This document shows, piece by piece, positions 1 through 64,000 of a stretch of 64,000 bases of DNA. The position numbers and the translations under genes are program-made. The notes under the pieces were generated by a model, which was not told the DNA's origin, made no database searches, and saw only the letters and a program-made list of their open reading frames with translations. Within the stretch, counting starts at the first letter, position 1; every line of letters starts with the position of its first letter. Source of the stretch: Chthoniobacterales bacterium (lineage in GTDB: Bacteria > Verrucomicrobiota > Verrucomicrobiia > Chthoniobacterales > UBA10450); the NCBI GenBank assembly GCA_035274845.1, contig DATENU010000024.1, positions 62,001-126,000 of the forward strand, written 5' to 3'.

Positions 1-9
1 CGGTCGAAA

Positions 10-1242
10 TTGCCGGCGAAGCCCCTTACTCATTGTGAGAACTGCGGCGCGCCCCTGACCGGCGAGTTTTGCTCGCAGTGCGGCCAACATGCGATCGATT
101 ACCGCCGTTCGATTTTTCGCGTTCTCGTCGACGCCGCGGATTCGTTCCTGAACTGGGACACGAAATTTCTCCACAGCATGAACCAGTTGCTCATCCGGCC
201 GTGGCAACTGACGAACGATTTTAATGCCGGGCGCCGTGCCCGCTACGTTCATCCACTCCGGCTTTACCTCATCGCCAGCATCGTTTTCTTTCTTCTCGCC
301 CGCGCGATCGACTGGGAATCGCAAGGGCCCATTCAATTGACGGCAGAAGACCGCGCGGAGCTGGCGTCCAGCCTGGCCAGGATGGTTTCGACCGATTCGC
401 CCCTTTCCCCCGAGGAACGGGCCCGCGTGGAGATCGCGCGGACGAAACTAGCCGAAGCCCAGGGGGCCCTCACCGAAGACGAGCGCGCCGAACTAAAGAA
501 GGCGTTCCGCGCCTACATTAAATCAAGCGTCGTTCGCAAGCAGATGAGCGCCGAAGAGCGCGCGAAAATGGCTACGATGATGGCGCGCCTTCCGAAAATC
601 CCCGACCCGGATATTGCCGCGGTCATGCCGCCAATCCCGGCGCCTCCATCGGACTCGGCCGCTCCCCCGCCTGACGTAGCGCAGCCACCAGTGCCGCCGG
701 TTATCCCAACCCCGAAACCACACGCCAAGCCGCCGATTCATTTCAGCATGGGTCCTGAAGGCAAAACGAAGCCGCCATTCGCACTCTGGCTGGAAAAGCA
801 GGTCAAGGATAAGATCGGGGAGGACGGCAGCCGGGCGAAGCTTTTCATGGAGACGCTGCGAAGCAATATCCCGGCGATGATGCTTTGCTGCATCCCGCTT
901 TTCGCCTTCATCCTGAAAATCCTCTACATCGGGAGACCCAGATTCTATGTCGAGCACCTGGTCTACGCGCTTCACATCCACACGTTTCTCTACGTGTCAG
1001 TGATCATCACCTCGCTTGCCGTAATGGCCGCGAACCGGACTCTGCCCGCGCTCAGCGGCTGGATCACCGGGGTGATGGTGATCGCGATTGTGGTCCAGAT
1101 TTTTCTCTCGATTCGCCGCGTCTATCGTCAAAACTGGTTCATGACGTTCATCAAATTCTGCTTCGGCGGACTCGTCTATTGCGTGATCCTGGTGTTCGCG
1201 GTGGCAGCGACGGCGTTTGTTACGCTTTTGCTGCCGAGCTAG
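10..1242 (+). CDS. DUF3667-type zinc-ribbon membrane protein (5' end uncertain)
   Basis: The N-terminus carries a zinc ribbon with Cys9, Cys12, Cys21 and Cys24, the layout typical of DUF3667 proteins. A hydrophobic segment follows near residue 85-100. A charged helical stretch and a Pro/Ala-rich linker (about 195-240) come next, then three or four membrane segments from about 288 to the end. The function of this family is not known to me. The start used is a TTG, and the reading frame is open to the left window edge, so the true start may lie outside. The position of the zinc ribbon close to residue 1 agrees with family members and supports the chosen start. Confidence 0.75.
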   Translation: MPAKPLTHCENCGAPLTGEFCSQCGQHAIDYRRSIFRVLVDAADSFLNWDTKFLHSMNQLLIRPWQLTNDFNAGRRARYVHPLRLYLIASIVFFLLARAIDWESQGPIQLTAEDRAELASSLARMVSTDSPLSPEERARVEIARTKLAEAQGALTEDERAELKKAFRAYIKSSVVRKQMSAEERAKMATMMARLPKIPDPDIAAVMPPIPAPPSDSAAPPPDVAQPPVPPVIPTPKPHAKPPIHFSMGPEGKTKPPFALWLEKQVKDKIGEDGSRAKLFMETLRSNIPAMMLCCIPLFAFILKILYIGRPRFYVEHLVYALHIHTFLYVSVIITSLAVMAANRTLPALSGWITGVMVIAIVVQIFLSIRRVYRQNWFMTFIKFCFGGLVYCVILVFAVAATAFVTLLLPS

Positions 1243-1267
1243 CGACGCGCAACCGCGTCAAATCGCC

Positions 1268-1390
1268 TCTTCTGTAGCCGCCTCGCTGCCTGCCACGCCG
1301 AAGCCATGCGAAGGCGGGTGCGAAGCGCAGGGAGGAAGCGTCGCCTGCGAGGACTCGTTGAGCTGCCCACAGGGCAGCTGCTACAGAAGA
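1268..1390. repeat. TGTAGC-type palindromic element between the DUF3667 gene and alaS
   Basis: An 11-base arm TCTTCTGTAGC at 1268-1278 is matched by its perfect complement at 1380-1390. A second hairpin lies inside, AGCTGCCC at 1361-1368 against GGGCAGCT at 1372-1379. The right arm overlaps the end of alaS and contains its TAG stop. Related TGTAGCC elements occur at 47619-47650, 51942-51972 and 61925-61953. The rest of the 1243-1380 gap holds nothing else I can recognise. Confidence 0.75.
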
Positions 1391-4236
1391 AGCTCCCGCG
1401 CGCGAGTCAGCGCTTCGTCGATTTTACCGGCGTCCTTCCCGGCCCCTTGTGCGTTATCCGGCCGACCACCGCCTTTGCCGCCGACAATCGGCGCGATCTC
1501 CTGGATCAACTTATTCGCTTGGAACTGCGTCGTCAGCTCTTTTGGCACCGATGCGATCAAGGCAACGCGCCCGTCGAGCGCGCCCGCGAGAAAAATTGGC
1601 CCGCGAAAATTAGACTTCAGGGCGTCGACGACGCTTTGCAGCAGTTTGCCATCAGCGTCGGGGATTGAGGCAACGATCGCCTTTTCGTCCGAGTGAGTTG
1701 CTCGAAGTTCTTTTGCCACGGCCCCAGCCCGATTCTTCAGGTCCGCTTCGCCCGCCTTGGCCTGTTGCTTCTGCCATTCGTGAACTTCGCTCTCGATCTT
1801 CTCCAAATGCGCTGCCCGAACGTCGACCTGCTTGAGCGCGTTCTCCGTCTCGCTCGTTCCCGCGAACGCCGGTAACGCGGCGATATCGGATTTCTTTCGA
1901 GCGAGCGTCTCGAATTTCTGCTCCTGGCGCGCCGCTTCTTCCTTCGCCCATTCCTTCGCGGCGTCCCCCGACACCGCTTCGATGCGCCGAATGCCGGCGG
2001 CAATCGCTTCTTCCCTTACGATTCGAAACGACCCGATGTCGCCCGTCGCGCGGACATGCGTGCCGCCGCACAACTCCATGGAGTACCCGTTCAGCTTTCC
2101 GGCTTCGCCGCCGATCTGCACCACCCGCACTGTCTCGCCGTATTTGTCGCCAAAGAACTGCTGGATATCCGACCGCTTCTTCGCCTCCACGTACGGAATT
2201 TCCGTCCAAGAAACGACCGCGTTTTCCTTCACCTTTTCGTTCACCGATTCCTCGACCTCACGTTTCTGCTCCGCCGTCAGTGCCGCGCTCGAAAAATCGA
2301 ACGTGAGTTTTTCCGGGCCGACGTAGCTCCCCTTCTGGACCGCATCCTTGCTCACCTTTTCGTGCAGCGCCCAATGCAACAAATGCGTCACGCTGTGATG
2401 CCGCTCGATCGCGCGACGACGAGGAGCATCAATCGTAACCGTGACATGCGCTCCGGGTTCGGGCGCATCTTCGCCTTCGAGCAAATGGACATACGCCGCG
2501 CCAGACTTTCGGGTATTTGCGATTTTCCAACGGCAATCCCCGGCCGCCATGTTCCCTTTGTCCCCTACCTGCCCGCCCATCTCCGCATAACAAACAGAAT
2601 TGTTGAGCACGACGGCGGCCTGGCCTTTGGCCGGCATCACGGACATCACGTCGGCGCCGGTATGATCATGATCGTAACCAAGAAAATTCGTCGCCACATT
2701 CTCGTCAGACTGTGCCAGTTCGATAGCGGTCTTCTTCTGCGCGGAACGCGCGCGAGAACGTTGCTCTTCCATCAACTTTTCGAACCCGGCGTTGTCGACC
2801 GAGAGACCGCGCTCACGCGCCATCAGCTCGGTCAGGTCGAACGGGAACCCTTGCTCGTCGTAGAGCCGAAACGCGAACGCACCGGAGATTGTTCCTGTTC
2901 CTTTCGAAGTCTCGCGCTCGAACAACTCGATGCCTTTATCGAGCGTTTTGTTAAACCCTTCTTCCTCCCGGCGCAGCGTCTCCTTGATCTGATTTTGCTG
3001 CCGTTTCAGTTCGGGGAAAACATCACCCATGGTGCGGACGAGAACGTCCGTCAGGTTGTAGAAGAACGGTTCATGGAATCCGAGGGTTCGGCCGTAGCGA
3101 ACGGCGCGGCGGAGGATCCGGCGGAGAACGTAGCCCCGGCCTTCGTTGCTCGGCTGGATGCCATCGGCGATGGCAAAGCTGAGCGTGCGGATGTGATCGG
3201 CGATGACGCGAAAGGCGATATCGATCGCGATTTGGTCGCGGGTAGGGTGGGCATCTTGCCCGCCGAGGGACGCATCTTGCGTCCCGGCCTTTTCCCTGGG
3301 ATGAAAAGATCGTTCCGGCGAGACGCCCGAACCGGCGGGCGAGACGCCCACCCTACCCGGGAGTGATGGCAACGTACTTGAGTACCTCTTTCCGCTCAGC
3401 TTTTCGATTTCGTCGAAGATCGGACGGAAAACATCGGTCTCATAGTTCGAGACGAGGCCGCTGAAGTCGGTGAAGTTTTTCGTTCCCTGGATCATCGCGG
3501 TGATTCGTTCGAGACCCATCCCGGTATCGACGTGGCGCTGGGGCAAGGGCGAGAAGGTCCCGTCCGCGTTCGCGTTGAACTGGATGAAAACGAGGTTCCA
3601 AATCTCAATGCAGCGCGCGTCGCCGGCATTGACGAGCGAACCTTTCGTGTCGCCCGCCGGCGTGAGGTCGACGTGCAGCTCCGAGCAGGGACCGCACGGG
3701 CCGGTATCCCCCATCATCCAGAAATTGTCTTTCTTATTGCCGTTGACGATATGGACCGCGGGATCGAGTCCGGCCTTCGCGAACATCCGCGCCCAGTGGT
3801 CGTAGGCCTCCTGGTCGAACTCGCTCGGCTCGCTCGGCCCCGGTTTGTAAACCGTCGCGTAAAGTCGCGCCGCCGGCAGCTTCCAGCGCTCGACCACCAG
3901 TTCCCAGGCCCACTCGACCGCTTCCCTTTTGAAATAGTCGCCGAAGCTCCAGTTCCCGGTCATCTCGAAGAACGTGTGGTGATACGTGTCGAGCCCGACG
4001 TCATCGAGATCGTTGTGTTTGCCACCGGCGCGAATGCATTTCTGGGTGTCCGCCGTACGCGGCGGGTCCCAGGCTGGCTTTTGTTGCCCGAGAAAAATCG
4101 GGACGAACTGGTTCATCCCCGCGTTCGTGAACAGCAGGTTCGGCGAATCCGGCAGGAGCGACGCCGAGGGCACGATGGTGTGTCCTTTCTCGCGAAAGAA
4201 ATCGAAAAAGGACTGGCGAATTTCAGCGGCGGTCAT
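1381..4236 (-). CDS. alaS: alanyl-tRNA synthetase
   Basis: Charges tRNA-Ala with alanine in the cytoplasm. The N-terminal class II catalytic core begins with TAAEIRQSFFDFFREKGH. The editing domain shows the HxxxH zinc site (His614-His618) and the CGGTH motif at residue 723, followed by a coiled-coil and a C-Ala domain with the glycine-rich KGGGRPDNAQGAG end. At 951 residues it is longer than the usual roughly 875. Much of the excess is about 40 residues (293-333) encoded by a palindromic repeat inserted in frame between the aminoacylation core and the tRNA-recognition part. The stop codon comes from the TGTAGC element downstream. recA and an NlpC/P60 gene lie upstream on the same strand. Confidence 0.97.
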   Translation of the reverse strand: MTAAEIRQSFFDFFREKGHTIVPSASLLPDSPNLLFTNAGMNQFVPIFLGQQKPAWDPPRTADTQKCIRAGGKHNDLDDVGLDTYHHTFFEMTGNWSFGDYFKREAVEWAWELVVERWKLPAARLYATVYKPGPSEPSEFDQEAYDHWARMFAKAGLDPAVHIVNGNKKDNFWMMGDTGPCGPCSELHVDLTPAGDTKGSLVNAGDARCIEIWNLVFIQFNANADGTFSPLPQRHVDTGMGLERITAMIQGTKNFTDFSGLVSNYETDVFRPIFDEIEKLSGKRYSSTLPSLPGRVGVSPAGSGVSPERSFHPREKAGTQDASLGGQDAHPTRDQIAIDIAFRVIADHIRTLSFAIADGIQPSNEGRGYVLRRILRRAVRYGRTLGFHEPFFYNLTDVLVRTMGDVFPELKRQQNQIKETLRREEEGFNKTLDKGIELFERETSKGTGTISGAFAFRLYDEQGFPFDLTELMARERGLSVDNAGFEKLMEEQRSRARSAQKKTAIELAQSDENVATNFLGYDHDHTGADVMSVMPAKGQAAVVLNNSVCYAEMGGQVGDKGNMAAGDCRWKIANTRKSGAAYVHLLEGEDAPEPGAHVTVTIDAPRRRAIERHHSVTHLLHWALHEKVSKDAVQKGSYVGPEKLTFDFSSAALTAEQKREVEESVNEKVKENAVVSWTEIPYVEAKKRSDIQQFFGDKYGETVRVVQIGGEAGKLNGYSMELCGGTHVRATGDIGSFRIVREEAIAAGIRRIEAVSGDAAKEWAKEEAARQEQKFETLARKKSDIAALPAFAGTSETENALKQVDVRAAHLEKIESEVHEWQKQQAKAGEADLKNRAGAVAKELRATHSDEKAIVASIPDADGKLLQSVVDALKSNFRGPIFLAGALDGRVALIASVPKELTTQFQANKLIQEIAPIVGGKGGGRPDNAQGAGKDAGKIDEALTRARELLL
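3240..3358. repeat. palindromic repeat inserted in frame inside alaS
   Basis: A 25-base arm at 3240-3264 pairs with 3334-3358 with only two mismatches. Between them lies a second small palindrome (GGGACGCATCTTGCGTCCC). The 119-base element translates, in the alaS frame, into a Gly/Ser/Pro-rich stretch unlike any part of AlaRS. It sits at the variable junction just before the conserved IDIAFRVIADHIRT segment, where an extra loop is likely tolerated. Confidence 0.85.
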
Positions 4237-4241
4237 GGCGA

Positions 4242-4967
4242 TTAATTGCGGATGGACCGATAGCGCAATGGCTGGTATCCGGCCGCGGTCATTTCGCTCA
4301 CGTCGCGCTCGGAGGCGAGAGTCTTACTGAAAGGGGCCGCTTCATAAAAAACCGCGCGCTTCTTTTCCCCGTCGACCCATTTTACGAACAGAAGCACATG
4401 GCCGTTTGCCTGGTTCATGATGTCGGCTGGTTCCAGCGCGGCGGGCGACGAAAGTTTCTGGCAGATCGAGGCCAAAGAGTTCGTCGAATGCCGCGTGGTC
4501 AACTTCCAGCAATGATTGATGAAGCCCGAACAATCGATCCCGACCGCTTCGCCGCTGACCGCTTTGTCTCCGAGCCGGCGTTTTTCCGACGTGTAAACGT
4601 CACCGCCGGCTTTCCCTGCGCGAATTCCCGCGCTGAAACTCTTCGGACTATCGTTCCCTCCCCACTTGTAGGCGACTCCGATATTCTCCGCGTCCGGCAC
4701 CCAGCACTCGCTCAGGGGGGTGCCGTGGCCGCTGTCTCGATCGGGGGTATGCACCTCAACTCCATCCGCATCTTTCCCATGCCGGACATTTTTCGGGGAC
4801 GAATGCCAGCGATGCTGAACGAATGACTCGGCAATCATGAGCGCTTCCCCACGGGTTATGGATTGCCCTCGCGAAAGAACGGGGCACGCCGCCAGGATCA
4901 GCAGCGTAATGATCGCGAGTCGCGACCCTTTGCGCAGACGAGATTGGTGAGACCTCAACAAAGTCAT
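4242..4967 (-). CDS. secreted NlpC/P60-like cysteine peptidase
   Basis: Likely a cell-wall amidase or endopeptidase. A hydrophobic signal sequence (SRLAIITLLILAACPVLS) is followed by the YKWGGND motif, the catalytic-cysteine motif GIDCSGFINHCW and a later NGHVLLFVKW segment that should supply the catalytic histidine. These are the hallmarks of NlpC/P60 domains. It lies between recA and alaS on the same strand, only 5 bases from alaS, so it probably belongs to the same transcript. An in-frame GTG at 4994 would add nine residues. I prefer the ATG at 4967 because it gives a normal signal peptide. Substrate is not deducible. Confidence 0.75.
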   Translation of the reverse strand: MTLLRSHQSRLRKGSRLAIITLLILAACPVLSRGQSITRGEALMIAESFVQHRWHSSPKNVRHGKDADGVEVHTPDRDSGHGTPLSECWVPDAENIGVAYKWGGNDSPKSFSAGIRAGKAGGDVYTSEKRRLGDKAVSGEAVGIDCSGFINHCWKLTTRHSTNSLASICQKLSSPAALEPADIMNQANGHVLLFVKWVDGEKKRAVFYEAAPFSKTLASERDVSEMTAAGYQPLRYRSIRN

Positions 4968-5035
4968 AACCGCCGAATAAAGCGCGACATCCACCGCGGC
5001 GCGAGCACTACCCGGCGCGACCGATAAGCCGGACG

Positions 5036-6073
5036 CTACTTCTTATCCTCGTCGAGCTTGGCTTTGACGGCCGTCTCGATCTCCTCGTAGAGCGCCGGAT
5101 CGTTCTTCAACGCCTCTTTGCCCGCATCGCGCCCCTGGGCAAGCTGCGTTCCCTTATAGCTCAGCCAGGAACCGCGCTTCTCGATGATCTGCTTTTCGAG
5201 AGCAAGATCGAGCAACGCGCCGGTCGAAGAAATGCCCTCGTTATACATGATGTCGAACTCAGCTTCCGTGAAGGGGGGCGCGACTTTGTTCTTCACCACT
5301 TTCACGCGCGTGCGATTTCCCGTGACGACGCCGTCGGTCTGCTTGATTGCGCCGATCCGGCGGATATCGATCCGCACGCTGGCGTAAAACTTGAGCGCCT
5401 TGCCGCCCGGGGTCGTCTCCGGGTTGCCGAACATGACGCCGATCTTTTCCCGAATCTGATTGGTGAAAATGCAGCACGTCCGCGCCTTGGAAATAAGCGA
5501 CGTCAGCTTGCGCATCGCGGCGCTCATCAATCTCGCCTGCGCCCCCACCGTGGAATCGCCGATCTCTCCCTCCAACTCCTGCTTCGTGACCAGGGCGGCG
5601 ACGGAATCGAGCACGATGACGTCGAGCGCGTTGGACCGCACGAGCGTCTCGACAATCCGAAGCGCTTCTTCACCGGAACTCGGTTGCGAGACGAGCAAGT
5701 CGTCCATGTTAACTCCGAGACGACGCGCGTATTGCGGGTCGAGCGCGTGCTCGACGTCGACAAACGCCGCCAGACCACCACGCTTTTGCGCCTGGGCAAT
5801 GACGGTCAGAGTGAGCGTCGTCTTACCGGATGACTCCGGTCCGTAAACTTCGACGACCCGTCCCCGGGGAAATCCACCCACGCCGAGCGCGCGATCAATC
5901 AGGATGTTGCCGGTTGGGATGACATCGATATCGACAATCGTCGCGTCTCCGAGCCGCATGATGGCCCCGTCGCCGTAATCTTTGGCGATCTGTTGCAGCG
6001 CCAGATCCAGGTTTTTGTTGCGGGCGGCGGTAACTTTGTCTTCGGTCGGTTTTTCTTCGGTTTTGGTAGCCAT
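5036..6073 (-). CDS. recA: recombinase RecA
   Basis: DNA-strand-exchange ATPase for homologous recombination and SOS signalling. Walker A GPESSGKT lies at residues 78-85. The sequence also has the [10 protein letters not shown] and [10 protein letters not shown] segments, the DNA-binding loop [18 protein letters not shown] and the VKNKVAPPF motif. The chosen start (MATKTEEK) gives 345 residues, the normal size. An upstream in-frame start at 6169 would add a non-conserved, Arg-rich extension that overlaps the Hsp20 terminator hairpin, so I reject it. There is no obvious Shine-Dalgarno before the chosen start. I could not identify a LexA box in the 135 bases upstream. Confidence 0.97.
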
Positions 6074-6151
6074 AGGAGGGGGTCTCTTAAGTACGTGCGG
6101 TCGCGAAGTTCGCCAAGTAGAAAAGCTGCGCCGGGATGTCGCAAAATGCCG

Positions 6152-6183
6152 ACAGGCCGCAAACCTCACGGCTCGCGGCCTGT
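6152..6183 (-). terminator. hairpin terminator after the Hsp20 pair
   Basis: ACAGGCCGC (6152-6160) pairs perfectly with GCGGCCTGT (6175-6183). Read on the minus strand the stem is followed by CGGCATTTTGC, a weak U-tract. It lies between the last Hsp20 gene and recA and probably ends the heat-shock transcript. Confidence 0.55.
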
Positions 6184-6208
6184 GCCTAACCCAACAATCT
6201 TATTAACT

Positions 6209-6589
6209 TTACGCGACGGCGATCTTGCGCGGCTTCACTTGCTCTGCCTTGGGCAGGGTCAAAGTCACAACGCCCTGGTCGATCTTGGCGCTGATTTTTT
6301 CCGCGTTGATCGACGGGTCGAGCTCGAAGGCGCGCCGGAAATTTTCCGAGCGCGATTCGCGGTGGAGCAGGGTGCCTTCCACCGAAGGCATTGAACGCCG
6401 GCCCACAATGGTGAGCTCATTGTTCTCGACCCACATCTCGAGGTTTTCCTTGCTCACGCCCGGCATTTCGACCTCGAGGGTGTAACCATCCGCGTTTTCG
6501 AGAACGGTGGCTGCCGGCGCGATAAACTGCTCGGCCGCCCGCTCGCCGTTGCTCGAGCTGCTGCGATTTTCACGAACCAAAGTATTCAT
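6209..6589 (-). CDS. Hsp20 small heat-shock protein (126 aa)
   Basis: ATP-independent holdase of the alpha-crystallin/Hsp20 family. The crystallin domain covers most of the protein. It begins with ENADGYTLEVEMPGVSKENL and ends with the conserved GVVTLTLPKAEQVKPRKIAV strand, while an I-x-V-like tail (KIAVA) closes the protein. A good ribosome site (AGAAAGGAAAAC) precedes the ATG. It is the second gene of a tandem Hsp20 pair, 25 bases after the first, and the two differ clearly in sequence, so this is an old duplication with possible hetero-oligomers. Confidence 0.92.
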   Translation of the reverse strand: MNTLVRENRSSSSNGERAAEQFIAPAATVLENADGYTLEVEMPGVSKENLEMWVENNELTIVGRRSMPSVEGTLLHRESRSENFRRAFELDPSINAEKISAKIDQGVVTLTLPKAEQVKPRKIAVA

Positions 6590-6614
6590 TCAGTTTTCCT
6601 TTCTTGAGATTTTC

Positions 6615-7082
6615 TTAGCTAACGTTGACCTGGATCTGCTTCGGCTTTGCCTCTTCCGCTTTCGGCAGCGTCACGGTGAGAAGGCCATCCTTGTAGGTGG
6701 CATTCACCTTGTTCGCATCGACGCGAGTCGGAAGGGTGACCGTGCGGCGGAATTTTCCGGTGAAACGCTCGGTGCGCGTGGCGCTGTCGCCTTCACCGCT
6801 TTCGGCCTTGCGCTCACCGCCGATAGTCAGCGTCCCGTCATGAAGCGAAATCTCGATGTCCTCCTTGCGCATGCCCGGGAGCTCGACAATCGCGACGACG
6901 TTGTCGTTGTTCTGGTAAAGGTCGAGCGCGGGAGTCCAACCGCTGAAAAGCTGCGCCTGGCGGCCGGAGCCCGTCAAAAAGGGCAATTCGAGAAGGGTAT
7001 CGAGGTCATCCCGAAGATTTGCCCACCGATTGAGAGAGGGCCACATCACGGGACTTGGGGTTTGGTAACGAACTAGACTCAT
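6615..7082 (-). CDS. Hsp20 small heat-shock protein (155 aa)
   Basis: First gene of the tandem Hsp20 pair. The N-terminal arm contains the W-P-S-L-N-R-W segment common in bacterial class A small heat-shock proteins. It is followed by a crystallin domain with NVVAIVELPGMRKEDIEI, GERKAESGEGD and the GLLTVTLPKAEEAKPKQI strand. The ribosome site GGAAAGGAAATC lies just before the ATG. The AT-rich upstream region and a leader of about 80 bases could hold heat control. I see no clear CIRCE box and could not fold the leader. Confidence 0.93.
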   Translation of the reverse strand: MSLVRYQTPSPVMWPSLNRWANLRDDLDTLLELPFLTGSGRQAQLFSGWTPALDLYQNNDNVVAIVELPGMRKEDIEISLHDGTLTIGGERKAESGEGDSATRTERFTGKFRRTVTLPTRVDANKVNATYKDGLLTVTLPKAEEAKPKQIQVNVS

Positions 7083-7164
7083 ATTGATTTCCTTTCCTGG
7101 TTAGATTTTGTGATTCAAAAGTCGTCAAGTCAAAAGCGAGCGAAATGCCAACGTTCTCCAAGGA

Positions 7165-7205
7165 TTTGTCGATTATATTTATATATCTAATTCTCAACAT
7201 GTTAT
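7165..7205 (-). promoter_or_regulatory. probable Hsp20 promoter
   Basis: The 7160-7205 stretch is the most AT-rich DNA nearby. On the minus strand it contains a perfect TATAAT (7172-7177). A TTGAGA lies upstream but only 14 bases away, which is short for a sigma-70 promoter, so the -35 assignment is uncertain or another sigma factor is used. It drives leftward toward the two Hsp20 genes. Confidence 0.4.
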
Positions 7206-7248
7206 GATGGCTCATGCCCCGAGACGTGCGGCAAGACAATAGGCCACA

Positions 7249-8403
7249 ATGTCCCATATGGTCATTAAACTAAAGGCGAGGAACGGTGCAATAGTGACTC
7301 AAAAAATGGGAGAAGACACTTTAGACGAACCAAGTGTTGCCCTCCGGGTTCGCCCGCGATATTCGTGGTCTGTGGCCATCGACAAAGACCAGAAATTCAT
7401 GCGGCAGGCGCTTCGCGAAGCGCGTCGTGGGCTTGGACACACGAGCCCCAATCCCGCCGTTGGAGCGGTCCTGGTGATTGACGGTAAGGTTGTCGCCCGG
7501 GGCTACCACCGGCGGGCCGGGGCGCCCCACGCCGAAATCGAGTGCCTGCGCGGATTCGGAAAACGAGTACCGAAACGCGCCATTCTGTATGTGACCCTTG
7601 AGCCTTGCTCAACCGTAGGACGAACCGGCGCGTGCACCGCAGCGATCGGGGAGGCGGGTGTCCGGCAACTGGTTATCGGCGCGATCGACCCAAATCCGCG
7701 ACACGCCGGACGCGGAATCGACCTGCTCACCAAAGCGGGGATCGCAGTGCGGACGGGCGTCCTGGCAAACGAATGTTCCGCGCTCAATGAAGCGTATGAC
7801 AAATGGATCCAGACCGGACGACCGTTCGTGATCGCAAAGTGCGGAATGAGTCTAGACGGACGTTTGACCAGGCCGCCCGGCGAAGATCGCTGGCTCACCT
7901 CGACCGCTTCGCGCAAGGATGTCCACAAACTTCGCGCGCAGGTTGACGCGATCCTGGTAGGCGCCGAAACCGTGCGGGCAGACGATCCGCAGCTGACTGT
8001 GCGCGGCGTGCCCGGCGCCAGACAGCCGTGGCGGATTGTGCTTAGCCGCTCAGGGAAATTGCCGCGCGACGCAAAAATCTTTGTGGATCGATTCTCCGAT
8101 CGGACGCTCGTTTATCGCCAAATCGCAATGGAAACTCTGTTGCAGGACTTGGGCGCCCGCGAAATTACGAGCGTTCTGATCGAGGGTGGCGGTGAAATCC
8201 TGAGCCAGGCGCTGGACGAACGCGTGATCGATCGCGTCCAAATCTACCTGGCGCCGCGATTCACCGGCGGTCCCAAGGTTGCGTTCGCCGGATCAGGTGC
8301 GGCCACGACGGCTGAGTCGTTGCGACTGCGCGACATCCGCTACGAAAAAACCGGGGCCGACATTTGCGTGACCGGTTATCCCGGTTTGGTGGCCGCTGAA
8401 TAA
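7249..8403 (+). CDS. ribD: bifunctional riboflavin biosynthesis deaminase/reductase RibD
   Basis: Carries out two successive steps of riboflavin synthesis: deamination of the pyrimidine ring and NADPH-dependent reduction of the ribosyl side chain. The N-terminal deaminase half has the zinc ligands His94 (HAE), Cys120 (PCSTVGRTGAC) and Cys129. The C-terminal reductase half begins near GRPFVIAKCGMSLDGRL and contains LVGAETVRADDPQLTVR and the VLIEGGGEIL motif. The conserved part starts at DKDQKFMRQALREAR, so translation may begin at GTG 7372 rather than ATG 7249. The intervening 41 residues look non-conserved. It is divergent from the Hsp20 pair, and no other rib gene is in view. Confidence 0.93.
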   Translation: MSHMVIKLKARNGAIVTQKMGEDTLDEPSVALRVRPRYSWSVAIDKDQKFMRQALREARRGLGHTSPNPAVGAVLVIDGKVVARGYHRRAGAPHAEIECLRGFGKRVPKRAILYVTLEPCSTVGRTGACTAAIGEAGVRQLVIGAIDPNPRHAGRGIDLLTKAGIAVRTGVLANECSALNEAYDKWIQTGRPFVIAKCGMSLDGRLTRPPGEDRWLTSTASRKDVHKLRAQVDAILVGAETVRADDPQLTVRGVPGARQPWRIVLSRSGKLPRDAKIFVDRFSDRTLVYRQIAMETLLQDLGAREITSVLIEGGGEILSQALDERVIDRVQIYLAPRFTGGPKVAFAGSGAATTAESLRLRDIRYEKTGADICVTGYPGLVAAE

Positions 8404-8467
8404 TTTAACCGAAGCGAGCGTCAAAATTCGTGGTAAGTTGCTATACATTTCAAACGGAGGATTGCGC

Positions 8468-8755
8468 ATGAGCTGGAAAAAGATTCTTGTGATTGCAATT
8501 GGGGTGGGAGCGTTCGTTTTCGCGGGCGCGACCAAAAGTCAGGCAGGCGTATCGATCGGCATCGGTTTCGGTTTCCCGGTCGGATATGGTTACGGCTATG
8601 GCTATCCGTATGCCTACAGTGCCTACGGGTATCCGTACGGATACTATGGATATCCGCGTCCCGTCGTTTACGTCGGGCCGCGTTATTACCGGCACCACCG
8701 CTACTACCGCCATCATCGGTATTACCGGCCGTATCGCGCGTATCGGTATTACTAA
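8468..8755 (+). CDS. small exported Gly/Tyr-rich protein
   Basis: A 95-residue protein of unknown function. The signal peptide KKILVIAIGVGAFVFAGATKSQA is followed by a low-complexity chain of YGYG, YPY and YYRHH repeats. The start is fixed by a strong ribosome site ACGGAGG eight bases before the ATG, so the longer frame from 8438 is rejected. Gly/Tyr-rich exported peptides are common in Planctomycetes-Verrucomicrobia genomes, but no role is established to my knowledge. The His-rich and Tyr-rich end might bind metal or self-associate, which is speculation. Confidence 0.75.
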   Translation: MSWKKILVIAIGVGAFVFAGATKSQAGVSIGIGFGFPVGYGYGYGYPYAYSAYGYPYGYYGYPRPVVYVGPRYYRHHRYYRHHRYYRPYRAYRYY

Positions 8756-8778
8756 GCGAGCGAAACAGAATCCTAAAT

Positions 8779-8818
8779 TGAGCCGGCCGGGAGATCCCGC
8801 CCCGGCTCAGTTTATTTT
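8779..8818. terminator. hairpin terminator, possibly bidirectional
   Basis: TGAGCCGG (8779-8786) pairs with CCGGCTCA (8802-8809), followed on the plus strand by GTTTATTTT. It lies between the Gly/Tyr-rich gene and the convergent gene ending at 8824, so it can serve the plus-strand gene and perhaps both. Confidence 0.7.
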
Positions 8819-8823
8819 GGGCT

Positions 8824-9174
8824 CTAGAGCAGGACGCTGTCTTCGAGGGCGAGGGTTTCGTCCGAACTGACTAAATCATCCAGGTCAGCCAGGAGATCGC
8901 TATCCTGACTGTCGGAGAGCGTTACCACGCCGGCCCGCGACGGCGGTTGATCGCGCTGGACGAGGTGACCCGGGAAGCTGAGCGCGGCGATGATTACGAC
9001 CGCCACGCCCGCAGCAGGCACCAGCCATTGCGGGTTCCACCAGCGCCGGAACGGCGCTTCACCCTGAGCTTCGCGGATCTTTCTCAAGACGTTGCGCGCA
9101 AAGAACGGCGAAACCTCCCGCTCCGGCGAATGGCCAAGCAGGTCCCACAGTTTCTCGTCGTCTTCACGCTTCAT
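8824..9174 (-). CDS. single-pass membrane protein downstream of rpoD
   Basis: A 116-residue protein I do not recognise as a named family. The first half is soluble and charged (REDDEKLWDLLGHSPEREVS, then FFARNVLRKIRE). One membrane segment follows (WLVPAAGVAVVIIAALSF), then an acidic tail rich in Asp and Leu. This layout resembles short anti-sigma-like membrane proteins that accompany sigma-factor genes, and it sits 38 bases after rpoD on the same strand. It lacks a zinc-binding HxxxCxxC motif, so the anti-sigma idea is only inference. The ATG at 9174 is preferred to a TTG at 9204. Confidence 0.65.
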   Translation of the reverse strand: MKREDDEKLWDLLGHSPEREVSPFFARNVLRKIREAQGEAPFRRWWNPQWLVPAAGVAVVIIAALSFPGHLVQRDQPPSRAGVVTLSDSQDSDLLADLDDLVSSDETLALEDSVLL

Positions 9175-9212
9175 GGCGTTAATTAAACTCCGTCGGACGG
9201 ACAAAGTTCCGA

Positions 9213-11099
9213 TTAAGTTTCGGCGGCTTCGAGGAAGCCTTCGAGCTGCCGGATTCGGGTTGGGTGCCGCATTTTGCGGAGGGCTTTCGCTTCGATCTGC
9301 CGGATCCGTTCCCGGGTGACGCGGAATTGCCGGCCCACTTCTTCCAGGGTCCGGCTATATCCATCCACCAGTCCAAAACGCTGCTCGAGGACCTGACGCT
9401 CCCGATCCGTCAACGTTTCCAGCACGTCCTTGATCTTCTCCTTCAAAAGGACAATCGCGGTCATATCGCTCGGGTTTTCCGCGCCCTTGTCCTCGATAAA
9501 ATCGCCAAAATTTGTCTCTTCGCTTTCACCCACCGGCGATTGGAGCGAGATCGGTTGCTGCGCCATCTTCAGGACCGCGCGAACCCGGTCGACCGGCAGG
9601 AGGATTTCCTCGGCCACCTCTTCCGGGGTCGGTTCGCGGCCGTACTCCTGGACGAGCTGCTTCTGCACCCGCATCAGCTTGTTGATCGTCTCGATCATGT
9701 GGACCGGGATGCGAATCGTCCGGGCCTGATCGGCAATGGAACGCGTGATCGCCTGGCGAATCCACCAGGTCGCGTAAGTGGAAAATTTGTAACCGCGCCG
9801 GTACTCGAATTTCTCCACCGCCTTCATCAAACCCATGTTTCCCTCCTGGATCAGGTCGAGGAAGGAAAGGCCGCGGTTGGTGTATTTCTTGGCGATGGAA
9901 ATCACGAGCCGGAGATTGGCTTCGACCATCTCCGTTTTGGCCCGCAACGCCTTGTGCAGCCAGTTCTTGAGCGCGCGATATTGCTCTGTGTACTCATCGA
10001 GCGAAAGCCAGAGCGTACTTTCCAGGTCGCGCATTTTGATCCCCAGCGGCGAGCGGGCCCCGTTGTCCTTCGGGTGTTTGCTTATTTCGATCTGCAAATG
10101 CGTCAGCACCTGGAACTGCTCGTCCGCCAGGTGCACGAATTCTTCGGTCACCTTTTGTTTGAAATAAAACTTCGGATAGAGCTTTTGCAGGGCGGTCACC
10201 GACTTCTGGAATGCTTTCGTCTTTCGGGCATCGCGCCGGGCCGGGCCGTGGAGAATTTGACCGTAGAGCTGGCGAATGGAGCCGCCAAGTTTGTCGACCT
10301 GTTTGCACAGGCGCGGGAGCAGCTTCATGTAGCGCTCGCGGCTTTCGATCTTCTTGTCGAGAATAACGCGGTCAAAACGTTCGCCCCCTTCGGTGAGCTT
10401 TTGCGCGAGATCGAGATGGGCCTGGGCGATGAAACCGAAACGATTGATGAGGCGCTGCACCATGATCTCGGCCTCTTCGATCCGCTTTGAGATCTCCACT
10501 TCCTGCTCCCGGGTCAGCAGCGGCACCTGGCCCATTTGTTTCAGGTACATCCGCACCGGGTCGTCGAGGATATCGAGCTTCGGTTCCGGTTTTTCTTCCT
10601 CCTCCTCTTCGCTGTCCTTCTTCCCATCCTTGTAACGATCGACCTCGGACGCTTCGATGATGTCGATCTCCATCCGGCGCAGGCGCGTGAGAATGGCGTC
10701 CAGCTCGTCGGCGTCGCTGATATCCGCCGGCAGCGCTTCGTTGAGATCGTCGAAGGTGAGATAGCCCTGCTCTTTGGCGAGTTTGATCAGCTCCCGGATG
10801 CGCGTTTGCACGTCTCCCGGTGCACTGGCCGCCAACATCTCATCGCCCTCCGAAATATCCGCGCCGTTCAACGGTTTCGCGGGGCGTGCGGGGGCCGACG
10901 TTTTCCCTTTTGCCGCGGAGGTTTTTCGAGAAACCGGGGCTAGCTTACGGCGAATCTTCTGCGCCTTGGCTTTCGAGGGCCGGGACTTGAGGCGCGTCGC
11001 TTTAGCGGGTTTCTTCCGCGACGTCGGGCCGACGCTTCGTGCGTGTTTTCTCGAATGAGTTGCCAAGGCTTTGTGCTGTAGAGGTATAGCTGTTTTCAA
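9213..11099 (-). CDS. rpoD: primary RNA polymerase sigma factor (RpoD/SigA)
   Basis: Housekeeping sigma-70. Region 1.1 begins around [23 protein letters not shown]. Region 1.2/2.1 follows with [21 protein letters not shown]. Then come a non-conserved region, region 2.2-2.4 with [20 protein letters not shown] and the promoter-opening [10 protein letters not shown] (Trp445-446), region 3, and a region 4.2 helix-turn-helix [20 protein letters not shown]. The first 75 residues are an unusual Lys/Arg/Ala/Pro-rich tail. The start is a TTG; a second TTG some 12 codons inside is also possible. dnaG lies 41 bases upstream on the same strand, as in the classical rpsU-dnaG-rpoD unit, here without rpsU in view. 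Confidence 0.96.
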
Positions 11100-11140
11100 G
11101 CCGGCTCGCCGGCCTTTTCCACCCCCTCAACGGCAGCATT

Positions 11141-12946
11141 TCAGCTGTCGAGCACGCGGGCGGACGAAAACGCGGCAACGTCGCGGAGTTGCTCCGTAAG
11201 GTCAAGAATTTGTTTCTGCAAGGCGACGGCTTCTCCTGTGGTCAAACGAGGCAGTTTCATCCGGCCTTCCGCGATCTGAAGTTGCCGGCGTAAGATTGCC
11301 TGGCGGAGGCCATTCCACCAGCCCCTCGCGACTTCCAGGCCGTTCGGCGGCATTTTTTGCAGAAGCCAGGAAGAAACCAGCGCCTCTTCGCCTGGCGCGA
11401 GACTGGCCATGAAGGCGTTCAAAGAGGCCGGATCATCCGGCCGGAGGTCAGCCGCCAGAATGCGCCCGAGGATTTCCGCGTCCGGCGTGTGGGAAAGCAT
11501 CTCCCGCCAATCCTGGGCCTGGAGAAATTCCCGCGCCTCTCCATCACGCAAAGCCAGGAGACAAAGCATCCCGATCTCGTGCCGCGGTGCGGGCGCCACC
11601 GGCGGGCGAGATGCGTCATCCGTCGAAAACCGTTCGCGATTTGGCCGGGCCAGCAGCCTTTCGAAATCGGAGCGGGGCACTCCGATTCTGGCGCTGGCTT
11701 TGTTGGCCACCTCCCCACGCATGAGCGGGTCCTGCACGCGCGCGATGGTCTCGGCGAGTTTGTTGGCCAGTTGCATTTTGGCGCCGATCGAATCCAAATC
11801 CGTCGCAGCGGTTTCGCGCTCGATCCAGGCGTCGAAAAAATCGCGGGCTGCGGCGATCCGTTTTTCGAATTCCTCCCGGCCACCTTTTCGCACCAGGGAA
11901 TCGGGGTCTTCACCGGCTGGCATTTCCGCGACGCGAACCACGAGGTTATTTTGCAACAGAGCGTCGAGTGACCGTTCGGCTGCTTTTTGACCCGCCGCAT
12001 CGGCATCGAAGCAGAGAACGACTTCGCTCACGAACCGCTTCAGAATTCGCGCCTGATTCTCGGTGAAGGCTGTCCCCTGCGGCGCGACCACATTGGTAAT
12101 CCCCGCTTCAAACAGGGAAATGAGATCGAGCTGGCCTTCGCAGACGATCGCGCAATCGGCCTCGATCAAGCCGCGTTTCGCCTTGTGCAGCCCGAAAAGG
12201 ACGCTGCCTTTGCGGAAAAGGGGCGTTTCCGGCGAGTTCACGTATTTCGCCACCTCGGCTTCCTTGTCCAAAATCCGGCCGCTGAACGCGATCACTTCGC
12301 CGACATCGTTGTGGATCGGGAACATGATCCGGTTCCGGAACCGGTCGTAAGCTTTGTTGTCGCCCTCCTCGCGGCGCGTGATCAGTCCGCTTTCCAGAAG
12401 CAACCGCTGCTGATAACCGCGCTCCAACGCCCAGCTCATAAAGGCATCCCAGCTTTCGGGTGCGAACCCGATCTGCCAGTCTTTCGCGATCCGCTTGTCG
12501 ATCCCCCGCCCTTTCAAATATTCGCGCGCTGGTTCGCCGGATTTTTTCTTCACCAGGTTTTCGTAAAACCATTCGGCTGCTTCCGCGTGGAGCTGGAGTA
12601 ACGCGTGCCGCGTCTCCTGCTGGCGATCGTCCTCACCGCCGGCGCTTCGTTCCTCGATGACGGGAATTCCCACCCGGGTCGCCAGCTTCCGCACCGCCGC
12701 GGGAAAATCGAGATGCTCGTAATCCATCACAAAACGAAAAACGCTCCCGCCCGCGCCACAGCCAAAGCAGTGAAAAGTCTGTCGCTGCGGGCTCACCGTG
12801 AACGAGGGCGTCTTTTCCTGGTGAAAAGGACAGAGCGCCTTGAACGCGGAGCCCGCCCGTTTCAGCGGAAAATAGGTGCCAATCACTTCCACGATGTCGT
12901 TCGCGGCGGCGATCTGCTCGATGGTCTGTGTCGGGATCGTCCCCAT
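11141..12946 (-). CDS. dnaG: DNA primase
   Basis: Makes RNA primers for chromosome replication. The N-terminal CHC2-type zinc finger has Cys39, His42, Cys60 and Cys63. The TOPRIM core shows the CEGQLDLISLFEAG and CFDADAAGQKAAERS acidic motifs. The C-terminal part (from about 420) is less conserved and should bind the DnaB helicase. Length (601) is normal. It is followed by rpoD on the same strand and is divergent from the NfeD-type gene, with a roughly 100-base shared upstream region. Confidence 0.96.
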   Translation of the reverse strand: MGTIPTQTIEQIAAANDIVEVIGTYFPLKRAGSAFKALCPFHQEKTPSFTVSPQRQTFHCFGCGAGGSVFRFVMDYEHLDFPAAVRKLATRVGIPVIEERSAGGEDDRQQETRHALLQLHAEAAEWFYENLVKKKSGEPAREYLKGRGIDKRIAKDWQIGFAPESWDAFMSWALERGYQQRLLLESGLITRREEGDNKAYDRFRNRIMFPIHNDVGEVIAFSGRILDKEAEVAKYVNSPETPLFRKGSVLFGLHKAKRGLIEADCAIVCEGQLDLISLFEAGITNVVAPQGTAFTENQARILKRFVSEVVLCFDADAAGQKAAERSLDALLQNNLVVRVAEMPAGEDPDSLVRKGGREEFEKRIAAARDFFDAWIERETAATDLDSIGAKMQLANKLAETIARVQDPLMRGEVANKASARIGVPRSDFERLLARPNRERFSTDDASRPPVAPAPRHEIGMLCLLALRDGEAREFLQAQDWREMLSHTPDAEILGRILAADLRPDDPASLNAFMASLAPGEEALVSSWLLQKMPPNGLEVARGWWNGLRQAILRRQLQIAEGRMKLPRLTTGEAVALQKQILDLTEQLRDVAAFSSARVLDS

Positions 12947-13048
12947 CTGCCTTTACTTTTCGCTCGTTTGCGGCCCGGAGCGATGGCAAATTTAAGCCGG
13001 AGCGAAAACCCTTCCACAAATTGCCATGCCCCTGACGTGTATTCCGTA

Positions 13049-14449
13049 ATGAGAACATTGTTTCGTCTCTTTTTCCCGGTGTTTTGCCTGGCGGCTTTCG
13101 CAATGCCGGCCCAGGCGCGCGAAGCGGTCGTGCAAAAGGGAGATACGGTCGTGATTCAACTGGACGGCGAGATCTCACCCTCGCTCTTTTTGTTTATTCG
13201 GCGCGCCGTAAAAGCCGCCGAGACGGCGGGCGCCAGCGCCATCATTATTGAGATGAACACTTACGGCGGCCGGCTCGACGCCGCGGCGGACATCACCGGC
13301 GTGCTTAACCGCACCACGATTCCCACCTACACTTTCATCAACACCAACGCCGGTTCGGCCGGCTCGCTGATCGCCCTCGCCACCCGGTACATCTACATGT
13401 CGCCGGTGAGCGCGATCGGCGCCGCGGCCCCGGTCCTCTCCACCGGCGCCGATCTTCCGCCGACCGAAAAGGACAAGGTTATCTCGTATTGGTCGGCCAT
13501 GGTCCGGAGCTCGGCGATTAAGAACGGTCACAACCCCGACCTCGGCGACGCCTTCATGGACAAGGAAAAGGAAGTGAAAATTGGCGATCGCGTGGTGCAC
13601 GCAAAAGGATCGCTCCTGACCCTGACCGCGCAGGAGGCCGTCGAGCGGATCAACGGCAAACCGCTGCTCGCCGAAGGCCTCGCCGATTCCGTGGCTGATC
13701 TCGTGAAAAAAGCCGGCTTGAAAGGCAACGTCGTGGCCGTCGAGCCAAGCGGATTCGAGCGGCTCGCGTTTTGGGTCACCGCCCTGGCGCCTTTGCTTCT
13801 CCTCTTGGGAATCATCTGCGCTTATCTTGAGTTCAAGATCCCGGGCGTCAGTTTGCCGGGAATCATTGCCGCGATTTGTTTTGCGCTCTTTTTCGCCGGG
13901 CACTACCTGGCCGGTTTGGCCGGTTGGGAGGTTGTGGCGCTCTTCGTTCTCGGGCTCATTCTCGTCCTCGTCGAAGTTCTCTTCTTTGCCCACTCGACGA
14001 TCGTCTTCGGCGTCGTCGGCGTCTTTCTCATGCTGGGCGCCCTGCTCTGGGCGATGATCGACCGCTATCCGGGCGAGACATTTTTCCCGACTAGCGACAT
14101 GCTCGCGATCCCCTTGCGCAATCTCTTTTTCACCCTTATCGCGGCCGCGCTGGCCATTGCGATTCTGGCCCGTTACCTCCCGAAAACGAGCCTCTATCGC
14201 CGGTTCGCTCTTATGACAACAAATCCGCCCGGCCCTTCCCTGGCTGGCGTCCCCCGGGAATTCGCCACCGCCCTCGACCTCACCCCCGGCATGCAAGGCA
14301 CCGCCCAGACCATGTTACGCCCCAGCGGCAAAGCCCGCTTCGCTGATCACGTCGTCGACGTCGTGACCGAAGGCGAATTCATCGCCGCCGAAACGCCCAT
14401 CACCGTTACCCAAAAAGACGGGATGCGCGTAGTGGTGAAGGCGCACTAG
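13049..14449 (+). CDS. NfeD-family membrane serine protease (ClpP-like domain)
   Basis: A 466-residue membrane protein with a signal peptide (TLFRLFFPVFCLAAFAMPAQA). A ClpP/crotonase-like protease domain follows, with NTYGGRLDAA and the likely nucleophile serine in NAGSAGSLIALATRYIYM. Four membrane segments come next (about 240-380). A C-terminal NfeD OB-fold starts near VPREFATALDLTPGMQGTA. Family members cleave stomatin-like membrane partners, and no such partner gene is nearby. The ATG at 13049 is chosen because it directly precedes the signal peptide; the longer upstream frame overlaps dnaG on the other strand. The integron-like cassette array begins immediately downstream. Confidence 0.88.
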   Translation: MRTLFRLFFPVFCLAAFAMPAQAREAVVQKGDTVVIQLDGEISPSLFLFIRRAVKAAETAGASAIIIEMNTYGGRLDAAADITGVLNRTTIPTYTFINTNAGSAGSLIALATRYIYMSPVSAIGAAAPVLSTGADLPPTEKDKVISYWSAMVRSSAIKNGHNPDLGDAFMDKEKEVKIGDRVVHAKGSLLTLTAQEAVERINGKPLLAEGLADSVADLVKKAGLKGNVVAVEPSGFERLAFWVTALAPLLLLLGIICAYLEFKIPGVSLPGIIAAICFALFFAGHYLAGLAGWEVVALFVLGLILVLVEVLFFAHSTIVFGVVGVFLMLGALLWAMIDRYPGETFFPTSDMLAIPLRNLFFTLIAAALAIAILARYLPKTSLYRRFALMTTNPPGPSLAGVPREFATALDLTPGMQGTAQTMLRPSGKARFADHVVDVVTEGEFIAAETPITVTQKDGMRVVVKAH

Positions 14450-14485
14450 CCGACACTAAGGTGGGGCAGGGCCTTTTCGCGAAAG

Positions 14486-15001
14486 ATGAAACGAGTAGTC
14501 CTCATTGCCCTGACGGTGATCCCGGTCCTTGCGACGACTCTGGTGGTCGCCGGTTTTGTGAGTCGCGATCGCTATTCTTGGGCAACTTCGCGCAGCTTTT
14601 CGGCGGCTCTTCAAAACTGCCGTAGCGTTGAGCTTGTCGAGCATTCCGGTGGTGTTGAGCTAGCTCGAAAGATGGCGACGCCGGATGAAATATCGCGACT
14701 GCAAAAGGCAATCACTGCATGGCCTCGCCCTTTTTTTCCAGAGGCATATGCCTGTTATATCCCACATCACAACATCAAAATAGTCCGAGCGGATGGCTCC
14801 CAGGTTAGCGTCGACATTTGCTTCACTTGCGGGAAGTTTGGGATTGAGGACCTATGGTTTGTGGCTGCGCTCCCACCGTACTTGGCAAAGTCGCTTACCT
14901 CGTTTTTCACTTCAGTAGGAATGGCGCCCAGAACTGACGAAGAGTACCATCGGATAGACGCTTCCCTGTCGCGCCTCCCGAACGAGCAGTCAGAGAATTA
15001 G
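14486..15001 (+). CDS. cassette gene 1: exported protein of unknown function
   Basis: A 171-residue protein I cannot assign. An N-terminal hydrophobic segment (VLIALTVIPVLATTLVVAGFV) suggests export or membrane anchoring. The rest is soluble, with a Cys-rich centre (ACYIPHHN, then ICFTCGKFG). It begins 37 bases after the NfeD-type gene and ends 20 bases before attC site 1. It is thus the first gene of the cassette array, although no recombination site lies on its 5' side. Confidence 0.65.
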   Translation: MKRVVLIALTVIPVLATTLVVAGFVSRDRYSWATSRSFSAALQNCRSVELVEHSGGVELARKMATPDEISRLQKAITAWPRPFFPEAYACYIPHHNIKIVRADGSQVSVDICFTCGKFGIEDLWFVAALPPYLAKSLTSFFTSVGMAPRTDEEYHRIDASLSRLPNEQSEN

Positions 15002-15020
15002 CGTGAATGAACCGGAAAAC

Positions 15021-15083
15021 ACCTAACCAAACGATGGAGCGAATCCCGCGGCCGCGGGATCGCTCATCTTGTTCTCGTTAGGC
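15021..15083 (+). other. attC-like recombination site 1
   Basis: Left box ACCTAAC (15021-15027) pairs with right box GTTAGGC (15077-15083). Inner box GATGGAGCGA (15033-15042) pairs with TCGCTCATC (15060-15068), leaving one extrahelical G. The tip is a perfect 18-base palindrome (15043-15060). At 63 bases it is a short attC and the cleanest of the five. Confidence 0.88.
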
Positions 15084-15099
15084 TTAACGAGCGCACCTT

Positions 15100-15423
15100 A
15101 TGCACACGCTGTTCGTGGTCCTCGCAATCAACTTCGCGACGTTTGGATTTGCGTTTGCCTTCGCGGGTTTTTTGGGACTCGCACCGCCAAACGCGACAGA
15201 AGCGAAGGCGCAGCGAGAGGCCTACCAGCGCGAGCGAGCCAAGGGTTTCTGGTATGGGGAGCTGCATTCATGGCGCGAGCAGCAGCGTTTGAAATCGCGT
15301 CTGTTCAGCATTCTGGCATCCCATTGGCCGGAGCGCCCAGACAGCCGCTGGCTCATTTGCCTCGGTGTCATATTTCTCGCGAACGCGATCCTCATCGGGT
15401 TTTTCCTCGGAGCTTTTTCATGA
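15100..15423 (+). CDS. cassette gene 2: small protein with two membrane segments
   Basis: A 107-residue protein of unknown function. One hydrophobic segment is at the N-terminus (LFVVLAINFATFGFAFAFAGFLG) and one at the C-terminus (WLICLGVIFLANAILIGFF). Between them lies a charged, Glu/Arg/Gln-rich loop of about 50 residues. The gene starts 17 bases after attC site 1, and its stop codon touches attC site 2, the tight packing expected for a gene cassette. No enzymatic motif is visible. Confidence 0.68.
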   Translation: MHTLFVVLAINFATFGFAFAFAGFLGLAPPNATEAKAQREAYQRERAKGFWYGELHSWREQQRLKSRLFSILASHWPERPDSRWLICLGVIFLANAILIGFFLGAFS

Positions 15424-15545
15424 CGCACACCAAACGATTCAGCGAACGCCTGCCCGGCGTTCGCCCACATTTTGCATGACTAAACCATCCCATCCCCGAT
15501 CAGCGCTCCCCCCGGCAGGCGTCGCTGATCTCTTTCTCGTTAGAC
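15424..15545 (+). other. attC-like recombination site 2
   Basis: Right box GTTAGAC (15539-15545). Inner boxes GATTCAGCGA (15436-15445) and TCGCTGATC (15522-15530) pair with an extrahelical T. The left outer box (CGCACAC, 15424-15430) has drifted from the RYYYAAC consensus. Site length is 122 bases. The stop of cassette gene 2 lies directly against it. Confidence 0.8.
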
Positions 15546-15560
15546 GTAAGCACCGCATCC

Positions 15561-15914
15561 ATGCCCAACGGAAAAGGAAATCTTGAGTGTTGCTACTGTC
15601 GGCACTTCACCGGCCCGCATGGTTACGGTTGGGGCGCGTATGAGGCTGCCCGATGTCAGTTTCATGGCGTCATGCTGCCGGCCTCTGATGATGGCCTCCA
15701 GCGCGTTTGCTGTCACTTCGAGCCGCACGACACGTATTGGCAGGACAACCCTGGAGGTTTCTTTCCACCCGCACTGCGATTTGCCCGGTTCGGGAGAGAA
15801 TTGCAGCCGGGGGTTCTCTATTTCTTCGGATACAACCCCCCTGAACGAATCGAGCGCGAGGTCGTGCTACGAGAACCGAATTATCAATCCGAGACATGGC
15901 GCCCCAACGTCTAA
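15561..15914 (+). CDS. cassette gene 3: Cys/His-rich small protein
   Basis: A 117-residue soluble protein of unknown function. It carries a cluster of possible metal ligands: CCYCRHF near residues 10-16, then CQFHG, then CCHFEPHD near residue 50. This pattern suggests a zinc or iron-sulphur site but matches no named domain I can recall. The C-terminal half contains aromatic-rich FFPPALRFARFG and YFFGYNPPE. The TAA stop falls inside the left outer box of attC site 3. The ATG at 15561 follows attC site 2 by 15 bases. Confidence 0.68.
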   Translation: MPNGKGNLECCYCRHFTGPHGYGWGAYEAARCQFHGVMLPASDDGLQRVCCHFEPHDTYWQDNPGGFFPPALRFARFGRELQPGVLYFFGYNPPERIEREVVLREPNYQSETWRPNV

Positions 15915-16030
15915 CCAGACGATCGAGCGAACGGCGGACCGCTGTGCGATTCATTTGAGATGACTTCCACGCTTCCACTCCGAGCGACACGCGCCCTCGT
16001 CCGCCGTCGCTCATCTTGTTCTCGTTAGAT
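15909..16030 (+). other. attC-like recombination site 3
   Basis: Left box GTCTAAC (15909-15915) and right box GTTAGAT (16024-16030) fit RYYYAAC/GTTRRRY. Inner box GATCGAGCGA (15921-15930) pairs with TCGCTCATC (16007-16015), leaving an extrahelical C, and the stem continues with ACGGCGGA against TCCGCCGT. Length 122 bases. It closely resembles site 4 over its whole length. Confidence 0.88.
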
Positions 16031-16286
16031 GGTTTCGCCCTCGCACGGATCCGAAGCGCGCTCGCAGCCGGGATGGCTTCCGCCATTGCGAGCACTGTGG
16101 TCGCTGTGTTGGCGGCTCTCCATCATGCTGGTCTTTGTCGGTGGCGCGCTATGGACGCTGCTCATTGGCCGGTGGTGGATAGCACTCGGCTCGGTGATCG
16201 GCTTCGTCGTTGCCGCGCTCGTCATTCGCCGCGTCTCTCCAGTCGAGCGTCAGGAGTCTTCCGGAGATAGCATTGTCTTTTTATGA
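16029..16286 (+). CDS. cassette gene 4: small membrane protein
   Basis: An 85-residue protein with a short polar N-terminus and two consecutive hydrophobic segments (LSIMLVFVGGALWTLLIG and IALGSVIGFVVAALVI). A basic and acidic tail follows. Function unknown. The ATG overlaps the last bases of attC site 3, so insertion of the cassette may itself create the start context. The gap from its stop to attC site 4 is 36 bases. Confidence 0.62.
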   Translation: MVSPSHGSEARSQPGWLPPLRALWSLCWRLSIMLVFVGGALWTLLIGRWWIALGSVIGFVVAALVIRRVSPVERQESSGDSIVFL

Positions 16287-16322
16287 CATCTTCTTCCACG
16301 TGTGAGATGCCGCGCTGTCCAC

Positions 16323-16446
16323 CACTAACCAGGCGATGGGAGCGAACGGCGGACCGCTGTGCGCTCCACTTTTGAAATGACTTCCACCCAATCACTCCGA
16401 GCGGCGCGCGCCGGCGTCCGTTGTCGCTCATCTTTTCTCGTTAGGT
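16323..16446 (+). other. attC-like recombination site 4
   Basis: Right box GTTAGGT (16440-16446). The left box CACTAAC (16323-16329) matches the consensus in its last five bases. Inner box GATGGGAGCGA (16335-16345) pairs with TCGCTCATC (16424-16432) with two unpaired bases. Length 124 bases. The site shares long blocks with site 3, including AGCGAACGGCGGACCGCTGT. Confidence 0.85.
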
Positions 16447-16678
16447 GAACACGCACCCGGCGTCAAAGACACGGTGGAAGGCGAAGATTATCATCGTCTC
16501 ATCAACGATCGTGCTTTGCGTTTCCGCCGTCGCGGCGGCTTTTGCCCTTTGGTATATCCCGTCTACACCATGGGGCCTCCGCAGACTCATCGTCGCCGGC
16601 TGCCTTGTTGGCGTATTCACATCTGCCATTCTTCTGGTCCGCGGTGAGAAAAAGCTTGGTCGAATGCGCCGTGAATAG
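16445..16678 (+). CDS. cassette gene 5: small membrane protein
   Basis: A 77-residue protein with a basic N-terminus and two hydrophobic segments (IIIVSSTIVLCVSAVAAAFAL and LIVAGCLVGVFTSAILLV). It ends in a basic tail. Function unknown. It starts with GTG inside the right box of attC site 4. It is the third small two-helix protein in the array, which may reflect a shared role or a capture bias, but the sequences do not resemble each other. Confidence 0.58.
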   Translation: MNTHPASKTRWKAKIIIVSSTIVLCVSAVAAAFALWYIPSTPWGLRRLIVAGCLVGVFTSAILLVRGEKKLGRMRRE

Positions 16679-16699
16679 TTATCGCTCGAACAATTCTCC

Positions 16700-16825
16700 G
16701 AATTAGGCGATGCAACGAACCGCGAGCAAGACTTCTCCTGATCTCTTCCATGTTTGCCATCCACGCTATGACCACGTAGCACGTTACCCAGTGCTCGCGG
16801 TCGCTGATCTTTTGTCCCATTAAGC
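16700..16825 (+). other. degenerate attC-like site 5 at the array end
   Basis: Inner boxes GATGCAACGA (16709-16718) and TCGCTGATC (16801-16809) still pair with one extrahelical base and one mismatch. The right box is ATTAAGC (16819-16825) instead of GTTRRRY, and the left box is eroded. The key G of the crossover point is lost, so this last site is probably inactive. Confidence 0.62.
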
Positions 16826-16831
16826 GCGGCC

Positions 16832-17464
16832 ATGTTTGGGATTCACGATTTCGCATTATTTATCACCACGGGGATCCTGCTGAATCTGACACCCGGGCCA
16901 GATACGCTTTACATTCTCGGGCGCAGCATCGCCCATGGGCGTCGGGCCGGGGTTGCTTCCGCGCTCGGGATTTCGGTCGGAAGTATCTTTCACACGGGCG
17001 CCGCGGCGCTGGGGCTGTCGGCGGTGCTGGCCACTTCGGCGTGGGCGTTCACGTTCGTGAAACTGGCCGGGGCGGCATATCTGATCTTCCTCGGGGTGCG
17101 CGCGCTGTTCGAAAAGCAGCACGAGCTTTCAATGCCCGGACATTTCAGAAGGCGCGGCGCCGCCGCGGCGTTTCGCCAGGGAATCGTGACCAACATCTTG
17201 AACCCGAAGGTCGCGCTGTTTTTCCTCGCGTTCCTGCCGCAATTCATCGAGGCAAATGCCCCGTCGAAAACAATCGCGTTTGTTGTTCTCGGGCTCAGCT
17301 TCGTCATGACCGGAACGATCTGGTGCCTGATCCTGGCGTGGTTCGCGAGCGCGTTCAGTGGGCGTTTGCGGGAAAGTCCGGCGGTGACGGCGTTGCTCAA
17401 TCGGGCGGTGGGATCGCTGTTTATTTTTCTTGGGATTCGGCTGGCGGTGGCGGCGAGAAGGTAG
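16832..17464 (+). CDS. LysE/RhtB-family amino-acid exporter
   Basis: Inner-membrane exporter of the LysE superfamily, probably for amino acids or a related metabolite. It has the family start FALFITTGILLNLTPGPDTLYILGRS, the AAYLIFLGVRAL segment, the GIVTNILNPKVALFFLAFLPQF signature and about six membrane helices in 210 residues. It lies just after the last attC-like site. No attC follows it, so it is most likely resident chromosome rather than a cassette. Substrate cannot be read from sequence. Confidence 0.9.
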   Translation: MFGIHDFALFITTGILLNLTPGPDTLYILGRSIAHGRRAGVASALGISVGSIFHTGAAALGLSAVLATSAWAFTFVKLAGAAYLIFLGVRALFEKQHELSMPGHFRRRGAAAAFRQGIVTNILNPKVALFFLAFLPQFIEANAPSKTIAFVVLGLSFVMTGTIWCLILAWFASAFSGRLRESPAVTALLNRAVGSLFIFLGIRLAVAARR

Positions 17465-17590
17465 GTGGATCGGCCGCTATGCGGGCGATGAGTGCGATGC
17501 CATTTCGTCTAGCGAGAGCGATAAAGGCAGCGTCGTCGCCCTCATCGCGTCGTAGCGCTCGATTCACCTGGCCGCCGGAGCGCTCAGTCT

Positions 17591-17791
17591 CTAGCCGCCG
17601 GCGACGACGCGGATGAACTCGATCCGATCGCCTTCCCCAAGCGGACGCGTCGACCATTCGCGCTGATGGAGCGCAACGGCGTTGTGCTCGATCAGGACGG
17701 TGTTGGGCTGAAGACCATAACGCGCGGCGAGCTCGGCCACATTCGTCGCGCCATTTGTCTCGGCCGGTTCACCGTTGATCCAAACTTTCAT
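17591..17791 (-). CDS. thiS: thiamine sulphur-carrier protein ThiS
   Basis: A 66-residue ubiquitin-fold protein that carries sulphur for thiazole synthesis. It starts with KVWINGEP, contains the NTVLIEHNAVAL strand common to ThiS, and ends in the essential Gly-Gly. Its ATG overlaps the stop of the upstream thiH by four bases, indicating translational coupling. thiG, its usual partner, is not downstream; the next gene is convergent. Confidence 0.88.
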   Translation of the reverse strand: MKVWINGEPAETNGATNVAELAARYGLQPNTVLIEHNAVALHQREWSTRPLGEGDRIEFIRVVAGG

Positions 17792-18957
17792 GTCACCATC
17801 AGCCCGGCATCCCAGTCCTTCCAGACCGGTTCGAACCCCCGCCGGCGCAGAACGTCGGCCACCTCCGCCGGTGGGCGTTCGTCACTGATCTCGAATTGGC
17901 CCGTCGCCAGCTTGTCCTCGCCGTTTTGGAACTCCGGCGCCACAATTCGTCCCCGGACTGTTCGATGCAGGCCCTCCGCGCCCTGACCGGTATATCCGCC
18001 CGGCTCGGTATGGCTGCCGGCACTCATCATGGTGACACCGAGCGGTGCAAGAGCATCGCGCAGGGCGGCCCGCTCCCGCGTGCTGAGGACAATACCCACT
18101 TCCGGAAAGGTAATGCGAAAGGCGCAGATCAATTGCGCCAATTCACGGTCCGTCATCGAAAACGGCGGATGAAATTCGCCCGCGGCCGGCCGCAGGCGCG
18201 GAAGGCTGACCGTGATCTGCGCCTGCCAGCAATGTTTCAGCAAATACTCGACATGCGCCGCCAGGCTCAGCGCCTCCTCCTGCCAGCGACACAATCCGAA
18301 CAGGGCTCCGATTCCCAACCGCCGAAATCCCGCCGCATAACCCCGCTCCGCGCAATCGAGGCGCCAGTTGAAATCCCGCTTGGGACCGGACGTATGCATC
18401 TCGGCGTACGTTTTCCGGTCGTAGGTTTCCTGATAAACCACGAGACCTTCGGCGCCGGCCTGCACGATTGGGACGTAATCCGCTGTTTCCATGGGGCCGA
18501 CTTCGATTGAGATGGAGGAAAAATCCGGGGAGAGTGCCCGAACGCAGCCAGCCAGATAATCCTGGCTGACAAATTTCGGGTGTTCTCCCGCCACGACCAG
18601 AATCTGGCGAAACCCTTCGCGGGCGAGGTGCCGCCCCTCCGCCACCACTTGCTCGAGGTCGAGGGTCACACGGAGGATGGGGTTGTCCCGGGAAAACCCG
18701 CAATAGCGGCAGTTATTGATGCATTCGTTCGAAAGATAAAGCGGAGCGAAGAGACGCATGGTGCGTCCGAAATTCTTCAAGCTCAGGCGATGGGATTGCT
18801 GTGCCAGCGATTCGAGTTCTTCGTCCGACTTCGGTGAAATCAAATCCTGGAACCGCCGCAGAAGCGGCGATTTCTGCAGCGGCAGGTTGTCCAAAATCTG
18901 GGCGAACGCCATGGAAGCAATTTCGTTCGGGCTTTTCGTTTCGCAATCCGCCGTCAC
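17788..18957 (-). CDS. thiH: 2-iminoacetate synthase ThiH (radical SAM)
   Basis: Cleaves tyrosine to dehydroglycine for assembly of the thiamine thiazole ring. The radical-SAM cysteines are Cys79, Cys83 and Cys86 in CINNCRYCGFSR. The LYLSNECINN context, GAEGLVVYQETYD, RRLGIGALFGLCRW and the C-terminal SAGSHTEPGGY motif are those of ThiH. At 389 residues the length is close to usual. It is followed with a four-base overlap by thiS. The missing thiG suggests the thiazole genes are split in this genome. Confidence 0.92.
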   Translation of the reverse strand: MTADCETKSPNEIASMAFAQILDNLPLQKSPLLRRFQDLISPKSDEELESLAQQSHRLSLKNFGRTMRLFAPLYLSNECINNCRYCGFSRDNPILRVTLDLEQVVAEGRHLAREGFRQILVVAGEHPKFVSQDYLAGCVRALSPDFSSISIEVGPMETADYVPIVQAGAEGLVVYQETYDRKTYAEMHTSGPKRDFNWRLDCAERGYAAGFRRLGIGALFGLCRWQEEALSLAAHVEYLLKHCWQAQITVSLPRLRPAAGEFHPPFSMTDRELAQLICAFRITFPEVGIVLSTRERAALRDALAPLGVTMMSAGSHTEPGGYTGQGAEGLHRTVRGRIVAPEFQNGEDKLATGQFEISDERPPAEVADVLRRRGFEPVWKDWDAGLMVT

Positions 18958-18980
18958 GCCTGCCGAAGACGATTAGGTAC

Positions 18981-19018
18981 AAAAAAAACGCCGGGAACAC
19001 ATACAGTGTTCCCGGCGT
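18981..19018 (-). terminator. strong intrinsic terminator of the barrel-protein gene
   Basis: A perfect 13-base stem, ACGCCGGGAACAC (18988-19000) against GTGTTCCCGGCGT (19006-19018), followed on the minus strand by eight T. It ends the transcript of the gene at 19042-19719. Confidence 0.92.
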
Positions 19019-19041
19019 CTTGTTGAATTATACGGCGTTGT

Positions 19042-19719
19042 TTAGAACGCGAAGTTAATGCCGGTGCGGGCCATGCCGAAGTTGTTGTTCGAGCCCGAAA
19101 CGATGTTCCAGCTGAAGTCGTTGGTCCAGCCGCAGTGCGGGGTGAAGCGAACTTCAAACCCGCCGCCGACCTGGCCCATGAACTTGGTCTCATCCGAATT
19201 GGTGGTCACTCGCTCGATCCCGAATGGCTGCGCGGGGTTGAGCCGGAAGAAATGATCCCGGCCACCGCCGAAGATTCCACCGCCGCCACCCCAGACATAG
19301 GGGGCAAACCGGGAGCAGCTGATCGGGAAACGCAGCGTGAACGTGCCCAAAACCGTGCCGACGAGATCATTGTCGTCACCGTCCACGCGAACCCGCGTGA
19401 AACCGTTCTCGATGACATCGTGGTCGTTGGGCACCAACAGCGTCCCTTGAACACCGAAACCAAAGTAACGATGGACAAAGTACTTCGCGTCGATTGAACC
19501 ACCCCAGGCGTGATCCACGCCCAGATATTGGTCGTCGCGCCATTCGTTGCCGGTGAAGGCGTAAGCGCCACTCAGGGTCAGGTTAAATTCGTTATCCGCA
19601 TACCATTGCGGGCAAGGCGGCGGAGCGACGCTTTTCGATTCCTTCGTGTAGGTTTCCCCGGCGAAGGCGATAGAGGTCATCGCGACTACCGCGCTCAAGC
19701 TCAGTATTAGTTTTTTCAT
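19042..19719 (-). CDS. outer-membrane beta-barrel protein
   Basis: A 225-residue protein with a clear signal peptide (KKLILSLSAVVAMTSIAFA). A short Pro/Cys linker is followed by a sequence of alternating aromatic and polar residues typical of a porin-like beta-barrel (NEFNLTLSGAYAFTGN, then AKYFVHRYFGFGVQGTLLV). It ends in Phe (INFAF), a common barrel-export signal. A textbook ribosome site AAGGAG precedes the ATG, so the longer frame from 19770 is rejected. It is monocistronic, with its own terminator. Specific function is unknown. Confidence 0.8.
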   Translation of the reverse strand: MKKLILSLSAVVAMTSIAFAGETYTKESKSVAPPPCPQWYADNEFNLTLSGAYAFTGNEWRDDQYLGVDHAWGGSIDAKYFVHRYFGFGVQGTLLVPNDHDVIENGFTRVRVDGDDNDLVGTVLGTFTLRFPISCSRFAPYVWGGGGGIFGGGRDHFFRLNPAQPFGIERVTTNSDETKFMGQVGGGFEVRFTPHCGWTNDFSWNIVSGSNNNFGMARTGINFAF

Positions 19720-19864
19720 TTGTTTTCTCCTTGTTTCGGTTAAGTGCTCCCGTGCATTTACCATGCGCATCCTAAAGAACGCATTTGGGGGTTCCCTTGG
19801 ACGTCCGCGATTCTGGCACAGGTAAACTAATTTGCAAGAACGAAACGGGCGTTTTCTCCCGGTG

Positions 19865-21439
19865 TCAAGGCTTTAGTTCGACCCCGGAATTGGCGTCCGC
19901 CACCAGGAATTTCTCGTGGTGGTAGGTCGGGTCCCCTCGCAGGGCCAGCCGGGCGGCATAACGCCTCTGGAGATCGATCAGGATCTCCTCGTCTTCTTCC
20001 TTTAAACGCTTCAATACGTCCGGGTTCAGGATGATCAGGAAATCATGGACGCTGTCCTGGTATTTGCGCATGACGGTGTTGAGGGTGCGGTGCAGCTCCA
20101 CGCTGGTCGTCATCGAGGTCTTGACCACGCCACGCCCCTGGCAGTACGGGCAATTCTCGTAGATTGAATCGCTCAGGCTTTCCTGCGCCCGCTGCCGCGT
20201 CATCTCCATCAAACCGAGGGCCGAGAGCGGCAGAACGTGGGTCTTGGCCTTGTCGCGCTTCAGCCGTTCCTTCATCAGATTGTAAACGGCCTGCTGGTCT
20301 TTCCGGCTCTTCATGTCGATGAAGTCGCCGATGATCAGGCCCCCGATATTGCGCAGGCGCAATTGCCGCGCGATTTCATCCGCCGCTTCCAGGTTGGTTT
20401 GCAAAATTGTTTTTTCGACGTCGCGGCCGCCCTTGTTGCGACCGGTGTTCACGTCCACGGCCACCAGGGCTTCCGTCTCGTCAATGACGATATAGCCGCC
20501 GCATTTCAGCCAAACCTGACGATGAAAGGCGTCGTCGATTTGCTTTTGGATGCCGAAGTTTTCGAAGATCGGCGAGTTCCCATCGTAGAACTTGATCCGG
20601 CTGCGGGCGCGCCGCGAAATCTGTCCCACCATCGCATTCATGCGATCGATCGCAGTCCGGTCGTCGCACATGACTTCGTCGATGTCCTCGGTGAGGAAAT
20701 CGCGCACGGTGCGTTCCACCAGGTCCGGTTCCTCGAAAACACGGCAGGGCGCGGGCTCGTCCCTGATCAACTGTTCAACCCGCGCCCATTGCTCGACCAA
20801 AAAGCTCAGGTCGCGCACAAAATAACGGGCCCGCTGGCCCTCCCCCACCGTCCGAATGATGACGCCAACGCCCTCGGGAATCTCGAGGCCGCGCAGGATC
20901 TTGCGCAATCGTTCCCGTTCCTTCGGGTCCTCGATCTTGCGCGAAATGCCGCTCCGATCGCTGTAGGGCATGAAAACGAGATAGCGCCCGGCGAAGCTGA
21001 GGTTGGTCGAAACGCGCGGTCCTTTTGTTCCGATCGGGCCTTTCGTGACCTGCACGATCACATCCGAGCCCACGGGATAGATGCTCGGGATATCTTTCGC
21101 GGTGATCCGCTTTTTCGGCCGGCGATCTTTCGGCCGGTCTATTTCCTCGATGCCGCTGTCGAGCGCGGCCGGGATCGCGTCCCAGAAATGGAGGAACGCA
21201 TTTTTCTCGAAGCCGATGTCGACGAACATCGCCTTGAGCCCCATCTCGATGTTCTTAACTTTTCCCTTATAAACGCTGCCGACGATGTTCCGGGAGCTGT
21301 TGCGCTCGACGTTATATTCTTCCAGCCGGCCATTTTCGAGAAGGGCGACGCGGCGCTCCAACTTCTCGACACTGACGATCAATTTGTTGCCGGTCTTGGG
21401 CGAACCAAGACCTAAAATACGTTTTACCTGGTCTATCAT
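19865..21439 (-). CDS. rng: ribonuclease G/E
   Basis: Endoribonuclease that processes rRNA and mRNA. The N-terminal S1 domain (about 38-130) includes NIVGSVYKGKVKNIEMGLKA and FVDIGFEKNAFLH. The catalytic region has GGYIVIDETEALVAVDVNTG and IIGDFIDMKSRKDQ, with the metal-binding acidic residues. The zinc-link motif CPYCQGRG is near residue 445. At 524 residues it resembles RNase G rather than full-length RNase E, with no long degradosome tail. It is the last gene of the mreB-mreC-mreD-mrdA run, 77 bases downstream of mrdA. Confidence 0.93.
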   Translation of the reverse strand: MIDQVKRILGLGSPKTGNKLIVSVEKLERRVALLENGRLEEYNVERNSSRNIVGSVYKGKVKNIEMGLKAMFVDIGFEKNAFLHFWDAIPAALDSGIEEIDRPKDRRPKKRITAKDIPSIYPVGSDVIVQVTKGPIGTKGPRVSTNLSFAGRYLVFMPYSDRSGISRKIEDPKERERLRKILRGLEIPEGVGVIIRTVGEGQRARYFVRDLSFLVEQWARVEQLIRDEPAPCRVFEEPDLVERTVRDFLTEDIDEVMCDDRTAIDRMNAMVGQISRRARSRIKFYDGNSPIFENFGIQKQIDDAFHRQVWLKCGGYIVIDETEALVAVDVNTGRNKGGRDVEKTILQTNLEAADEIARQLRLRNIGGLIIGDFIDMKSRKDQQAVYNLMKERLKRDKAKTHVLPLSALGLMEMTRQRAQESLSDSIYENCPYCQGRGVVKTSMTTSVELHRTLNTVMRKYQDSVHDFLIILNPDVLKRLKEEDEEILIDLQRRYAARLALRGDPTYHHEKFLVADANSGVELKP

Positions 21440-21516
21440 AATCGGGGAGAGGGTTTGCGATCATAAGCGAAGCGGGGCGTTGGGTTGGCGGCGCTAGGTT
21501 TCCGATCAAGAGGTTT

Positions 21517-23772
21517 TCATCTGCGCACCGGCCGTTGCTGTGGTTTCGGCGGTGGCGTGGGTGCTGGCGCCGGCTTCGGGCGGACGCCAAAAAGTCTTTC
21601 AAAAAAGTTAAGTTTGCGCGGCGGCGGGGTAGCCACCACGACCGGTCGCATGACCTTTTTCACTTTGCCGGCCGCATCCGCTTCCGGTTCGACGGAAGGA
21701 TCGGCAGTCGTGTTGGCCATATCGCTGTTGCTATTTCCGTCGAGGTTCTCTTCGTCGCTCGCGTTAATCTTCGGACCGGAATCGTTGAAGGTGACGGCAG
21801 GAATCATCTGGAACGGATTCGCCTTGTGGGCGGGTGCAATCCACGCGACTTGCTGCTGAAAATTTCCCTGATCCATCGCCAGCGCCCGCTCCAGAATCCG
21901 GGTTGCGATCGGCGCGGCAACCGATCCGCCATGTTCGCCGCCCTGGACCATCACGACGATCGTGTACTTCGGGTTGTCGAACGGCGCGAAGCACGCAAAC
22001 CACGCGATCGTGTCCTTTTTCCCTTCCGTCATCGCCTGGGCTGTTCCCGTCTTGCCCGCGACCTGCACGTTATTCAATCGCGCCACCCGGCCGGTGCCGC
22101 CGTCTTCGTTTACGACTTTCCAAAGGCCGCGACGCGCGAGCTGGATTTGTTGCGCCGGAAAATCGAAGCGCAGATCATGATGCACTTTCGGCGCGGGATT
22201 CACCACCGGCTCGCCTTTTTCGTTCAGCAACGGTTTCCCATCCAGATTCGTCACGCTTTGGACCAGCTTCGGATAATAGGAGACTCCGCCGTTGGCGACA
22301 GTGGAGTAAACCATCGCCAGCTGAAGCGGCGTGACCAAATCGTAACCCTGGCCAATCGAGACGTTGGCCGTGTAAGCCTGCGACCAGCGCTCGCGCGGAT
22401 AATGAATCCGCATCCAGTCGGGACCTGGCAACACCCCCGGCGATTCGCTTGTGATCTCGATGCCGGAGGTCTTTCCCAGGCCGAGATCGTCGCCCGTCTC
22501 ATCGATCGCATCGATTCCGGCCGCGTTTCCTAACTGGTAGAAGAACGAGTTGCACGAAACTTTAATTGCGTCCGCGATTCCGATCGTGCCATGGCTGCCG
22601 CCCTTCTCTCCGATCCAGCAGTGAAAAAAGTGGTCGCCGTAACTGACGCCGCCGCCGCAGTTAAACGTCTTCGACGCCAGCCCTTTTCGAAGTCCCGCCA
22701 ACGTCGTCACCAACTTGAAGGTGGAACCCGGTGGGAACCCGCTCACGGCCCGGTTCACCATCGGCGTCGCTTCATCTTTGCGAAGCGTTTCCCAATCTTT
22801 CGCCTTAATGCTCGGGATAAAGGTGTTCGGATCGAATGACGGCACCGATGCCATCGCCAGAATGTTGCCGGTGTTCGGATCCACCACCACCGCCGCCGCG
22901 CGACCGACGGCCCGGAGCGCTTCCTCCGCGATCATCTGGATGCGCGCGTCGATGGTTAGATTCACGTTCGCGCCCGCGGTCGGCGGTACTTCGCGGAGAA
23001 CGCCGTCGATCTGCCCTTTCGCGTTCCGCCGCATGTAACGGACGCCGGGTTTACCCTTCAAATACTCATCCATCGCCTTCTCGACGTTGGATTTCCCTTC
23101 CACGTCTGATTGATAGAACGTGAACTTCTTCGCCTCCTCCTTGTTCGTGTCGTCCGGCGGACCGACGTAACCGAGGAGGTGCGCGGCGAGCGCACCGTAA
23201 ACGTAGGAACGCACCGGCTTGATCGTGATGTCCACGCCGGGCAAGCCCACGTCGTGCTCGGAAAATTTCGCCATCGTGTCGAAATCGATGTCCTTAAGAT
23301 AGGAATACGGGACCTCCGTGTTGGTGCGGAAATGGCGCTGGAGCTGAACAGAATTGTAGTCGCGCGCCAGATCGAGATCGTCGAGGCGGGGAACGACGCC
23401 GGTGTTCACGATCTTGACGATGTCCGGCTCCTTCAGGTCTTTCGGCATGCCGTTGATCGTGCTGCGATATTCGGTCAGGGGTGGAGGACCCACGCGCTCG
23501 CGGTATCCTTTCACCATCTCCGGGAGATAAAAATCGACCTCATAGCTGGCCCGGTTTTGGACCAGGATGGTGCCGTTACGATCGCGAATCTCCCCGCGCA
23601 CGGATGGGATACGCACCGTCGCTTCCGAACTGCCGCGAATCTTGTCCGTCCACTCCTTGCCGTGCGCTACCTGAACGTACCAAAGCTTACCCAGAAGCGC
23701 GGCCAGGCCCGCCAGCATAAGCAAAGCGAGGAATTGCAGGCGCCAACGGGAACTGAAACGGCTCTGGTTCAT
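21517..23772 (-). CDS. mrdA: penicillin-binding protein 2 (elongasome transpeptidase)
   Basis: Class B transpeptidase that crosslinks peptidoglycan during rod elongation. One N-terminal membrane anchor (LQFLALLMLAGLAALLGKLW) precedes the PBP dimerisation domain. The transpeptidase domain has the active serine Ser350 in PPGSTFK, the SCNSFF (SxN) motif and the KTGTAQ motif. After the catalytic domain the protein carries a long Asp/Glu- and then Pro-rich tail of about 120 residues, which is longer than in E. coli. The ATG overlaps the stop of mreD (ATGA), so the two are translationally coupled. Confidence 0.94.
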   Translation of the reverse strand: MNQSRFSSRWRLQFLALLMLAGLAALLGKLWYVQVAHGKEWTDKIRGSSEATVRIPSVRGEIRDRNGTILVQNRASYEVDFYLPEMVKGYRERVGPPPLTEYRSTINGMPKDLKEPDIVKIVNTGVVPRLDDLDLARDYNSVQLQRHFRTNTEVPYSYLKDIDFDTMAKFSEHDVGLPGVDITIKPVRSYVYGALAAHLLGYVGPPDDTNKEEAKKFTFYQSDVEGKSNVEKAMDEYLKGKPGVRYMRRNAKGQIDGVLREVPPTAGANVNLTIDARIQMIAEEALRAVGRAAAVVVDPNTGNILAMASVPSFDPNTFIPSIKAKDWETLRKDEATPMVNRAVSGFPPGSTFKLVTTLAGLRKGLASKTFNCGGGVSYGDHFFHCWIGEKGGSHGTIGIADAIKVSCNSFFYQLGNAAGIDAIDETGDDLGLGKTSGIEITSESPGVLPGPDWMRIHYPRERWSQAYTANVSIGQGYDLVTPLQLAMVYSTVANGGVSYYPKLVQSVTNLDGKPLLNEKGEPVVNPAPKVHHDLRFDFPAQQIQLARRGLWKVVNEDGGTGRVARLNNVQVAGKTGTAQAMTEGKKDTIAWFACFAPFDNPKYTIVVMVQGGEHGGSVAAPIATRILERALAMDQGNFQQQVAWIAPAHKANPFQMIPAVTFNDSGPKINASDEENLDGNSNSDMANTTADPSVEPEADAAGKVKKVMRPVVVATPPPRKLNFFERLFGVRPKPAPAPTPPPKPQQRPVRR

Positions 23773-24311
23773 TCGTACGCCTCCGGATCGGGAACATAAG
23801 GATTACGGGTGGCCCGGGCAAGAGTATGCAGAATCCAGAAGGCCAGCGGGGCCATGATCATGGCAATCACTCCGGGCCCGCCGATTTGCCACCAGGCCTC
23901 GCGGGTGAAAACGAGCGAGCCGCGCCGGAAAGCAATCATAAGATATTGAGACAGCAGAATCGCGGAGGTGCAAAGACCGCTCATTACGCAATGCACTTCC
24001 CAGCGTCCCCTAATAAACAAAGGCCTCAGGCCATGCATAACGGCCGCCAGCACGGCGTAGAGGAGTATTGACCATCCGAACGAAATTTCAACCCGCGGTC
24101 CCAGCACCTGGACGGTGAGGGCGTCGAGCAAAAACCCGGCGAAGAAAGCCAGGGCCATGACCAGCGGAAACGGCAGCGCAATGGCGCCATAAAAGACAAT
24201 GACCGGGACGATGTAGATGTGGGCGTTGTACATCCAATCGAGCGGCGGAATGAAAATCTCCACGATCTGGGCGAGGAAAGTAAGAACGAGGAGGATGACG
24301 AAGAAGATCAT
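23769..24311 (-). CDS. mreD: rod-shape determining protein MreD
   Basis: Small polytopic membrane protein of the elongasome. Five or six hydrophobic segments cover nearly all of its 180 residues (IFFVILLVLTFLAQIVEIFI, FPLVMALAFFAGFLLDALTV and others). Sequence conservation of MreD is low, so the call rests on position between mreC and mrdA plus the topology. The ATG at 24311 starts directly at the first helix. The longer frame from 24473 would translate the tandem-word repeat element (FEARNDAENS..FEIRISKF style), so it is rejected. Confidence 0.85.
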   Translation of the reverse strand: MIFFVILLVLTFLAQIVEIFIPPLDWMYNAHIYIVPVIVFYGAIALPFPLVMALAFFAGFLLDALTVQVLGPRVEISFGWSILLYAVLAAVMHGLRPLFIRGRWEVHCVMSGLCTSAILLSQYLMIAFRRGSLVFTREAWWQIGGPGVIAMIMAPLAFWILHTLARATRNPYVPDPEAYE

Positions 24312-24450
24312 CGAGAGAAATTTCGAAATTCGAATCTCGAAATCCGAAACAAATTCAAATTCGAAATGGGAAAAAACTCGAAACCGGACCCGATCATTTG
24401 AATTTTCCGCATCGTTTCGAGCTTCGAAATTCGGATTTCGGATTTGTTCA
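24312..24450. repeat. tandem-word element between mreC and mreD (GAAATTCG words)
   Basis: The gap is filled with variants of the word TTCGAAATTCGAATC and GAAATCCGAAA on the left (24318-24368). Their complements lie on the right (24398-24446, for example GAAATTCGGATTTCGGATTT). The two arms are similar inverted copies but not a perfect palindrome. Base composition is far more AT-rich than the neighbouring genes. Confidence 0.65.
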
Positions 24451-25254
24451 TTATTTCCGCCCGGTGACCACAAACACGTCTTCCAGGTGTGACAAGTCCA
24501 CGGCCGGTATGATCCGCGCCTGGCCGTCCAGTTCCCGAACCTTAAAACTTTGCACCGAGCCCACGAGCAGACCCGATGGAAAAACTCCGCCGACGCCGGA
24601 GGTATAAACCTTCGCGCCCGTTCTCACGTCGGCTTGCTTCGAGAGAAAGTTCAGGTCGAGCAACGGTGAGACCGAACCGGTAACTCGCTCGCCTGAAACA
24701 ATTCCCTGCTCGCGCGTGCCTTCGACGGAACAGGCCACCCGGCAATTCTCATCAGACACCAGGAGAACGATCGAAATGTTGTCGGCGACGGTGGTCGTCT
24801 TGCCGACCAGACCCTCATCGGTCACGACCGGCATGTCGGGTTCGATCTGGTCAACCTTCCCGCGGTTGATGGTCACCGTCCGCCACCAGGTCGAGGAATC
24901 GCGGGTGACGATTTCGGCCGGCACGAGGCGGAAATCCGAGCGTTCGCGGTAAGCGAGGGCGCGGCGGAGGCGGTTCACCTCATGCTCAATGTCGCGCAGG
25001 GCCTGGTTCGTCGCCTTGAGCGCCCGATTTTCGACCTTGAGATTATTATTATCGCGCTCCAGGTCTTCCAGGGTTTGCAAGCCTGTGCTCACCGAAGTTA
25101 TTTGCTTTTTCAATCCCGAGCCGCTCGAGAGAAACGGCGAAATCACTTTGTAAAATCCCGCCTGCAGTTTGCGGGTGCTTTCCGCGCCGAAGCTGAGAAA
25201 ATAGGCCAGGACCGCGGCGACGATGACCAGCGCGATGATGCTCGAGCGGTTCAT
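24451..25254 (-). CDS. mreC: rod-shape determining protein MreC
   Basis: Periplasmic scaffold of the elongasome that contacts PBP2. A single N-terminal membrane segment (IIALVIVAAVLAYFLSF) is followed by a coiled-coil (DLERDNNNLKVENRALKATNQALRDIEHEVNRL). The beta-rich MreC domain then contains VVTDEGLVGKTTTV and YTSGVGGVFPSGLLVGSV. Length (267) is normal. mreB lies upstream and mreD downstream. A palindromic element occupies the 93-base gap to mreB and reaches the base next to the ATG. Confidence 0.94.
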   Translation of the reverse strand: MNRSSIIALVIVAAVLAYFLSFGAESTRKLQAGFYKVISPFLSSGSGLKKQITSVSTGLQTLEDLERDNNNLKVENRALKATNQALRDIEHEVNRLRRALAYRERSDFRLVPAEIVTRDSSTWWRTVTINRGKVDQIEPDMPVVTDEGLVGKTTTVADNISIVLLVSDENCRVACSVEGTREQGIVSGERVTGSVSPLLDLNFLSKQADVRTGAKVYTSGVGGVFPSGLLVGSVQSFKVRELDGQARIIPAVDLSHLEDVFVVTGRK

Positions 25255-25333
25255 CCGATTGCCGATTTCAGATTTGCGACTTCAGACTTCAGGAAGGGCG
25301 CGGCGAACCGCGCAATCTGAAATCGGCAATCGG
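25255..25333. repeat. tandem-word hairpin between mreB and mreC (CGATTGC words)
   Basis: The left arm 25255-25278 and right arm 25311-25333 are inverted copies that differ by a single extra T. The arms contain repeated CGATTGC/GATTTCAGATT-like words. The element begins at the base next to the mreC start codon, so it could mask its ribosome site in the mRNA. Confidence 0.8.
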
Positions 25334-25347
25334 CAATCTGCAATCTC

Positions 25348-26385
25348 CTAGCGCCAATTGCGATCGGTTGAAGCCACCTGACGCAAAAATTTAAGTTCAT
25401 TGAGGCATTTGCCGGTTCCCTCCGCGACGGCGCTCAGCGGATCTTCGGCTACATGGACAGGAAGACCTGTTTCCTCGCTCAAAAGTTTATCAAACCCGCG
25501 AAGCAACGCGCCGCCGCCTGCCAGGACGAGCCCCCGGTCCACCAGATCCGCCGACAACTCCGGCGGGCAACGCTCGAGAGTGATGCGGACGGAATCGACG
25601 ATGGTCGAGATCGGTTCGAGCAACGCTTCCCGCACTTCCTGCGAGGTAATTTGCAGCGTCTTCGGCAGACCCGCGACCAGATCGCGGCCCTTCACTTCCA
25701 CGCTCGTCTCTTTCTCGCTCGGATAGGCCGAGCCGATTTTGATTTTAATCTCTTCCGCGGTGCGTTCGCCGATCATCAGGTTGTAGGCGCGCTTCATGTA
25801 TTGCACGATGGCTTCATCGAGCTCGTCGCCCGCCACCCGCACGCTTCGGCTGAAGACGATCCCGGAAAGCGAAATCAACGCCACTTCCGTCGTGCCGCCG
25901 CCGATGTCGATGATCATGTTCCCCGCCGGATCCTGCACCGGCAGGCCGACCCCGATCGCCGCCGCCATCGGTTCTTCAATCAAATAAACTTCCCGCGCGC
26001 CGGCGTGGGTGGCGGATTCGCGCACCGCCCGTTTTTCCACTTCGGTGATTCCCGACGGCACGGCGATAACGACCCGGGGCTTCGCCCGGACCCGGCGCCC
26101 GTGCACTTTTTGAATGAAATGACGCAGCATCGCTTCGGTCACTTCGAAGTCAGCGATAACGCCGTCTTTCAGCGGGCGCACGGCCACGATGTTCGCCGGG
26201 GTGCGGCCGAGCATTCGTTTGGCTTCGTCGCCAACCGCAAGAACCTTGTTGGTGCCGGCTTGCACGGCAACGACCGACGGTTCGCGGAGCACGATACCCT
26301 GATCCTTTACATAAACGAGCGTGTTGGCCGTCCCGAGGTCGATGCCGATGTCGCTGGATAACCAGCCGAAAAGTCCGTTAAACAT
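25348..26385 (-). CDS. mreB: rod-shape determining actin MreB
   Basis: Bacterial actin that organises lateral wall synthesis. The phosphate-1 motif [14 protein letters not shown] lies near residue 13. The sequence also has [20 protein letters not shown]-like and [20 protein letters not shown] segments, [17 protein letters not shown] (phosphate 2) and [17 protein letters not shown] (adenosine motif). It is 345 residues, the standard size, with an amphipathic N-terminus ([11 protein letters not shown]). It opens the mreB-mreC-mreD-mrdA-rng gene run. The 174-base region to divergent rpe must hold its promoter and also a tandem-word element. Confidence 0.97.
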
Positions 26386-26481
26386 GAAATCTAAATTGGT
26401 CGAGCATTCCAGGCGAGCCTACGGCGCCTGCGAGCGCGATAACATGAAACGCCCCCCTGCATCGTCAAGGACGAATGCGGG

Positions 26482-26560
26482 TTGGAGTATTGGAGTAGTG
26501 GATTGATGGGAAAGCGGCGATTCGACATTACCCCATTACTCCATTACTCCATTACTCCAA
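26482..26560. repeat. tandem-word hairpin upstream of rpe (GGAGTAAT words)
   Basis: The left arm 26482-26509 contains repeats of TTGGAGTA. The right arm 26533-26560 consists of four copies of CCATTACT/CCATTACTCCAA-type words and is its inverted complement with about five mismatches in 28. The right arm ends on the A of the rpe start codon. Confidence 0.8.
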
Positions 26561-27228
26561 TGCCCCGCGTTCTCGTCTCTCCGTCCATCCTCGCCGCGGA
26601 CTTTTCCGATCTGGCCACCGAGATTCATCGCGCCGAAGCCGCGGGCGCGGACTGGCTCCATCTCGACATCATGGATGGCCACTTCGTGGATAACATTTCC
26701 TTCGGTCCGGCGATGGTGGCCGCCGTCCGCAAGCAAACCCGGCTTCCGCTGGATGTTCATCTCATGATCGAGCATCCGGATCATTATCTGCCGCGCTTCG
26801 TGGAAGCCGGGGCGAATTCCATCACGGTCCACGTCGAACCGGAATCGAAACATGATGTGGAGAAAACGCTCCTGGCCATCCGCGACGCCGGCTGCGGCGC
26901 CGGGCTGACTCTGAATCCGGCAACGCCGTTTGCAGCAATCGAGCCCTATCTGGACAGGATCGACCTGCTGCTCATCATGACGGTGCACCCGGGATTTGGC
27001 GGCCAGGCGTTCCGGCCTGAGATGATGGAAAAAGTGGGCCGCGCGAAAGCCTGGCGCGATGATCGCGGCGCGAAACTCGACCTCGAAGTCGATGGCGGCA
27101 TCAATGCCGAAACCGCGAAGCTCTCCATCGAGAGCGGCGCGAACGTGCTCGTGGCGGGCACCTCAATTTTCCGCGCGCCGGATTATCGGGAAGCGATCGA
27201 AAAGCTTCGGGGCGAACCAAAAGAATAG
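26560..27228 (+). CDS. rpe: ribulose-phosphate 3-epimerase
   Basis: Interconverts ribulose-5-phosphate and xylulose-5-phosphate in the pentose phosphate pathway. It shows the TIM-barrel motifs VSPSILAADF, GADWLHLDIMDGHFVDNISFGP, HLMIEHPDHY, LLIMTVHPGFGGQAF, LEVDGGINAETA and VLVAGTSIF. The length from the chosen ATG is 222. An in-frame start at 26482 would merely translate the tandem-word repeat (EYWSSGLMG...HYSITP), so it is rejected. There is no conventional ribosome site, because the repeat arm occupies that position. Confidence 0.95.
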   Translation: MPRVLVSPSILAADFSDLATEIHRAEAAGADWLHLDIMDGHFVDNISFGPAMVAAVRKQTRLPLDVHLMIEHPDHYLPRFVEAGANSITVHVEPESKHDVEKTLLAIRDAGCGAGLTLNPATPFAAIEPYLDRIDLLLIMTVHPGFGGQAFRPEMMEKVGRAKAWRDDRGAKLDLEVDGGINAETAKLSIESGANVLVAGTSIFRAPDYREAIEKLRGEPKE

Positions 27229-27255
27229 CGTCGCGGAGTCATCCCGAGAGCGCGA

Positions 27256-29016
27256 CTACGCGAGCACCATCGGCGTTTCGCCCACCGTGGCCGGCACGCT
27301 GTGCAGCTCGGTCTCGGCCATCATTTCGTCCGTCTGGGTCACGCGCAAAACTTCTTCAATCGTGGTTTTGCCTTCGAGCACGCGGCGCCATCCGTCCTGG
27401 CGCAAGGTGATCATTCCTTCGCGAATAGCGCACTGTTTGAGTTCGCCGCCGTCGCGTTTCTGCATGATAAGGCGCTTGAGCGGCTCGGTGATAACGCAGA
27501 TTTCGTAGATGGCCATGCGACCCTGGTAGCCGGTTTGGCGGCAGTTTTCGCAGCCGGCCCCGCGATATAACCTCGTCCCCGACGCAATGGTCGCGCCGAT
27601 TTCGTTGAGATATTCCGAAGGATATTCGACCGCCTCCCTGCAGTCCGGACAGATGGTTCGGACGAGCCGTTGAGCGAGAAAGGCTTTGACGACCGAGGCA
27701 AGGAGGAACGGCTCCACGTCCATGTCGATGAGACGAGTGATGCCGCCCACGGCGTCGTTTGTGTGGAGCGTACTGAAGACAAGGTGACCCGTCATCGCCG
27801 CCCGGATCGCGATGTCGGCGGTTTCGACGTCGCGAATTTCTCCCACCATCACGACATTCGGGTCCTGGCGGAGAATGTGACGGAGACCCTTCGCGAACGT
27901 GAGATCGATTTCCGGTTTCACGTCGATCTGGGAGACGCCCGGCAACCGGTATTCGACCGGTTCCTCGATGGTAATGATGCGCCGCTGCACGGAGTTGATG
28001 CTGCTGAGGAAACAATAGAGCGAGGTCGATTTTCCGGAACCGGTCGGCCCGGTCACGAGAATGATCCCGTTCGGCTGGTTGAGGAGCGCTTTCATGATGC
28101 GCGTTTGCGCCGGGCTAAGATCGAGACGCTCGAAACCGAAGGACTGCTGTTGGTCCCGGCTGAGCAAACGCAAGCTGATGGACTCGCCGTTCACGGTCGG
28201 AATCGTCGAGACGCGGACGTCGATCTTCTGTTCGTGGGCCTCCAAATTGATCCGGCCATCCTGCGGCAGACGACGCTCGGCGATATCCATGTGCGCCATG
28301 ACTTTCAGGCGCGAAATAATGGCCGATTGGAGGAGGCGCAGCTGCGGCGGGACCGCGACTTCATGGAGAATTCCGTCGATCCGATAACGGATCCGAAGGT
28401 CCCCCTCGAGCGGCTCCACGTGAATATCGGTCGCGCGCTCCAGGATGGCTTCACGGATGATCTGGTTCACGAACTTCACCACCGACGCTTCCGGATCGTC
28501 CGCGTTCAGGTCGGTTGCGCTTTCAATATCCTGTGAGTTTTCGAACGACCGGTTCGTCTTGAGAATTTCATCGAACGTTTCCGCGCCCACGCCGTAAACG
28601 GTTTTCATAGCGCGCAAAATCTGCGCGCGCGGCACCAGCACCCATTCGACCGGCCGTTTCAAAAGCTGGGAGGCAAGCTGACGCCCAACGGAATTAAACA
28701 AATCGTAGGTCGCGAGCACGACCGTTTTGTCCCTGGTTTCGATCGGCAGGATGTGGTGCTGAAAAACAAAGCGGCTCGGGAGGAGCGACAACACCGGGCG
28801 CTCGATTCGTTTCGTGTCGATCGAGATCACCGGGACCTGGAAATAGTTTCCGATCGCCTCAAGGAAACGCTGTTCGTCCACCTTGCCGGAATCGAGTACC
28901 TGGTTGGTCCACGATCCGCCGTTGAGGTTCGAGGAAAGCTCGATGGCCTCTTCGCGCGAGGGGACGCCGCTCGCCAGGAGAAGGTTTACGAGAGAATTAC
29001 TGACCGCTGTGTTCAC
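27256..29016 (-). CDS. gspE: type II/IV secretion ATPase (GspE/PilB family)
   Basis: Hexameric ATPase that powers pseudopilus or pilus assembly. The N-terminal MshEN-like domain (about 1-150) is followed by a linker and the core ATPase. The core has Walker A GPTGSGKST at residues 323-331, the Asp box IITIEEPVEY, Walker B VVMVGEIRDVETA and the His box STLHTNDAVG. The tetracysteine zinc motif CPDC...CENC distinguishes GspE-type members. Length is 586. The secretin gene gspD lies upstream on the same strand, separated by a small divergent gene. Type II secretion and type IV pilus roles cannot be separated from this locus alone. Confidence 0.92.
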   Translation of the reverse strand: MNTAVSNSLVNLLLASGVPSREEAIELSSNLNGGSWTNQVLDSGKVDEQRFLEAIGNYFQVPVISIDTKRIERPVLSLLPSRFVFQHHILPIETRDKTVVLATYDLFNSVGRQLASQLLKRPVEWVLVPRAQILRAMKTVYGVGAETFDEILKTNRSFENSQDIESATDLNADDPEASVVKFVNQIIREAILERATDIHVEPLEGDLRIRYRIDGILHEVAVPPQLRLLQSAIISRLKVMAHMDIAERRLPQDGRINLEAHEQKIDVRVSTIPTVNGESISLRLLSRDQQQSFGFERLDLSPAQTRIMKALLNQPNGIILVTGPTGSGKSTSLYCFLSSINSVQRRIITIEEPVEYRLPGVSQIDVKPEIDLTFAKGLRHILRQDPNVVMVGEIRDVETADIAIRAAMTGHLVFSTLHTNDAVGGITRLIDMDVEPFLLASVVKAFLAQRLVRTICPDCREAVEYPSEYLNEIGATIASGTRLYRGAGCENCRQTGYQGRMAIYEICVITEPLKRLIMQKRDGGELKQCAIREGMITLRQDGWRRVLEGKTTIEEVLRVTQTDEMMAETELHSVPATVGETPMVLA

Positions 29017-29094
29017 TGGTTAATCTTACGCGCAAGAGGTGCAATTGTCATCAGGATCGACATCTTGCTGCTTTTCCGGTTAAATCGGCGGCCT

Positions 29095-29457
29095 ATGAAA
29101 ACCCTCATTGTTTCCTTGGCAATCTTCGCTCTCTCCCTAACCACTCTTCCCGCCAAAGATGGCGAGTTTAAGAGCATGATCATTCCCGATAACGGTGCCG
29201 ACGTGCGAATCAGTCTTGCCTCCAAGGAATGGATGAAGATCACAAATTTTACTCAGAATGATACGGGCTCTTCCCCTGCCCGGTCTGCCGGGGTCGCCGT
29301 CTTCAATGGAACGGACGGCATGTGGGTCCTTTTCGCCACAAATCCCACGGCGTTTACGCCCCACGAAGATATGTTCATCGCGGGTCCGGCGACAGTTGTT
29401 GTAGTACCCCAGCCGGGCGCGATCGTTTTCATGACGTATCAACGCGGATCAGATTAG
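29095..29457 (+). CDS. small exported protein of unknown function
   Basis: A 120-residue protein with a signal peptide (KTLIVSLAIFALSLTTLPA). A compact beta-rich domain follows (SMIIPDNGADVRISLASKEW, then MWVLFATNPTAF and PATVVVVPQPGAIVFMTYQ). No family recognised. It lies in the gap between gspD and gspE but on the opposite strand, which breaks up what would otherwise be a gspD-gspE operon. The upstream ribosome site is weak. The longer frame from 28753 is antisense to gspE and rejected. Confidence 0.6.
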   Translation: MKTLIVSLAIFALSLTTLPAKDGEFKSMIIPDNGADVRISLASKEWMKITNFTQNDTGSSPARSAGVAVFNGTDGMWVLFATNPTAFTPHEDMFIAGPATVVVVPQPGAIVFMTYQRGSD

Positions 29458-29479
29458 CGCAGCGGATTAGCCGCCGGCG

Positions 29480-31873
29480 CTATTTCATCCCTGGCATATC
29501 GGGTCCCGGGAGCACGATCTCCTTATCCTCGCTGGGGGCCGGACAATCCGGACAATCCTGGTCGATCTCCGGACCAAAATGCATTTTGTCTTCGTGTTTC
29601 TGCCGCAGCCGATGAAGATCGAGTTTCGTCAGGGCGACTTCCGGTTGCATGAGAATAATGAGCTCGGTCCGATCTTTTGTCTCCCTCGTGTTCCTAAAAA
29701 TGCCCCCGATGACTGGAATTCGGCTCAGCACTGGAATGCCGGTTTTGTCTTTACGCTTATTCTCTTGAATTAACCCGCCAAGGACAATGCAGGAGCCATT
29801 TGCCGCCGCCACGGTCGTCTTGATATAACGCGTTGCGATGTTCGGAATTGGGTTTCCATCGATGGAGGTAGAGCCCTGGAGGTTGTCCAGTTTCTGAAGG
29901 ATATCGAGCGAGACTTCCTTCTCGGAGTTGATCAAGGGCACTACTTCGAGTTGGAGGGCAACCTTCTTGAATTGAACGCTGGAGAAAGTCTGGCCAACGT
30001 TAAACGAGGAATTTACCGGCACCGGAACTTCGGTCCCGGAAGCGATAATCGCCTTCTTGTTGTTGCTCGTGAAAACCATCGGGCGTGAGATCACCTTGAA
30101 ACGCCCGGTCGCATCGAGCATTTTAACGATCATTTTCAGACCAAAGCCGGTCGAAAGGAAAACATTAGTCCCGCCCGTGGCCGCAGCTTCGGCCAGCTGG
30201 GTAAAGTTCTGCAGCGTGCCCGGCTCGGAAATCGGTGCATTCAGAAGAGTGCCGCGAGAGAAGCCGGCGACGCCACCGTCATGGTTGGGCCCCGGAATGC
30301 CGACTTTCTGCTGGAAATAATCGACCCCAAACTGTTGATCGGAATTCAGGGTCAGCTCGCCAATGACCGTGCTTAGGGCCACCTGCGGCGCCTTGATGTC
30401 CATCTCGTCGAGAATTTTCATTATCTTGACCACAACCTCGCGATTTCCGAGGACGATGATGGAATTCGCCCTTTGGTCGGCGATAATCTTGGAGTTGCCA
30501 ATCGTGACAGCCTTGGGCGTGGTATCGACCGCCTGGGTGGAAAGTTCTTCCGAGAAACCCTGGCTTCCTCCGCCGCTACTGCCAAAGCCGGAGTCGAACC
30601 CGCTACTGCTGTTGCTGGTGTTCCGCGGTACATTGCGCTGGGCTTGCTGCTGCGGCGCCGCCGGGTTGGAAGCATCCGCTCCCTGGCCCTGATTGGCGCC
30701 CGGCTCAGTCAGTGCTTGAACCAGCACCGGCAGGATGTCGGCCGCGCTGATGTAGCGCAGAGGCCGCGTCACCGGTTTGCCGAACTCAACGTTGGCATCG
30801 AACTCCGCAATCAATTTTCGGATAAATGGCATGTTGACCGGCCGGGTGATGACATGAATTCGGTTTGTCCGCACGTCCGCCGCAATCTTGATCTTGCCGA
30901 CCACGATTGAATCCTCCGAGAGCCCGGCGAGCCCGCCCAGATCCCCTTCAATGGTCACCTGGGGCGGCACCCCGGGGATGTTCGCCCGTCCCGGTGGCCG
31001 TACTCCTGGCTGGGCAGGGTTTGCTGCGGGCGCGGTTGCGGGCGTGTTCCCCTTGTCGAAAACATCTTTGAGCGCCTCAACCACTTTGGTGGCATCGGCC
31101 CGTTCGAGTTTGATGAATTCACTCACGACCTGGGCAGGTGGGACGTCGATCTGGTCGATGATGTGAGTGAGCATCCGGATCACGCTCGAGTTTTCCGTGA
31201 TGAGAATGGCGCCGGATTTTGGCAGGGCCAAAAATGAGGTGTAGGTCTGCGGCGGCGAAAGATACTGCCCGAGCACCTGCTGGAGCTCGACCGGATCGGC
31301 GTAATGGAGCCGGAAAAGATAACTCACGACGTGGTCGCCCGACGGAATGTCGGATTCGTCGGAAATGATCGGGACGCCGGCATTGCGCGGGCTGCGTCCA
31401 GTACCGATTACCTTCACAATTTCATCCCCGGCCGGCACGAGGGAATAGCCGTTCATGAGCAAATTCATCTCGATGATCTTGATGGCCTCATCTTTGGGGA
31501 CCGGTTTGGCCAGGAAGATGTTGACCTTGCCCTGGACGAAGTTGTCCATGATGAGCTTTTTGCCAGTGAGCGTTTCGTACAGCCGAAGCACGTCGGCGAC
31601 ATCGCTATTCGGATATTGAAGAGTAACCGTCTTCTCCACGGGGACGGTGGCTGGCGGCGGAGGTTGGGGCGCCAGGTTTGGCGCCGGAGCGGGCGCTGTG
31701 TTCGGAGGCGCGGCTGGCTTTTGCGGGTTGGACGCCGGCGCCTGCGCGACAGTCTGCGGGGCGGCGGTAGGCAAGGGGCGCGAAGCTACGGATGACGCCG
31801 GTGGCTTAACCTCTGCAAATCCGGAACTTAGCGCTGCGACCGACAGCGCTACGAGACATAAGGGCCGTAACAC
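29480..31873 (-). CDS. gspD: type II secretion secretin GspD
   Basis: Outer-membrane secretin channel. A signal peptide is followed by an unusually Pro/Ala-rich linker of about 70 residues. N0 (VTLQYPNSDVADVLRLYETLTGKKL) comes next, then N1-N3 repeats with GAILITENSSVIRMLTHIID and IIADQRANSIIVLGNREVV. An N3 loop contains Gln/Asn/Gly/Ser-rich sequence (about 410-460). The secretin domain has VPVPVNSSFN and CIVLGGLIQENKRKDKTGIPVLSRIPVIG. Its C-terminal tail carries a CPDCPAP motif. Length is 797. gspE follows on the same strand after the small divergent gene. Confidence 0.93.
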   Translation of the reverse strand: MLRPLCLVALSVAALSSGFAEVKPPASSVASRPLPTAAPQTVAQAPASNPQKPAAPPNTAPAPAPNLAPQPPPPATVPVEKTVTLQYPNSDVADVLRLYETLTGKKLIMDNFVQGKVNIFLAKPVPKDEAIKIIEMNLLMNGYSLVPAGDEIVKVIGTGRSPRNAGVPIISDESDIPSGDHVVSYLFRLHYADPVELQQVLGQYLSPPQTYTSFLALPKSGAILITENSSVIRMLTHIIDQIDVPPAQVVSEFIKLERADATKVVEALKDVFDKGNTPATAPAANPAQPGVRPPGRANIPGVPPQVTIEGDLGGLAGLSEDSIVVGKIKIAADVRTNRIHVITRPVNMPFIRKLIAEFDANVEFGKPVTRPLRYISAADILPVLVQALTEPGANQGQGADASNPAAPQQQAQRNVPRNTSNSSSGFDSGFGSSGGGSQGFSEELSTQAVDTTPKAVTIGNSKIIADQRANSIIVLGNREVVVKIMKILDEMDIKAPQVALSTVIGELTLNSDQQFGVDYFQQKVGIPGPNHDGGVAGFSRGTLLNAPISEPGTLQNFTQLAEAAATGGTNVFLSTGFGLKMIVKMLDATGRFKVISRPMVFTSNNKKAIIASGTEVPVPVNSSFNVGQTFSSVQFKKVALQLEVVPLINSEKEVSLDILQKLDNLQGSTSIDGNPIPNIATRYIKTTVAAANGSCIVLGGLIQENKRKDKTGIPVLSRIPVIGGIFRNTRETKDRTELIILMQPEVALTKLDLHRLRQKHEDKMHFGPEIDQDCPDCPAPSEDKEIVLPGPDMPGMK

Positions 31874-31935
31874 GCGCTGTATGTAATAGGTCGGCCTCTC
31901 CGGGTCAAGATTATAAGAGGGGAATCGTGGCTGAA

Positions 31936-32047
31936 GTTACAAAGTTTTACAGCCGTTTTACAACTGTTTTACAACGCTTCCATGGCCACCATGGAAGCAG
32001 AGGTTGCTTCGAGCGCGTCGCGGCCAGGCACTTTTTAACTTTGTAAC
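31936..32047. repeat. tandem-word hairpin between gspD and mpl (GTTTTACAAC words)
   Basis: Outer arms GTTACAAAGTT (31936-31946) and AACTTTGTAAC (32037-32047) are perfect complements. The left side holds three copies of a GTTTTACA-type 11-base word. Inside is a perfect hairpin GCTTCCATGG (31976-31985) / CCATGGAAGC (31989-31998). It fills most of the 178-base gap. Confidence 0.75.
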
Positions 32048-32051
32048 CCTC

Positions 32052-33461
32052 CTAACGTTTCACCGCGGCCAGTGCGGCGAGCAGCTTTTCATGGATGCCA
32101 TCAAATCCGCCGTTGCTGAAAACCGCAACCACGTCCTTCTCTTTCACGAGCGGAACCAGTTTCTCGATAATGTGGGCCGCATCCGGTTCGTAGAAAGCCG
32201 GACGGCCCGCGGCGGCAATCGATTTCATCACCGCCTGAGGATCGAGCCGTTCTTTGGCAGGGATCTGTTCAAGGCGCGCGATCTGAGAAATGAAAACGCC
32301 ATCGGCCAGCTTTAGCGCATCGGGCAGCTCCTCCTGAAAAATTGCGCGCCGCGTCGTGTTCGATCGGGGCTCGAACACCGCCCAGATTCGGGAGCCGGGA
32401 TAACGATGCTGGAGCGCACGGATGGTCTCGCGGATCGCAGTGGGATGGTGCGCGAAATCGTCGATTACCTTGATCCCGCGCACTTCGCCGCGCAGCTCCT
32501 GCCGGCGCGCGATCCCCTTGAAGCTCTTGAGCGCCTTCCGGATGTTCGCCAGCGACACGCCGTAAAAGCGCGCGGCCGAGACGGCCATGGCCGCATTCCG
32601 CACATTAAACTCGCCGACGAGCGGCAGCTCGAATTTGTCTTCGCCGAGGATGAAGCTCGAGCCGTTCGCCGAATAAGAGGCTTCGCGGATTCGGCGGGCG
32701 CAATTGGCGGAGAACCCCACCTCCTCGATCTGCGCCAGCAAGGGCTGCAACTGGCGAGCCACGTCCACGCAGTTCGCGTCGTCGCCGTTCAACAGGATCA
32801 TGCCGTTTTGCGGGACGATGTTGAAGAGGCGGCGGAAACTGAGCTTGATTTCGTCGAGGTTGTTAAAGATGTCCGCGTGATCGAACTCGATGTTGTTTAC
32901 GATCAGTAATTCGGGCAGGTAGTGGACGAACTTCGAGCGCTTATCGAAGAAGGCCGTGTCGTATTCGTCGCCTTCGATCACGTAATATTTCGAGTCGTTG
33001 AGATGCGCGCCTTTCCCGAGATTTTTCGGGATGCCCCCGATGATGAAACCGGGATCGAGCTTCGCCACGCTGAGGATCCAGGCGAGGAGCGCGGTCGTGG
33101 TGGTCTTTCCGTGGGTGCCGGTGACGACAAGATTGTGCCGGCTCCGCAGGAACAGTTCTTTCAGGATCTCGGGAAGCGAGACGTAATAAAGCTTCCGATT
33201 CAGGACCGCTTCCACCTCCGGGTTGCCGCGTTTCATCGCGTTTCCGATGACGATCACTTCGGCGCCTTCCGGGATATTTTCCGGGCGAAACCCGGCGAAC
33301 AAGGCGATGCCCTGACTCTCAAGAAAGGTCGACATCGGCGGGTAAACGTTCTCGTCGGAGCCGGTGACGATGAAGCCGCGTTCGCGCAAGGCCGCCGCCA
33401 CAGCTCCCATCGCCGTGCCGCAAATCCCGATGAAATGAAAATTTCGTGCCCCTGAAATCAC
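32052..33461 (-). CDS. mpl: UDP-N-acetylmuramate:tripeptide ligase Mpl
   Basis: Murein-recycling ligase that attaches recovered L-Ala-gamma-D-Glu-meso-DAP to UDP-MurNAc. The N-terminal nucleotide motif is FHFIGICGTAMG. The ATP loop GTHGKTTTT is at residues 115-123. Further motifs are VIEGDEYDTAFFDKRSKF, NIEFDHADIF and the VFEPRSNTTRR signature that separates Mpl from MurC. It indicates active peptidoglycan recycling with diaminopimelate-type wall. Length is 469, close to usual. It is not clustered with other mur genes. Confidence 0.93.
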   Translation of the reverse strand: MISGARNFHFIGICGTAMGAVAAALRERGFIVTGSDENVYPPMSTFLESQGIALFAGFRPENIPEGAEVIVIGNAMKRGNPEVEAVLNRKLYYVSLPEILKELFLRSRHNLVVTGTHGKTTTTALLAWILSVAKLDPGFIIGGIPKNLGKGAHLNDSKYYVIEGDEYDTAFFDKRSKFVHYLPELLIVNNIEFDHADIFNNLDEIKLSFRRLFNIVPQNGMILLNGDDANCVDVARQLQPLLAQIEEVGFSANCARRIREASYSANGSSFILGEDKFELPLVGEFNVRNAAMAVSAARFYGVSLANIRKALKSFKGIARRQELRGEVRGIKVIDDFAHHPTAIRETIRALQHRYPGSRIWAVFEPRSNTTRRAIFQEELPDALKLADGVFISQIARLEQIPAKERLDPQAVMKSIAAAGRPAFYEPDAAHIIEKLVPLVKEKDVVAVFSNGGFDGIHEKLLAALAAVKR

Positions 33462-33530
33462 GCAAAGTCCTTTACGATGCGAGTGAGCGTTTGGCTACTG
33501 TTGATGCGTGGCCGCGGTAAGGCGTTCTGG

Positions 33531-33589
33531 CGTTGAAGCGTTTGAACCATTGCAGACTGTCGTCTGCTTCATCGCTTCAACCCTTCAAC
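33531..33589. repeat. tandem-word hairpin between mpl and the GT block (GTTGAAGCG words)
   Basis: The left arm CGTTGAAGCGTTTGAA (33531-33546) is complementary, with small gaps, to CGCTTCAACCCTTCAAC (33573-33589). A perfect inner hairpin GCAGAC (33552-33557) / GTCTGC (33562-33567) lies between. The rest of the 33462-33681 gap shows nothing else I recognise and must contain promoters for both divergent genes. Confidence 0.65.
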
Positions 33590-33681
33590 CTCCTCTCCAT
33601 GAAATGCTTTTGTTGGCGAGGAAAAAGAAGAAGCGGTGAGGCTTGTCGGTGTTCGTGGGACTAGCTAGGGTTGCCCCCCGA

Positions 33682-35193
33682 ATGGAACCCGACAGAAATC
33701 CTCCTCTTGAGCAGGGAGAAAACGATGTTTTCGCTTCCGACGATCCTGCCCTGCCGCCAGGTTCGCCACCTTTGTCGGTTCCATTTCGTCCCACCCTCCT
33801 GGAGCGGCAGCTGGATAAGTTGCGGGCCTTCTATAACGCGGCGCCGACGGAACCAACGGCGAGCGGGCGCTATTACCGAAAATTGCTGGCCACTTATTAC
33901 CGCAACCTCGTTCCGCCCGGCGCGAGCGTCCTCGAAATCGGATGCGGCGCCGGAGACCTTCTTGCCTTGCTGCCGAATCAGGATCTCACGGGGATCGATC
34001 TGTCCGGCAATCAAATCAGGGCCGCACGCGCGAAAGTGCCCCAGGCAAAATTCCACGTCATGGCCGGCGAGAACCTGGAGCTCAACCGCACATTCGACTT
34101 CATCATTCTCTCGGAGACGCTCAACTTCGCGGCCGACGTCCAGAAGATTCTCGAAAAGGCTCACTGCGTGTCACACGGCCGAACACGTCTGATCCTGAAT
34201 TTTCACAGCTTGCTCTGGTGGCCCTTCATTAGTTTGGGGACGGTGCTCGGCCTCCGCGCGGCCCACCCTCCCTGCAATTGGCTGAGCTCGACCGATATGC
34301 GAAACCTGCTTTCGCTCGCGGGTTGGGACGTGATCAAACAACAAGGCCGGTTGCTCATGACGTTCCCGCTTCTTGGCCTGGAAAAGTTCGTCAATCGCTT
34401 CATCGCCCCGCTGGTGTCGCCCCTGGCTCTGACTGTCTTTCAGGTCGCCCGGCCTTTGCCCCGTCCGCATGGCCCTAAGACAGTTTCAGTCGTGATTCCG
34501 GCACGGAACGAGGCTGGAAACATAGAAAACGCCGTGCGGCGCGTGCCAGCGCTCGGGAGCAAGACCGAGATCATTTTCATCGAGGGAAATTCCACGGATC
34601 ACACCTGGGCGGAGATTGAGCGGGTCAAGAGGGAATACCCTGATCTCCAAATCAAGACGATGCGGCAGACCGGAAAGGGCAAGGGTAACGCCGTCCGCGA
34701 AGCTTTCGACGCTGCCAGCGGGGAGCTCCTGATGATCCTTGATGCGGATCTCACCGTGCCGCCGGAGGAGCTCGGGAAGTTCTACAATGTTGTCATCTCC
34801 GGGCGAGCCGATTTCGCGAATGGCGTCAGGCTGGTCTATCCGATGGAAGACAAGGCCATGAAATTCTTCAATCTCTGCGCGAACAAATTTTTTGGAATCG
34901 CTTTCAGTTGGGCGCTCAACCAGCCGTTAAAAGATACGCTCTGCGGGACCAAGGTCCTTTTCCGGGAAGATTATGCGCGCATCGCGGCGAATCGGGCGCA
35001 CTTCGGCGACTTCGACCCCTTTGGGGATTTCGATCTAATTTTCGGCGCGAATCATCTGCATCTGAAAATCGGCGACATCCCGATCCGTTATCGTGAGCGC
35101 ACCTACGGCGAGACCAACATCCAGCGGTGGCGTCACGGCCTCCTGCTCTTCCGGATGCTTTTACTTGCCATCATGAAAATTAAGTTGATCTAG
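33682..35193 (+). CDS. fusion of SAM methyltransferase and GT2 glycosyltransferase
   Basis: A 503-residue two-domain protein. Residues about 50-240 form a class I methyltransferase with motif I VLEIGCGAGDLLALLP (about 83-98) and DFIILSETLNF. From residue 268 a family-2 glycosyltransferase begins (VSVVIPARNEAGNIE), with the metal-binding DAD at 354-356 (LMILDADLTVPP) and a DTLCGTKVLF segment. The C-terminus resembles dolichol-phosphate-sugar synthase-like enzymes that feed lipid-linked sugars to GT-C enzymes. A TTG start at 33643 is possible, but ATG 33682 is preferred. It opens a block of surface-glycan genes. Confidence 0.85.
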   Translation: MEPDRNPPLEQGENDVFASDDPALPPGSPPLSVPFRPTLLERQLDKLRAFYNAAPTEPTASGRYYRKLLATYYRNLVPPGASVLEIGCGAGDLLALLPNQDLTGIDLSGNQIRAARAKVPQAKFHVMAGENLELNRTFDFIILSETLNFAADVQKILEKAHCVSHGRTRLILNFHSLLWWPFISLGTVLGLRAAHPPCNWLSSTDMRNLLSLAGWDVIKQQGRLLMTFPLLGLEKFVNRFIAPLVSPLALTVFQVARPLPRPHGPKTVSVVIPARNEAGNIENAVRRVPALGSKTEIIFIEGNSTDHTWAEIERVKREYPDLQIKTMRQTGKGKGNAVREAFDAASGELLMILDADLTVPPEELGKFYNVVISGRADFANGVRLVYPMEDKAMKFFNLCANKFFGIAFSWALNQPLKDTLCGTKVLFREDYARIAANRAHFGDFDPFGDFDLIFGANHLHLKIGDIPIRYRERTYGETNIQRWRHGLLLFRMLLLAIMKIKLI

Positions 35194-35238
35194 CGGAGCG
35201 CAAATCGCTACGCGTTGCCTCCCCGGACGGGAAACGAG

Positions 35239-36045
35239 ATGATAGGGTCCTTACTTTACGATCTTAACCACGCTTCGATCTGGCATCATGAATTGAAAGT
35301 GTGGAACCAGCGCCTCCGCGCCACCTCGCTCGACCGGCTCGTCTTTCTCGGACTTCATCGCCTGGGATTAATGGGAAAGGAGGAGGCGAGGCTGCTGGAA
35401 AAATTGGTCGAGCCTGGCATGCTGACCGTGGACATCGGCGCCAATATAGGACTTTACGCTCTGTTGCTGGCCCGACTCGTGGGGATGGACGGCCGCGTTT
35501 TCGCTTTCGAGCCGGAACCAGAACTCTTTGCGATGCTGTGCGAAAACTGCGCAGCCAATGGCGCCGTGAACGTCACTCCATTCCAATGTGCCGCCGGCGA
35601 AACAAATGGACGCGGGACCTTCCAACGGGCTATTTTTAATTCGGGCGATAATCGCCTCGGCCCGACCAGAGCTGATGCCCAACCGATCGAGGTCCAAGTG
35701 GCGCGCCTGGATGACGTCTTGCCTGTGCGAGCGGTCCAATTCATCAAAATCGACGTTCAGGGTCACGAACTGGCCGCGTTGTCCGGCATGACAGAACTGC
35801 TTTCCGCCAGCCCAGATGTTCGGGTGCTTTTCGAATTTATGCCGTTTGCTTTGCGGGCGGCAAACGCGCCTCCGGAAAGTTTGCTCGATTTTTTCCGCGA
35901 CCGTGGCTTTGAACTCTACGAGATGAAAGCCGGGTGCTTGCAGCATGTAGCCAATCCGTCCCGACTTTTGACCGAGGTCCAAGGCAAACAATACATCAAC
36001 CTTCTGGCCAGTCGGACTCCCCTTAACAATCTCGCGAAGAGCTAA
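35239..36045 (+). CDS. FkbM-family SAM methyltransferase
   Basis: A 268-residue methyltransferase of the FkbM type, commonly used to O-methylate sugars of lipopolysaccharide or exopolysaccharide. Motif I MLTVDIGANIGLYALLLAR lies near residue 60. AFEPEPELFAMLCENCAANG and the FkbM-typical FIKIDVQGHELAALSGM follow. The ATG at 35239 is favoured over a TTG at 35215. It lies 45 bases after the methyltransferase-glycosyltransferase fusion and 12 bases before the next gene, so it is part of the same transcription unit. Confidence 0.85.
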   Translation: MIGSLLYDLNHASIWHHELKVWNQRLRATSLDRLVFLGLHRLGLMGKEEARLLEKLVEPGMLTVDIGANIGLYALLLARLVGMDGRVFAFEPEPELFAMLCENCAANGAVNVTPFQCAAGETNGRGTFQRAIFNSGDNRLGPTRADAQPIEVQVARLDDVLPVRAVQFIKIDVQGHELAALSGMTELLSASPDVRVLFEFMPFALRAANAPPESLLDFFRDRGFELYEMKAGCLQHVANPSRLLTEVQGKQYINLLASRTPLNNLAKS

Positions 36046-36057
36046 CCCTCCCTGGAT

Positions 36058-37623
36058 ATGTTTTCCGGACCGAAATGGCGCTTGAAAGCTGATTGGCTGC
36101 GGTTGTGGCTGCCGCCGGTGCTGCTGGTCGCGCTCTTCGTAGGCACCGGGCTTCGCGGTATCGATTTCGGCCATCACTGGGACGAGCGCGAGTTTACCCT
36201 GGACGCCGCGCGCACCATGCTCGCCAACGGACTCTTCCTCTCGCGCCCGTACATCTACCCCGGTTTTGCCAAGCTGCTGGCCCTGGTCCCGTCACTCGAT
36301 GACGGGTTGCGGGCGCTGGGACAAGGTGGCGGTGTCCGCCAGGTCCTCGGGGCGATGGTCGCGGCCTTCAATGCGCCGAACTATCTGCTCCAGGCGCGGG
36401 CTGTCTTCGTAATGGTTTGCGCGCTCGGGATTCTCTGGGTCTACCTGGCGGTCTGGGTGACCACCCGCCGGTGGTGGCAGGCGACGCTGGCGGCCGCGAT
36501 CCTTGGCACGTCCTGGGAACTGGCGTATCACTCGCGCTTTCTGGTCGGCGACTGCCTCCTGGCACAGTTCTCCGCCCTCTGCCTTCTGCTGCTGGCGCTC
36601 TATCACCGCCGTGGGCACTCTGGCTGGTTGTGGGCAGCGTCGATCGTCGTAGGTCTTGCCGTCGGCACCAAGTACCCAGGCGTCCTCCTGCTCGCCCCGG
36701 TGATGTTTTGCGCCGCTCTGCAGACGCCAGCCACTTTATCGCAGCGGACCGCCCGCGTAGTGATAGTGGGTGTGCTTTCGGTGGCCAGCTACCTTGTTAC
36801 TACGCCCGGCACTGTCATCGACCCCATCGTCTTCGCAGACGCGCTCGCCAAGGTCAAAGCAACCTACACCGGGGGTTGGTTCGGTTACTCCGTCGCACCG
36901 GGGTATCCGCACCTCTGGATGTTGGTGCGGTATTTTGCGCTCAATGTCTTCTCACCTTACGCCCCCATCGCAGCCGTCTTCTTTGTTTCAGCCATCGCCG
37001 GCGCGGTTCTGTGTTGGCGGGACGACCGAAAGTTCGCCGCGGTCTTGATCGGCTTTCCCATTCTCTTCGCCACGTTCTTCTGCTGGAAGTACACCGTCTT
37101 CATCGTCCGCAACTTCCTTCTCCTGGCGCCATTCCTCGCCGTGCTGAGCGCGCGGGGGCTGGCCGAAGCGCTCGTGCGCCTCCGCTGGCCCGCGGCACGC
37201 ATCACCCTGGCGGTCGTGATCGGCGGCGCTCTGGCCGCCAACGCTGCGTGGTTGATCTCCGCAGGCGAAAGTATCCGCCACCGCGATGACGGAGTCGCAG
37301 CCTCGGAGGCCATGGCCTATGTCCGCGATCACCCGGGCACTCGGTTCCGGGTCTCGCCTAAGGTAACCTCGATGGCAGCCGGGCGGGGCCTGGCGCTCCC
37401 ATCCAACGCCGTCCAGGCCAACCCCGATGAAGTTGTTTTCTTCGCCAAGACCGAGGGCGCCGCAGCCTACGCATGGAGCGCGAACGATCCCTGGCTCACT
37501 CGCGCCGTATTCGGCCCTCGAGAGATTAACTTCAACTACTACTCGACTTGGGAAGGCTCCGACCGGGTCGTGGTGATGACTCTCGTGAAAGCCAAGGCCG
37601 CCGGAATCCCGTTGGCGCAATAG
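36058..37623 (+). CDS. polytopic GT39/ArnT-like glycosyltransferase
   Basis: A 521-residue membrane protein with about ten hydrophobic segments. It has an early periplasmic acidic motif (FGHHWDEREFTLDAARTML) of the kind seen in GT-C enzymes that use polyprenyl-phosphate sugars. The acceptor is unknown. The gene is GC-richer and uses more GGC/CTG/GCC codons than its neighbours, possibly a sign of separate origin. It is placed between the FkbM methyltransferase and a GT2 enzyme that could make its lipid-linked donor. Confidence 0.78.
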   Translation: MFSGPKWRLKADWLRLWLPPVLLVALFVGTGLRGIDFGHHWDEREFTLDAARTMLANGLFLSRPYIYPGFAKLLALVPSLDDGLRALGQGGGVRQVLGAMVAAFNAPNYLLQARAVFVMVCALGILWVYLAVWVTTRRWWQATLAAAILGTSWELAYHSRFLVGDCLLAQFSALCLLLLALYHRRGHSGWLWAASIVVGLAVGTKYPGVLLLAPVMFCAALQTPATLSQRTARVVIVGVLSVASYLVTTPGTVIDPIVFADALAKVKATYTGGWFGYSVAPGYPHLWMLVRYFALNVFSPYAPIAAVFFVSAIAGAVLCWRDDRKFAAVLIGFPILFATFFCWKYTVFIVRNFLLLAPFLAVLSARGLAEALVRLRWPAARITLAVVIGGALAANAAWLISAGESIRHRDDGVAASEAMAYVRDHPGTRFRVSPKVTSMAAGRGLALPSNAVQANPDEVVFFAKTEGAAAYAWSANDPWLTRAVFGPREINFNYYSTWEGSDRVVVMTLVKAKAAGIPLAQ

Positions 37624-37638
37624 GGCCGGCGCCTGACT

Positions 37639-38415
37639 ATGGCTGCTGACAAAAAAGTAGTGGTCATCATGCCGGCTTACAATGCCGGCAAGACCTTGGA
37701 GAGAACGTATCGCGAGATTCCATTGGACTCGGTCCAGGAATGCATCGTCGTCGATGACGTTTCGGCCGATGCGACGGTGGAGATCGCGCGCGCGCTTGGG
37801 CTGCGCGTTTTCCTGCATGAGGAAAATAAGGGATACGGCGGAAACCAGAAGACCTGTTACGTCGAGGCCCTCAAGACCGGCGCTGACATTGTGGTGATGT
37901 TACATCCCGATTACCAATACGACCCGAAAAAAATCCCGGACCTCATTCGGCCAATTATCGAGGGCCGCGCGGACCTCGTCCTGGGTTCGCGAATGGCCCA
38001 CGCGGTCGCGGGCGGGATGCCGCTTTACAAGCGGATTTCGAATCGCTTTCTCACCTGGTGCGAGAACAAGGTCTTCGGGCTCGAGCTCTCGGAATATCAC
38101 ACCGGCTTTCGCGCCTTTCGCCGAAGCGTGCTCGAAACCGCGCCCTTTCTCCTGAACTCGAACGATTTCATTTTCGACCAGGAGATCGTGGCGCAGGCCG
38201 TCTGGTTTGGGGCCCGCATTGCAGAAATCTCGGTGCCACACCGCTATTTTCCCGAAGCGAGCACCATCGGTTTCGGGCGCTCGGTCCGTTACGGCCTGGG
38301 TGTTCTTAAATTACTGGCAGCTTTCCTCCTGAATCGAAAAGGCGTAATTGCCTCCCCGAGATACCGTCCTCTGCACCACGCTTACACTGAGGTCCGCACC
38401 CGCTCCCCGCAGTGA
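37639..38415 (+). CDS. family-2 glycosyltransferase (DPM/DPG synthase-like)
   Basis: A 258-residue cytoplasmic glycosyltransferase. It starts with the GT2 motif KVVVIMPAYNAGKTLERTY and has ECIVVDDVSADAT, HEENKGYGGNQKTCY and VMLHPDYQYDPKKIP (donor and metal binding). The HTGFRAFRRSVL and FDQEIVAQAVWFG segments follow. No C-terminal membrane helices. It probably makes a polyprenyl-phosphate sugar or extends a surface glycan. It lies 15 bases after the GT39-like gene. Confidence 0.88.
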   Translation: MAADKKVVVIMPAYNAGKTLERTYREIPLDSVQECIVVDDVSADATVEIARALGLRVFLHEENKGYGGNQKTCYVEALKTGADIVVMLHPDYQYDPKKIPDLIRPIIEGRADLVLGSRMAHAVAGGMPLYKRISNRFLTWCENKVFGLELSEYHTGFRAFRRSVLETAPFLLNSNDFIFDQEIVAQAVWFGARIAEISVPHRYFPEASTIGFGRSVRYGLGVLKLLAAFLLNRKGVIASPRYRPLHHAYTEVRTRSPQ

Positions 38416-38462
38416 TCAATCGCAACGGTCTCTTGCCGTCAGCGATCTATTGGTTTGTTCGC

Positions 38463-39821
38463 CTACGACAGCATCACAATCTCAATCCCGCACTGGATGA
38501 CGACGAGAGTGAGAACGACGAACGCGCTCTTTGGCCATTTCGCTCCGACGGTTCGGTCGAGCAAAAGAAATCCGGCCCAGAAAAAACAGAGGAGCGGCAC
38601 CAGGATCAGGCGTGGCGTCCAACCCCCGCCGAGAGCGCCCGAATAGACGAAAGGGAGCGCAAGAAACAAGAGCAAAAAGTAGGGTATTCCCATAAACAGG
38701 GCGGCATCCTCGCGCTCCATTTTATCTCGCCAAAGACGCCACACCGCGGCGAAAAAAAGCCAGGCCGTGCCGAGTAAGGCCAGGACAGTCCAGAGAGCTC
38801 CCAGGCACACCGACGCCGCCATCACCGGGGTCTTCCATGGCCGGCGCGTTTTCAAATCGGGGATAAGAATCCGGTCGATACTGTGAGATCCAGGCAAATC
38901 CTGAAAGATGTTCATCGTATCGGCAAAAGTGCCCAGATGAACCAGACCCAGGTAGCTGTGTTTGTGCGCCGCCAGAATCTCCTTCTTAAAGTACTCAGGA
39001 GCTTTGAAAAGTTGGAGGTCAGCGGTCTTCACCCAAAAGAGCTCCCTCCAACTCATGTCCGGTTGCCCCGGCGCTCCGCCTTTCGGGAGCCAAACCGTAG
39101 TGGCCACAGAGTTCTTCGCCCGTGCGCTCGCCCAATAAGAATGGTACACCAGCGCGGTAGGAAGGATCAAACTCAGCGCGCAGATTGCGACGAATCGTTG
39201 CAGGCTCCACCGACGCTTCCACCAGAGGAACCCAAAAATAACAAAGATCGCCGGGATCACAGCCATAAAACTGTACTTACTCCAAATTCCAAGCCCCAGA
39301 ACCAACCCGAGGAGGGCCGCGTTTTTCGGAGTAGACGTTTCCGCAGACCGAAACCGCTCGAAAACAAAAAGCAGTAGAACAAACACCGGAATTGTCAGCC
39401 AATCGGCGCCGCTCGTAACGGAGTGGATCATTCGGACCGGGAGAAATGTTACAAAAAAAACAAAGGCCAAATGAAGGAGGGGCGATTTAAAGCGGCGCTC
39501 CGTGTAGAGGAAAAACCACCACAGCGCCACGGTGTTAACGGCGGCCTGAATGATCGCGAGGGTGATGGGAAATGCGGTCTTGGGTCCGACGATCCTGTAA
39601 ATCGCGTGGCCCACGAAATCATAAATGGGAGGGGACGAATGGGAGAAATCGAAAAATCTTGTCGGGTCGCGGAGGCGCGCCACATGCACATTGTAATCGG
39701 GGCCGACGTAACCGCCGCGATAGGCCGCGGCCGCGCAGAGAAGAAACGAAACGACCAGCGCGGCCGCCCAGAGAACCCTGCGCCAGGGCATTTCTCCCGC
39801 TGATGTTCGCCAAAGCTTCAT
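38463..39821 (-). CDS. polytopic GT-C-like membrane protein
   Basis: A 452-residue protein with about eleven hydrophobic segments. It has a short periplasmic loop after helix 1 (GGYVGPDYNVHVARLRDPTRFFDFS) that resembles the first acidic loop of membrane glycosyltransferases. No exact catalytic motif can be fixed from sequence alone, so the enzyme class is an inference. It is on the strand opposite the rest of the glycan block and converges on the GT2 gene. The 199 bases upstream, to the next gene at 40021, contain no recognisable element. Confidence 0.65.
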   Translation of the reverse strand: MKLWRTSAGEMPWRRVLWAAALVVSFLLCAAAAYRGGYVGPDYNVHVARLRDPTRFFDFSHSSPPIYDFVGHAIYRIVGPKTAFPITLAIIQAAVNTVALWWFFLYTERRFKSPLLHLAFVFFVTFLPVRMIHSVTSGADWLTIPVFVLLLFVFERFRSAETSTPKNAALLGLVLGLGIWSKYSFMAVIPAIFVIFGFLWWKRRWSLQRFVAICALSLILPTALVYHSYWASARAKNSVATTVWLPKGGAPGQPDMSWRELFWVKTADLQLFKAPEYFKKEILAAHKHSYLGLVHLGTFADTMNIFQDLPGSHSIDRILIPDLKTRRPWKTPVMAASVCLGALWTVLALLGTAWLFFAAVWRLWRDKMEREDAALFMGIPYFLLLFLALPFVYSGALGGGWTPRLILVPLLCFFWAGFLLLDRTVGAKWPKSAFVVLTLVVIQCGIEIVMLS

Positions 39822-40020
39822 GGTCGGCGGGCAATTGATAATGGCACCCGAGGGCGAGACAAGCTATTTTTGAGATATGTCTGAAAAGTGGAGGCGATCG
39901 GCTCAATCCTGTTGCGCCTCCGTCCCGGCATCGGCGGATATCTGCTGGTCACGGCGACATCCTTCCTGTAAGTCGACGAGCTCCGCTGGATGAGTATCGT
40001 CCTCGGCTCATAACAAGCGC

Positions 40021-41592
40021 GTGAAACTCAAGATATCATCCGATACGGTCATAGCCCTCGTTCTGGGCACCGCCGCCGGGTTTCTTTTCTATTATTCGAC
40101 CAAGCCGCTCCACGGCCATTTTGATTACACCGTCCGGATCGCGGGCGCGCTTTTGCGAGGACACGTTGGGCTCAGCGAGAATCCCGGCTCCTGGCTGAAT
40201 GAGCTGGTCCCTTGGAAGGGGAAATTCTATTCGGTCTTCCCCCTTGGAGCGGTTCTCGCCCAAATTCCGTCCGCGCTGCTGCTCAAAATGGGCCTTATTC
40301 GCTACTGGCCGGCGCAAGTGACGGCCTCCGTCGTGGCGGCCGGGTGCGTTTATTTTTGCTACCGCCTGACGTTTGTCATGCGCATGACGCGGGCGCGTCG
40401 CATCCTGCTCGCGTTGTTTCCGGTGTTTGCGACTTTCACCTGGACGAACCTCGGCTTCGCCGGCGCGTGGCAAATTGCTCTCGGCTTCGCTGTTCTCGGG
40501 CAATCCGCAGCCCTCTATTTTACTCTGGTCCGCCCGAATCCGTATCTGGCCGGCGCGTTTCTCGCCCTCGCTTTTGGGAACCGGGTCGAGTTGGTCCTCA
40601 CCGTGCCGATCTTTCTCTATTTTTGGTTTTTCCGAGTGGGCCAAACTCAACCCATTTTTCAGCAAGCAGATGCGAGCCCACTTTCGGATTCGGCACCTCT
40701 TCCGGATTCAGCCCCGGCTGCTCCCTTGCCTCACGATTCGCCTCAAGCAGAGGCAATACCCGAGGAATTGGTCGAACCTGCTCCCGCTTCGGCCGATTTA
40801 ACAACCACCTCTTCGGCCGAGGTGACTTCTCCCAATCCCATCGAGCCTGAGCCGACACCTGCCGAATTCATCTCCGACACGCCGATATCTGCGGCTGCCG
40901 ATTCAACACCCGAAGCTCCAGCTGCTACGGAGACCCCAATGGTTACCGAGGCTCCAGTGACTACCGAGGCGACACCTCCCGAGCCCGCGCCTGCGGTCCC
41001 GGCGCCCGCGCCCGCCTGGCACAAGAAATATCACCCGGCCTTAATCCGGACGGCCAAGTTCATCGCCATTCCCGCCCTCATGCTCCTCGCGATGGCCGCC
41101 TACAATTACTCGCGTTTTCATTCGGTCGCTGATTTCGGTTACGCCCGAATTCCCGGCGTCTTGAACGAACCGTGGTACCGGCACGGCCTGTTTTCCTTTT
41201 ATTCCATCCCGTGGAACATCCACAAAATGCTGTTCGAGGGCGCAGGGGACATGCCGGTCTTCCCTTACATCCGGTTTTATCCGTTTGGATGCGGGATCTT
41301 TTTCTCGACCCCGTTTCTGTTCATGCTCTTTCGGGAAGGCGGAAAATATCGGCTGCCGTGCTGGCTCGCCATCGCTGGACTAACCCTGGTGCTGTGGCTC
41401 CACGGGAATCCAGGTGGCTGGCAATTCTCCTATCGCTACGCCATGATCATGCTCCCGTGGATGTTCCTGCTCATCGTTGGCAACGGCCCGCGCCGGTTAA
41501 CCGCAACCGAAACGACGCTCTTTCTTGTCTCCGTGGGCCTGAACTGGCTCGCGAATTACGAATTTCTCTTCAAGAACCTCGTTCATCCATAA
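40021..41592 (+). CDS. polytopic membrane protein with a long Pro/Ala/Glu/Thr-rich loop
   Basis: A 523-residue protein starting with GTG. The first about 205 residues have five or six membrane helices. An extended loop follows (about 213-335), almost entirely Pro, Ala, Glu, Thr and Ser in imperfect repeats such as TPEAPAATETP and TEAPVTTEATPPE. The C-terminal part has more helices and a YARIPGVLNEPWYRHGLFSFYSIPWN segment. The flanking halves look like a GT39-type glycosyltransferase interrupted by a flexible linker. It ends the glycan block and converges on the cyclase gene. Confidence 0.68.
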   Translation: MKLKISSDTVIALVLGTAAGFLFYYSTKPLHGHFDYTVRIAGALLRGHVGLSENPGSWLNELVPWKGKFYSVFPLGAVLAQIPSALLLKMGLIRYWPAQVTASVVAAGCVYFCYRLTFVMRMTRARRILLALFPVFATFTWTNLGFAGAWQIALGFAVLGQSAALYFTLVRPNPYLAGAFLALAFGNRVELVLTVPIFLYFWFFRVGQTQPIFQQADASPLSDSAPLPDSAPAAPLPHDSPQAEAIPEELVEPAPASADLTTTSSAEVTSPNPIEPEPTPAEFISDTPISAAADSTPEAPAATETPMVTEAPVTTEATPPEPAPAVPAPAPAWHKKYHPALIRTAKFIAIPALMLLAMAAYNYSRFHSVADFGYARIPGVLNEPWYRHGLFSFYSIPWNIHKMLFEGAGDMPVFPYIRFYPFGCGIFFSTPFLFMLFREGGKYRLPCWLAIAGLTLVLWLHGNPGGWQFSYRYAMIMLPWMFLLIVGNGPRRLTATETTLFLVSVGLNWLANYEFLFKNLVHP

Positions 41593-41616
41593 ACCGCTCC
41601 GCTGATTCGCAGCGGG

Positions 41617-43824
41617 CTATTTTTTCTTAAATACCTCGACCGCATTCCACGCTTCGTCCGGCGGCTGGGCCTCGTATTCCAGGGAACGCTCGAGATACAT
41701 TTTCGCCAGGGCGTCATCAGGATAAAACTCGAGGAACTGTGAGAAAAGGATCTTTGCTCCGCTAAAATCGCGGGCCCGGAATTTCCGAAAGCCCGCTTCA
41801 TAAGTTTCCAGCCGCTGAATAAACTCCGCGTCTCCATCGCCGCCCTTCGCCCCGATGAGGGTGAACAACTCGACCGGTTTTGTTTTCCCTTTCACCTGCA
41901 CCAGCGCGACGCTGCGGAGATGAAACTCGTCGCGGATTAATTCGCTCGCCCGCGCGCCGACCAGAATGTCGACCGCGTAGGTCCGCGTCAGGGCTTCGAG
42001 CCGCGAGGCCAAATTGACGGCGTCGCCGATGACAGTCGGATCGGCCTTTTCCTGGGAGCCGATGTTGCCCACCAGGACGTCGCCATGATTAATGCCGATG
42101 CCGATATGGAACGGCGCGGTCCCTTCCCCTTCCCATCTTCTATTTAGTGCCGCGAGTTCGCGTCGCATGGCTACCGCAGCCCGGGCGCAGGCTTTCGCAT
42201 CTTCCGCCACGCCCCGGCTGCCAACATTTCCCCACACCGCCATCACAGCGTCGCCGATAAACTTATCGAGGGTGCCGTTGTGCTGGAAAACGGCGCTAGT
42301 CATCCGGCTCAGATATTCGTTGAGTTGCTTCACCAGCTTCTCGGGATCGGCGCTTTCCGTCATGGAGGTGAACCCGACAATGTCGGAAAACAAGATCGTG
42401 GCCGGCACCCGCACTCCGCGCAGACTGCTGTAAAAGCTATCGGGGTTATCGAGGATTTCCTTCACGAGATTCTTCGAGACGTAACGCTCGAGCGTGCGGC
42501 GGGTGCGGAGCTTCTCCAGGCGCTCCAGAGTAAAATCGTAGCCGAGGGAGAACAGTCCGCTCAGGCTGAAGGAGCCAAGGACAGGGAGGGTAAGCAGAAA
42601 AACATTCTGCGTGTTATAGAGTCCCACCACGGCGGCGAGATAGCCGGCACTGAGCCCGATGAGAAGGAGAAGCGCGACCAGCGTCTGCCGGACAAAGGCA
42701 ACCACCACCCAGGCGCAGAAGCCCGCGCCGAGCAACAGAGCGAGGTTTGTCCAGGGCCCGGTTTCGTTTAAAAACTCGCCATCCAGCGCGGCGGCGATCG
42801 AATGGAAATGGGTGATCGGCCCTGAAGTCACATCGCTGATAGGAGTGGGATGGACATCGTGCGCAATGGCCGAGGCCGCACCGATGAGCACGACCTTGTT
42901 CTGGAAAAAACTGCCGTTGCCATAGTTCCTCTCCCAATAGGCAGGAACGAAAATCTCGAAAAGAGAACGCGGCTGATAGGCATCGTTCGGTCCGAAACGG
43001 ATCATGGCGGATAAGCCCGGGGGAGGAATGCGATTGCGGAAGCCAAGCTTGCGGAGTGACCGCGCGTCGAGGGACTCGTAGATCGTCTCACCGCTTCGGG
43101 CGCGTCCCGGTTCGATGCCATTCATCTTGGCAATGATCTGCGAATCGGTCATGGCGTAGTTAATCCGGCGAATCCGGCTGTCCGCGTCCGGCCAGATACT
43201 CACGAAACCGACGCGGTCGTCGGTGAAACCATCCGGAATCAGCGCCTTGTTTGGCGGCACAAAAATGATGCCCATTTTGTCAGTCTGGGAACTTGCGCTT
43301 GCTTCGATGTCCGCACCAATGACAACCCGGTCGCGGTGACGATCGAGCGCCGCGCGGAATTCTTCATCGCCAGCGCGGCCCGGATCGAAGGTCAGATCGA
43401 AGATAATCAGGCGCGCGCCGGCATCGCAGAGTTTGTCGATGAGCTCGGCATAAACCGCCCGGGACCACGGGAACTCTTCACGCATTTTTTGCAGGGCGGG
43501 CGAACCAGCGACTTCCTCTTCGCTCACCTGGTCCAATTGCTTGGACGCTTCATCGATCCCCAGGAAGACAAATTCGTCATGAACTTTGGTGCGAAGACCC
43601 TTCCGTTCGAGGGCATCGCGAAACGCGGTTTCGTTTGCCCAAATGCTGTTGGCAAACGCAACCTGCCGAAGCAGGGCCAGGCCGATAATTATGCCCGTGC
43701 AGAGCGCGCAAATAAGCGCCAGCGCCACGCGGCGATGACGTCCGAGCCAGTGCATGCCGGATTTTAGGAGCCTTGTCCCAGACGGCCAATGCAATAATAC
43801 GCCTGTTGGATTCCGAGGTTGCAT
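41617..43824 (-). CDS. CHASE2-domain membrane adenylate cyclase
   Basis: A 735-residue class III nucleotide cyclase that should turn an extracellular signal into cAMP. The N-terminal membrane anchor is followed by a periplasmic CHASE2 sensor (about 60-360, with VFLGIDEASKQLDQVSEEEV and RLIIFDLTFDPGRAGDEEF). Three membrane helices precede a catalytic domain with metal-binding Asp481 (FSDIVGFTSM) and Asp525 (KFIGDAVMAVWG), plus GDAVNLASRLEALT. The catalytic residues look intact. The C-terminal tail carries a TPR-like segment (YEAGFRKFRARDFSGAKILF). No receiver gene is adjacent. Confidence 0.92.
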   Translation of the reverse strand: MQPRNPTGVLLHWPSGTRLLKSGMHWLGRHRRVALALICALCTGIIIGLALLRQVAFANSIWANETAFRDALERKGLRTKVHDEFVFLGIDEASKQLDQVSEEEVAGSPALQKMREEFPWSRAVYAELIDKLCDAGARLIIFDLTFDPGRAGDEEFRAALDRHRDRVVIGADIEASASSQTDKMGIIFVPPNKALIPDGFTDDRVGFVSIWPDADSRIRRINYAMTDSQIIAKMNGIEPGRARSGETIYESLDARSLRKLGFRNRIPPPGLSAMIRFGPNDAYQPRSLFEIFVPAYWERNYGNGSFFQNKVVLIGAASAIAHDVHPTPISDVTSGPITHFHSIAAALDGEFLNETGPWTNLALLLGAGFCAWVVVAFVRQTLVALLLLIGLSAGYLAAVVGLYNTQNVFLLTLPVLGSFSLSGLFSLGYDFTLERLEKLRTRRTLERYVSKNLVKEILDNPDSFYSSLRGVRVPATILFSDIVGFTSMTESADPEKLVKQLNEYLSRMTSAVFQHNGTLDKFIGDAVMAVWGNVGSRGVAEDAKACARAAVAMRRELAALNRRWEGEGTAPFHIGIGINHGDVLVGNIGSQEKADPTVIGDAVNLASRLEALTRTYAVDILVGARASELIRDEFHLRSVALVQVKGKTKPVELFTLIGAKGGDGDAEFIQRLETYEAGFRKFRARDFSGAKILFSQFLEFYPDDALAKMYLERSLEYEAQPPDEAWNAVEVFKKK

Positions 43825-43954
43825 CCGCCTGCTCGCTCGCTACTGTTCCGGCCCGCCCCGCCGGATGGCGCGCGGCGATCTGCTCACCTGGTTCCTATTC
43901 GGGACCAAATCAGCGAATGAGGTCGCGCAGATCATAATTAAAGAACAATTCGCT

Positions 43955-43990
43955 GAAAGAGGAATCCCGCCTCGGCGGGGTAAAACAAAA
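43955..43990 (+). promoter_or_regulatory. rplT leader with hairpin between the SD and the start codon
   Basis: A purine-rich Shine-Dalgarno AGAGGA (43957-43962) lies 27 bases before the ATG, too far for direct use. A GC hairpin (43965-43970 against 43973-43978) lies in between and would shorten the effective distance when folded. This could be a control point for L20 synthesis, but I cannot test it here. Confidence 0.35.
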
Positions 43991-44376
43991 TGCCAAGAGC
44001 AACTAACGCCCCGGCCAGCCGGGAGCGACGCAAACGCGTTCTCGACCAAGCCAAGGGATATCGCGGTCGCCGTTCCAAACTTTTCCGTTACGCGAAAGAC
44101 GCGACGATGAAAGGAAAGTATTGGGCCTATCGCGACCGTAAAACCCGCAAGCGCACTTTCCGCTATCTCTGGATCCAGCGTTTGAACGCCGCCGTCCGGG
44201 CCCAGGGTCTCACTTACAGCCGTTTCGCCGAGGGCTTGAAAGCAGCCAACATCGGCCTCGATCGAAAGATCTTGTCCGACCTGGCCATCACGGATGAAGC
44301 CGCCTTCAAAGGCATCGTCGAGCAGGTAAAGACCGCGCTCGAAGAAAAGGCGAAATCAAAGAAGAAAGCGGCGTAA
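43990..44376 (+). CDS. rplT: 50S ribosomal protein L20
   Basis: Ribosomal large-subunit assembly protein, 128 residues. It has the typical basic N-terminal helix ([27 protein letters not shown]), the [24 protein letters not shown]-like core and a Lys-rich C-terminal extension. The usual partners infC and rpmI are not upstream; the preceding gene is the divergent cyclase. The 165-base leader ends with AGAGGA (43957-43962), a small CCCGCC/GGCGGG hairpin (43965-43978) and the ATG at 43990. Confidence 0.96.
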
Positions 44377-44392
44377 GCCGTTCTTCGCCGCT

Positions 44393-45916
44393 TTAGAGCG
44401 CGGGCGAGTCCGCGCCGGTCGTGACGGCTTCCGGTACTTCTGCCGGGGCCGGTGTTTCCACCTGGCTGGCGACGTCGCCGGCTTCGCCTTGAGATCCTTC
44501 GACCGAAGGCGTCTCCGTGGAAGGGGCGTTGACTTCAGTTTCAGCGGGTTGTTCGGCAGTCGCCGCCGGTGGCGCTTTTGCCCGGGGCAAATCAAGGGAG
44601 CCATCGTTGAATTCGATGACGTAACCTTCGCCGATCAACCAGTGCAGGTCGGAGGCCAGCGTCATTTTCGCCTTCTCGAGCTCGGCGGCTTCCGTGCCGG
44701 CCGGACTCAATTGCTCCGCCAATAATTTTCGGTTAATCCCAGGCGCGGCCGCTACTTTTTCCAAAATCGCGTTGATCGATGGGGAAACCCCGGCGCGTTC
44801 GTGGCCGAAAATTCGGGTCCGAACGGGCGAGACGAAAAGCATTCCGCGGCGATGCCGAAAAATATTCAGCCCCGCCTGGCGCAGGCCTGCCGCCAGCTCC
44901 TGCATCATTTTCGAAGGCGACCGGGTTTCCTGCGACCACGCCTCCTCAATCGCGCGGCCCAACCCACGATCCGGAAGGCGCCGGCTCAAAACGCCGCTCA
45001 CGGTGAGTTCTTTTGCGCTGCGCAACAACGTTGGAAGATGCGTCTGCCGAAAGTGGCGTTCCGCTTCCGCTACGCTGGTAAATGTCAGCGGCGGCTCGAC
45101 GGCCTTGGTTTGGTAGGTCGTGACATTCCGAGCCTGCTCCTTCCATTCCTCCACCACCGCGGGATCGCTGACAATCTCGATCTGCCTTTGGTAATCGGCA
45201 AAGCTCATGCGCCGGCTGAAGCGCGTTTCATACAGATTCCGCAGCTGCGGTTGATAGGCATGATGGTTCGTGGGGCCAAGCAGAGTCCCGCTCAGTCGGC
45301 AACGCGCCACGTTCGAGAAATTTCCCTTCAACGGCTCGCTTTGCGTGACTTCGATCGTATAAAAATCGTCGCGGGCGTTGGCAAAGGCGGCCCCTTCGAG
45401 AATGCGTCGATCTGAAGCGACCGCACCGTTTTCGCCGATCTGGTGCAGGTCGGCGCCTTCCGCCGCGGTGAGGCGAACATCGTAGCGCTCCGGCTTCTCC
45501 AGGAAAAGCCGGGCCAGGGCAAAAACAGAGTACGCCACCGGCCCCGACTTGAGCTGAGCGACAACACTCTCGAAAGCGCGCGGATGAGGAAGAAACCTGA
45601 CGGTTACGGCGACCGGCGGGGCGGTTTCGACAGGCCGGTGCTCACGGTGATTTTCCGGCCGGCGCGGGCCTCTCCCGCGGTCCTGACGAGGTCCCCCGGA
45701 ACGCTGGTCTCGCGGCTGGCTCGGGCGTCGCTCCCGGGTTTTGGGGCCGCGCCGGTCCCGATCGCGGCCGCGGTCGGACCGCCCGGGGCCCCGCTCGAAG
45801 GCCCGCGGATCCTCGCCTTCAAAGTCGGCGTAATGATTCGGGCGCGCCGGTTCGTTTACCCACGACGGCAGCAATTTGAGGTCGAGTAAATCTTCCGGTG
45901 TGGACGGCGGAGGCAT
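44393..45916 (-). CDS. conserved-type protein with an RG/RD-rich N-terminal region
   Basis: A 507-residue protein of unknown function. A short N-terminal motif (PSTPEDLLDLKLLPSWVNEP) is followed by a strongly basic Arg/Gly/Asp/Pro-rich segment (about 35-100) like nucleic-acid-binding disordered tails. The middle is a folded region (about 100-420) with VRFLPHPRAFESVVAQLKSG. The tail is Pro/Glu/Thr-rich. An SLDLP-type helix-turn-helix-like stretch (LLAEQLSPAGTEAAELEKAK) precedes the tail. It converges on rplT with 16 bases between. A role near translation or RNA is guesswork. Confidence 0.6.
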   Translation of the reverse strand: MPPPSTPEDLLDLKLLPSWVNEPARPNHYADFEGEDPRAFERGPGRSDRGRDRDRRGPKTRERRPSQPRDQRSGGPRQDRGRGPRRPENHREHRPVETAPPVAVTVRFLPHPRAFESVVAQLKSGPVAYSVFALARLFLEKPERYDVRLTAAEGADLHQIGENGAVASDRRILEGAAFANARDDFYTIEVTQSEPLKGNFSNVARCRLSGTLLGPTNHHAYQPQLRNLYETRFSRRMSFADYQRQIEIVSDPAVVEEWKEQARNVTTYQTKAVEPPLTFTSVAEAERHFRQTHLPTLLRSAKELTVSGVLSRRLPDRGLGRAIEEAWSQETRSPSKMMQELAAGLRQAGLNIFRHRRGMLFVSPVRTRIFGHERAGVSPSINAILEKVAAAPGINRKLLAEQLSPAGTEAAELEKAKMTLASDLHWLIGEGYVIEFNDGSLDLPRAKAPPAATAEQPAETEVNAPSTETPSVEGSQGEAGDVASQVETPAPAEVPEAVTTGADSPAL

Positions 45917-46120
45917 CTCTTTTCATTTACGCCAAGCGAAGGGGAAGTAAACTGCTCATGCCGTTGGGAGAGCCGAATTCTCGCCTGTTTGGCGGGCAGG
46001 AGGCGCGATCCGATCCTTCGACCTGAAATTGATTGACAAGATCGCTAATTCATTTAGTTGCCATCCTTACCAAGAATGATAAAGAGCTGCCCCCTTAGAT
46101 AACGCCCAAAGGAAATTTTT

Positions 46121-46369
46121 ATGACGGACAAATCAATCGAAGAGAAGGTAAAGGACATCATCGTCGAACAGCTCGGCGTTAATCCGGAACAGGTCACGCC
46201 CACGGCGTCGTTCATTGAAGATTTGGGTGCGGATTCGCTCGATATCGTTGAGCTCGTCATGGCGTTCGAAGAGGAATTTTCCGTCGAAGTGCCGGATGAA
46301 GATGCCGAGAAACTTCAGACCGTCGGCGACGTCGTGAAGTACATCGAAGAGAAATCTTCGAAGCAATAG
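46121..46369 (+). CDS. acpP: acyl carrier protein
   Basis: An 82-residue acidic carrier for fatty-acid synthesis. The phosphopantetheine attachment is Ser39 in [10 protein letters not shown]. It has the standard four-helix sequence ending [11 protein letters not shown]. The ribosome site AAAGGAAATTTTT precedes the ATG. It is not next to fabF or other fab genes here; downstream are palindromic repeats and an MscS channel gene. A TTGACA at 46033-46038 lies in the 204-base upstream gap and may be its -35 box, with a poor -10. Confidence 0.96.
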
Positions 46370-46392
46370 TCTTCCTGGCGTCGGCACGCCTC

Positions 46393-46480
46393 TCTTGGAG
46401 CCGGCACGCCATCGTGCCGGAGGGAACCAGCCCCCGACGCGCCCATCCCAAACGGCTCGAAGGCGAGCCGTCTCCATTCG
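46393..46480. repeat. GGAGCCGGC composite palindromic element after acpP
   Basis: Two palindromes in fixed order: CCGGCACG (46401-46408) / CGTGCCGG (46413-46420), then ACGGCTCG (46452-46459) / CGAGCCGT (46464-46471). The same pair in the same order, with a 25-base instead of 31-base linker, occurs at 61835-61918. It may also terminate acpP. Confidence 0.75.
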
Positions 46481-46539
46481 AGCCGTCTCGCGCCACGGTT
46501 TCGGGTTGCAGACGAAGTTAACCGTCCCACACTGAACCG

Positions 46540-47628
46540 GTGAGCTTTGCCCTCTTCGAAAAACCCCTTTTTTACATGGGGGAACATTACGTTTCTTTCC
46601 TGGGATTGATGGCCTTCGGCGGCCTTTTCGCGGCCGGTCTCCTCATGGCCCGGGGACTCCAGAGCGAGCTCGTTCGGCGCTTCCTGGCCCGGTTTAAACT
46701 CGATACCAATTTTATCGCGATCGTCACCACGATCCTGAGCGCGACCTCGCTGGTTTTTTTCACAGTCAACGCGGTGAACGCCGCCGGCATCCCGCTGCTT
46801 TGGACCGCGCCCCTGCCGGGAATCGCTCTGAGCCTGCTCCAGGTCTTTCTCCTAATTACAATGCTGGTCTCCGTTTTCTGGGTCTCCTCGCGAACGAAGC
46901 GTTTTCTCTTCAACCGCTACCTGGTCAGAAGCGGGCTCGACCGCTCACTCCAGTACGCCATCGCTCAAATCGTCAGCAACCTGGTCCTCGTCATCGGCAT
47001 CTTCCTGGTTCTTGAAAACACCGGAATCCATCTCGGCGCCCTCACCGTTTTTGCCGGTGCGGTCGGCGTCGGCGTCGGCTTCGGTTTGCAGAACATCGCC
47101 AGCAATTTCATCAGCGGCCTCGTCATCCTGGCGGAGCGCCCGATCACCATTGGCGACCGGGTGGAAGTCGCGGGCGTGGTCGGCCAGGTTCAGCAGATTC
47201 GCGCCCGGAGTACCGTGATTCTGACCAACGACAATATCTCGATGATCGTGCCGAACACGAAATTCATCGATTCGCCCGTCACCAACTGGACCTACGGCGA
47301 TCCCCGGGTGCGGTTTCGCATTCCGATCGGGGTGGCTTACGGGAGTGACGTCAACAAAGTGCGGGAAGCGCTCATCGCCGCCGGCAGCAGCAACGCTCAT
47401 GTCCTGACCGATCCCGCTCCGAGCGTGTTCCTCAAGCAGTTCGGGGAAAGCTCGATCGACTTCGAACTGGTGGTCTGGAGCAGCGAAATGAGCCATCGGC
47501 CCAGCCGTTTCAAGAGCGACCTGAATTTCGCCATCGAAGAAAAGCTGCGCGAGGCCGGGATCGAGATTCCCTTCCCGCAACGCGATCTGCATATCCGGAG
47601 CGGCGGCCCGAAGGCAGATCTTCTGTAG
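46540..47628 (+). CDS. MscS-family mechanosensitive channel
   Basis: A 362-residue small-conductance mechanosensitive channel relative that releases solutes on osmotic downshock. Three or four N-terminal membrane helices lead to the MscS pore helix and Gly/Ala-rich TM3 (GAVGVGVGFGLQNIASNFISGLVILAERPITIGDRVEV). A cytoplasmic beta domain follows (IRARSTVILTNDNISMIVPNTKFI). The start is GTG at 46540. The TAG stop is provided by a TGTAGCC palindromic element. The next gene starts 23 bases downstream. Confidence 0.92.
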   Translation: MSFALFEKPLFYMGEHYVSFLGLMAFGGLFAAGLLMARGLQSELVRRFLARFKLDTNFIAIVTTILSATSLVFFTVNAVNAAGIPLLWTAPLPGIALSLLQVFLLITMLVSVFWVSSRTKRFLFNRYLVRSGLDRSLQYAIAQIVSNLVLVIGIFLVLENTGIHLGALTVFAGAVGVGVGFGLQNIASNFISGLVILAERPITIGDRVEVAGVVGQVQQIRARSTVILTNDNISMIVPNTKFIDSPVTNWTYGDPRVRFRIPIGVAYGSDVNKVREALIAAGSSNAHVLTDPAPSVFLKQFGESSIDFELVVWSSEMSHRPSRFKSDLNFAIEEKLREAGIEIPFPQRDLHIRSGGPKADLL

Positions 47629-47650
47629 CCGGTCGCCGCGGCGACCGATC
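47619..47650. repeat. TGTAGCC palindromic element at the end of mscS
   Basis: CTTCTGTAGCC is followed by a perfect 16-base palindrome GGTCGCCGCGGCGACC (47631-47646). The TAG of TGTAG is the stop codon of the MscS gene, and the preceding CTT CTG codons are shared with the end of alaS. Confidence 0.7.
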
Positions 47651-47651
47651 A

Positions 47652-48839
47652 ATGCTAACCGCGATGCTCACTGATCAAACGATCCCCTTCAGCAGTGGCG
47701 TCGCCCGTATCCTATCGCGCCGTGACCTCGCCCAGCACGAAGCCTGGACGCGCGCGTTCGAAGGCAAATCGAAGGACCACCGTTTCTACGAAATCGTGGC
47801 CGATACCCTCGGTTCGAATTTCGAGCACCATTATCTTCTGCTCGAAGACAGCGCCGGAAAGGTTCGGGGCATTCAGCCGGTCTTCTTCGTGCAGCAAAAC
47901 CTGGTGGAAGGAATTCCGGGGCTTCGCGCTGCGGTCGAAAAAATTCGGCGCCGGTTTCCGCGGTTTCTGACCATGCGCCTGCTCATGATCGGAAACGCGG
48001 CGGGCGAAGGACACCTGTCGGGGTGCGCGGCTGGCGACGAAGCCTGGGTGGCGCGGGCTCTTCGCGAGGTTCTGCCCATTTTCGCGCGGCAATCGAAAGC
48101 GTCGCTCATCGTCTTCAAGGATTTTCCGGCGACTTACCGCGACGCGCTGACCGATCTCGCGCAGGCCGGGTTCACCCGCGTTCCAAGCATGCCGATGACG
48201 GAGCTGACGCTCGATTACCGCGACTTCGATCATTACGTGACGACGCTCGGCGCTTCGACTCGAAAAGATCTGCGGCGAAAATTCCGGCGGATCGCGCAGG
48301 CCGAACCGATCAGAGTGGAAGTGACGGCCGATCTCACCCCGTACGTCGACGAAGTTTATCCGCTCTATCTCCAGGTCCATGAGCGTTCGCCCATGAAGTT
48401 CGAGCGCCTGACGAAGCAGTATCTCTCCGAGCTCGGCCGCCGAATGCCGGACCGCGTCCGTTTTTTTATCTGGCGCCAGCATGAAAAGGCGATTGCGTTT
48501 AGTGTCGCGCTCGTGCATGAGGGCACGATCTACGACGATTACCTGGGCTTGGATTACCGCGTGGCGCTTGATCTTCATCTCTACTTTTACACGTTGCGCG
48601 ACATTCTGAGCTGGTCGCTCGAGCAGGGACTAAAACGTTATCGAAGCAGTCCGCTGAATTATCAGCCGAAGCTGCATCTCGGGTGCACGCTCTACCCCCT
48701 CGATCTCTATGTCCGCCACGCTAATCCCGCCTTGAACAAGGCTTTTCGGCCCTTCTTGAAATTGCTTCAACCGACGCGGCACGACCCGGTGTTGCAACGT
48801 TTCCCAAACGCGCCCGAACTCCATGGCGAGCGAAAGTAG
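47652..48839 (+). CDS. GNAT-fold N-acyltransferase (FemAB/BioF2-like)
   Basis: A 395-residue protein that looks like a double GNAT-fold acyltransferase of the PF13480 kind. The STRKDLRRKFRRIAQAE segment, YLQVHERSPMKFERLTKQYLSELG and the FFIWRQHEKAIAFSVALVHEGTIYDDYLGLD core support this. GLDYRVALDLHLYFYTLRDIL and YRSSPLNYQPKLHLGC follow. Relatives acylate amino groups of lipids or wall peptides. The substrate here is unknown. It overlaps by 17 bases with the next of two SMR-type genes, so it forms a tight operon with them. Confidence 0.72.
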   Translation: MLTAMLTDQTIPFSSGVARILSRRDLAQHEAWTRAFEGKSKDHRFYEIVADTLGSNFEHHYLLLEDSAGKVRGIQPVFFVQQNLVEGIPGLRAAVEKIRRRFPRFLTMRLLMIGNAAGEGHLSGCAAGDEAWVARALREVLPIFARQSKASLIVFKDFPATYRDALTDLAQAGFTRVPSMPMTELTLDYRDFDHYVTTLGASTRKDLRRKFRRIAQAEPIRVEVTADLTPYVDEVYPLYLQVHERSPMKFERLTKQYLSELGRRMPDRVRFFIWRQHEKAIAFSVALVHEGTIYDDYLGLDYRVALDLHLYFYTLRDILSWSLEQGLKRYRSSPLNYQPKLHLGCTLYPLDLYVRHANPALNKAFRPFLKLLQPTRHDPVLQRFPNAPELHGERK

Positions 48840-49233
48840 ACCGACTGGCTTCCGCAATCCGTGGCTGTATCTCGTGATCAGCGTGAGCTGCGTGACGATC
48901 TACGAGCTGCTCCTTAAACGCGGCGCCCGTGAGACGGCCAACCCAAATTCGAGCTGGTCCTGGACCGGCCTTTCCGGGCTCGGGTCGATCTATGTCTGGA
49001 TCGCGATCGTATTCGTGATCATAAGCCTCCTCACCTGGCTGTATGTGCTCCGGTATCTTCCGCTCTCGATCGCGTTTCCGATTTCGCAGGCGGTCCATGT
49101 CCTGGTGCCGCTCGGAAGCTGGCTCATCCTGGGAGAGAATATCATCACCTTGCGCTGGGTCGGGATCGCCTTTGTGTCGTTAGGCCTGGCCGTGGTGGCG
49201 AGGCCGGTGGCGAGCATTGAGGAGGAGTTATGA
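48823..49233 (+). CDS. EamA/SMR-type small membrane transporter subunit A
   Basis: A 136-residue protein with four membrane helices, resembling one half of a DMT-superfamily transporter (TIYELLLKRGARE, then LRYLPLSIAFPISQAVHVLVPLGSWLILGENI). The P-x-S-x-A-x-P-I-S-Q motif is like that of EamA proteins and the ArnE/ArnF-type lipid-linked-sugar flippases. It starts inside the end of the acyltransferase gene and overlaps the next SMR-type gene by four bases, so the two probably form a heterodimer. Confidence 0.8.
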   Translation: MASESRPTGFRNPWLYLVISVSCVTIYELLLKRGARETANPNSSWSWTGLSGLGSIYVWIAIVFVIISLLTWLYVLRYLPLSIAFPISQAVHVLVPLGSWLILGENIITLRWVGIAFVSLGLAVVARPVASIEEEL

Positions 49234-49577
49234 CCGCCGTCGCTCTCGCCATTGTCCTGGTCGCTCTGATCGCCCACACCGCGGGGCAGGTCTTCCTGAA
49301 ACACGCCATGGCTTCTTCGCATACCGACGCGGGGTTTCGCTCGCGAAAGGTCGTCCTTCCGTTTGCCATCGGGATCGCGCTCATGACCACGCAATTTTTC
49401 CTAAACCTGGGACTTCTGCAGCGTTACGACCTCAGCTTCATCTACCCTTTCCAGGGATTGGGAGTGCTCATCATCACGTTCATTGCCGGGGTGACTTTGC
49501 GGGAAAAGCTCTCTCTCCAGCTCGTTTTCGGCTCGGCCCTGATCAGCCTCGGGGTGGTGCTGGTCTCAATGACCTAG
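49230..49577 (+). CDS. EamA/SMR-type small membrane transporter subunit B
   Basis: A 115-residue four-helix protein, the partner of the preceding SMR-type gene. It contains GQVFLKHAMASSH at the end of helix 1 and RYDLSFIYPFQGLGVLIITFIAGVTLREKL, the counterpart of the other subunit's P-rich motif. The ATG overlaps the previous stop (ATGA). Paired SMR proteins of opposite topology commonly act together. The acyltransferase linkage suggests export or flipping of an acylated or lipid-linked product, which is inference. Confidence 0.8.
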   Translation: MTAVALAIVLVALIAHTAGQVFLKHAMASSHTDAGFRSRKVVLPFAIGIALMTTQFFLNLGLLQRYDLSFIYPFQGLGVLIITFIAGVTLREKLSLQLVFGSALISLGVVLVSMT

Positions 49578-49664
49578 GTAGGGACACGGCGCGCTGCGGC
49601 GTCCGCTTTGTCGCATCTACGCCACCAAGGACGCACGCGGACGCCGCAGCGCGGCGTCCCTACC
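49577..49664. repeat. GGTAGGGAC palindromic element between convergent genes
   Basis: The left arm 49577-49606 and right arm 49637-49664 are inverted copies with one small gap (GCGCTGCGGCGTCCGC is perfect). The right arm supplies the TAG stop of the arginase-fold gene on the minus strand. The left arm begins on the last base of the SMR-B stop. Confidence 0.8.
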
Positions 49665-50487
49665 CACCCAGGAGCGGCCACAATCGGCTAAACGCTCGCA
49701 AATTCACTTCACGCGCCGCGTCGAGGTTTTGCCCCTGCAGCTTCGGATGGTCGATCTCGGCGGCGAACCGCTGTTTCGCTCGCGCATATTTCGGCGGCGA
49801 GAACGCGCCACAGATGTCGCCGGCCACGATCTTTGCTTTCGCGCGCAGCTGGTTGAGCGCCCAGGCCACATCGTCGAGGGCGAAGCGTCCGCTCTCCCAA
49901 TTGGTCATCGCATCTTCGGCTCGCAGGCAATCGAGATCGATCGTCACGTACAAATTTGCCTCGCTTAAGCCTTGCGCGAACTGGGTGAACTTCGCCCGCC
50001 AGTTCGAACTCAGGATCGCACCCCGGCGGTCGTGGTCCCTGACTGGGTGCCCATCCGCCCAGGGGTGGACCTCCAACTCGCCAGTTCGTTCTGCGCGCCG
50101 ATTCCCGAATAAGTTTCGCGGCCACCAACATTCGAAATTGCCGCAACCCCAAACGCAGACCTTTTGCACCTGCGGGAGCTCGAGCGCGCGATTGACCCAC
50201 CCACCGCAACCCCACCGCGGCGGCCGCACGTCCCAGTCCGGATGATTATCAAACGAAACGAGCACAAACGGCTCAGTCAGCCGCCGAATCCAGAGCCCGC
50301 TCAGGTGATGAAAATCGCCCGAGCCATAAACGAGAAATGGCGCCACCCGCGGGCCGTATGCATGGAAGAACTCTTCGACCAACCGGCTCGGGGCCGAGAA
50401 TCGGAGGCGCGGCCCCCATTCCCGCGCATCCACCGTCGGCAGATCGCTGGGCAAACCGGCCCAGGCGTCATCAAGGTTGAGGTGCAA
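49660..50487 (-). CDS. arginase/ureohydrolase-fold protein
   Basis: A 275-residue protein with the manganese ligands of the ureohydrolase fold. GSGDFHH has His60/His61, SFDNHPDWD has Asp80, His82 and Asp84, and VTIDLDCL has Asp184 and Asp186. It lacks the usual strong agmatinase or arginase substrate motifs, so which amidine or other compound it hydrolyses is unclear. The fourth conserved region (AGDICGAFSPP) replaces the typical glutamate motif. It is convergent with the SMR pair and divergent from the Fet4-like gene. Confidence 0.75.
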   Translation of the reverse strand: MHLNLDDAWAGLPSDLPTVDAREWGPRLRFSAPSRLVEEFFHAYGPRVAPFLVYGSGDFHHLSGLWIRRLTEPFVLVSFDNHPDWDVRPPRWGCGGWVNRALELPQVQKVCVWGCGNFECWWPRNLFGNRRAERTGELEVHPWADGHPVRDHDRRGAILSSNWRAKFTQFAQGLSEANLYVTIDLDCLRAEDAMTNWESGRFALDDVAWALNQLRAKAKIVAGDICGAFSPPKYARAKQRFAAEIDHPKLQGQNLDAAREVNLRAFSRLWPLLGG

Positions 50488-50540
50488 AGTTCGAAATCCC
50501 TATGCGCGCAGTTCCCCGGGCGCAAGCGAAGTTAAGGTGC

Positions 50541-51020
50541 ATGGCGAACCACAAAACCAACGGTCCCGGGAAAAATGGCGGGAACAGCGGTAACGACCGC
50601 GATCTCTTCTGCCGAATCCGCGATGCCTTCGGGGTCTTCGCGCGAAAGACCTCGAATATTCTGGGAAGCGCATGGGCGTTCGTCATCGCGCTCCTGATCA
50701 TCGTCGTCTGGGCGATTACCGGTCCGACCTTTCATTACTCGGATACCTGGCAGCTCATTATCAACACGGGGACAACCATCGTGACCTTCTTGATGGTGTT
50801 CCTGATCCAGAATACCCAGAACCGCGACGCGAAAGCGGTGCATTTGAAACTCGACGAGCTCATCCGCGCTCTGGGCCCTGCCCGGAACAAGCTGGTCGAT
50901 TTGGAAAAACTGTCTGACGACGAACTCAAAGCGCTGGAGGGCGAATTCGAAAGGCTCCGCCAGAAGGCAGAAGGCGCTAAAGAGGAAGTCGAAGAGCTGG
51001 AGGAGACAGCCAAAAAGTAG
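50541..51020 (+). CDS. low-affinity iron permease (Fet4)-like membrane protein
   Basis: A 159-residue protein with two membrane helices (FVIALLIIVVWAITGPTF and IINTGTTIVTFLMVFLIQ). The Fet4-family motif follows (NTQNRDAKAVHLKLDELIRAL), then a C-terminal acidic coiled-coil. The family name comes from a yeast iron permease, but bacterial members are far shorter, so iron transport is not established. A ribosome site AAGGTG precedes the ATG at 50541. The upstream in-frame start at 50502 is less likely. It converges on nth. Confidence 0.82.
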   Translation: MANHKTNGPGKNGGNSGNDRDLFCRIRDAFGVFARKTSNILGSAWAFVIALLIIVVWAITGPTFHYSDTWQLIINTGTTIVTFLMVFLIQNTQNRDAKAVHLKLDELIRALGPARNKLVDLEKLSDDELKALEGEFERLRQKAEGAKEEVEELEETAKK

Positions 51021-51025
51021 TTTCG

Positions 51026-51694
51026 CTAATCTGGCGGAGCCAGCGCTTCGCCGGAGCGGACGAAAGCTTTGCCGCTCGGACAAAGCTTGAAGATCTCGCA
51101 GCGGTGACAATCCGGCTTGCGGGCGAAGCAACGCCGCCGGCCGTGCCAGATCAGCCAGTGGCTCCAGTTCGTCCAATGCTCCTTCGGGACGAGCTTCATC
51201 AGGTCCTGCTCGATTTTTTCCGGGTCGGTCTGGCGCGTGATCTTGAAGCGATGCGACAGCCGCATCACGTGAGTGTCGACGACGATTCCTTCGTCCTTAT
51301 GAAAGGCATTGCCGAGCACGACGTTGGCCGTCTTTCGGCCGACGCCCGGCAGACCATGCAACTGCTCCATCGTATCGGGAACCTGGCCCCCGTGCTTTGC
51401 GACAACTGCCGCCGCCATGCCGCGAAGACTCTTCGTTTTGCTCCGGAAAAAGCCGGTAGTCCGAATCATTTTCTCGAGGGTAGCCGGCGGAGCTTTTGCG
51501 TAATCGGCGGCTGATTTGTACTTCGCAAACAAGGCGGGGGTGACGGCGTTCACCCGCTTGTCGGTGCACTGCGCCGACAAAATTGTCGCGACCAGCAGCT
51601 CGAGCGGATTCCGAAAATCGAGCTCACAATGCGCGTTCGGATAAACCTTCGGCAGCGCTTTGACCAGCGCCGCCACGCGTTCGCGCACCGTCAT
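51026..51694 (-). CDS. nth: endonuclease III
   Basis: Base-excision-repair glycosylase/AP lyase for oxidised pyrimidines. The helix-hairpin-helix LPGVGRKTA holds catalytic Lys121, and VDTHV holds Asp140. The iron-sulphur ligands Cys189, Cys196, Cys199 and Cys205 are spaced C-x6-C-x2-C-x5-C. Length 222 is normal. The first codons overlap the stop of the upstream PGPGW gene by four bases, so the two are co-transcribed. Confidence 0.95.
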   Translation of the reverse strand: MTVRERVAALVKALPKVYPNAHCELDFRNPLELLVATILSAQCTDKRVNAVTPALFAKYKSAADYAKAPPATLEKMIRTTGFFRSKTKSLRGMAAAVVAKHGGQVPDTMEQLHGLPGVGRKTANVVLGNAFHKDEGIVVDTHVMRLSHRFKITRQTDPEKIEQDLMKLVPKEHWTNWSHWLIWHGRRRCFARKPDCHRCEIFKLCPSGKAFVRSGEALAPPD

Positions 51695-51906
51695 CGCGAC
51701 GCCCCTCCTTTGCCTACCACCGCTTTCGCCCTGTTAACGGCGCTCCGCGCCCAGGCAAACTCCGTGGCCAGGATCGCGAGACCGATCGGAATCACAATGA
51801 AGGCGGGACCGGGTAAAACGATCAGCGCGATCCCGATCGCGAGCACGGTGCCGCCGATAATTCCGATGACGAGTTTGCGGAGGGAGGTAACCAGGAATCT
51901 CATCAC
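51691..51906 (-). CDS. PGPGW-family small transmembrane protein
   Basis: A 71-residue protein with two hydrophobic segments around a Pro-Gly-Pro turn (GTVLAIGIALIVLPGPAFIV, then IPIGLAILATEFAWAR). This is the pattern of the short PGPGW membrane family. Function is unknown. It is coupled to nth through an ATGA overlap. The coupling to a DNA-repair gene may be incidental. Confidence 0.75.
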   Translation of the reverse strand: MMRFLVTSLRKLVIGIIGGTVLAIGIALIVLPGPAFIVIPIGLAILATEFAWARSAVNRAKAVVGKGGASR

Positions 51907-51941
51907 GCGTTAGTCGCCGCGCTTCGATAATGCGTCAATGA

Positions 51942-52187
51942 TTCTGTAGCCGTCGCCCTGCGGGCGATGCCGGGATCGCAGCCACGCTTAGCCACAGCTG
52001 CCCAGGCGAGAAGAGGCCAAAGGCGTCACTCAACTTAGCCTGGGGCAACGCCCCAGGATCCTGAACGTATCAGGAACCAGCGCTGAAAGCGCGATTCACG
52101 CCGTCGCCGGACACTCCCGGACTGAATCGCGCCTTCAGCGCTAGGCCCAATCCAATAATTCGAATTCCTGGGGCGATGCCCCAGGCT
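51942..52187. repeat. nested palindromic repeat cluster upstream of the nth operon
   Basis: The 343-base gap between the PGPGW gene and hflX contains no gene but at least three stacked elements. There is a TGTAGCCG element (51944-51971). A pair of inverted CCTGGGGC..GCCCCAGG hairpins lies at 52039-52057 and 52167-52185. Inside that pair sits a 20-base inverted repeat 52079-52098 / 52123-52142 with one mismatch. A further GCTTCGC/GCGAAGC hairpin follows near 52219-52234. Confidence 0.8.
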
Positions 52188-52249
52188 ATCATTCACGTCG
52201 CGCCGATGGCGCTCTACGCTTCGCTTAGCGAAGCGCCCACGGAAGACCG

Positions 52250-53518
52250 CTACGCAACGAATGGAGCGAGCTTTTGCTGCAGCTGCGGCGGGGTGTGCGC
52301 GACGATCAACGCAAATTCCCCTTCGTAGCGCAACTCCAGCACGTGGCCGACGCGATGGATTTCCGCGATCAATCCCGGTTCGGAAAGCGGCACCCGAAAG
52401 CGCGAGCGCAGCCGCCAGGCGCCAAGTTGATCCTGCAGCGCCTGAACCAAACCGGACACCCCAATTCCTTTTCGGGCCGAGATCGCCACGCTGCCCGGGA
52501 ATTTCTTTGCATAAACCTCGACCAGCTCATCGTTCTCGAGCAGGTCGATTTTGTTAAAGACCATGAGCGTTTGTTTTCCGAAAGCGCCCAGCTCCTTGAT
52601 CACGGTGTCCACCGCTTCGATATGCTCGTCGACGCGCGGGTGGCTGAGATCGACCACGTGGATCAGCAGGTCGGCCTCGCTCACTTCTTCGAGAGTCGCC
52701 TTGAAAGACTCGATCAGGGTGTGGGGCAGTTTGCGCAAAAAACCGACCGTATCGGTGAGCAGGAGGCGTTGCCGGTTCGGCAGCGTCAGGTTGCGGGTCG
52801 TGGGATCGAGCGTGGCAAACAGTTTGTCCTCGGCGACGACATCGGCGCCCGTGAGCAGGTTTAACAAAGTCGATTTTCCGGCGTTCGTATACCCGACCAC
52901 GGCCGCGACGGGCCATTGATGGCGTTTCCGCCCCTGGCGCTGGACCAGGCGGACTCTGCGAACACCTTCCAGCTCGCGCTCCAAACGCGCGATCCGTTCC
53001 TGGACGCGGCGTCGATCAACTTCGAGCTGAGTCTCACCCGGCCCGCGGGTTCCGATCCCGCCCGTTTGCCGCGAAAGGTGCGTCCACATCCGCGTCAAGC
53101 GCGGCAGAAGATATTGCAATTGCGCCAGCTCGATCTGGAGGCGGCCTTCCCGGCTGCGGGCGCGTTGCGCGAAGATGTCGAGAATGAGCTGGGTGCGATC
53201 GAGCACTTTTCGCGACAGAAGATTCTCGAGGTTGCGCCCCTGGGCCGGTGAAAGCTCGTCGTCGAATATCACCGAGGTGACGGACTGGTCCTTGAACGAC
53301 TCCTTGATCAGTTCTGCTTTGCCTTTGCCGATATAATAGGGTGCGGTCGGCTTTTGGAGTTTTTGCGTCACCGTGTCGACCACTTCCGCGCCGGCGGAAT
53401 TCGCCAGCTCGGCGAGTTCTTCCATCGAATCGCGGAGATCCCATTTCGAGATCCCTTCCTGCTCGAGACCGATCAGGAGCGCGCGCTCCTGTTTCTTTTT
53501 CGGACTAACGTCAATCAT
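52250..53518 (-). CDS. hflX: ribosome-associated GTPase HflX
   Basis: GTPase that splits stalled or hibernating ribosomes, especially after heat stress. The N-terminal HflX domain (with DDELSPAQGRNLENLL and IFAQRARSREGRLQIELAQLQY) is followed by GIGTRGPGETQLEVDRRRV and a coiled-coil. The G domain has G1 GYTNAGKST at 209-217, DTVGFLRKLP (G3) and NKIDLL (G4). Length 422 is normal. The start overlaps the end of miaA by four bases, matching the widespread miaA-hflX linkage. Confidence 0.96.
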   Translation of the reverse strand: MIDVSPKKKQERALLIGLEQEGISKWDLRDSMEELAELANSAGAEVVDTVTQKLQKPTAPYYIGKGKAELIKESFKDQSVTSVIFDDELSPAQGRNLENLLSRKVLDRTQLILDIFAQRARSREGRLQIELAQLQYLLPRLTRMWTHLSRQTGGIGTRGPGETQLEVDRRRVQERIARLERELEGVRRVRLVQRQGRKRHQWPVAAVVGYTNAGKSTLLNLLTGADVVAEDKLFATLDPTTRNLTLPNRQRLLLTDTVGFLRKLPHTLIESFKATLEEVSEADLLIHVVDLSHPRVDEHIEAVDTVIKELGAFGKQTLMVFNKIDLLENDELVEVYAKKFPGSVAISARKGIGVSGLVQALQDQLGAWRLRSRFRVPLSEPGLIAEIHRVGHVLELRYEGEFALIVAHTPPQLQQKLAPFVA

Positions 53519-54405
53519 CCAGAGGTGAGAACACGCGACACACTTTGCGAGATGAACTCGACGGCTTCAGCAGAATCGTGCGCGGAAAGGTTCAGCGACG
53601 GAAAATTAGTTTGCCCGCGAAACCAGGTCAACTGCCTTTTGGCGTAGCGGCGCGTGGCCTGCTGAATTTCCGCGATGCATTCCGCCTGCGAGATCTCGCC
53701 GGCAATAAGGGAACGGATCTCGCGCAGGCCCAGCGTTTGGGCGGCGGTCGGGCCGACATTTTTCACATCACGCACTTCTTCTAAAACACCGGCTGCGAAC
53801 ATTTGTTCCACTCGGCGATCTATGCGCGCGGATAACTCAGCCCGGTCGCGTTCGAGCCGAACGCCGTTCGCGGAAGCCGAGTCCTTCCATTCGCCTCGCT
53901 GCGCGGAAAAACGCCGGCCCGTCAGCAAGCAAACTTCCACGGCGCGAACCAGGCGCCGCCGATTATGCCGGTCGATCTTTTCGGCCGTCACCGGATCCAG
54001 GGCGACGAGGCTCCGCAATAATTCTTCGTTCGTGGCGCCTTCGAGCCTTTGGCGCAGTGGCTGATCGGCGGCTGGCAGCGAGGCCAGTCCGTGGGTGAGC
54101 GCTTTGATATAGAGACCCGTTCCACCAACGACGATCACCGGCTTGCCGCGTCCAATAATCTCACTCGCGGCGTCGCGAAACTTTTCCGCGTTCATTTCCT
54201 CGCTCAGCGGCACGGCGCCAATCAAGTGATGGGGCGCCTTCGCCAATGTCTCGCGGTCCGGTTTCGCCGTTAAGATGTCGAGCCCGCAATAAATCTGGAA
54301 GGCGTCGGCGCTGAGAACCTCGGCCCCAAGCCGATGCGCGACCTCGGCCGCGATTTCGGACTTTCCGACTGCAGTCGGGCCGACGATGTAGAAAACGCGT
54401 TTCAT
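53515..54405 (-). CDS. miaA: tRNA dimethylallyltransferase
   Basis: Adds the isopentenyl group to adenosine 37 of UNN-reading tRNAs. The P-loop GPTAVGKS is at residues 9-16. SADAFQIYCGLDILTAKP, the catalytic-region VVGGTGLYIKALTHGL and RRLVRAVEVCLLTGRRFS follow. The C-terminal QQATRRYAKRQLTWFRGQ binds the anticodon stem. Length 296 is typical. hflX follows in the same operon. A CGTGCT-word hairpin lies 14 bases upstream of the start codon. Confidence 0.96.
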   Translation of the reverse strand: MKRVFYIVGPTAVGKSEIAAEVAHRLGAEVLSADAFQIYCGLDILTAKPDRETLAKAPHHLIGAVPLSEEMNAEKFRDAASEIIGRGKPVIVVGGTGLYIKALTHGLASLPAADQPLRQRLEGATNEELLRSLVALDPVTAEKIDRHNRRRLVRAVEVCLLTGRRFSAQRGEWKDSASANGVRLERDRAELSARIDRRVEQMFAAGVLEEVRDVKNVGPTAAQTLGLREIRSLIAGEISQAECIAEIQQATRRYAKRQLTWFRGQTNFPSLNLSAHDSAEAVEFISQSVSRVLTSG

Positions 54406-54418
54406 CGATCTACTTCGT

Positions 54419-54476
54419 AATCGTGCTCGTGCTCATGCTCGTGCTCGATCTGCTTCCCCCGAGCACGAGCACGATT
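54419..54476. repeat. tandem-word hairpin upstream of miaA (CGTGCT words)
   Basis: The left arm AATCGTGCTCGTGCTC (54419-54434), followed by two more GTGCTC words, is complementary to CGAGCACGAGCACGATT (54460-54476). The arms consist of repeats of the six-base word CGTGCT. It lies 14 bases upstream of the miaA start codon. Confidence 0.8.
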
Positions 54477-54483
54477 GAGAAAC

Positions 54484-54522
54484 AAAAAACCGGGAGACCG
54501 GTTTTCACCGTGTCTCCCGGTT
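54484..54522 (-). terminator. intrinsic terminator of the RRM gene
   Basis: AACCGGGAGAC (54488-54498) pairs with GTCTCCCGGTT (54512-54522). On the minus strand a T-tract follows. It ends the RRM-protein transcript. Confidence 0.85.
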
Positions 54523-54540
54523 TCGCAATTCAAGAGCTCG

Positions 54541-55050
54541 TCAGGCAGCGGAGTGATGCTCGCTCGATTTCGCCCCGCTCACGACCAGCTTCCGGCCCAG
54601 AAATTCCTTGTCGTGCAATTCCTCAACGGCGCGCTTGGCTTCGTCGACAGTTTGCATCTGGACAAAGGCGAACCCTTTCGAACGCTGATTATGTTTATAG
54701 GTCACGACTTCGGCGTTCTGGACTGCGCCGACCCCGTTGAAGAGCTCGAACAAGTCGCTCTCCGTCGCATCAAACGACAGGTTCCCGACGTAAAGCCGGG
54801 GCGTAGTCACTTCGACTGCTTCCGGCTTGCGCGAGGGGCGTGACGGTTCCGAACCGTTGCTGCGGGGTGACTGCATCGGCCGAGCCGCCGGTTTTCCGCC
54901 GCCGGTGAAAAAAGCCGTGATTTTCTGCCAGAACGATTTCTTCGCTGGTGTGCGCGAGGGCGCACTCTGGTAGCGCGGGCGATTGTCGCCCCTTCTGCGG
55001 GAGCCGCCGCGTGGTCGCCGGCCGTTCCTCCCTGATGAATGAGATGCCAT
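54541..55050 (-). CDS. RRM RNA-binding protein
   Basis: A 169-residue RNA chaperone-like protein. The N-terminal 80 residues are basic and Arg/Gly/Ser/Pro-rich. A single RRM follows, with RNP2 LYVGNL (86-91) and RNP1 KGFAFVQM (125-132), both with the aromatic RNA-contact residues. Bacterial RRM proteins of this type are often cold-induced. Ribosome site GAGGATCAAT precedes the ATG. The gene has its own terminator and a long untranslated leader of about 300 bases if the promoter near 55345 is correct. Confidence 0.93.
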   Translation of the reverse strand: MASHSSGRNGRRPRGGSRRRGDNRPRYQSAPSRTPAKKSFWQKITAFFTGGGKPAARPMQSPRSNGSEPSRPSRKPEAVEVTTPRLYVGNLSFDATESDLFELFNGVGAVQNAEVVTYKHNQRSKGFAFVQMQTVDEAKRAVEELHDKEFLGRKLVVSGAKSSEHHSAA

Positions 55051-55344
55051 ATTGATCCTCAGATATTACCCAATTGTTATTTGGGCGGAGCGCATCAGTT
55101 GATGCACAGTCCGTGGCGCGCGAACCCGAAACGCTCCCAAAAAGGAGCCAGTAAGCAATCTGCAGCGCCGGTGGAAACTCCGCCTCGTGGAGCCGGGGGT
55201 TCGTTCGTAAAAAACGGCGGTCCGCACCAGTCAACCAACGAAACAGCCCCAAAGCGAAAGGACGCGTCTGGATTTGGCAAACACTGAGTCGTCGTGAAAA
55301 GCGAACGTCCGGGTTAACGAAGAACATTCCCGACATCTGCGGGA

Positions 55345-55372
55345 ATTATGGCTTGTACAAGGCCGATTGCAA
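55345..55372 (-). promoter_or_regulatory. candidate RRM-gene promoter with a long leader
   Basis: On the minus strand TTGCAA (55367-55372) and CATAAT (55345-55350) are 16 bases apart, a fair sigma-70 match. They lie about 300 bases upstream of the RRM gene. The 55051-55344 stretch in between holds no credible gene. It shows small hairpins such as GCTCCCAAAAAGGAGC. A long leader is common for cold-shock-type RNA-binding genes, so this region deserves a structure check. Confidence 0.4.
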
Positions 55373-55405
55373 GGGCGGCCTGAACCGCCGCCGAGCTGGC
55401 AGGGG

Positions 55406-55522
55406 AAAACGTCCAACGTCCAACGTCCAACGCTCAACATCCAACGTCGAATTCCAGAGCAAGCAGCTTGCTCCCCTCTCCTATTTCGACGTTGGACGTT
55501 GGACGTTGGACGTTGGACGTTT
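55406..55522. repeat. tandem-word hairpin at the end of the epimerase gene (GTCCAAC words)
   Basis: The left arm 55406-55451 has five or six copies of the seven-base word GTCCAAC. The right arm 55485-55522 is its inverted copy. The two match except that the left arm has exactly one extra seven-base unit (CTCAACA). The right arm overlaps the last 14 codons of the epimerase gene. Confidence 0.88.
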
Positions 55523-56476
55523 GTTTTTCTCCTTTTGCTTTGCCCGGAACCAATCCACGAACTTCGGCAGCCCCGCGCTCAACGGCGTCGTCGGGTTGTA
55601 CCCCAACAGCCTCCTCGCCTTCGAAATATCCGCGCAGGTCAGCGGGACGTCACCGGCCTGTTCCGGCAGCTGATTAATCGTCGCTTTCTTTCCGACCGTC
55701 TTTTCAATCGCGGCAATCAGGTCTTTCAACTGGATCGTCTCGCTCTCGCCCAGATTGAACAAATCGTAGAGCGGCCCGTTGTAATCGAACGCGGCCATCA
55801 CTCCCTGGATGATGTCGTCGATGTAGGTGTAGTCGCGCCGCGTGGTTCCGTCACCGAATTGGTTGATCGGTTCGCCGGCCAGAATTTTCCGCGTGAACTG
55901 ATGGATCGCCAGGTCGGGCCGTTGTCGCGCGCCATAGACGGTAAAAAACCGGAGCGCCACAATCCGCATTTGGTAAAGATGCGAGTAAGTGGAGCAGAGA
56001 AACTCTCCCGCGACTTTCGTGGCCGCATACGGACTGATTGTTTGGGTGAGACGGAACTCTTCCGAAAATGGAACTTCCTTGCAGATCCCGTAGACCGATG
56101 AGCTCGACGCGAAGATGAACCGGCCTACGCCCGTCTGCCGGGCGGCGTCCAGAAGATTCAGGGTCCCGCCAACGTTCGTCTCGTAATAAAGCTGCGGTTG
56201 CTGGATCGACGGCCGCACCCCGGCTCGCGCGGCCAGGTGCGCGACCGTGTCAAATTTCTCGTTCTGAAAAAGCTGCGTCACCGCCGCGCCGTCGCGCAAA
56301 TCGAGCCGATGAATCGGGACCTCAGCGGCGAAGGCTTCAACGTTGGCCCGCTTGATCTGGGGATCGTAAAAGTCATTGAAATCGTCGATGATCGAGACTT
56401 CGTGTCCGGCGGCGAGTAATTTCTCGACGAGGTGCGAGCCGATAAACCCTGCCCCGCCCGTGACCAGAATGCGCAT
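55481..56476 (-). CDS. NAD-dependent nucleotide-sugar epimerase (UDP-glucuronate epimerase-like)
   Basis: A 331-residue SDR-fold enzyme that epimerises or dehydrates UDP-sugars for surface glycans. The NAD motif GGAGFIG is at 7-13. The catalytic triad region has SSSSVYG and Tyr150-x3-Lys154 (SPYAATK). The sequence resembles UDP-glucuronate 4-epimerases (RANVEAF, RRDYTYIDDIIQG, FNLGESETIQL). The last 12 or so residues (RPTSNVQRPTSK) are encoded by the tandem-word element and are not part of the fold. It is divergent from the methyltransferase gene. Confidence 0.9.
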   Translation of the reverse strand: MRILVTGGAGFIGSHLVEKLLAAGHEVSIIDDFNDFYDPQIKRANVEAFAAEVPIHRLDLRDGAAVTQLFQNEKFDTVAHLAARAGVRPSIQQPQLYYETNVGGTLNLLDAARQTGVGRFIFASSSSVYGICKEVPFSEEFRLTQTISPYAATKVAGEFLCSTYSHLYQMRIVALRFFTVYGARQRPDLAIHQFTRKILAGEPINQFGDGTTRRDYTYIDDIIQGVMAAFDYNGPLYDLFNLGESETIQLKDLIAAIEKTVGKKATINQLPEQAGDVPLTCADISKARRLLGYNPTTPLSAGLPKFVDWFRAKQKEKNKRPTSNVQRPTSK

Positions 56477-56536
56477 CGCGCGAGCGTAAAGATGAAGCTA
56501 ATTACGAGCAAGGGAAGAACGCGGCCCTAATCAGCC

Positions 56537-57586
56537 ATGAAACGATTGTTGCACTTTCCGCGAGACTTCCTCCGGAGCGTTCGACGCGCCGGGCGCCGGC
56601 ATTTTTTTCCGGTACTGTCCAGTGGTGACGGAAGCCTTAAGCTGCCGCCGGCGCTCATGCTCGATTCCGTCTGGCGCGCGTCACCCGGCGGACGGATGAA
56701 GCTCTTTCGCCGGTTGCTTCCCTATCTTTCCGCAGGGGCTCCCGCTTCATCCAGCGAAGTGTGTGAGATCAATTCATTGGCCGAGTTTGAAACCGGTTAC
56801 GCTCGCCTCGCCGCCATGCTGGGACGGGCGGGCAAGATTCCGCCGCCGGGCGAGGCCGAATTTCTTCGGACGATGGTAAATCAACCGATGCAGCATCCGG
56901 GAACCATTGAAGCGAGCGATTACTTTTTCCTGACCGCTTTCGTCAGCATTCTCGCCCCGCAACGGGTCATTGAAATTGGAACGCTGACCGGTTTTTCGGC
57001 GGCAATTATCGCCGCGGCGCTCCGTCGCCAGGCCGGGGAGGACCGATCGAGATGGGTCGACACGATCGACCACGCCCGAAACTGCTTCATCGATCAGACA
57101 CGCCTGACGGGATTTGAGATCGCCGAAGCGTTTCCTGAACTGGCATCGATGATTCGCCTGCACGTTCCCCACGATTCGACACACGTCGGCAAGCTCGCCA
57201 AACCGGGTGAGCTTGAAATCGGCTTCATCGATGCAGATCACCAGCATCCCTTCCCGTTGCTGGATCTCCTGCGGCTTGCTCCCTACCTGAGACGCGGCGG
57301 ATGGATCCTGTTGCACGACATTCAACTGGGTACAAAGGCCCGGAAGGCGAAAGGCGCCGATCCGACCTTGCGCTGGGGAGCGGCGGAAGGGGCGGAGTGG
57401 CTCTTTGAATCATGGCCGTTCCGAAAAATCAGCGGCGGGAATATCGGGGCCGTCCAGCTTCCGGACGAACGAAGCGCGCTCATTCCCTTTGCTTTGCGGC
57501 TGATGTCGCGGCCGTATGAAATCAAAGGGGGCAGCGCCCTCACCGCGGACCGCGCCCTGCGTCTAAGCTTCAACGCCTTGGTTTGA
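56537..57586 (+). CDS. SAM-dependent methyltransferase (class I)
   Basis: A 349-residue protein with an N-terminal basic region. A Methyltransf_24/O-methyltransferase-like core follows, with APQRVIEIGTLTGFSAAIIAAALRR (SAM binding), ELEIGFIDADHQHPFPLLDLL and LRRGGWILLHDIQLGT. Members modify sugars, lipids or small molecules. The substrate is unknown. Divergent from the epimerase gene with about 60 bases between, which may mean a shared glycan role. Confidence 0.78.
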   Translation: MKRLLHFPRDFLRSVRRAGRRHFFPVLSSGDGSLKLPPALMLDSVWRASPGGRMKLFRRLLPYLSAGAPASSSEVCEINSLAEFETGYARLAAMLGRAGKIPPPGEAEFLRTMVNQPMQHPGTIEASDYFFLTAFVSILAPQRVIEIGTLTGFSAAIIAAALRRQAGEDRSRWVDTIDHARNCFIDQTRLTGFEIAEAFPELASMIRLHVPHDSTHVGKLAKPGELEIGFIDADHQHPFPLLDLLRLAPYLRRGGWILLHDIQLGTKARKAKGADPTLRWGAAEGAEWLFESWPFRKISGGNIGAVQLPDERSALIPFALRLMSRPYEIKGGSALTADRALRLSFNALV

Positions 57587-57603
57587 TGGACCGCCCTGCC
57601 AGG

Positions 57604-58026
57604 CTAAAAGCGCCCGCGATGGGCAAGCAGATAAACCCAATTCACAACGATCAGCGCGACCACGCCGATGCGTACGGCGGTTTTTTCCCTGGCTGTCCAA
57701 TCGACCAACCGCGCTCGCGGTAACCCACCGAGCAACACGATCGCCGCATAAAGATCGTACAAGGCCAGGCCGCAAAGCGTAACGAATGCCAGCGGATTCC
57801 ATAGCCATGCGGCGCTAAAGCTACCGTGGAGAAGCGCCATCGAGCACCGCGTGGCGCCACAGGTCAGGCACGGATAACCCGTGATTGCGAGGAAGGGGCA
57901 ATGCGGCATCGGCAACCCAAGCCTTAGCCAGATCGCACCACCAACCGCCGCCGCCACGGAGACCGCAAGCCAGACCAGCTCGTAATTGAATTCGCCGGGC
58001 GCGAGTTTTCGCCAGACCAAGCGCAT
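57604..58026 (-). CDS. DUF2752 membrane protein
   Basis: A 140-residue protein with three or four membrane segments and the DUF2752 signature MPHCPFLAITGYPCLTCGATR, with Cys residues that could bind metal or form disulphides. No biochemical role is known to me. It lies 27 bases downstream of the GYF/Yip1-type gene on the same strand and probably shares its transcript. Confidence 0.82.
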   Translation of the reverse strand: MRLVWRKLAPGEFNYELVWLAVSVAAAVGGAIWLRLGLPMPHCPFLAITGYPCLTCGATRCSMALLHGSFSAAWLWNPLAFVTLCGLALYDLYAAIVLLGGLPRARLVDWTAREKTAVRIGVVALIVVNWVYLLAHRGRF

Positions 58027-58053
58027 CGATTCGAAGGCGCGGCGAAATCGCGC

Positions 58054-58911
58054 TCAGTGTTTGTTCAGAAGTTGGCTGAGCCCGCCGAACCCGCCCAGGA
58101 TCACGCCGAGGAGAAGGCTGAGGCCGCAGCAAACAATCAGCGGCAGGAAAATCGCCATGAGCGCCTTGCCGGTGGTGGTCGGGTGCGCGCGGGAGAGGCC
58201 GATGCAGTTGAGGACGATCTGGTAAACAGCGGCGATGAGCCCGCCGCACATCGGAATCATGGAAAACAGGTTCGCGGCGCCGCCCGCGAAGCAAACTACG
58301 CGAAACGTCGTCTCGAACGAGCGATTCGCGCCGCCGACAAGCATTAGGCAGACATGCAAAATGGCGCCGCCGATAAACAGTCCCATCACCACCAGCAACG
58401 GGGAAATCACCGCGTAAATGATGATGAACGCCCAGTGGCCCAGTCCAAAAAAATGAGACAGATCATTGCCGCTGTTGAAGCCGGGGATCGACTGCATCAG
58501 GCCTTGGAACAAAATCGAGACAACCGAACCCGCGCATCCGCCGATTAAGCCAAACAGAAGTGGGTCCATCAATCCGCCCTCGGGTCGCATCATTGCGAAC
58601 GCGTCGCCCGGCTTCGCGATCAGGAGACTCACCGTGTCGAGCCACGCCTTCACGAGCCCGATTTGCTCACGATTCTCCCAGGGCAAACCGGAGCCCGGCG
58701 CTGCCGCAGGCGCGACCGCCAGCGGGGCGGCGCCCGGCGCGGCAGCCGCTGTTGAAGCAACAAACTCGCTCAGCGGGCGCCAGTCACTCATACCGTTCTG
58801 CCAGCCGAGATCGGTGGGACGAAACTGGCCCGTGCTCAGTCCCTGCTGAATTTGTTCGAGGGTAAATTCGCCCAGCTTGGCGCCATCGCGCGCGACATGA
58901 ATCATCGGCAT
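58054..58911 (-). CDS. GYF-domain Yip1-like membrane protein
   Basis: A 285-residue protein. The N-terminal GYF_2 domain (about 5-50) contains HVARDGAKLGEFTLEQIQQGLSTG and PTDLGWQNGMSDWRPLSEF, the typical aromatic pattern. An Ala/Pro linker and a Yip1-type membrane region with five helices follow (AFIIIYAVISPLLVVMGLFIGG, LMIFLPLIV-like). GYF domains bind proline-rich peptides. The partner is unknown. Upstream of the DUF2752 gene on the same strand. Function not known. Confidence 0.78.
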   Translation of the reverse strand: MPMIHVARDGAKLGEFTLEQIQQGLSTGQFRPTDLGWQNGMSDWRPLSEFVASTAAAAPGAAPLAVAPAAAPGSGLPWENREQIGLVKAWLDTVSLLIAKPGDAFAMMRPEGGLMDPLLFGLIGGCAGSVVSILFQGLMQSIPGFNSGNDLSHFFGLGHWAFIIIYAVISPLLVVMGLFIGGAILHVCLMLVGGANRSFETTFRVVCFAGGAANLFSMIPMCGGLIAAVYQIVLNCIGLSRAHPTTTGKALMAIFLPLIVCCGLSLLLGVILGGFGGLSQLLNKH

Positions 58912-58975
58912 GGGCCTGTTCTAACGAACAGCCATCGCCAAGTCAATTGCCGCGCATGCTCTTGAAGCTACAACT

Positions 58976-59629
58976 TCAGTCGAAGCGGCTTTTTGTCGGC
59001 GACGCGCCCGGAGCGTCGAGCGCGCGCCAGAAATACCACGCCGCGACCGACCGATAAGGCCGCCATTTCTCGCCGATTTTCGCGAACTGTTTCGGGGTCG
59101 GCAATTTTCTGCGGCCGAACGTCTTGGCGAAGCCTTTCTGGACTCCGTAATCGGCCAGGGGCCAGACATCGAGCCGGCCCAGCTCGAACAGGAGCAGCAT
59201 CTCCACGGTCCATCGCCCGATCCCGAGCACTTTGGTCAGGCGCTCGATGATTTCCTCGTCGGTCATTCGCACAAGTTCGCGGCGACCTGGGACCGTGCCG
59301 TCCAGCGTTTTCGCGGCGAGATCCTTGAGCGCGGCGGTCTTGCTGCCGGAAAGGCCACAAGCGCGGAGAGTTTCGTCCGGCGTCTTCAGGACGGCCGCCG
59401 GATCGAGCCATTTGCGTTTGCCGTAAAGCGCGCGCACGCGTCCCCAGATCGTGGCGGCCGCCTTTCCGCTAAGCTGCTGATAGGCGATCGATTCCGCCAA
59501 GGCATCGAAAGGCCGCACCAGCTCGTTTGCCACCACGTCGAACCGGCGGGACCGCCCGATGAGGTCCGCGAAGCGGGGGTCCGACTGGGCGAGATGGTCG
59601 ATGGCCTTCTTCACCCACCTTTTGAACAA
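58976..59629 (-). CDS. DNA-3-methyladenine glycosylase II (AlkA family)
   Basis: A 217-residue base-excision-repair glycosylase of the AlkA/HhH-GPD type that removes alkylated purines. The helix-hairpin-helix is LTKVLGIGRWTVEMLLLF with Trp140. The catalytic aspartate is Asp160 in VWPLADYGVQKGF. It lacks the N-terminal domain of E. coli AlkA and any iron-sulphur cysteines, as in short Mag1-like members. Single gene, convergent with nothing obvious and divergent from the outer-membrane gene. Confidence 0.9.
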   Translation of the reverse strand: MFKRWVKKAIDHLAQSDPRFADLIGRSRRFDVVANELVRPFDALAESIAYQQLSGKAAATIWGRVRALYGKRKWLDPAAVLKTPDETLRACGLSGSKTAALKDLAAKTLDGTVPGRRELVRMTDEEIIERLTKVLGIGRWTVEMLLLFELGRLDVWPLADYGVQKGFAKTFGRRKLPTPKQFAKIGEKWRPYRSVAAWYFWRALDAPGASPTKSRFD

Positions 59630-59691
59630 TAAATCGCGCCTCCAGACAAATCCGTTTTGTCCCGGGCCACGAATCAGCTACGATCCCGCCG

Positions 59692-60597
59692 ATGAAGAAA
59701 GCCGCCTGCTGCCTTTTCCTGCTCTGCCTCGCCGCCACGCGGATGTGGGGATTGACGCTCCGTGGCGCGGTTGAATCGATCGGCGACGAGAAACCGGAGC
59801 CGGTCTCGCTCGACCTTATCGAGATCGAATCGAGCTATGTGACCGGAAGCGATCTGCATCGCAACGTCAGCTTTGGCGATCAGGACGCGATCCAGAACTC
59901 GTTTTCCTACGCGCATCGCATCCTCCTCCACGGCAATCTCTACCTCCGTCTCGGAATCGACTATGCCCGCTTCGATTTCAGCAGCACGTCCGCCCCAGTG
60001 CCGGATCATTTGCAAAGCGTGGCCGCGGTGGTGGGCGTCGACTACATGCACAACAACGACGTGGGCGCCTTCCTCCAGGTGAAGCCCGGTTTTTACACCG
60101 AGGATAACGTCGACAGCGCCTCGTTCGACGCCCCCATCACCCTGGGACGCATCTTTGTTTTGCAGACCGATCACCTCTATCTCTTCACAGGACTGAACGC
60201 GTCGTTCCTGCGGGGACGCTTCCCCGTGGTCCCGCTGGTCGGTCTGATCTGGATGCCGGACGACAAATGGAAAGTGCTCGGCCTGTTGCCGGAGCCGCGC
60301 GTCATCTATTCGCCTAACGACAAATGGGATTTCTGGCTGGGCGGCGAGCTGACCGGCGGCTCCTTCCGGACCGATCGGAAGGACACGATCTTCCCGTCGA
60401 AACTAAACGGCGCTGAAGTCGATTATACGGAATATCGCGCCGGCGGCGGATTCATTTACTCGCCCTGCAATAATGTTTCGATCGATCTCGGCGGCGGCTA
60501 CGCGATCCGGCGCGAGTTTGATTTCCACCGGGCCGATATCCGCTACAAGGCCGACGGTGCGCCGTACCTGCGGGTCGAATTCAAAGCGAAGTTCTAA
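59692..60597 (+). CDS. outer-membrane beta-barrel protein of unknown role (DUF6268-like)
   Basis: A 301-residue exported protein with a signal peptide (KKAACCLFLLCLAATRMWG). Repeated beta-strand stretches with alternating aromatic residues follow (NLYLRLGIDYARFDFSS, then VVGVDYMHNNDVGAFLQVKPGFY). It ends in Phe (EFKAKF), a barrel-export signature. The DUF6268-type strand pattern is suggested by GLIWMPDDKWKVLGLLPEPRV. No substrate can be deduced. Its stop is six bases from the convergent ABC permease gene. Confidence 0.75.
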   Translation: MKKAACCLFLLCLAATRMWGLTLRGAVESIGDEKPEPVSLDLIEIESSYVTGSDLHRNVSFGDQDAIQNSFSYAHRILLHGNLYLRLGIDYARFDFSSTSAPVPDHLQSVAAVVGVDYMHNNDVGAFLQVKPGFYTEDNVDSASFDAPITLGRIFVLQTDHLYLFTGLNASFLRGRFPVVPLVGLIWMPDDKWKVLGLLPEPRVIYSPNDKWDFWLGGELTGGSFRTDRKDTIFPSKLNGAEVDYTEYRAGGGFIYSPCNNVSIDLGGGYAIRREFDFHRADIRYKADGAPYLRVEFKAKF

Positions 60598-60602
60598 CTC
60601 GG

Positions 60603-61790
60603 TTATTGCTCCACTCGCCGCAGCAAATAGATGGCGCCGAGAAAGGTGATCACCACGCCGGCGAACAGCATGACGAGGTCGAACGCGTAGAACCGCGGCG
60701 CCGCGCCGTAAAGGTTCACCAACCGGAAGGCGCGACAAAAATGGGTGAGCGGGAAGAGTTCCGAAATGTAACGAATGGCCTTGGGCAGTTGCTCCAACGG
60801 AGCGAACGCGCCGGAGAGGACGAACACCGGCAGGAGAAAGAAAACCGAGAACTGAATTGCCTGCGTCTGGGTGCGCGAGATGGCGGAGATGAGCAGGCCA
60901 AGCCCGAGCGAGCAGAGCAGGAATAGGAAACAAATCAGGGCGAGCGCGGCCGGGTTGTTGAACTGGACCTGAAAATGCCAGGCCGTCAGCAGAATGATTA
61001 AGACGATCAGGACGATCGAGATGGCCAGGTACGGGATCACCTTCCCAAGCACGATCTCGCGCCGCCGCAGAGCGGTGACCATCAGTTGAAACAGCGTGCC
61101 GGCTTCGCGCTCCCGCGCCAGCGTGCAGGCCATGAGCGTGACAGTGATGAGCTGCAGGATGAGCCCAATCACGCCTGGCACGACGTAGTCGATGAAGCGC
61201 GTCTTTGGGTTGTAGAGAATCTTATGCTCCGTCGTCCAGGGCTCCATCATGGAAGTGAATTGCTTTCGCACTTCGACCGGCAATTTCTTGGCGAGGTCGA
61301 ACACGTCTTCCGGCAACGCATCGATCATCACCGTGCGCTCGCTCAGTTGAAAATCGGCCAGCGTTTTCTGGATGCTGCCTTCGAGCTGTTCGGCGGTGTT
61401 CGTGTCGCTGCCGTCGAGAAAAAGCTGCAACGGCGCCGGCGTGCCGGCCGCGATACTGTCGCTCCAGCCTTTCGGGACAATCAGGGCCGCCTGGACACCA
61501 TGGCCGAGCAAATCCTCTTCGTTGGTGGCCGACGCGGCCGGGGTTTGCCACGCAAAAGTCTTATTTGCCCGGACAAGTTCCACGAACCTGTCCGCGCGCT
61601 CGCTTTGATCGCGGTTGATCAGGAGCGCGGGGACCTCCGTCATTTCGCCGGCTTCGAAGGCGTGCCCAAACACGAGTGTAAAAACGGGCGGCAAGATGAG
61701 GAGCAACAGCAGGACGCGCCGGTCGCGAAAGATGTGGAGGAACTCCTTGTAGGCGACGCTCAGGATGGCGCTGAAAGATCGGCGGTTCAT
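60603..61790 (-). CDS. ABC-2 type exporter permease
   Basis: A 395-residue permease of a DrrB/YhhJ-type export system. An N-terminal helix is followed by a large extracytoplasmic loop (about 45-190). Five membrane helices form the rest (GVIGLILQLITVTLMACTLA and others), with the ABC-2 signature (AREREAGTLFQLMVTALRRREIVLGKVIPY). The start at 61790 (NRRSFSAILSVAYKEF) is preferred, because the longer frame translates three 21-base direct repeats. Its ATPase gene lies upstream after a repeat-filled gap. Substrate unknown, possibly a drug or lipid. Confidence 0.9.
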   Translation of the reverse strand: MNRRSFSAILSVAYKEFLHIFRDRRVLLLLLILPPVFTLVFGHAFEAGEMTEVPALLINRDQSERADRFVELVRANKTFAWQTPAASATNEEDLLGHGVQAALIVPKGWSDSIAAGTPAPLQLFLDGSDTNTAEQLEGSIQKTLADFQLSERTVMIDALPEDVFDLAKKLPVEVRKQFTSMMEPWTTEHKILYNPKTRFIDYVVPGVIGLILQLITVTLMACTLAREREAGTLFQLMVTALRRREIVLGKVIPYLAISIVLIVLIILLTAWHFQVQFNNPAALALICFLFLLCSLGLGLLISAISRTQTQAIQFSVFFLLPVFVLSGAFAPLEQLPKAIRYISELFPLTHFCRAFRLVNLYGAAPRFYAFDLVMLFAGVVITFLGAIYLLRRVEQ

Positions 61791-61792
61791 GG

Positions 61793-61855
61793 CAGCAAAT
61801 GGACCCGGCACGTCAGCAAATGGAGCCGGCACGTCAGCAAATGGAGCCGGCACGC
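61793..61855. repeat. three 21-base direct repeats upstream of the permease gene
   Basis: The unit CAGCAAATGGAGCCGGCACG(T) occurs at 61793-61813, 61814-61834 and 61835-61855 with one or two base changes. The third unit runs into the CCGGCACG palindrome of the GGAGCCGGC composite element. The repeats sit at the ribosome-site position of the permease gene. Confidence 0.85.
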
Positions 61856-61953
61856 CCTCGTGCCGGTGAGATTCAGCGTGACCCAGCTCCAACGGCCCGA
61901 CGGCGGGCCGTCTCCAATGGCTCCGGCGTCGCCCATAGGGCGACGGCTACAGA
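61835..61953. repeat. GGAGCCGGC composite and TGTAGCC elements between the ABC genes
   Basis: Three hairpins follow one another. CCGGCACG (61847-61854) pairs with CGTGCCGG (61859-61866), ACGGCCCG (61892-61899) with CGGGCCGT (61904-61911), and CGTCGCCC (61927-61934) with GGGCGACG (61938-61945). The first two match the element at 46393-46480 in sequence and order. The last belongs to the TGTAGCC family. Confidence 0.8.
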
Positions 61954-61974
61954 AAGCGTCGACGAATAAGCGTG

Positions 61975-62922
61975 TCATGATCTCGGTTTCAAAAGAGCGT
62001 CGTAGCCCTGCGAGTAAGCCGTGAAGACGTCTTCCATGTCGGGTTCCACCCATCGGTGGCCGCGCCATTTCAGACCGTCGAACGGCCATTGCGTTTCCCA
62101 TTCATGGATGAGCTTCTCGGGATCGGCGGCATAAAGGCGGAGCGCGCCGCTCCGGAGCGAAACGCCAAGAATGTCGGATTGTTCCCGCAGCCGGACTAGC
62201 GCCGGCATTACCGGCTCGACGTCGATTTCGAGCAGCTTCGTCCGGAAGCTTTCCTTGAGTTCGCGCGGCGGCGCTTTGGCCAGGAGCCGGCCTTCCTCGA
62301 TGAAACCGACCTCCGTACAGCGTTCCGCCTCATCCATGTAATGGGTCGTGACGAAAATAGTGATCCCGTGGTTGCTCAGGTCGTAGAGCAAATCCCAGAT
62401 CTGCTGGCGATGAACCGGGTCGAGGCCGGAAGTCGGTTCGTCCAAAAACAGGAGCGGCGGATCGTGGACCAGCGCGCAAGACATAGCCAGCATCTGGCGC
62501 ATGCCGCCGGAAAGTTCGCCGGCCATGGCGCGCCGTTTCTTTTCCAGGTCGGTTAGTTTCAAAAGGCGCTCCAGCCGCTCGGGGATTTCGTGGCGCGGCA
62601 CCCGGCTGGCGCCGGCAAAAAAGCGGATGTTCTCCTCGACGGTCAGATCGCGATAAAGACTGAACCGTTGCGCGACATAACCGAATCGGCTCCGCGCCAG
62701 GTGGCGTTCCTTCCAGACATCGATACCAGAGATGGCGGCCCTGCCACTGGTGGGATGAACCAGGCCGCAGAGCATGCGGATCGTGGTGGTTTTCCCTGCG
62801 CCATTCGCCCCGAGAAAGCCAAAAATGGTCCCGGGCAAAATCGACAACGAGAGATCCTGGACGGCCTTGGTGTCGCCGTAGGATTTGCTCAGGCGGTCGA
62901 GAAAAATGGCCGGTTCGCTCAT
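61975..62922 (-). CDS. ABC exporter ATPase subunit
   Basis: A 315-residue ATPase of a DrrA/CcmA-type export pair. Walker A GANGAGKTT is at residues 38-46. RFGYVAQRFSLYRDLTVEENI carries the Q-loop. The ABC signature LSGGMRQMLAMSCAL, Walker B PPLLFLDEPTSGLDP and the switch histidine in FVTTHYMDEAERC are all present. The permease gene lies downstream on the same strand after 184 bases of palindromic repeats, so the two may be coupled only loosely. Confidence 0.93.
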   Translation of the reverse strand: MSEPAIFLDRLSKSYGDTKAVQDLSLSILPGTIFGFLGANGAGKTTTIRMLCGLVHPTSGRAAISGIDVWKERHLARSRFGYVAQRFSLYRDLTVEENIRFFAGASRVPRHEIPERLERLLKLTDLEKKRRAMAGELSGGMRQMLAMSCALVHDPPLLFLDEPTSGLDPVHRQQIWDLLYDLSNHGITIFVTTHYMDEAERCTEVGFIEEGRLLAKAPPRELKESFRTKLLEIDVEPVMPALVRLREQSDILGVSLRSGALRLYAADPEKLIHEWETQWPFDGLKWRGHRWVEPDMEDVFTAYSQGYDALLKPRS

Positions 62923-62935
62923 GAAAGATTTTTAA

Positions 62936-63010
62936 TGGAGCCGGCCCGCCCCCGGGCCGCTGGAGGTAGATCATCGCTGGTCCCTTCGGCGCGAGGGCGC
63001 GCCGGCTCCA
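62936..63010. repeat. TGGAGCCGGC palindromic element upstream of the ABC ATPase gene
   Basis: TGGAGCCGGC (62936-62945) and GCCGGCTCCA (63001-63010) are perfect inverted copies. Extended arms match over 16 bases with one mismatch. An inner CGGCCCG/CGGGCCG palindrome lies near 62942-62958. It fills much of the divergent 184-base gap to the next gene. Confidence 0.78.
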
Positions 63011-63106
63011 ACTGTTGCAACCGAACCACTATGGGATAGATGTGACTTCTTCAAAATGGAAAAGAAAACAGGTGAAGCAACGCGGTTCCGCCCCGTCCAA
63101 AAAATC

Positions 63107-64000
63107 ATGCGAATTCTTTCTCTTCTTTGTCTCGTTGGCCTGGCTGTTTCCAGAGCCGGGGCGGCCGATCCGGTGGCGGAAATGGCGAGCTTCTCGGTTT
63201 TTGACAAGATCGACCTCAACGAGCTGGCTAAGGGCGAGCCGAAGGTGGCGCATGGCCCGCCGCTGGGAGGTCGCTACATTTCGGCCCAGAGCTGCTTTGT
63301 CGTAGCCGGTGTTCCGGCGCGGGTGAGCGAAGCGCTGCGGCAGTGGAATCCGACGCGGCATTCCGAGCTCAAGGTGATGATTCACTCCGATCTGCCTTCG
63401 TCTCCGAGCGCGGCAAATTTTTCCCGGCTCTCGAGCGCGCCTGATAACAGCGCCGTCCGTGCGCTGGTCAGCGCCACCCAAAAACTTTCACCCGATCTCC
63501 AGATCAGCAAAGAGGAAGAAAAGAAGTTCGCCGCGGTGGCCGGCGCCACGACAATGACGGGCCCTGTCGCTGCCGCCTGGGCCGATGTCTTGAGCGCGCG
63601 CGCCCGAGCCGGTCGATCGTCGCAGCCCTCCTACAGTCACACCGCCCAGAACGCGAAGCCATCCGAAGAGCTCAATGCTTTGCTTAGCGCAAATGACAAA
63701 GTTCGCGGCCGATTCTCCGGCGTCCTCGGAGGCGGCGGCGAGCAATTCTGGGAATTGCTGACGGCGGATGAGATTGCGGTGCTGACGTTGGGCGCCTCCT
63801 ATCGCCGATCGGGAGGCAACGGCACCTACCAGGCCGCGGATGCTCTATACTATGCCAGCGGCGGTTATTACGCCGGGCTCACCCTTTACCAGTTGTGGCC
63901 GATCGAAGCCGGCGGGCGCCCCGCAACCCTCGTCTGGCGAGGCGATTTCATCTCCTCGGCCACCATTGCGGGCCTCCATGGAATCGAACGGGTCGCTTCC
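63107..64000 (+). CDS. exported protein of unknown function (3' end outside the window)
   Basis: The reading frame is open to the window end (298 codons seen). A signal peptide (RILSLLCLVGLAVSRAGA) is followed by a soluble domain with a conserved-looking SAQSCFVVAGVPARVSEALRQWNPT segment and an Arg/Ser-rich stretch. An FWELLTADEIAVLTLGASYR region and a Tyr/Gly-rich part (DALYYASGGYYAGLTLYQLW) come next. No domain recognised. An in-frame ATG at 63056 would add 17 charged residues ahead of the signal peptide, so 63107 is preferred. Confidence 0.68.
   Translation, partial: MRILSLLCLVGLAVSRAGAADPVAEMASFSVFDKIDLNELAKGEPKVAHGPPLGGRYISAQSCFVVAGVPARVSEALRQWNPTRHSELKVMIHSDLPSSPSAANFSRLSSAPDNSAVRALVSATQKLSPDLQISKEEEKKFAAVAGATTMTGPVAAAWADVLSARARAGRSSQPSYSHTAQNAKPSEELNALLSANDKVRGRFSGVLGGGGEQFWELLTADEIAVLTLGASYRRSGGNGTYQAADALYYASGGYYAGLTLYQLWPIEAGGRPATLVWRGDFISSATIAGLHGIERVAS

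Follow-up and report, generated by a model that had tools for sequence, protein, structure and literature searches.

We found that the heptamer array at the 3′ end of an epimerase gene belongs to a family of GTCCAAC arrays present at about 35 places in the 4.54 Mb genome of a soil bacterium (Chthoniobacterales, Verrucomicrobiota). The family is dispersed, has common edges and a narrow unit number, shares its slots with other repeats, can enclose a nested palindrome and is biased in orientation inside genes. The array is probably a copy of a dispersed selfish miniature repeat that resembles REPs and Rickettsia palindromic elements (RPEs) in behaviour, is built of heptamers and shares tolerant slots with other repeats. 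This reading requires no cellular function of the array.

The window, which is the whole 64,000-nucleotide stretch of DNA that we analysed, contained both arms of the array within 55406-55522 (Table 1). We observed 97 whole-genome matches to GTCCAACGTCCAAC with up to 1 mismatch, compared to 4 for the reversed control, so the heptamer array described in the original prediction is real. The left arm was one unit longer than the right, as claimed. The two arms had been described as otherwise identical, but alignment from their inner edges revealed substitutions in three units as well. Because of these substitutions, the claim that the window pair directly demonstrates the gain or loss of units was overstated. 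RNA folding of the two-armed element gave −76 kcal/mol, and an Rfam search matched no structured-RNA family above the gathering score. The window also held three near-perfect copies (97% matches) of the 21-base unit CAGCAAATGGAGCCGGCACGT at 61793-61854 and about four copies of the 8-base unit CATTACTC at 26526-26559.

Table 1. Features of the epimerase locus (window positions)
Feature	Position	Strand	Description
RNA-recognition-motif-like gene	54541..55050	-	downstream of epimerase
Purine-rich outer edge	55401-55410		aggggaaaac; directly before left arm
Left arm	55411..55452	+	6 units: GTCCAAC x3, GCTCAAC, ATCCAAC, GTCGAAT
Loop	55453..55483		separates both arms
Small palindrome	55457-55473		GAGCAAG-CAG-CTTGCTC; within loop
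Epimerase stop codon	55481-55483	-	TAG; in loop; provided by inner edge of right arm
Right arm	55484..55518	-	5 units (read on -): GTCCAAC x4, GTCGAAA; pairs with left arm
Array-coded C-terminal tail	55484..55519	-	RPTSNVQRPTSK; 12 residues; precedes TAG
Extended-SDR nucleotide-sugar epimerase/dehydratase	55481..56476	-	331 aa; homology stops near residue 311-316

As predicted, the right arm overlapped the 3′ end of the epimerase gene and encoded a tail directly before the stop codon. This tail was extra to the SDR homology (the best solved homologue aligned to residues 1-311 only). It was also not conserved, as most proteins in the 37 relatives examined finished about 10-20 residues sooner. 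Three of these relatives (L048, L062 and L068) had epimerase tails seemingly coded by other heptamer words. Rather than a constant unit number with a conserved tail, we observed that the tail was absent from relatives and that slot contents differed in seven congeners. The unit carries no stop and its length of seven is coprime to three, so all three frames of the GTCCAAC strand translate into one cyclic peptide, RPTSNVQ. The array therefore keeps the frame open wherever it lands in the GTCCAAC-sense orientation.

Tandem seven-base units stood at many places in the genome, far above chance, as in known dispersed heptamer repeats. The exact GTCCAAC 15-mer had 33 genome matches compared to 0 for its reversed control. 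The outer edge was purine-rich and ended in AAAC or GAAC in 34 of the 39 own-genome arms, and the last unit was often GTCGAAY followed by TAG, TAAGAG or TTCAGA. Five units were present in 24 of these arms and four units in 10. Forty further places taken from two congeners had the same edges and unit numbers. Across all 89 arms from the three genomes, we counted three (5 arms), four (22), five (48), six (8) or seven units (6). The unit number thus varies from 3 to 7 between arms and species and is mostly 4-5. The original view of an array that gains and loses units locally missed the main point, a dispersed element that has common edges and mostly 4-5 units and that also lies in frame in other conserved genes. 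Purine-rich sequence flanked the arrays on both sides. The variant pair GCTCAAC-ATCCAAC recurred in unlinked arms (4 versus 0.4 expected, for a pair picked post hoc). In less selected sequence, period-7 arrays of several words exceeded those of neighbouring periods.

Inverted pairs, which can form a long hairpin, occupied 16 of 72 sites, and the other 56 were not paired. Based on gene calls from draft assemblies, 56 of the 89 arms faced gene starts, 21 faced gene ends and 12 lay inside genes; the tallies near gene starts are approximate because the gene caller is a simple codon-usage type. In-gene copies were single arms of 28-42 bp. In-frame arrays were present in dxr, cysS, trmD, hemW (N-terminal), thiC and the gene of a metal-type membrane protein in the own genome, and in uvrB, tgt and the gene of a B12-linked G protein in congeners. 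GTCCAAC was on the coding strand in 12/12 in-gene arrays (11 distinct genes, three arrays at predicted N-termini), a count that treats distinct genes as independent. TrmD aligned with 12 additional residues compared to its closest solved homologue, and trmD of four congeners had no heptamers at the array position. Like RPEs, the arrays are in-frame insertions in unrelated conserved genes that are absent from homologues. In trpC (RPTPNVQRPTSN), cca (PPTSNVQRPTSN) and the epimerase, arms formed C-terminal tails in one common frame, and the stop codon came from the arm's inner edge. In the own-genome thiC slot (L154:1494-1600), a GTCCAAC array was directly followed by a GTCATTC array in one frame (SSFVIRHSSF).

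We compared the contents of the epimerase, dxr, cysS, trmD, tgt, uvrB and B12 G-protein slots and ten further slots between species; these comparisons are firm within coding regions and less so within intergenic regions. Across congeners, a slot held the GTCCAAC word, another heptamer word or an unrelated palindrome. The epimerase slot, taken as the interval bounded by the epimerase and the RNA-recognition-motif-like gene, contained GTCCAAC arms in the own genome, a GTCATCCTGAGC-type palindrome in G004, G005 and G007, a different inverted repeat in G006 and no heptamers in G001, G002 and G003. In G009, from another genus, it contained GTCGAAC-type arms with their own tail (RRTSNAEHRTSNS). The tgt slot had a repeat-rich insert of several families in all eight genus members. 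GTCCAAC-type arrays occupied the B12 G-protein slot in four genus members and AAATCGA-type arrays in three. At cca, we observed GTCCAAC hairpins in the own genome and G005, a GCCGAAC/GCCCAAC hairpin in G007 with both arms altered and pairing retained, and a hairpin built of the unrelated word GGTTGAG in G006. Exact empty sites with target duplication were sought at 18 slots and none was found; the congeners were about 75-88% identical or held another repeat.

The abundance of each word differed between species. Exact 15-mers of GTCCAAC, GTCATTC and AAGCTCC numbered 33, 12 and 0 in the own genome, 56, 47 and 2 in G005, 3, 63 and 73 in G006, and 56, 0 and 0 in G003. AAGCTCC, with its 73 matches in G006, had none in six of the remaining seven genus members. 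In G056, from the same order, GCTTACTGCTTACTG, the reversed control of the GTCATTC pattern, had 240 exact genome matches; G056 therefore apparently carries its own very abundant word, GCTTACT. In congeners, heptamer arrays in at least six places had a palindrome, CCCGCC...GGGCTCCGCCGTGGCGAG, nested between their units. Of the eight copies of this palindrome that we saw (loci L283, L291, L295, L216, L251 (G005), L343 (G002), L231 (own genome)), six lay between heptamer units, and the single copy from an unselected own-genome sample (L231) adjoined an array of AAATCCC-type heptamers. The palindrome may preferentially target heptamer arrays.

If the family is a selfish repeat, whole arms would arrive through a copying process that favours purine-rich tracts. 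Selection would retain only those insertions that keep the frame and lie within tolerant linkers, termini or spacers, and different repeat families would supplant one another at common slots. In the window, a two-armed copy may have settled at the epimerase 3′ end, where its right arm would have turned into a dispensable tail. Because the flanks are purine-rich on either side, purine tracts may be the target, and such a target would explain the sense orientation within coding sequence. The purine-rich edges could instead be part of the element. Slot sharing by many repeat types could partly result from in-place expansion of short seeds. The AAATCGA arrays in trmD resemble the flanking AAA-CGA-AAA of congeners that have no arrays, and we counted this against the selfish-repeat reading.

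A specific version of the selfish-repeat explanation is that an own-genome Y1 transposase (RAYT/TnpA-REP type) moves the heptamers as an unusual REP/REPIN, with inverted pairs as the REPIN form and single arms as the REP form. We regard this as unlikely. The own genome has nine Y1_Tnp domains, Y1 genes were present in 52 of 58 relatives, and the occurrence of both singlets and inverted doublets is as in REPINs. Heptamer counts correlated with Y1 counts within the family (rho 0.42), but no more strongly than with genome size (rho 0.47). When we checked the flanks of all nine Y1 genes, the seven stand-alone genes lacked heptamers within 800 bp, and those inside valS and carB were flanked by other palindromes. 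Where a repeat was visible beside own-genome Y1 transposases, it was a palindrome and not a heptamer array. Heptamers did occur at the end of carB, about 1.9 kb from the Y1 domain within its frame. Moreover, a single heptamer arm is a direct repeat with no hairpin, not a palindrome, and only inverted pairs fold.

Another reading is that two-armed copies have been recruited as transcription terminators or 3′-end stabilising hairpins and retained for that role. The fold energy of the window element is consistent with this, as are the cca arms of the own genome, G005 and G007, which differ in word yet pair, the same hairpin form with a different word in G006, and the other palindromes that fill the epimerase 3′ slot in four congeners. 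However, only 16 of 72 sites were two-armed, the epimerase slot of three congeners (G001, G002, G003) lacked heptamers, and arms at gene ends numbered 21 of 89, compared to 56 facing starts and 12 inside genes. Recruitment of this kind is very unlikely, and with most arms facing gene starts or located inside genes, we rejected a general terminator role. Ordinary polymerase slippage, in which a seven-base seed expanded in place into each array, as implied originally, fits the range of 3 to 7 units between arms and the standing of heptamers as the commonest mid-length simple repeats (a statement cited in PMC4679880). Slippage alone does not predict that one word recurs with common edges at about 35 unlinked places, that arms form inverted pairs or that words differ at one slot between sister species, and the narrow unit number also argues against it. 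It is highly improbable, and the common edges and dispersal led us to reject local slippage by itself as the main cause. Equally improbable, in our estimate, is that arms are written from a template, for instance by a reverse transcriptase or break-repair polymerase extending an ...AAAC 3′ end in whole seven-base units, with a changeable template setting the word of each lineage. Such writing would explain why the outer AAC is fixed, why the unit number is narrow, why arrays in purine-rich coding tracts are in sense orientation and why whole words are replaced between sister species.

Whole Y1 (RAYT-type) domains were present in frame inside own-genome valS and carB (L161:1644-5036 and L162:1517-5437). 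Among relatives (L317-L331), a Y1 domain occurred at a similar position of carB in several other genera, and Y1 domains were also found inside metH (two places), alaS, clpB and recG. Pfam placed the host and Y1_Tnp domains in a single open frame, and short palindromic repeats flanked the Y1 insertions.

Heptamers rank with the most common simple repeats of middle length in bacteria and have received little explanation. In the present family, they make up an element that has edges, a narrow size and a word particular to the species, and its slots are conserved but what they contain changes. Because the word has no G-tracts and still shows a preference for 4-5 units, G-quadruplexes cannot explain such a preference in general. 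In core enzymes (TrmD, DXR, CysS, UvrB and Tgt), the slots also offer a natural set of in-frame insertions that have been accepted, useful for studying the birth of protein linkers from selfish DNA.

To our knowledge, heptamer elements with word turnover at conserved slots have not been described. We found nothing specific on heptamers in Verrucomicrobia or Planctomycetes in the open-access literature, which is weak evidence with most subscription papers outside that scope. The GGGNATC heptamers of Xanthomonas and Nostoc prefer four units and have been linked to G-quadruplexes (Rehm et al. 2015, PMC4692102). Their placement relative to ORFs is similar to that of the GTCCAAC arms; however, GTCCAAC has no GGG on either strand and cannot form a G-quadruplex. 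In cyanobacteria, heptanucleotide repeats of the STRR type occur in the tRNA-Leu intron, where the P6b heptamers pair into a hairpin (PMC3488679). Unlike both of these, GTCCAAC arms lie in frame and in sense orientation inside conserved proteins, form inverted pairs and change word at one slot. The TAACTGA direct repeats of marine Beggiatoaceae are also dispersed heptamers that adjoin gene starts, and some overlap ORF ends (MacGregor 2015, PMC4679880). TAACTGA, which has stops when read forward, is found mainly just upstream of starts, whereas GTCCAAC leaves all frames open and occurs inside core enzymes as well.

RPEs are likewise short in-frame repeats that add peptide to many unrelated conserved genes (PMC10969869). 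RPEs are palindromes of about 150 bp, whereas the elements here consist of heptamer arms of 28-42 bp, single or paired. REP/REPIN systems with RAYTs (PMC3733652, PMC3116915) share with the present family the occurrence of singlets, inverted doublets and intragenic copies in a genome with Y1 transposases, and intragenic REPs have been reported in the verrucomicrobium O. terrae (PMC3733652). Single REPs are short palindromes that carry a GTAG or CGTC tag, unlike single heptamer arms, and REP copies flank their cognate RAYT gene, whereas the stand-alone Y1 genes here have no adjacent heptamers. In-frame REPs and heptamer repeats are each known, and what seems to be a new variant is the two combined, with turnover of words at conserved slots.
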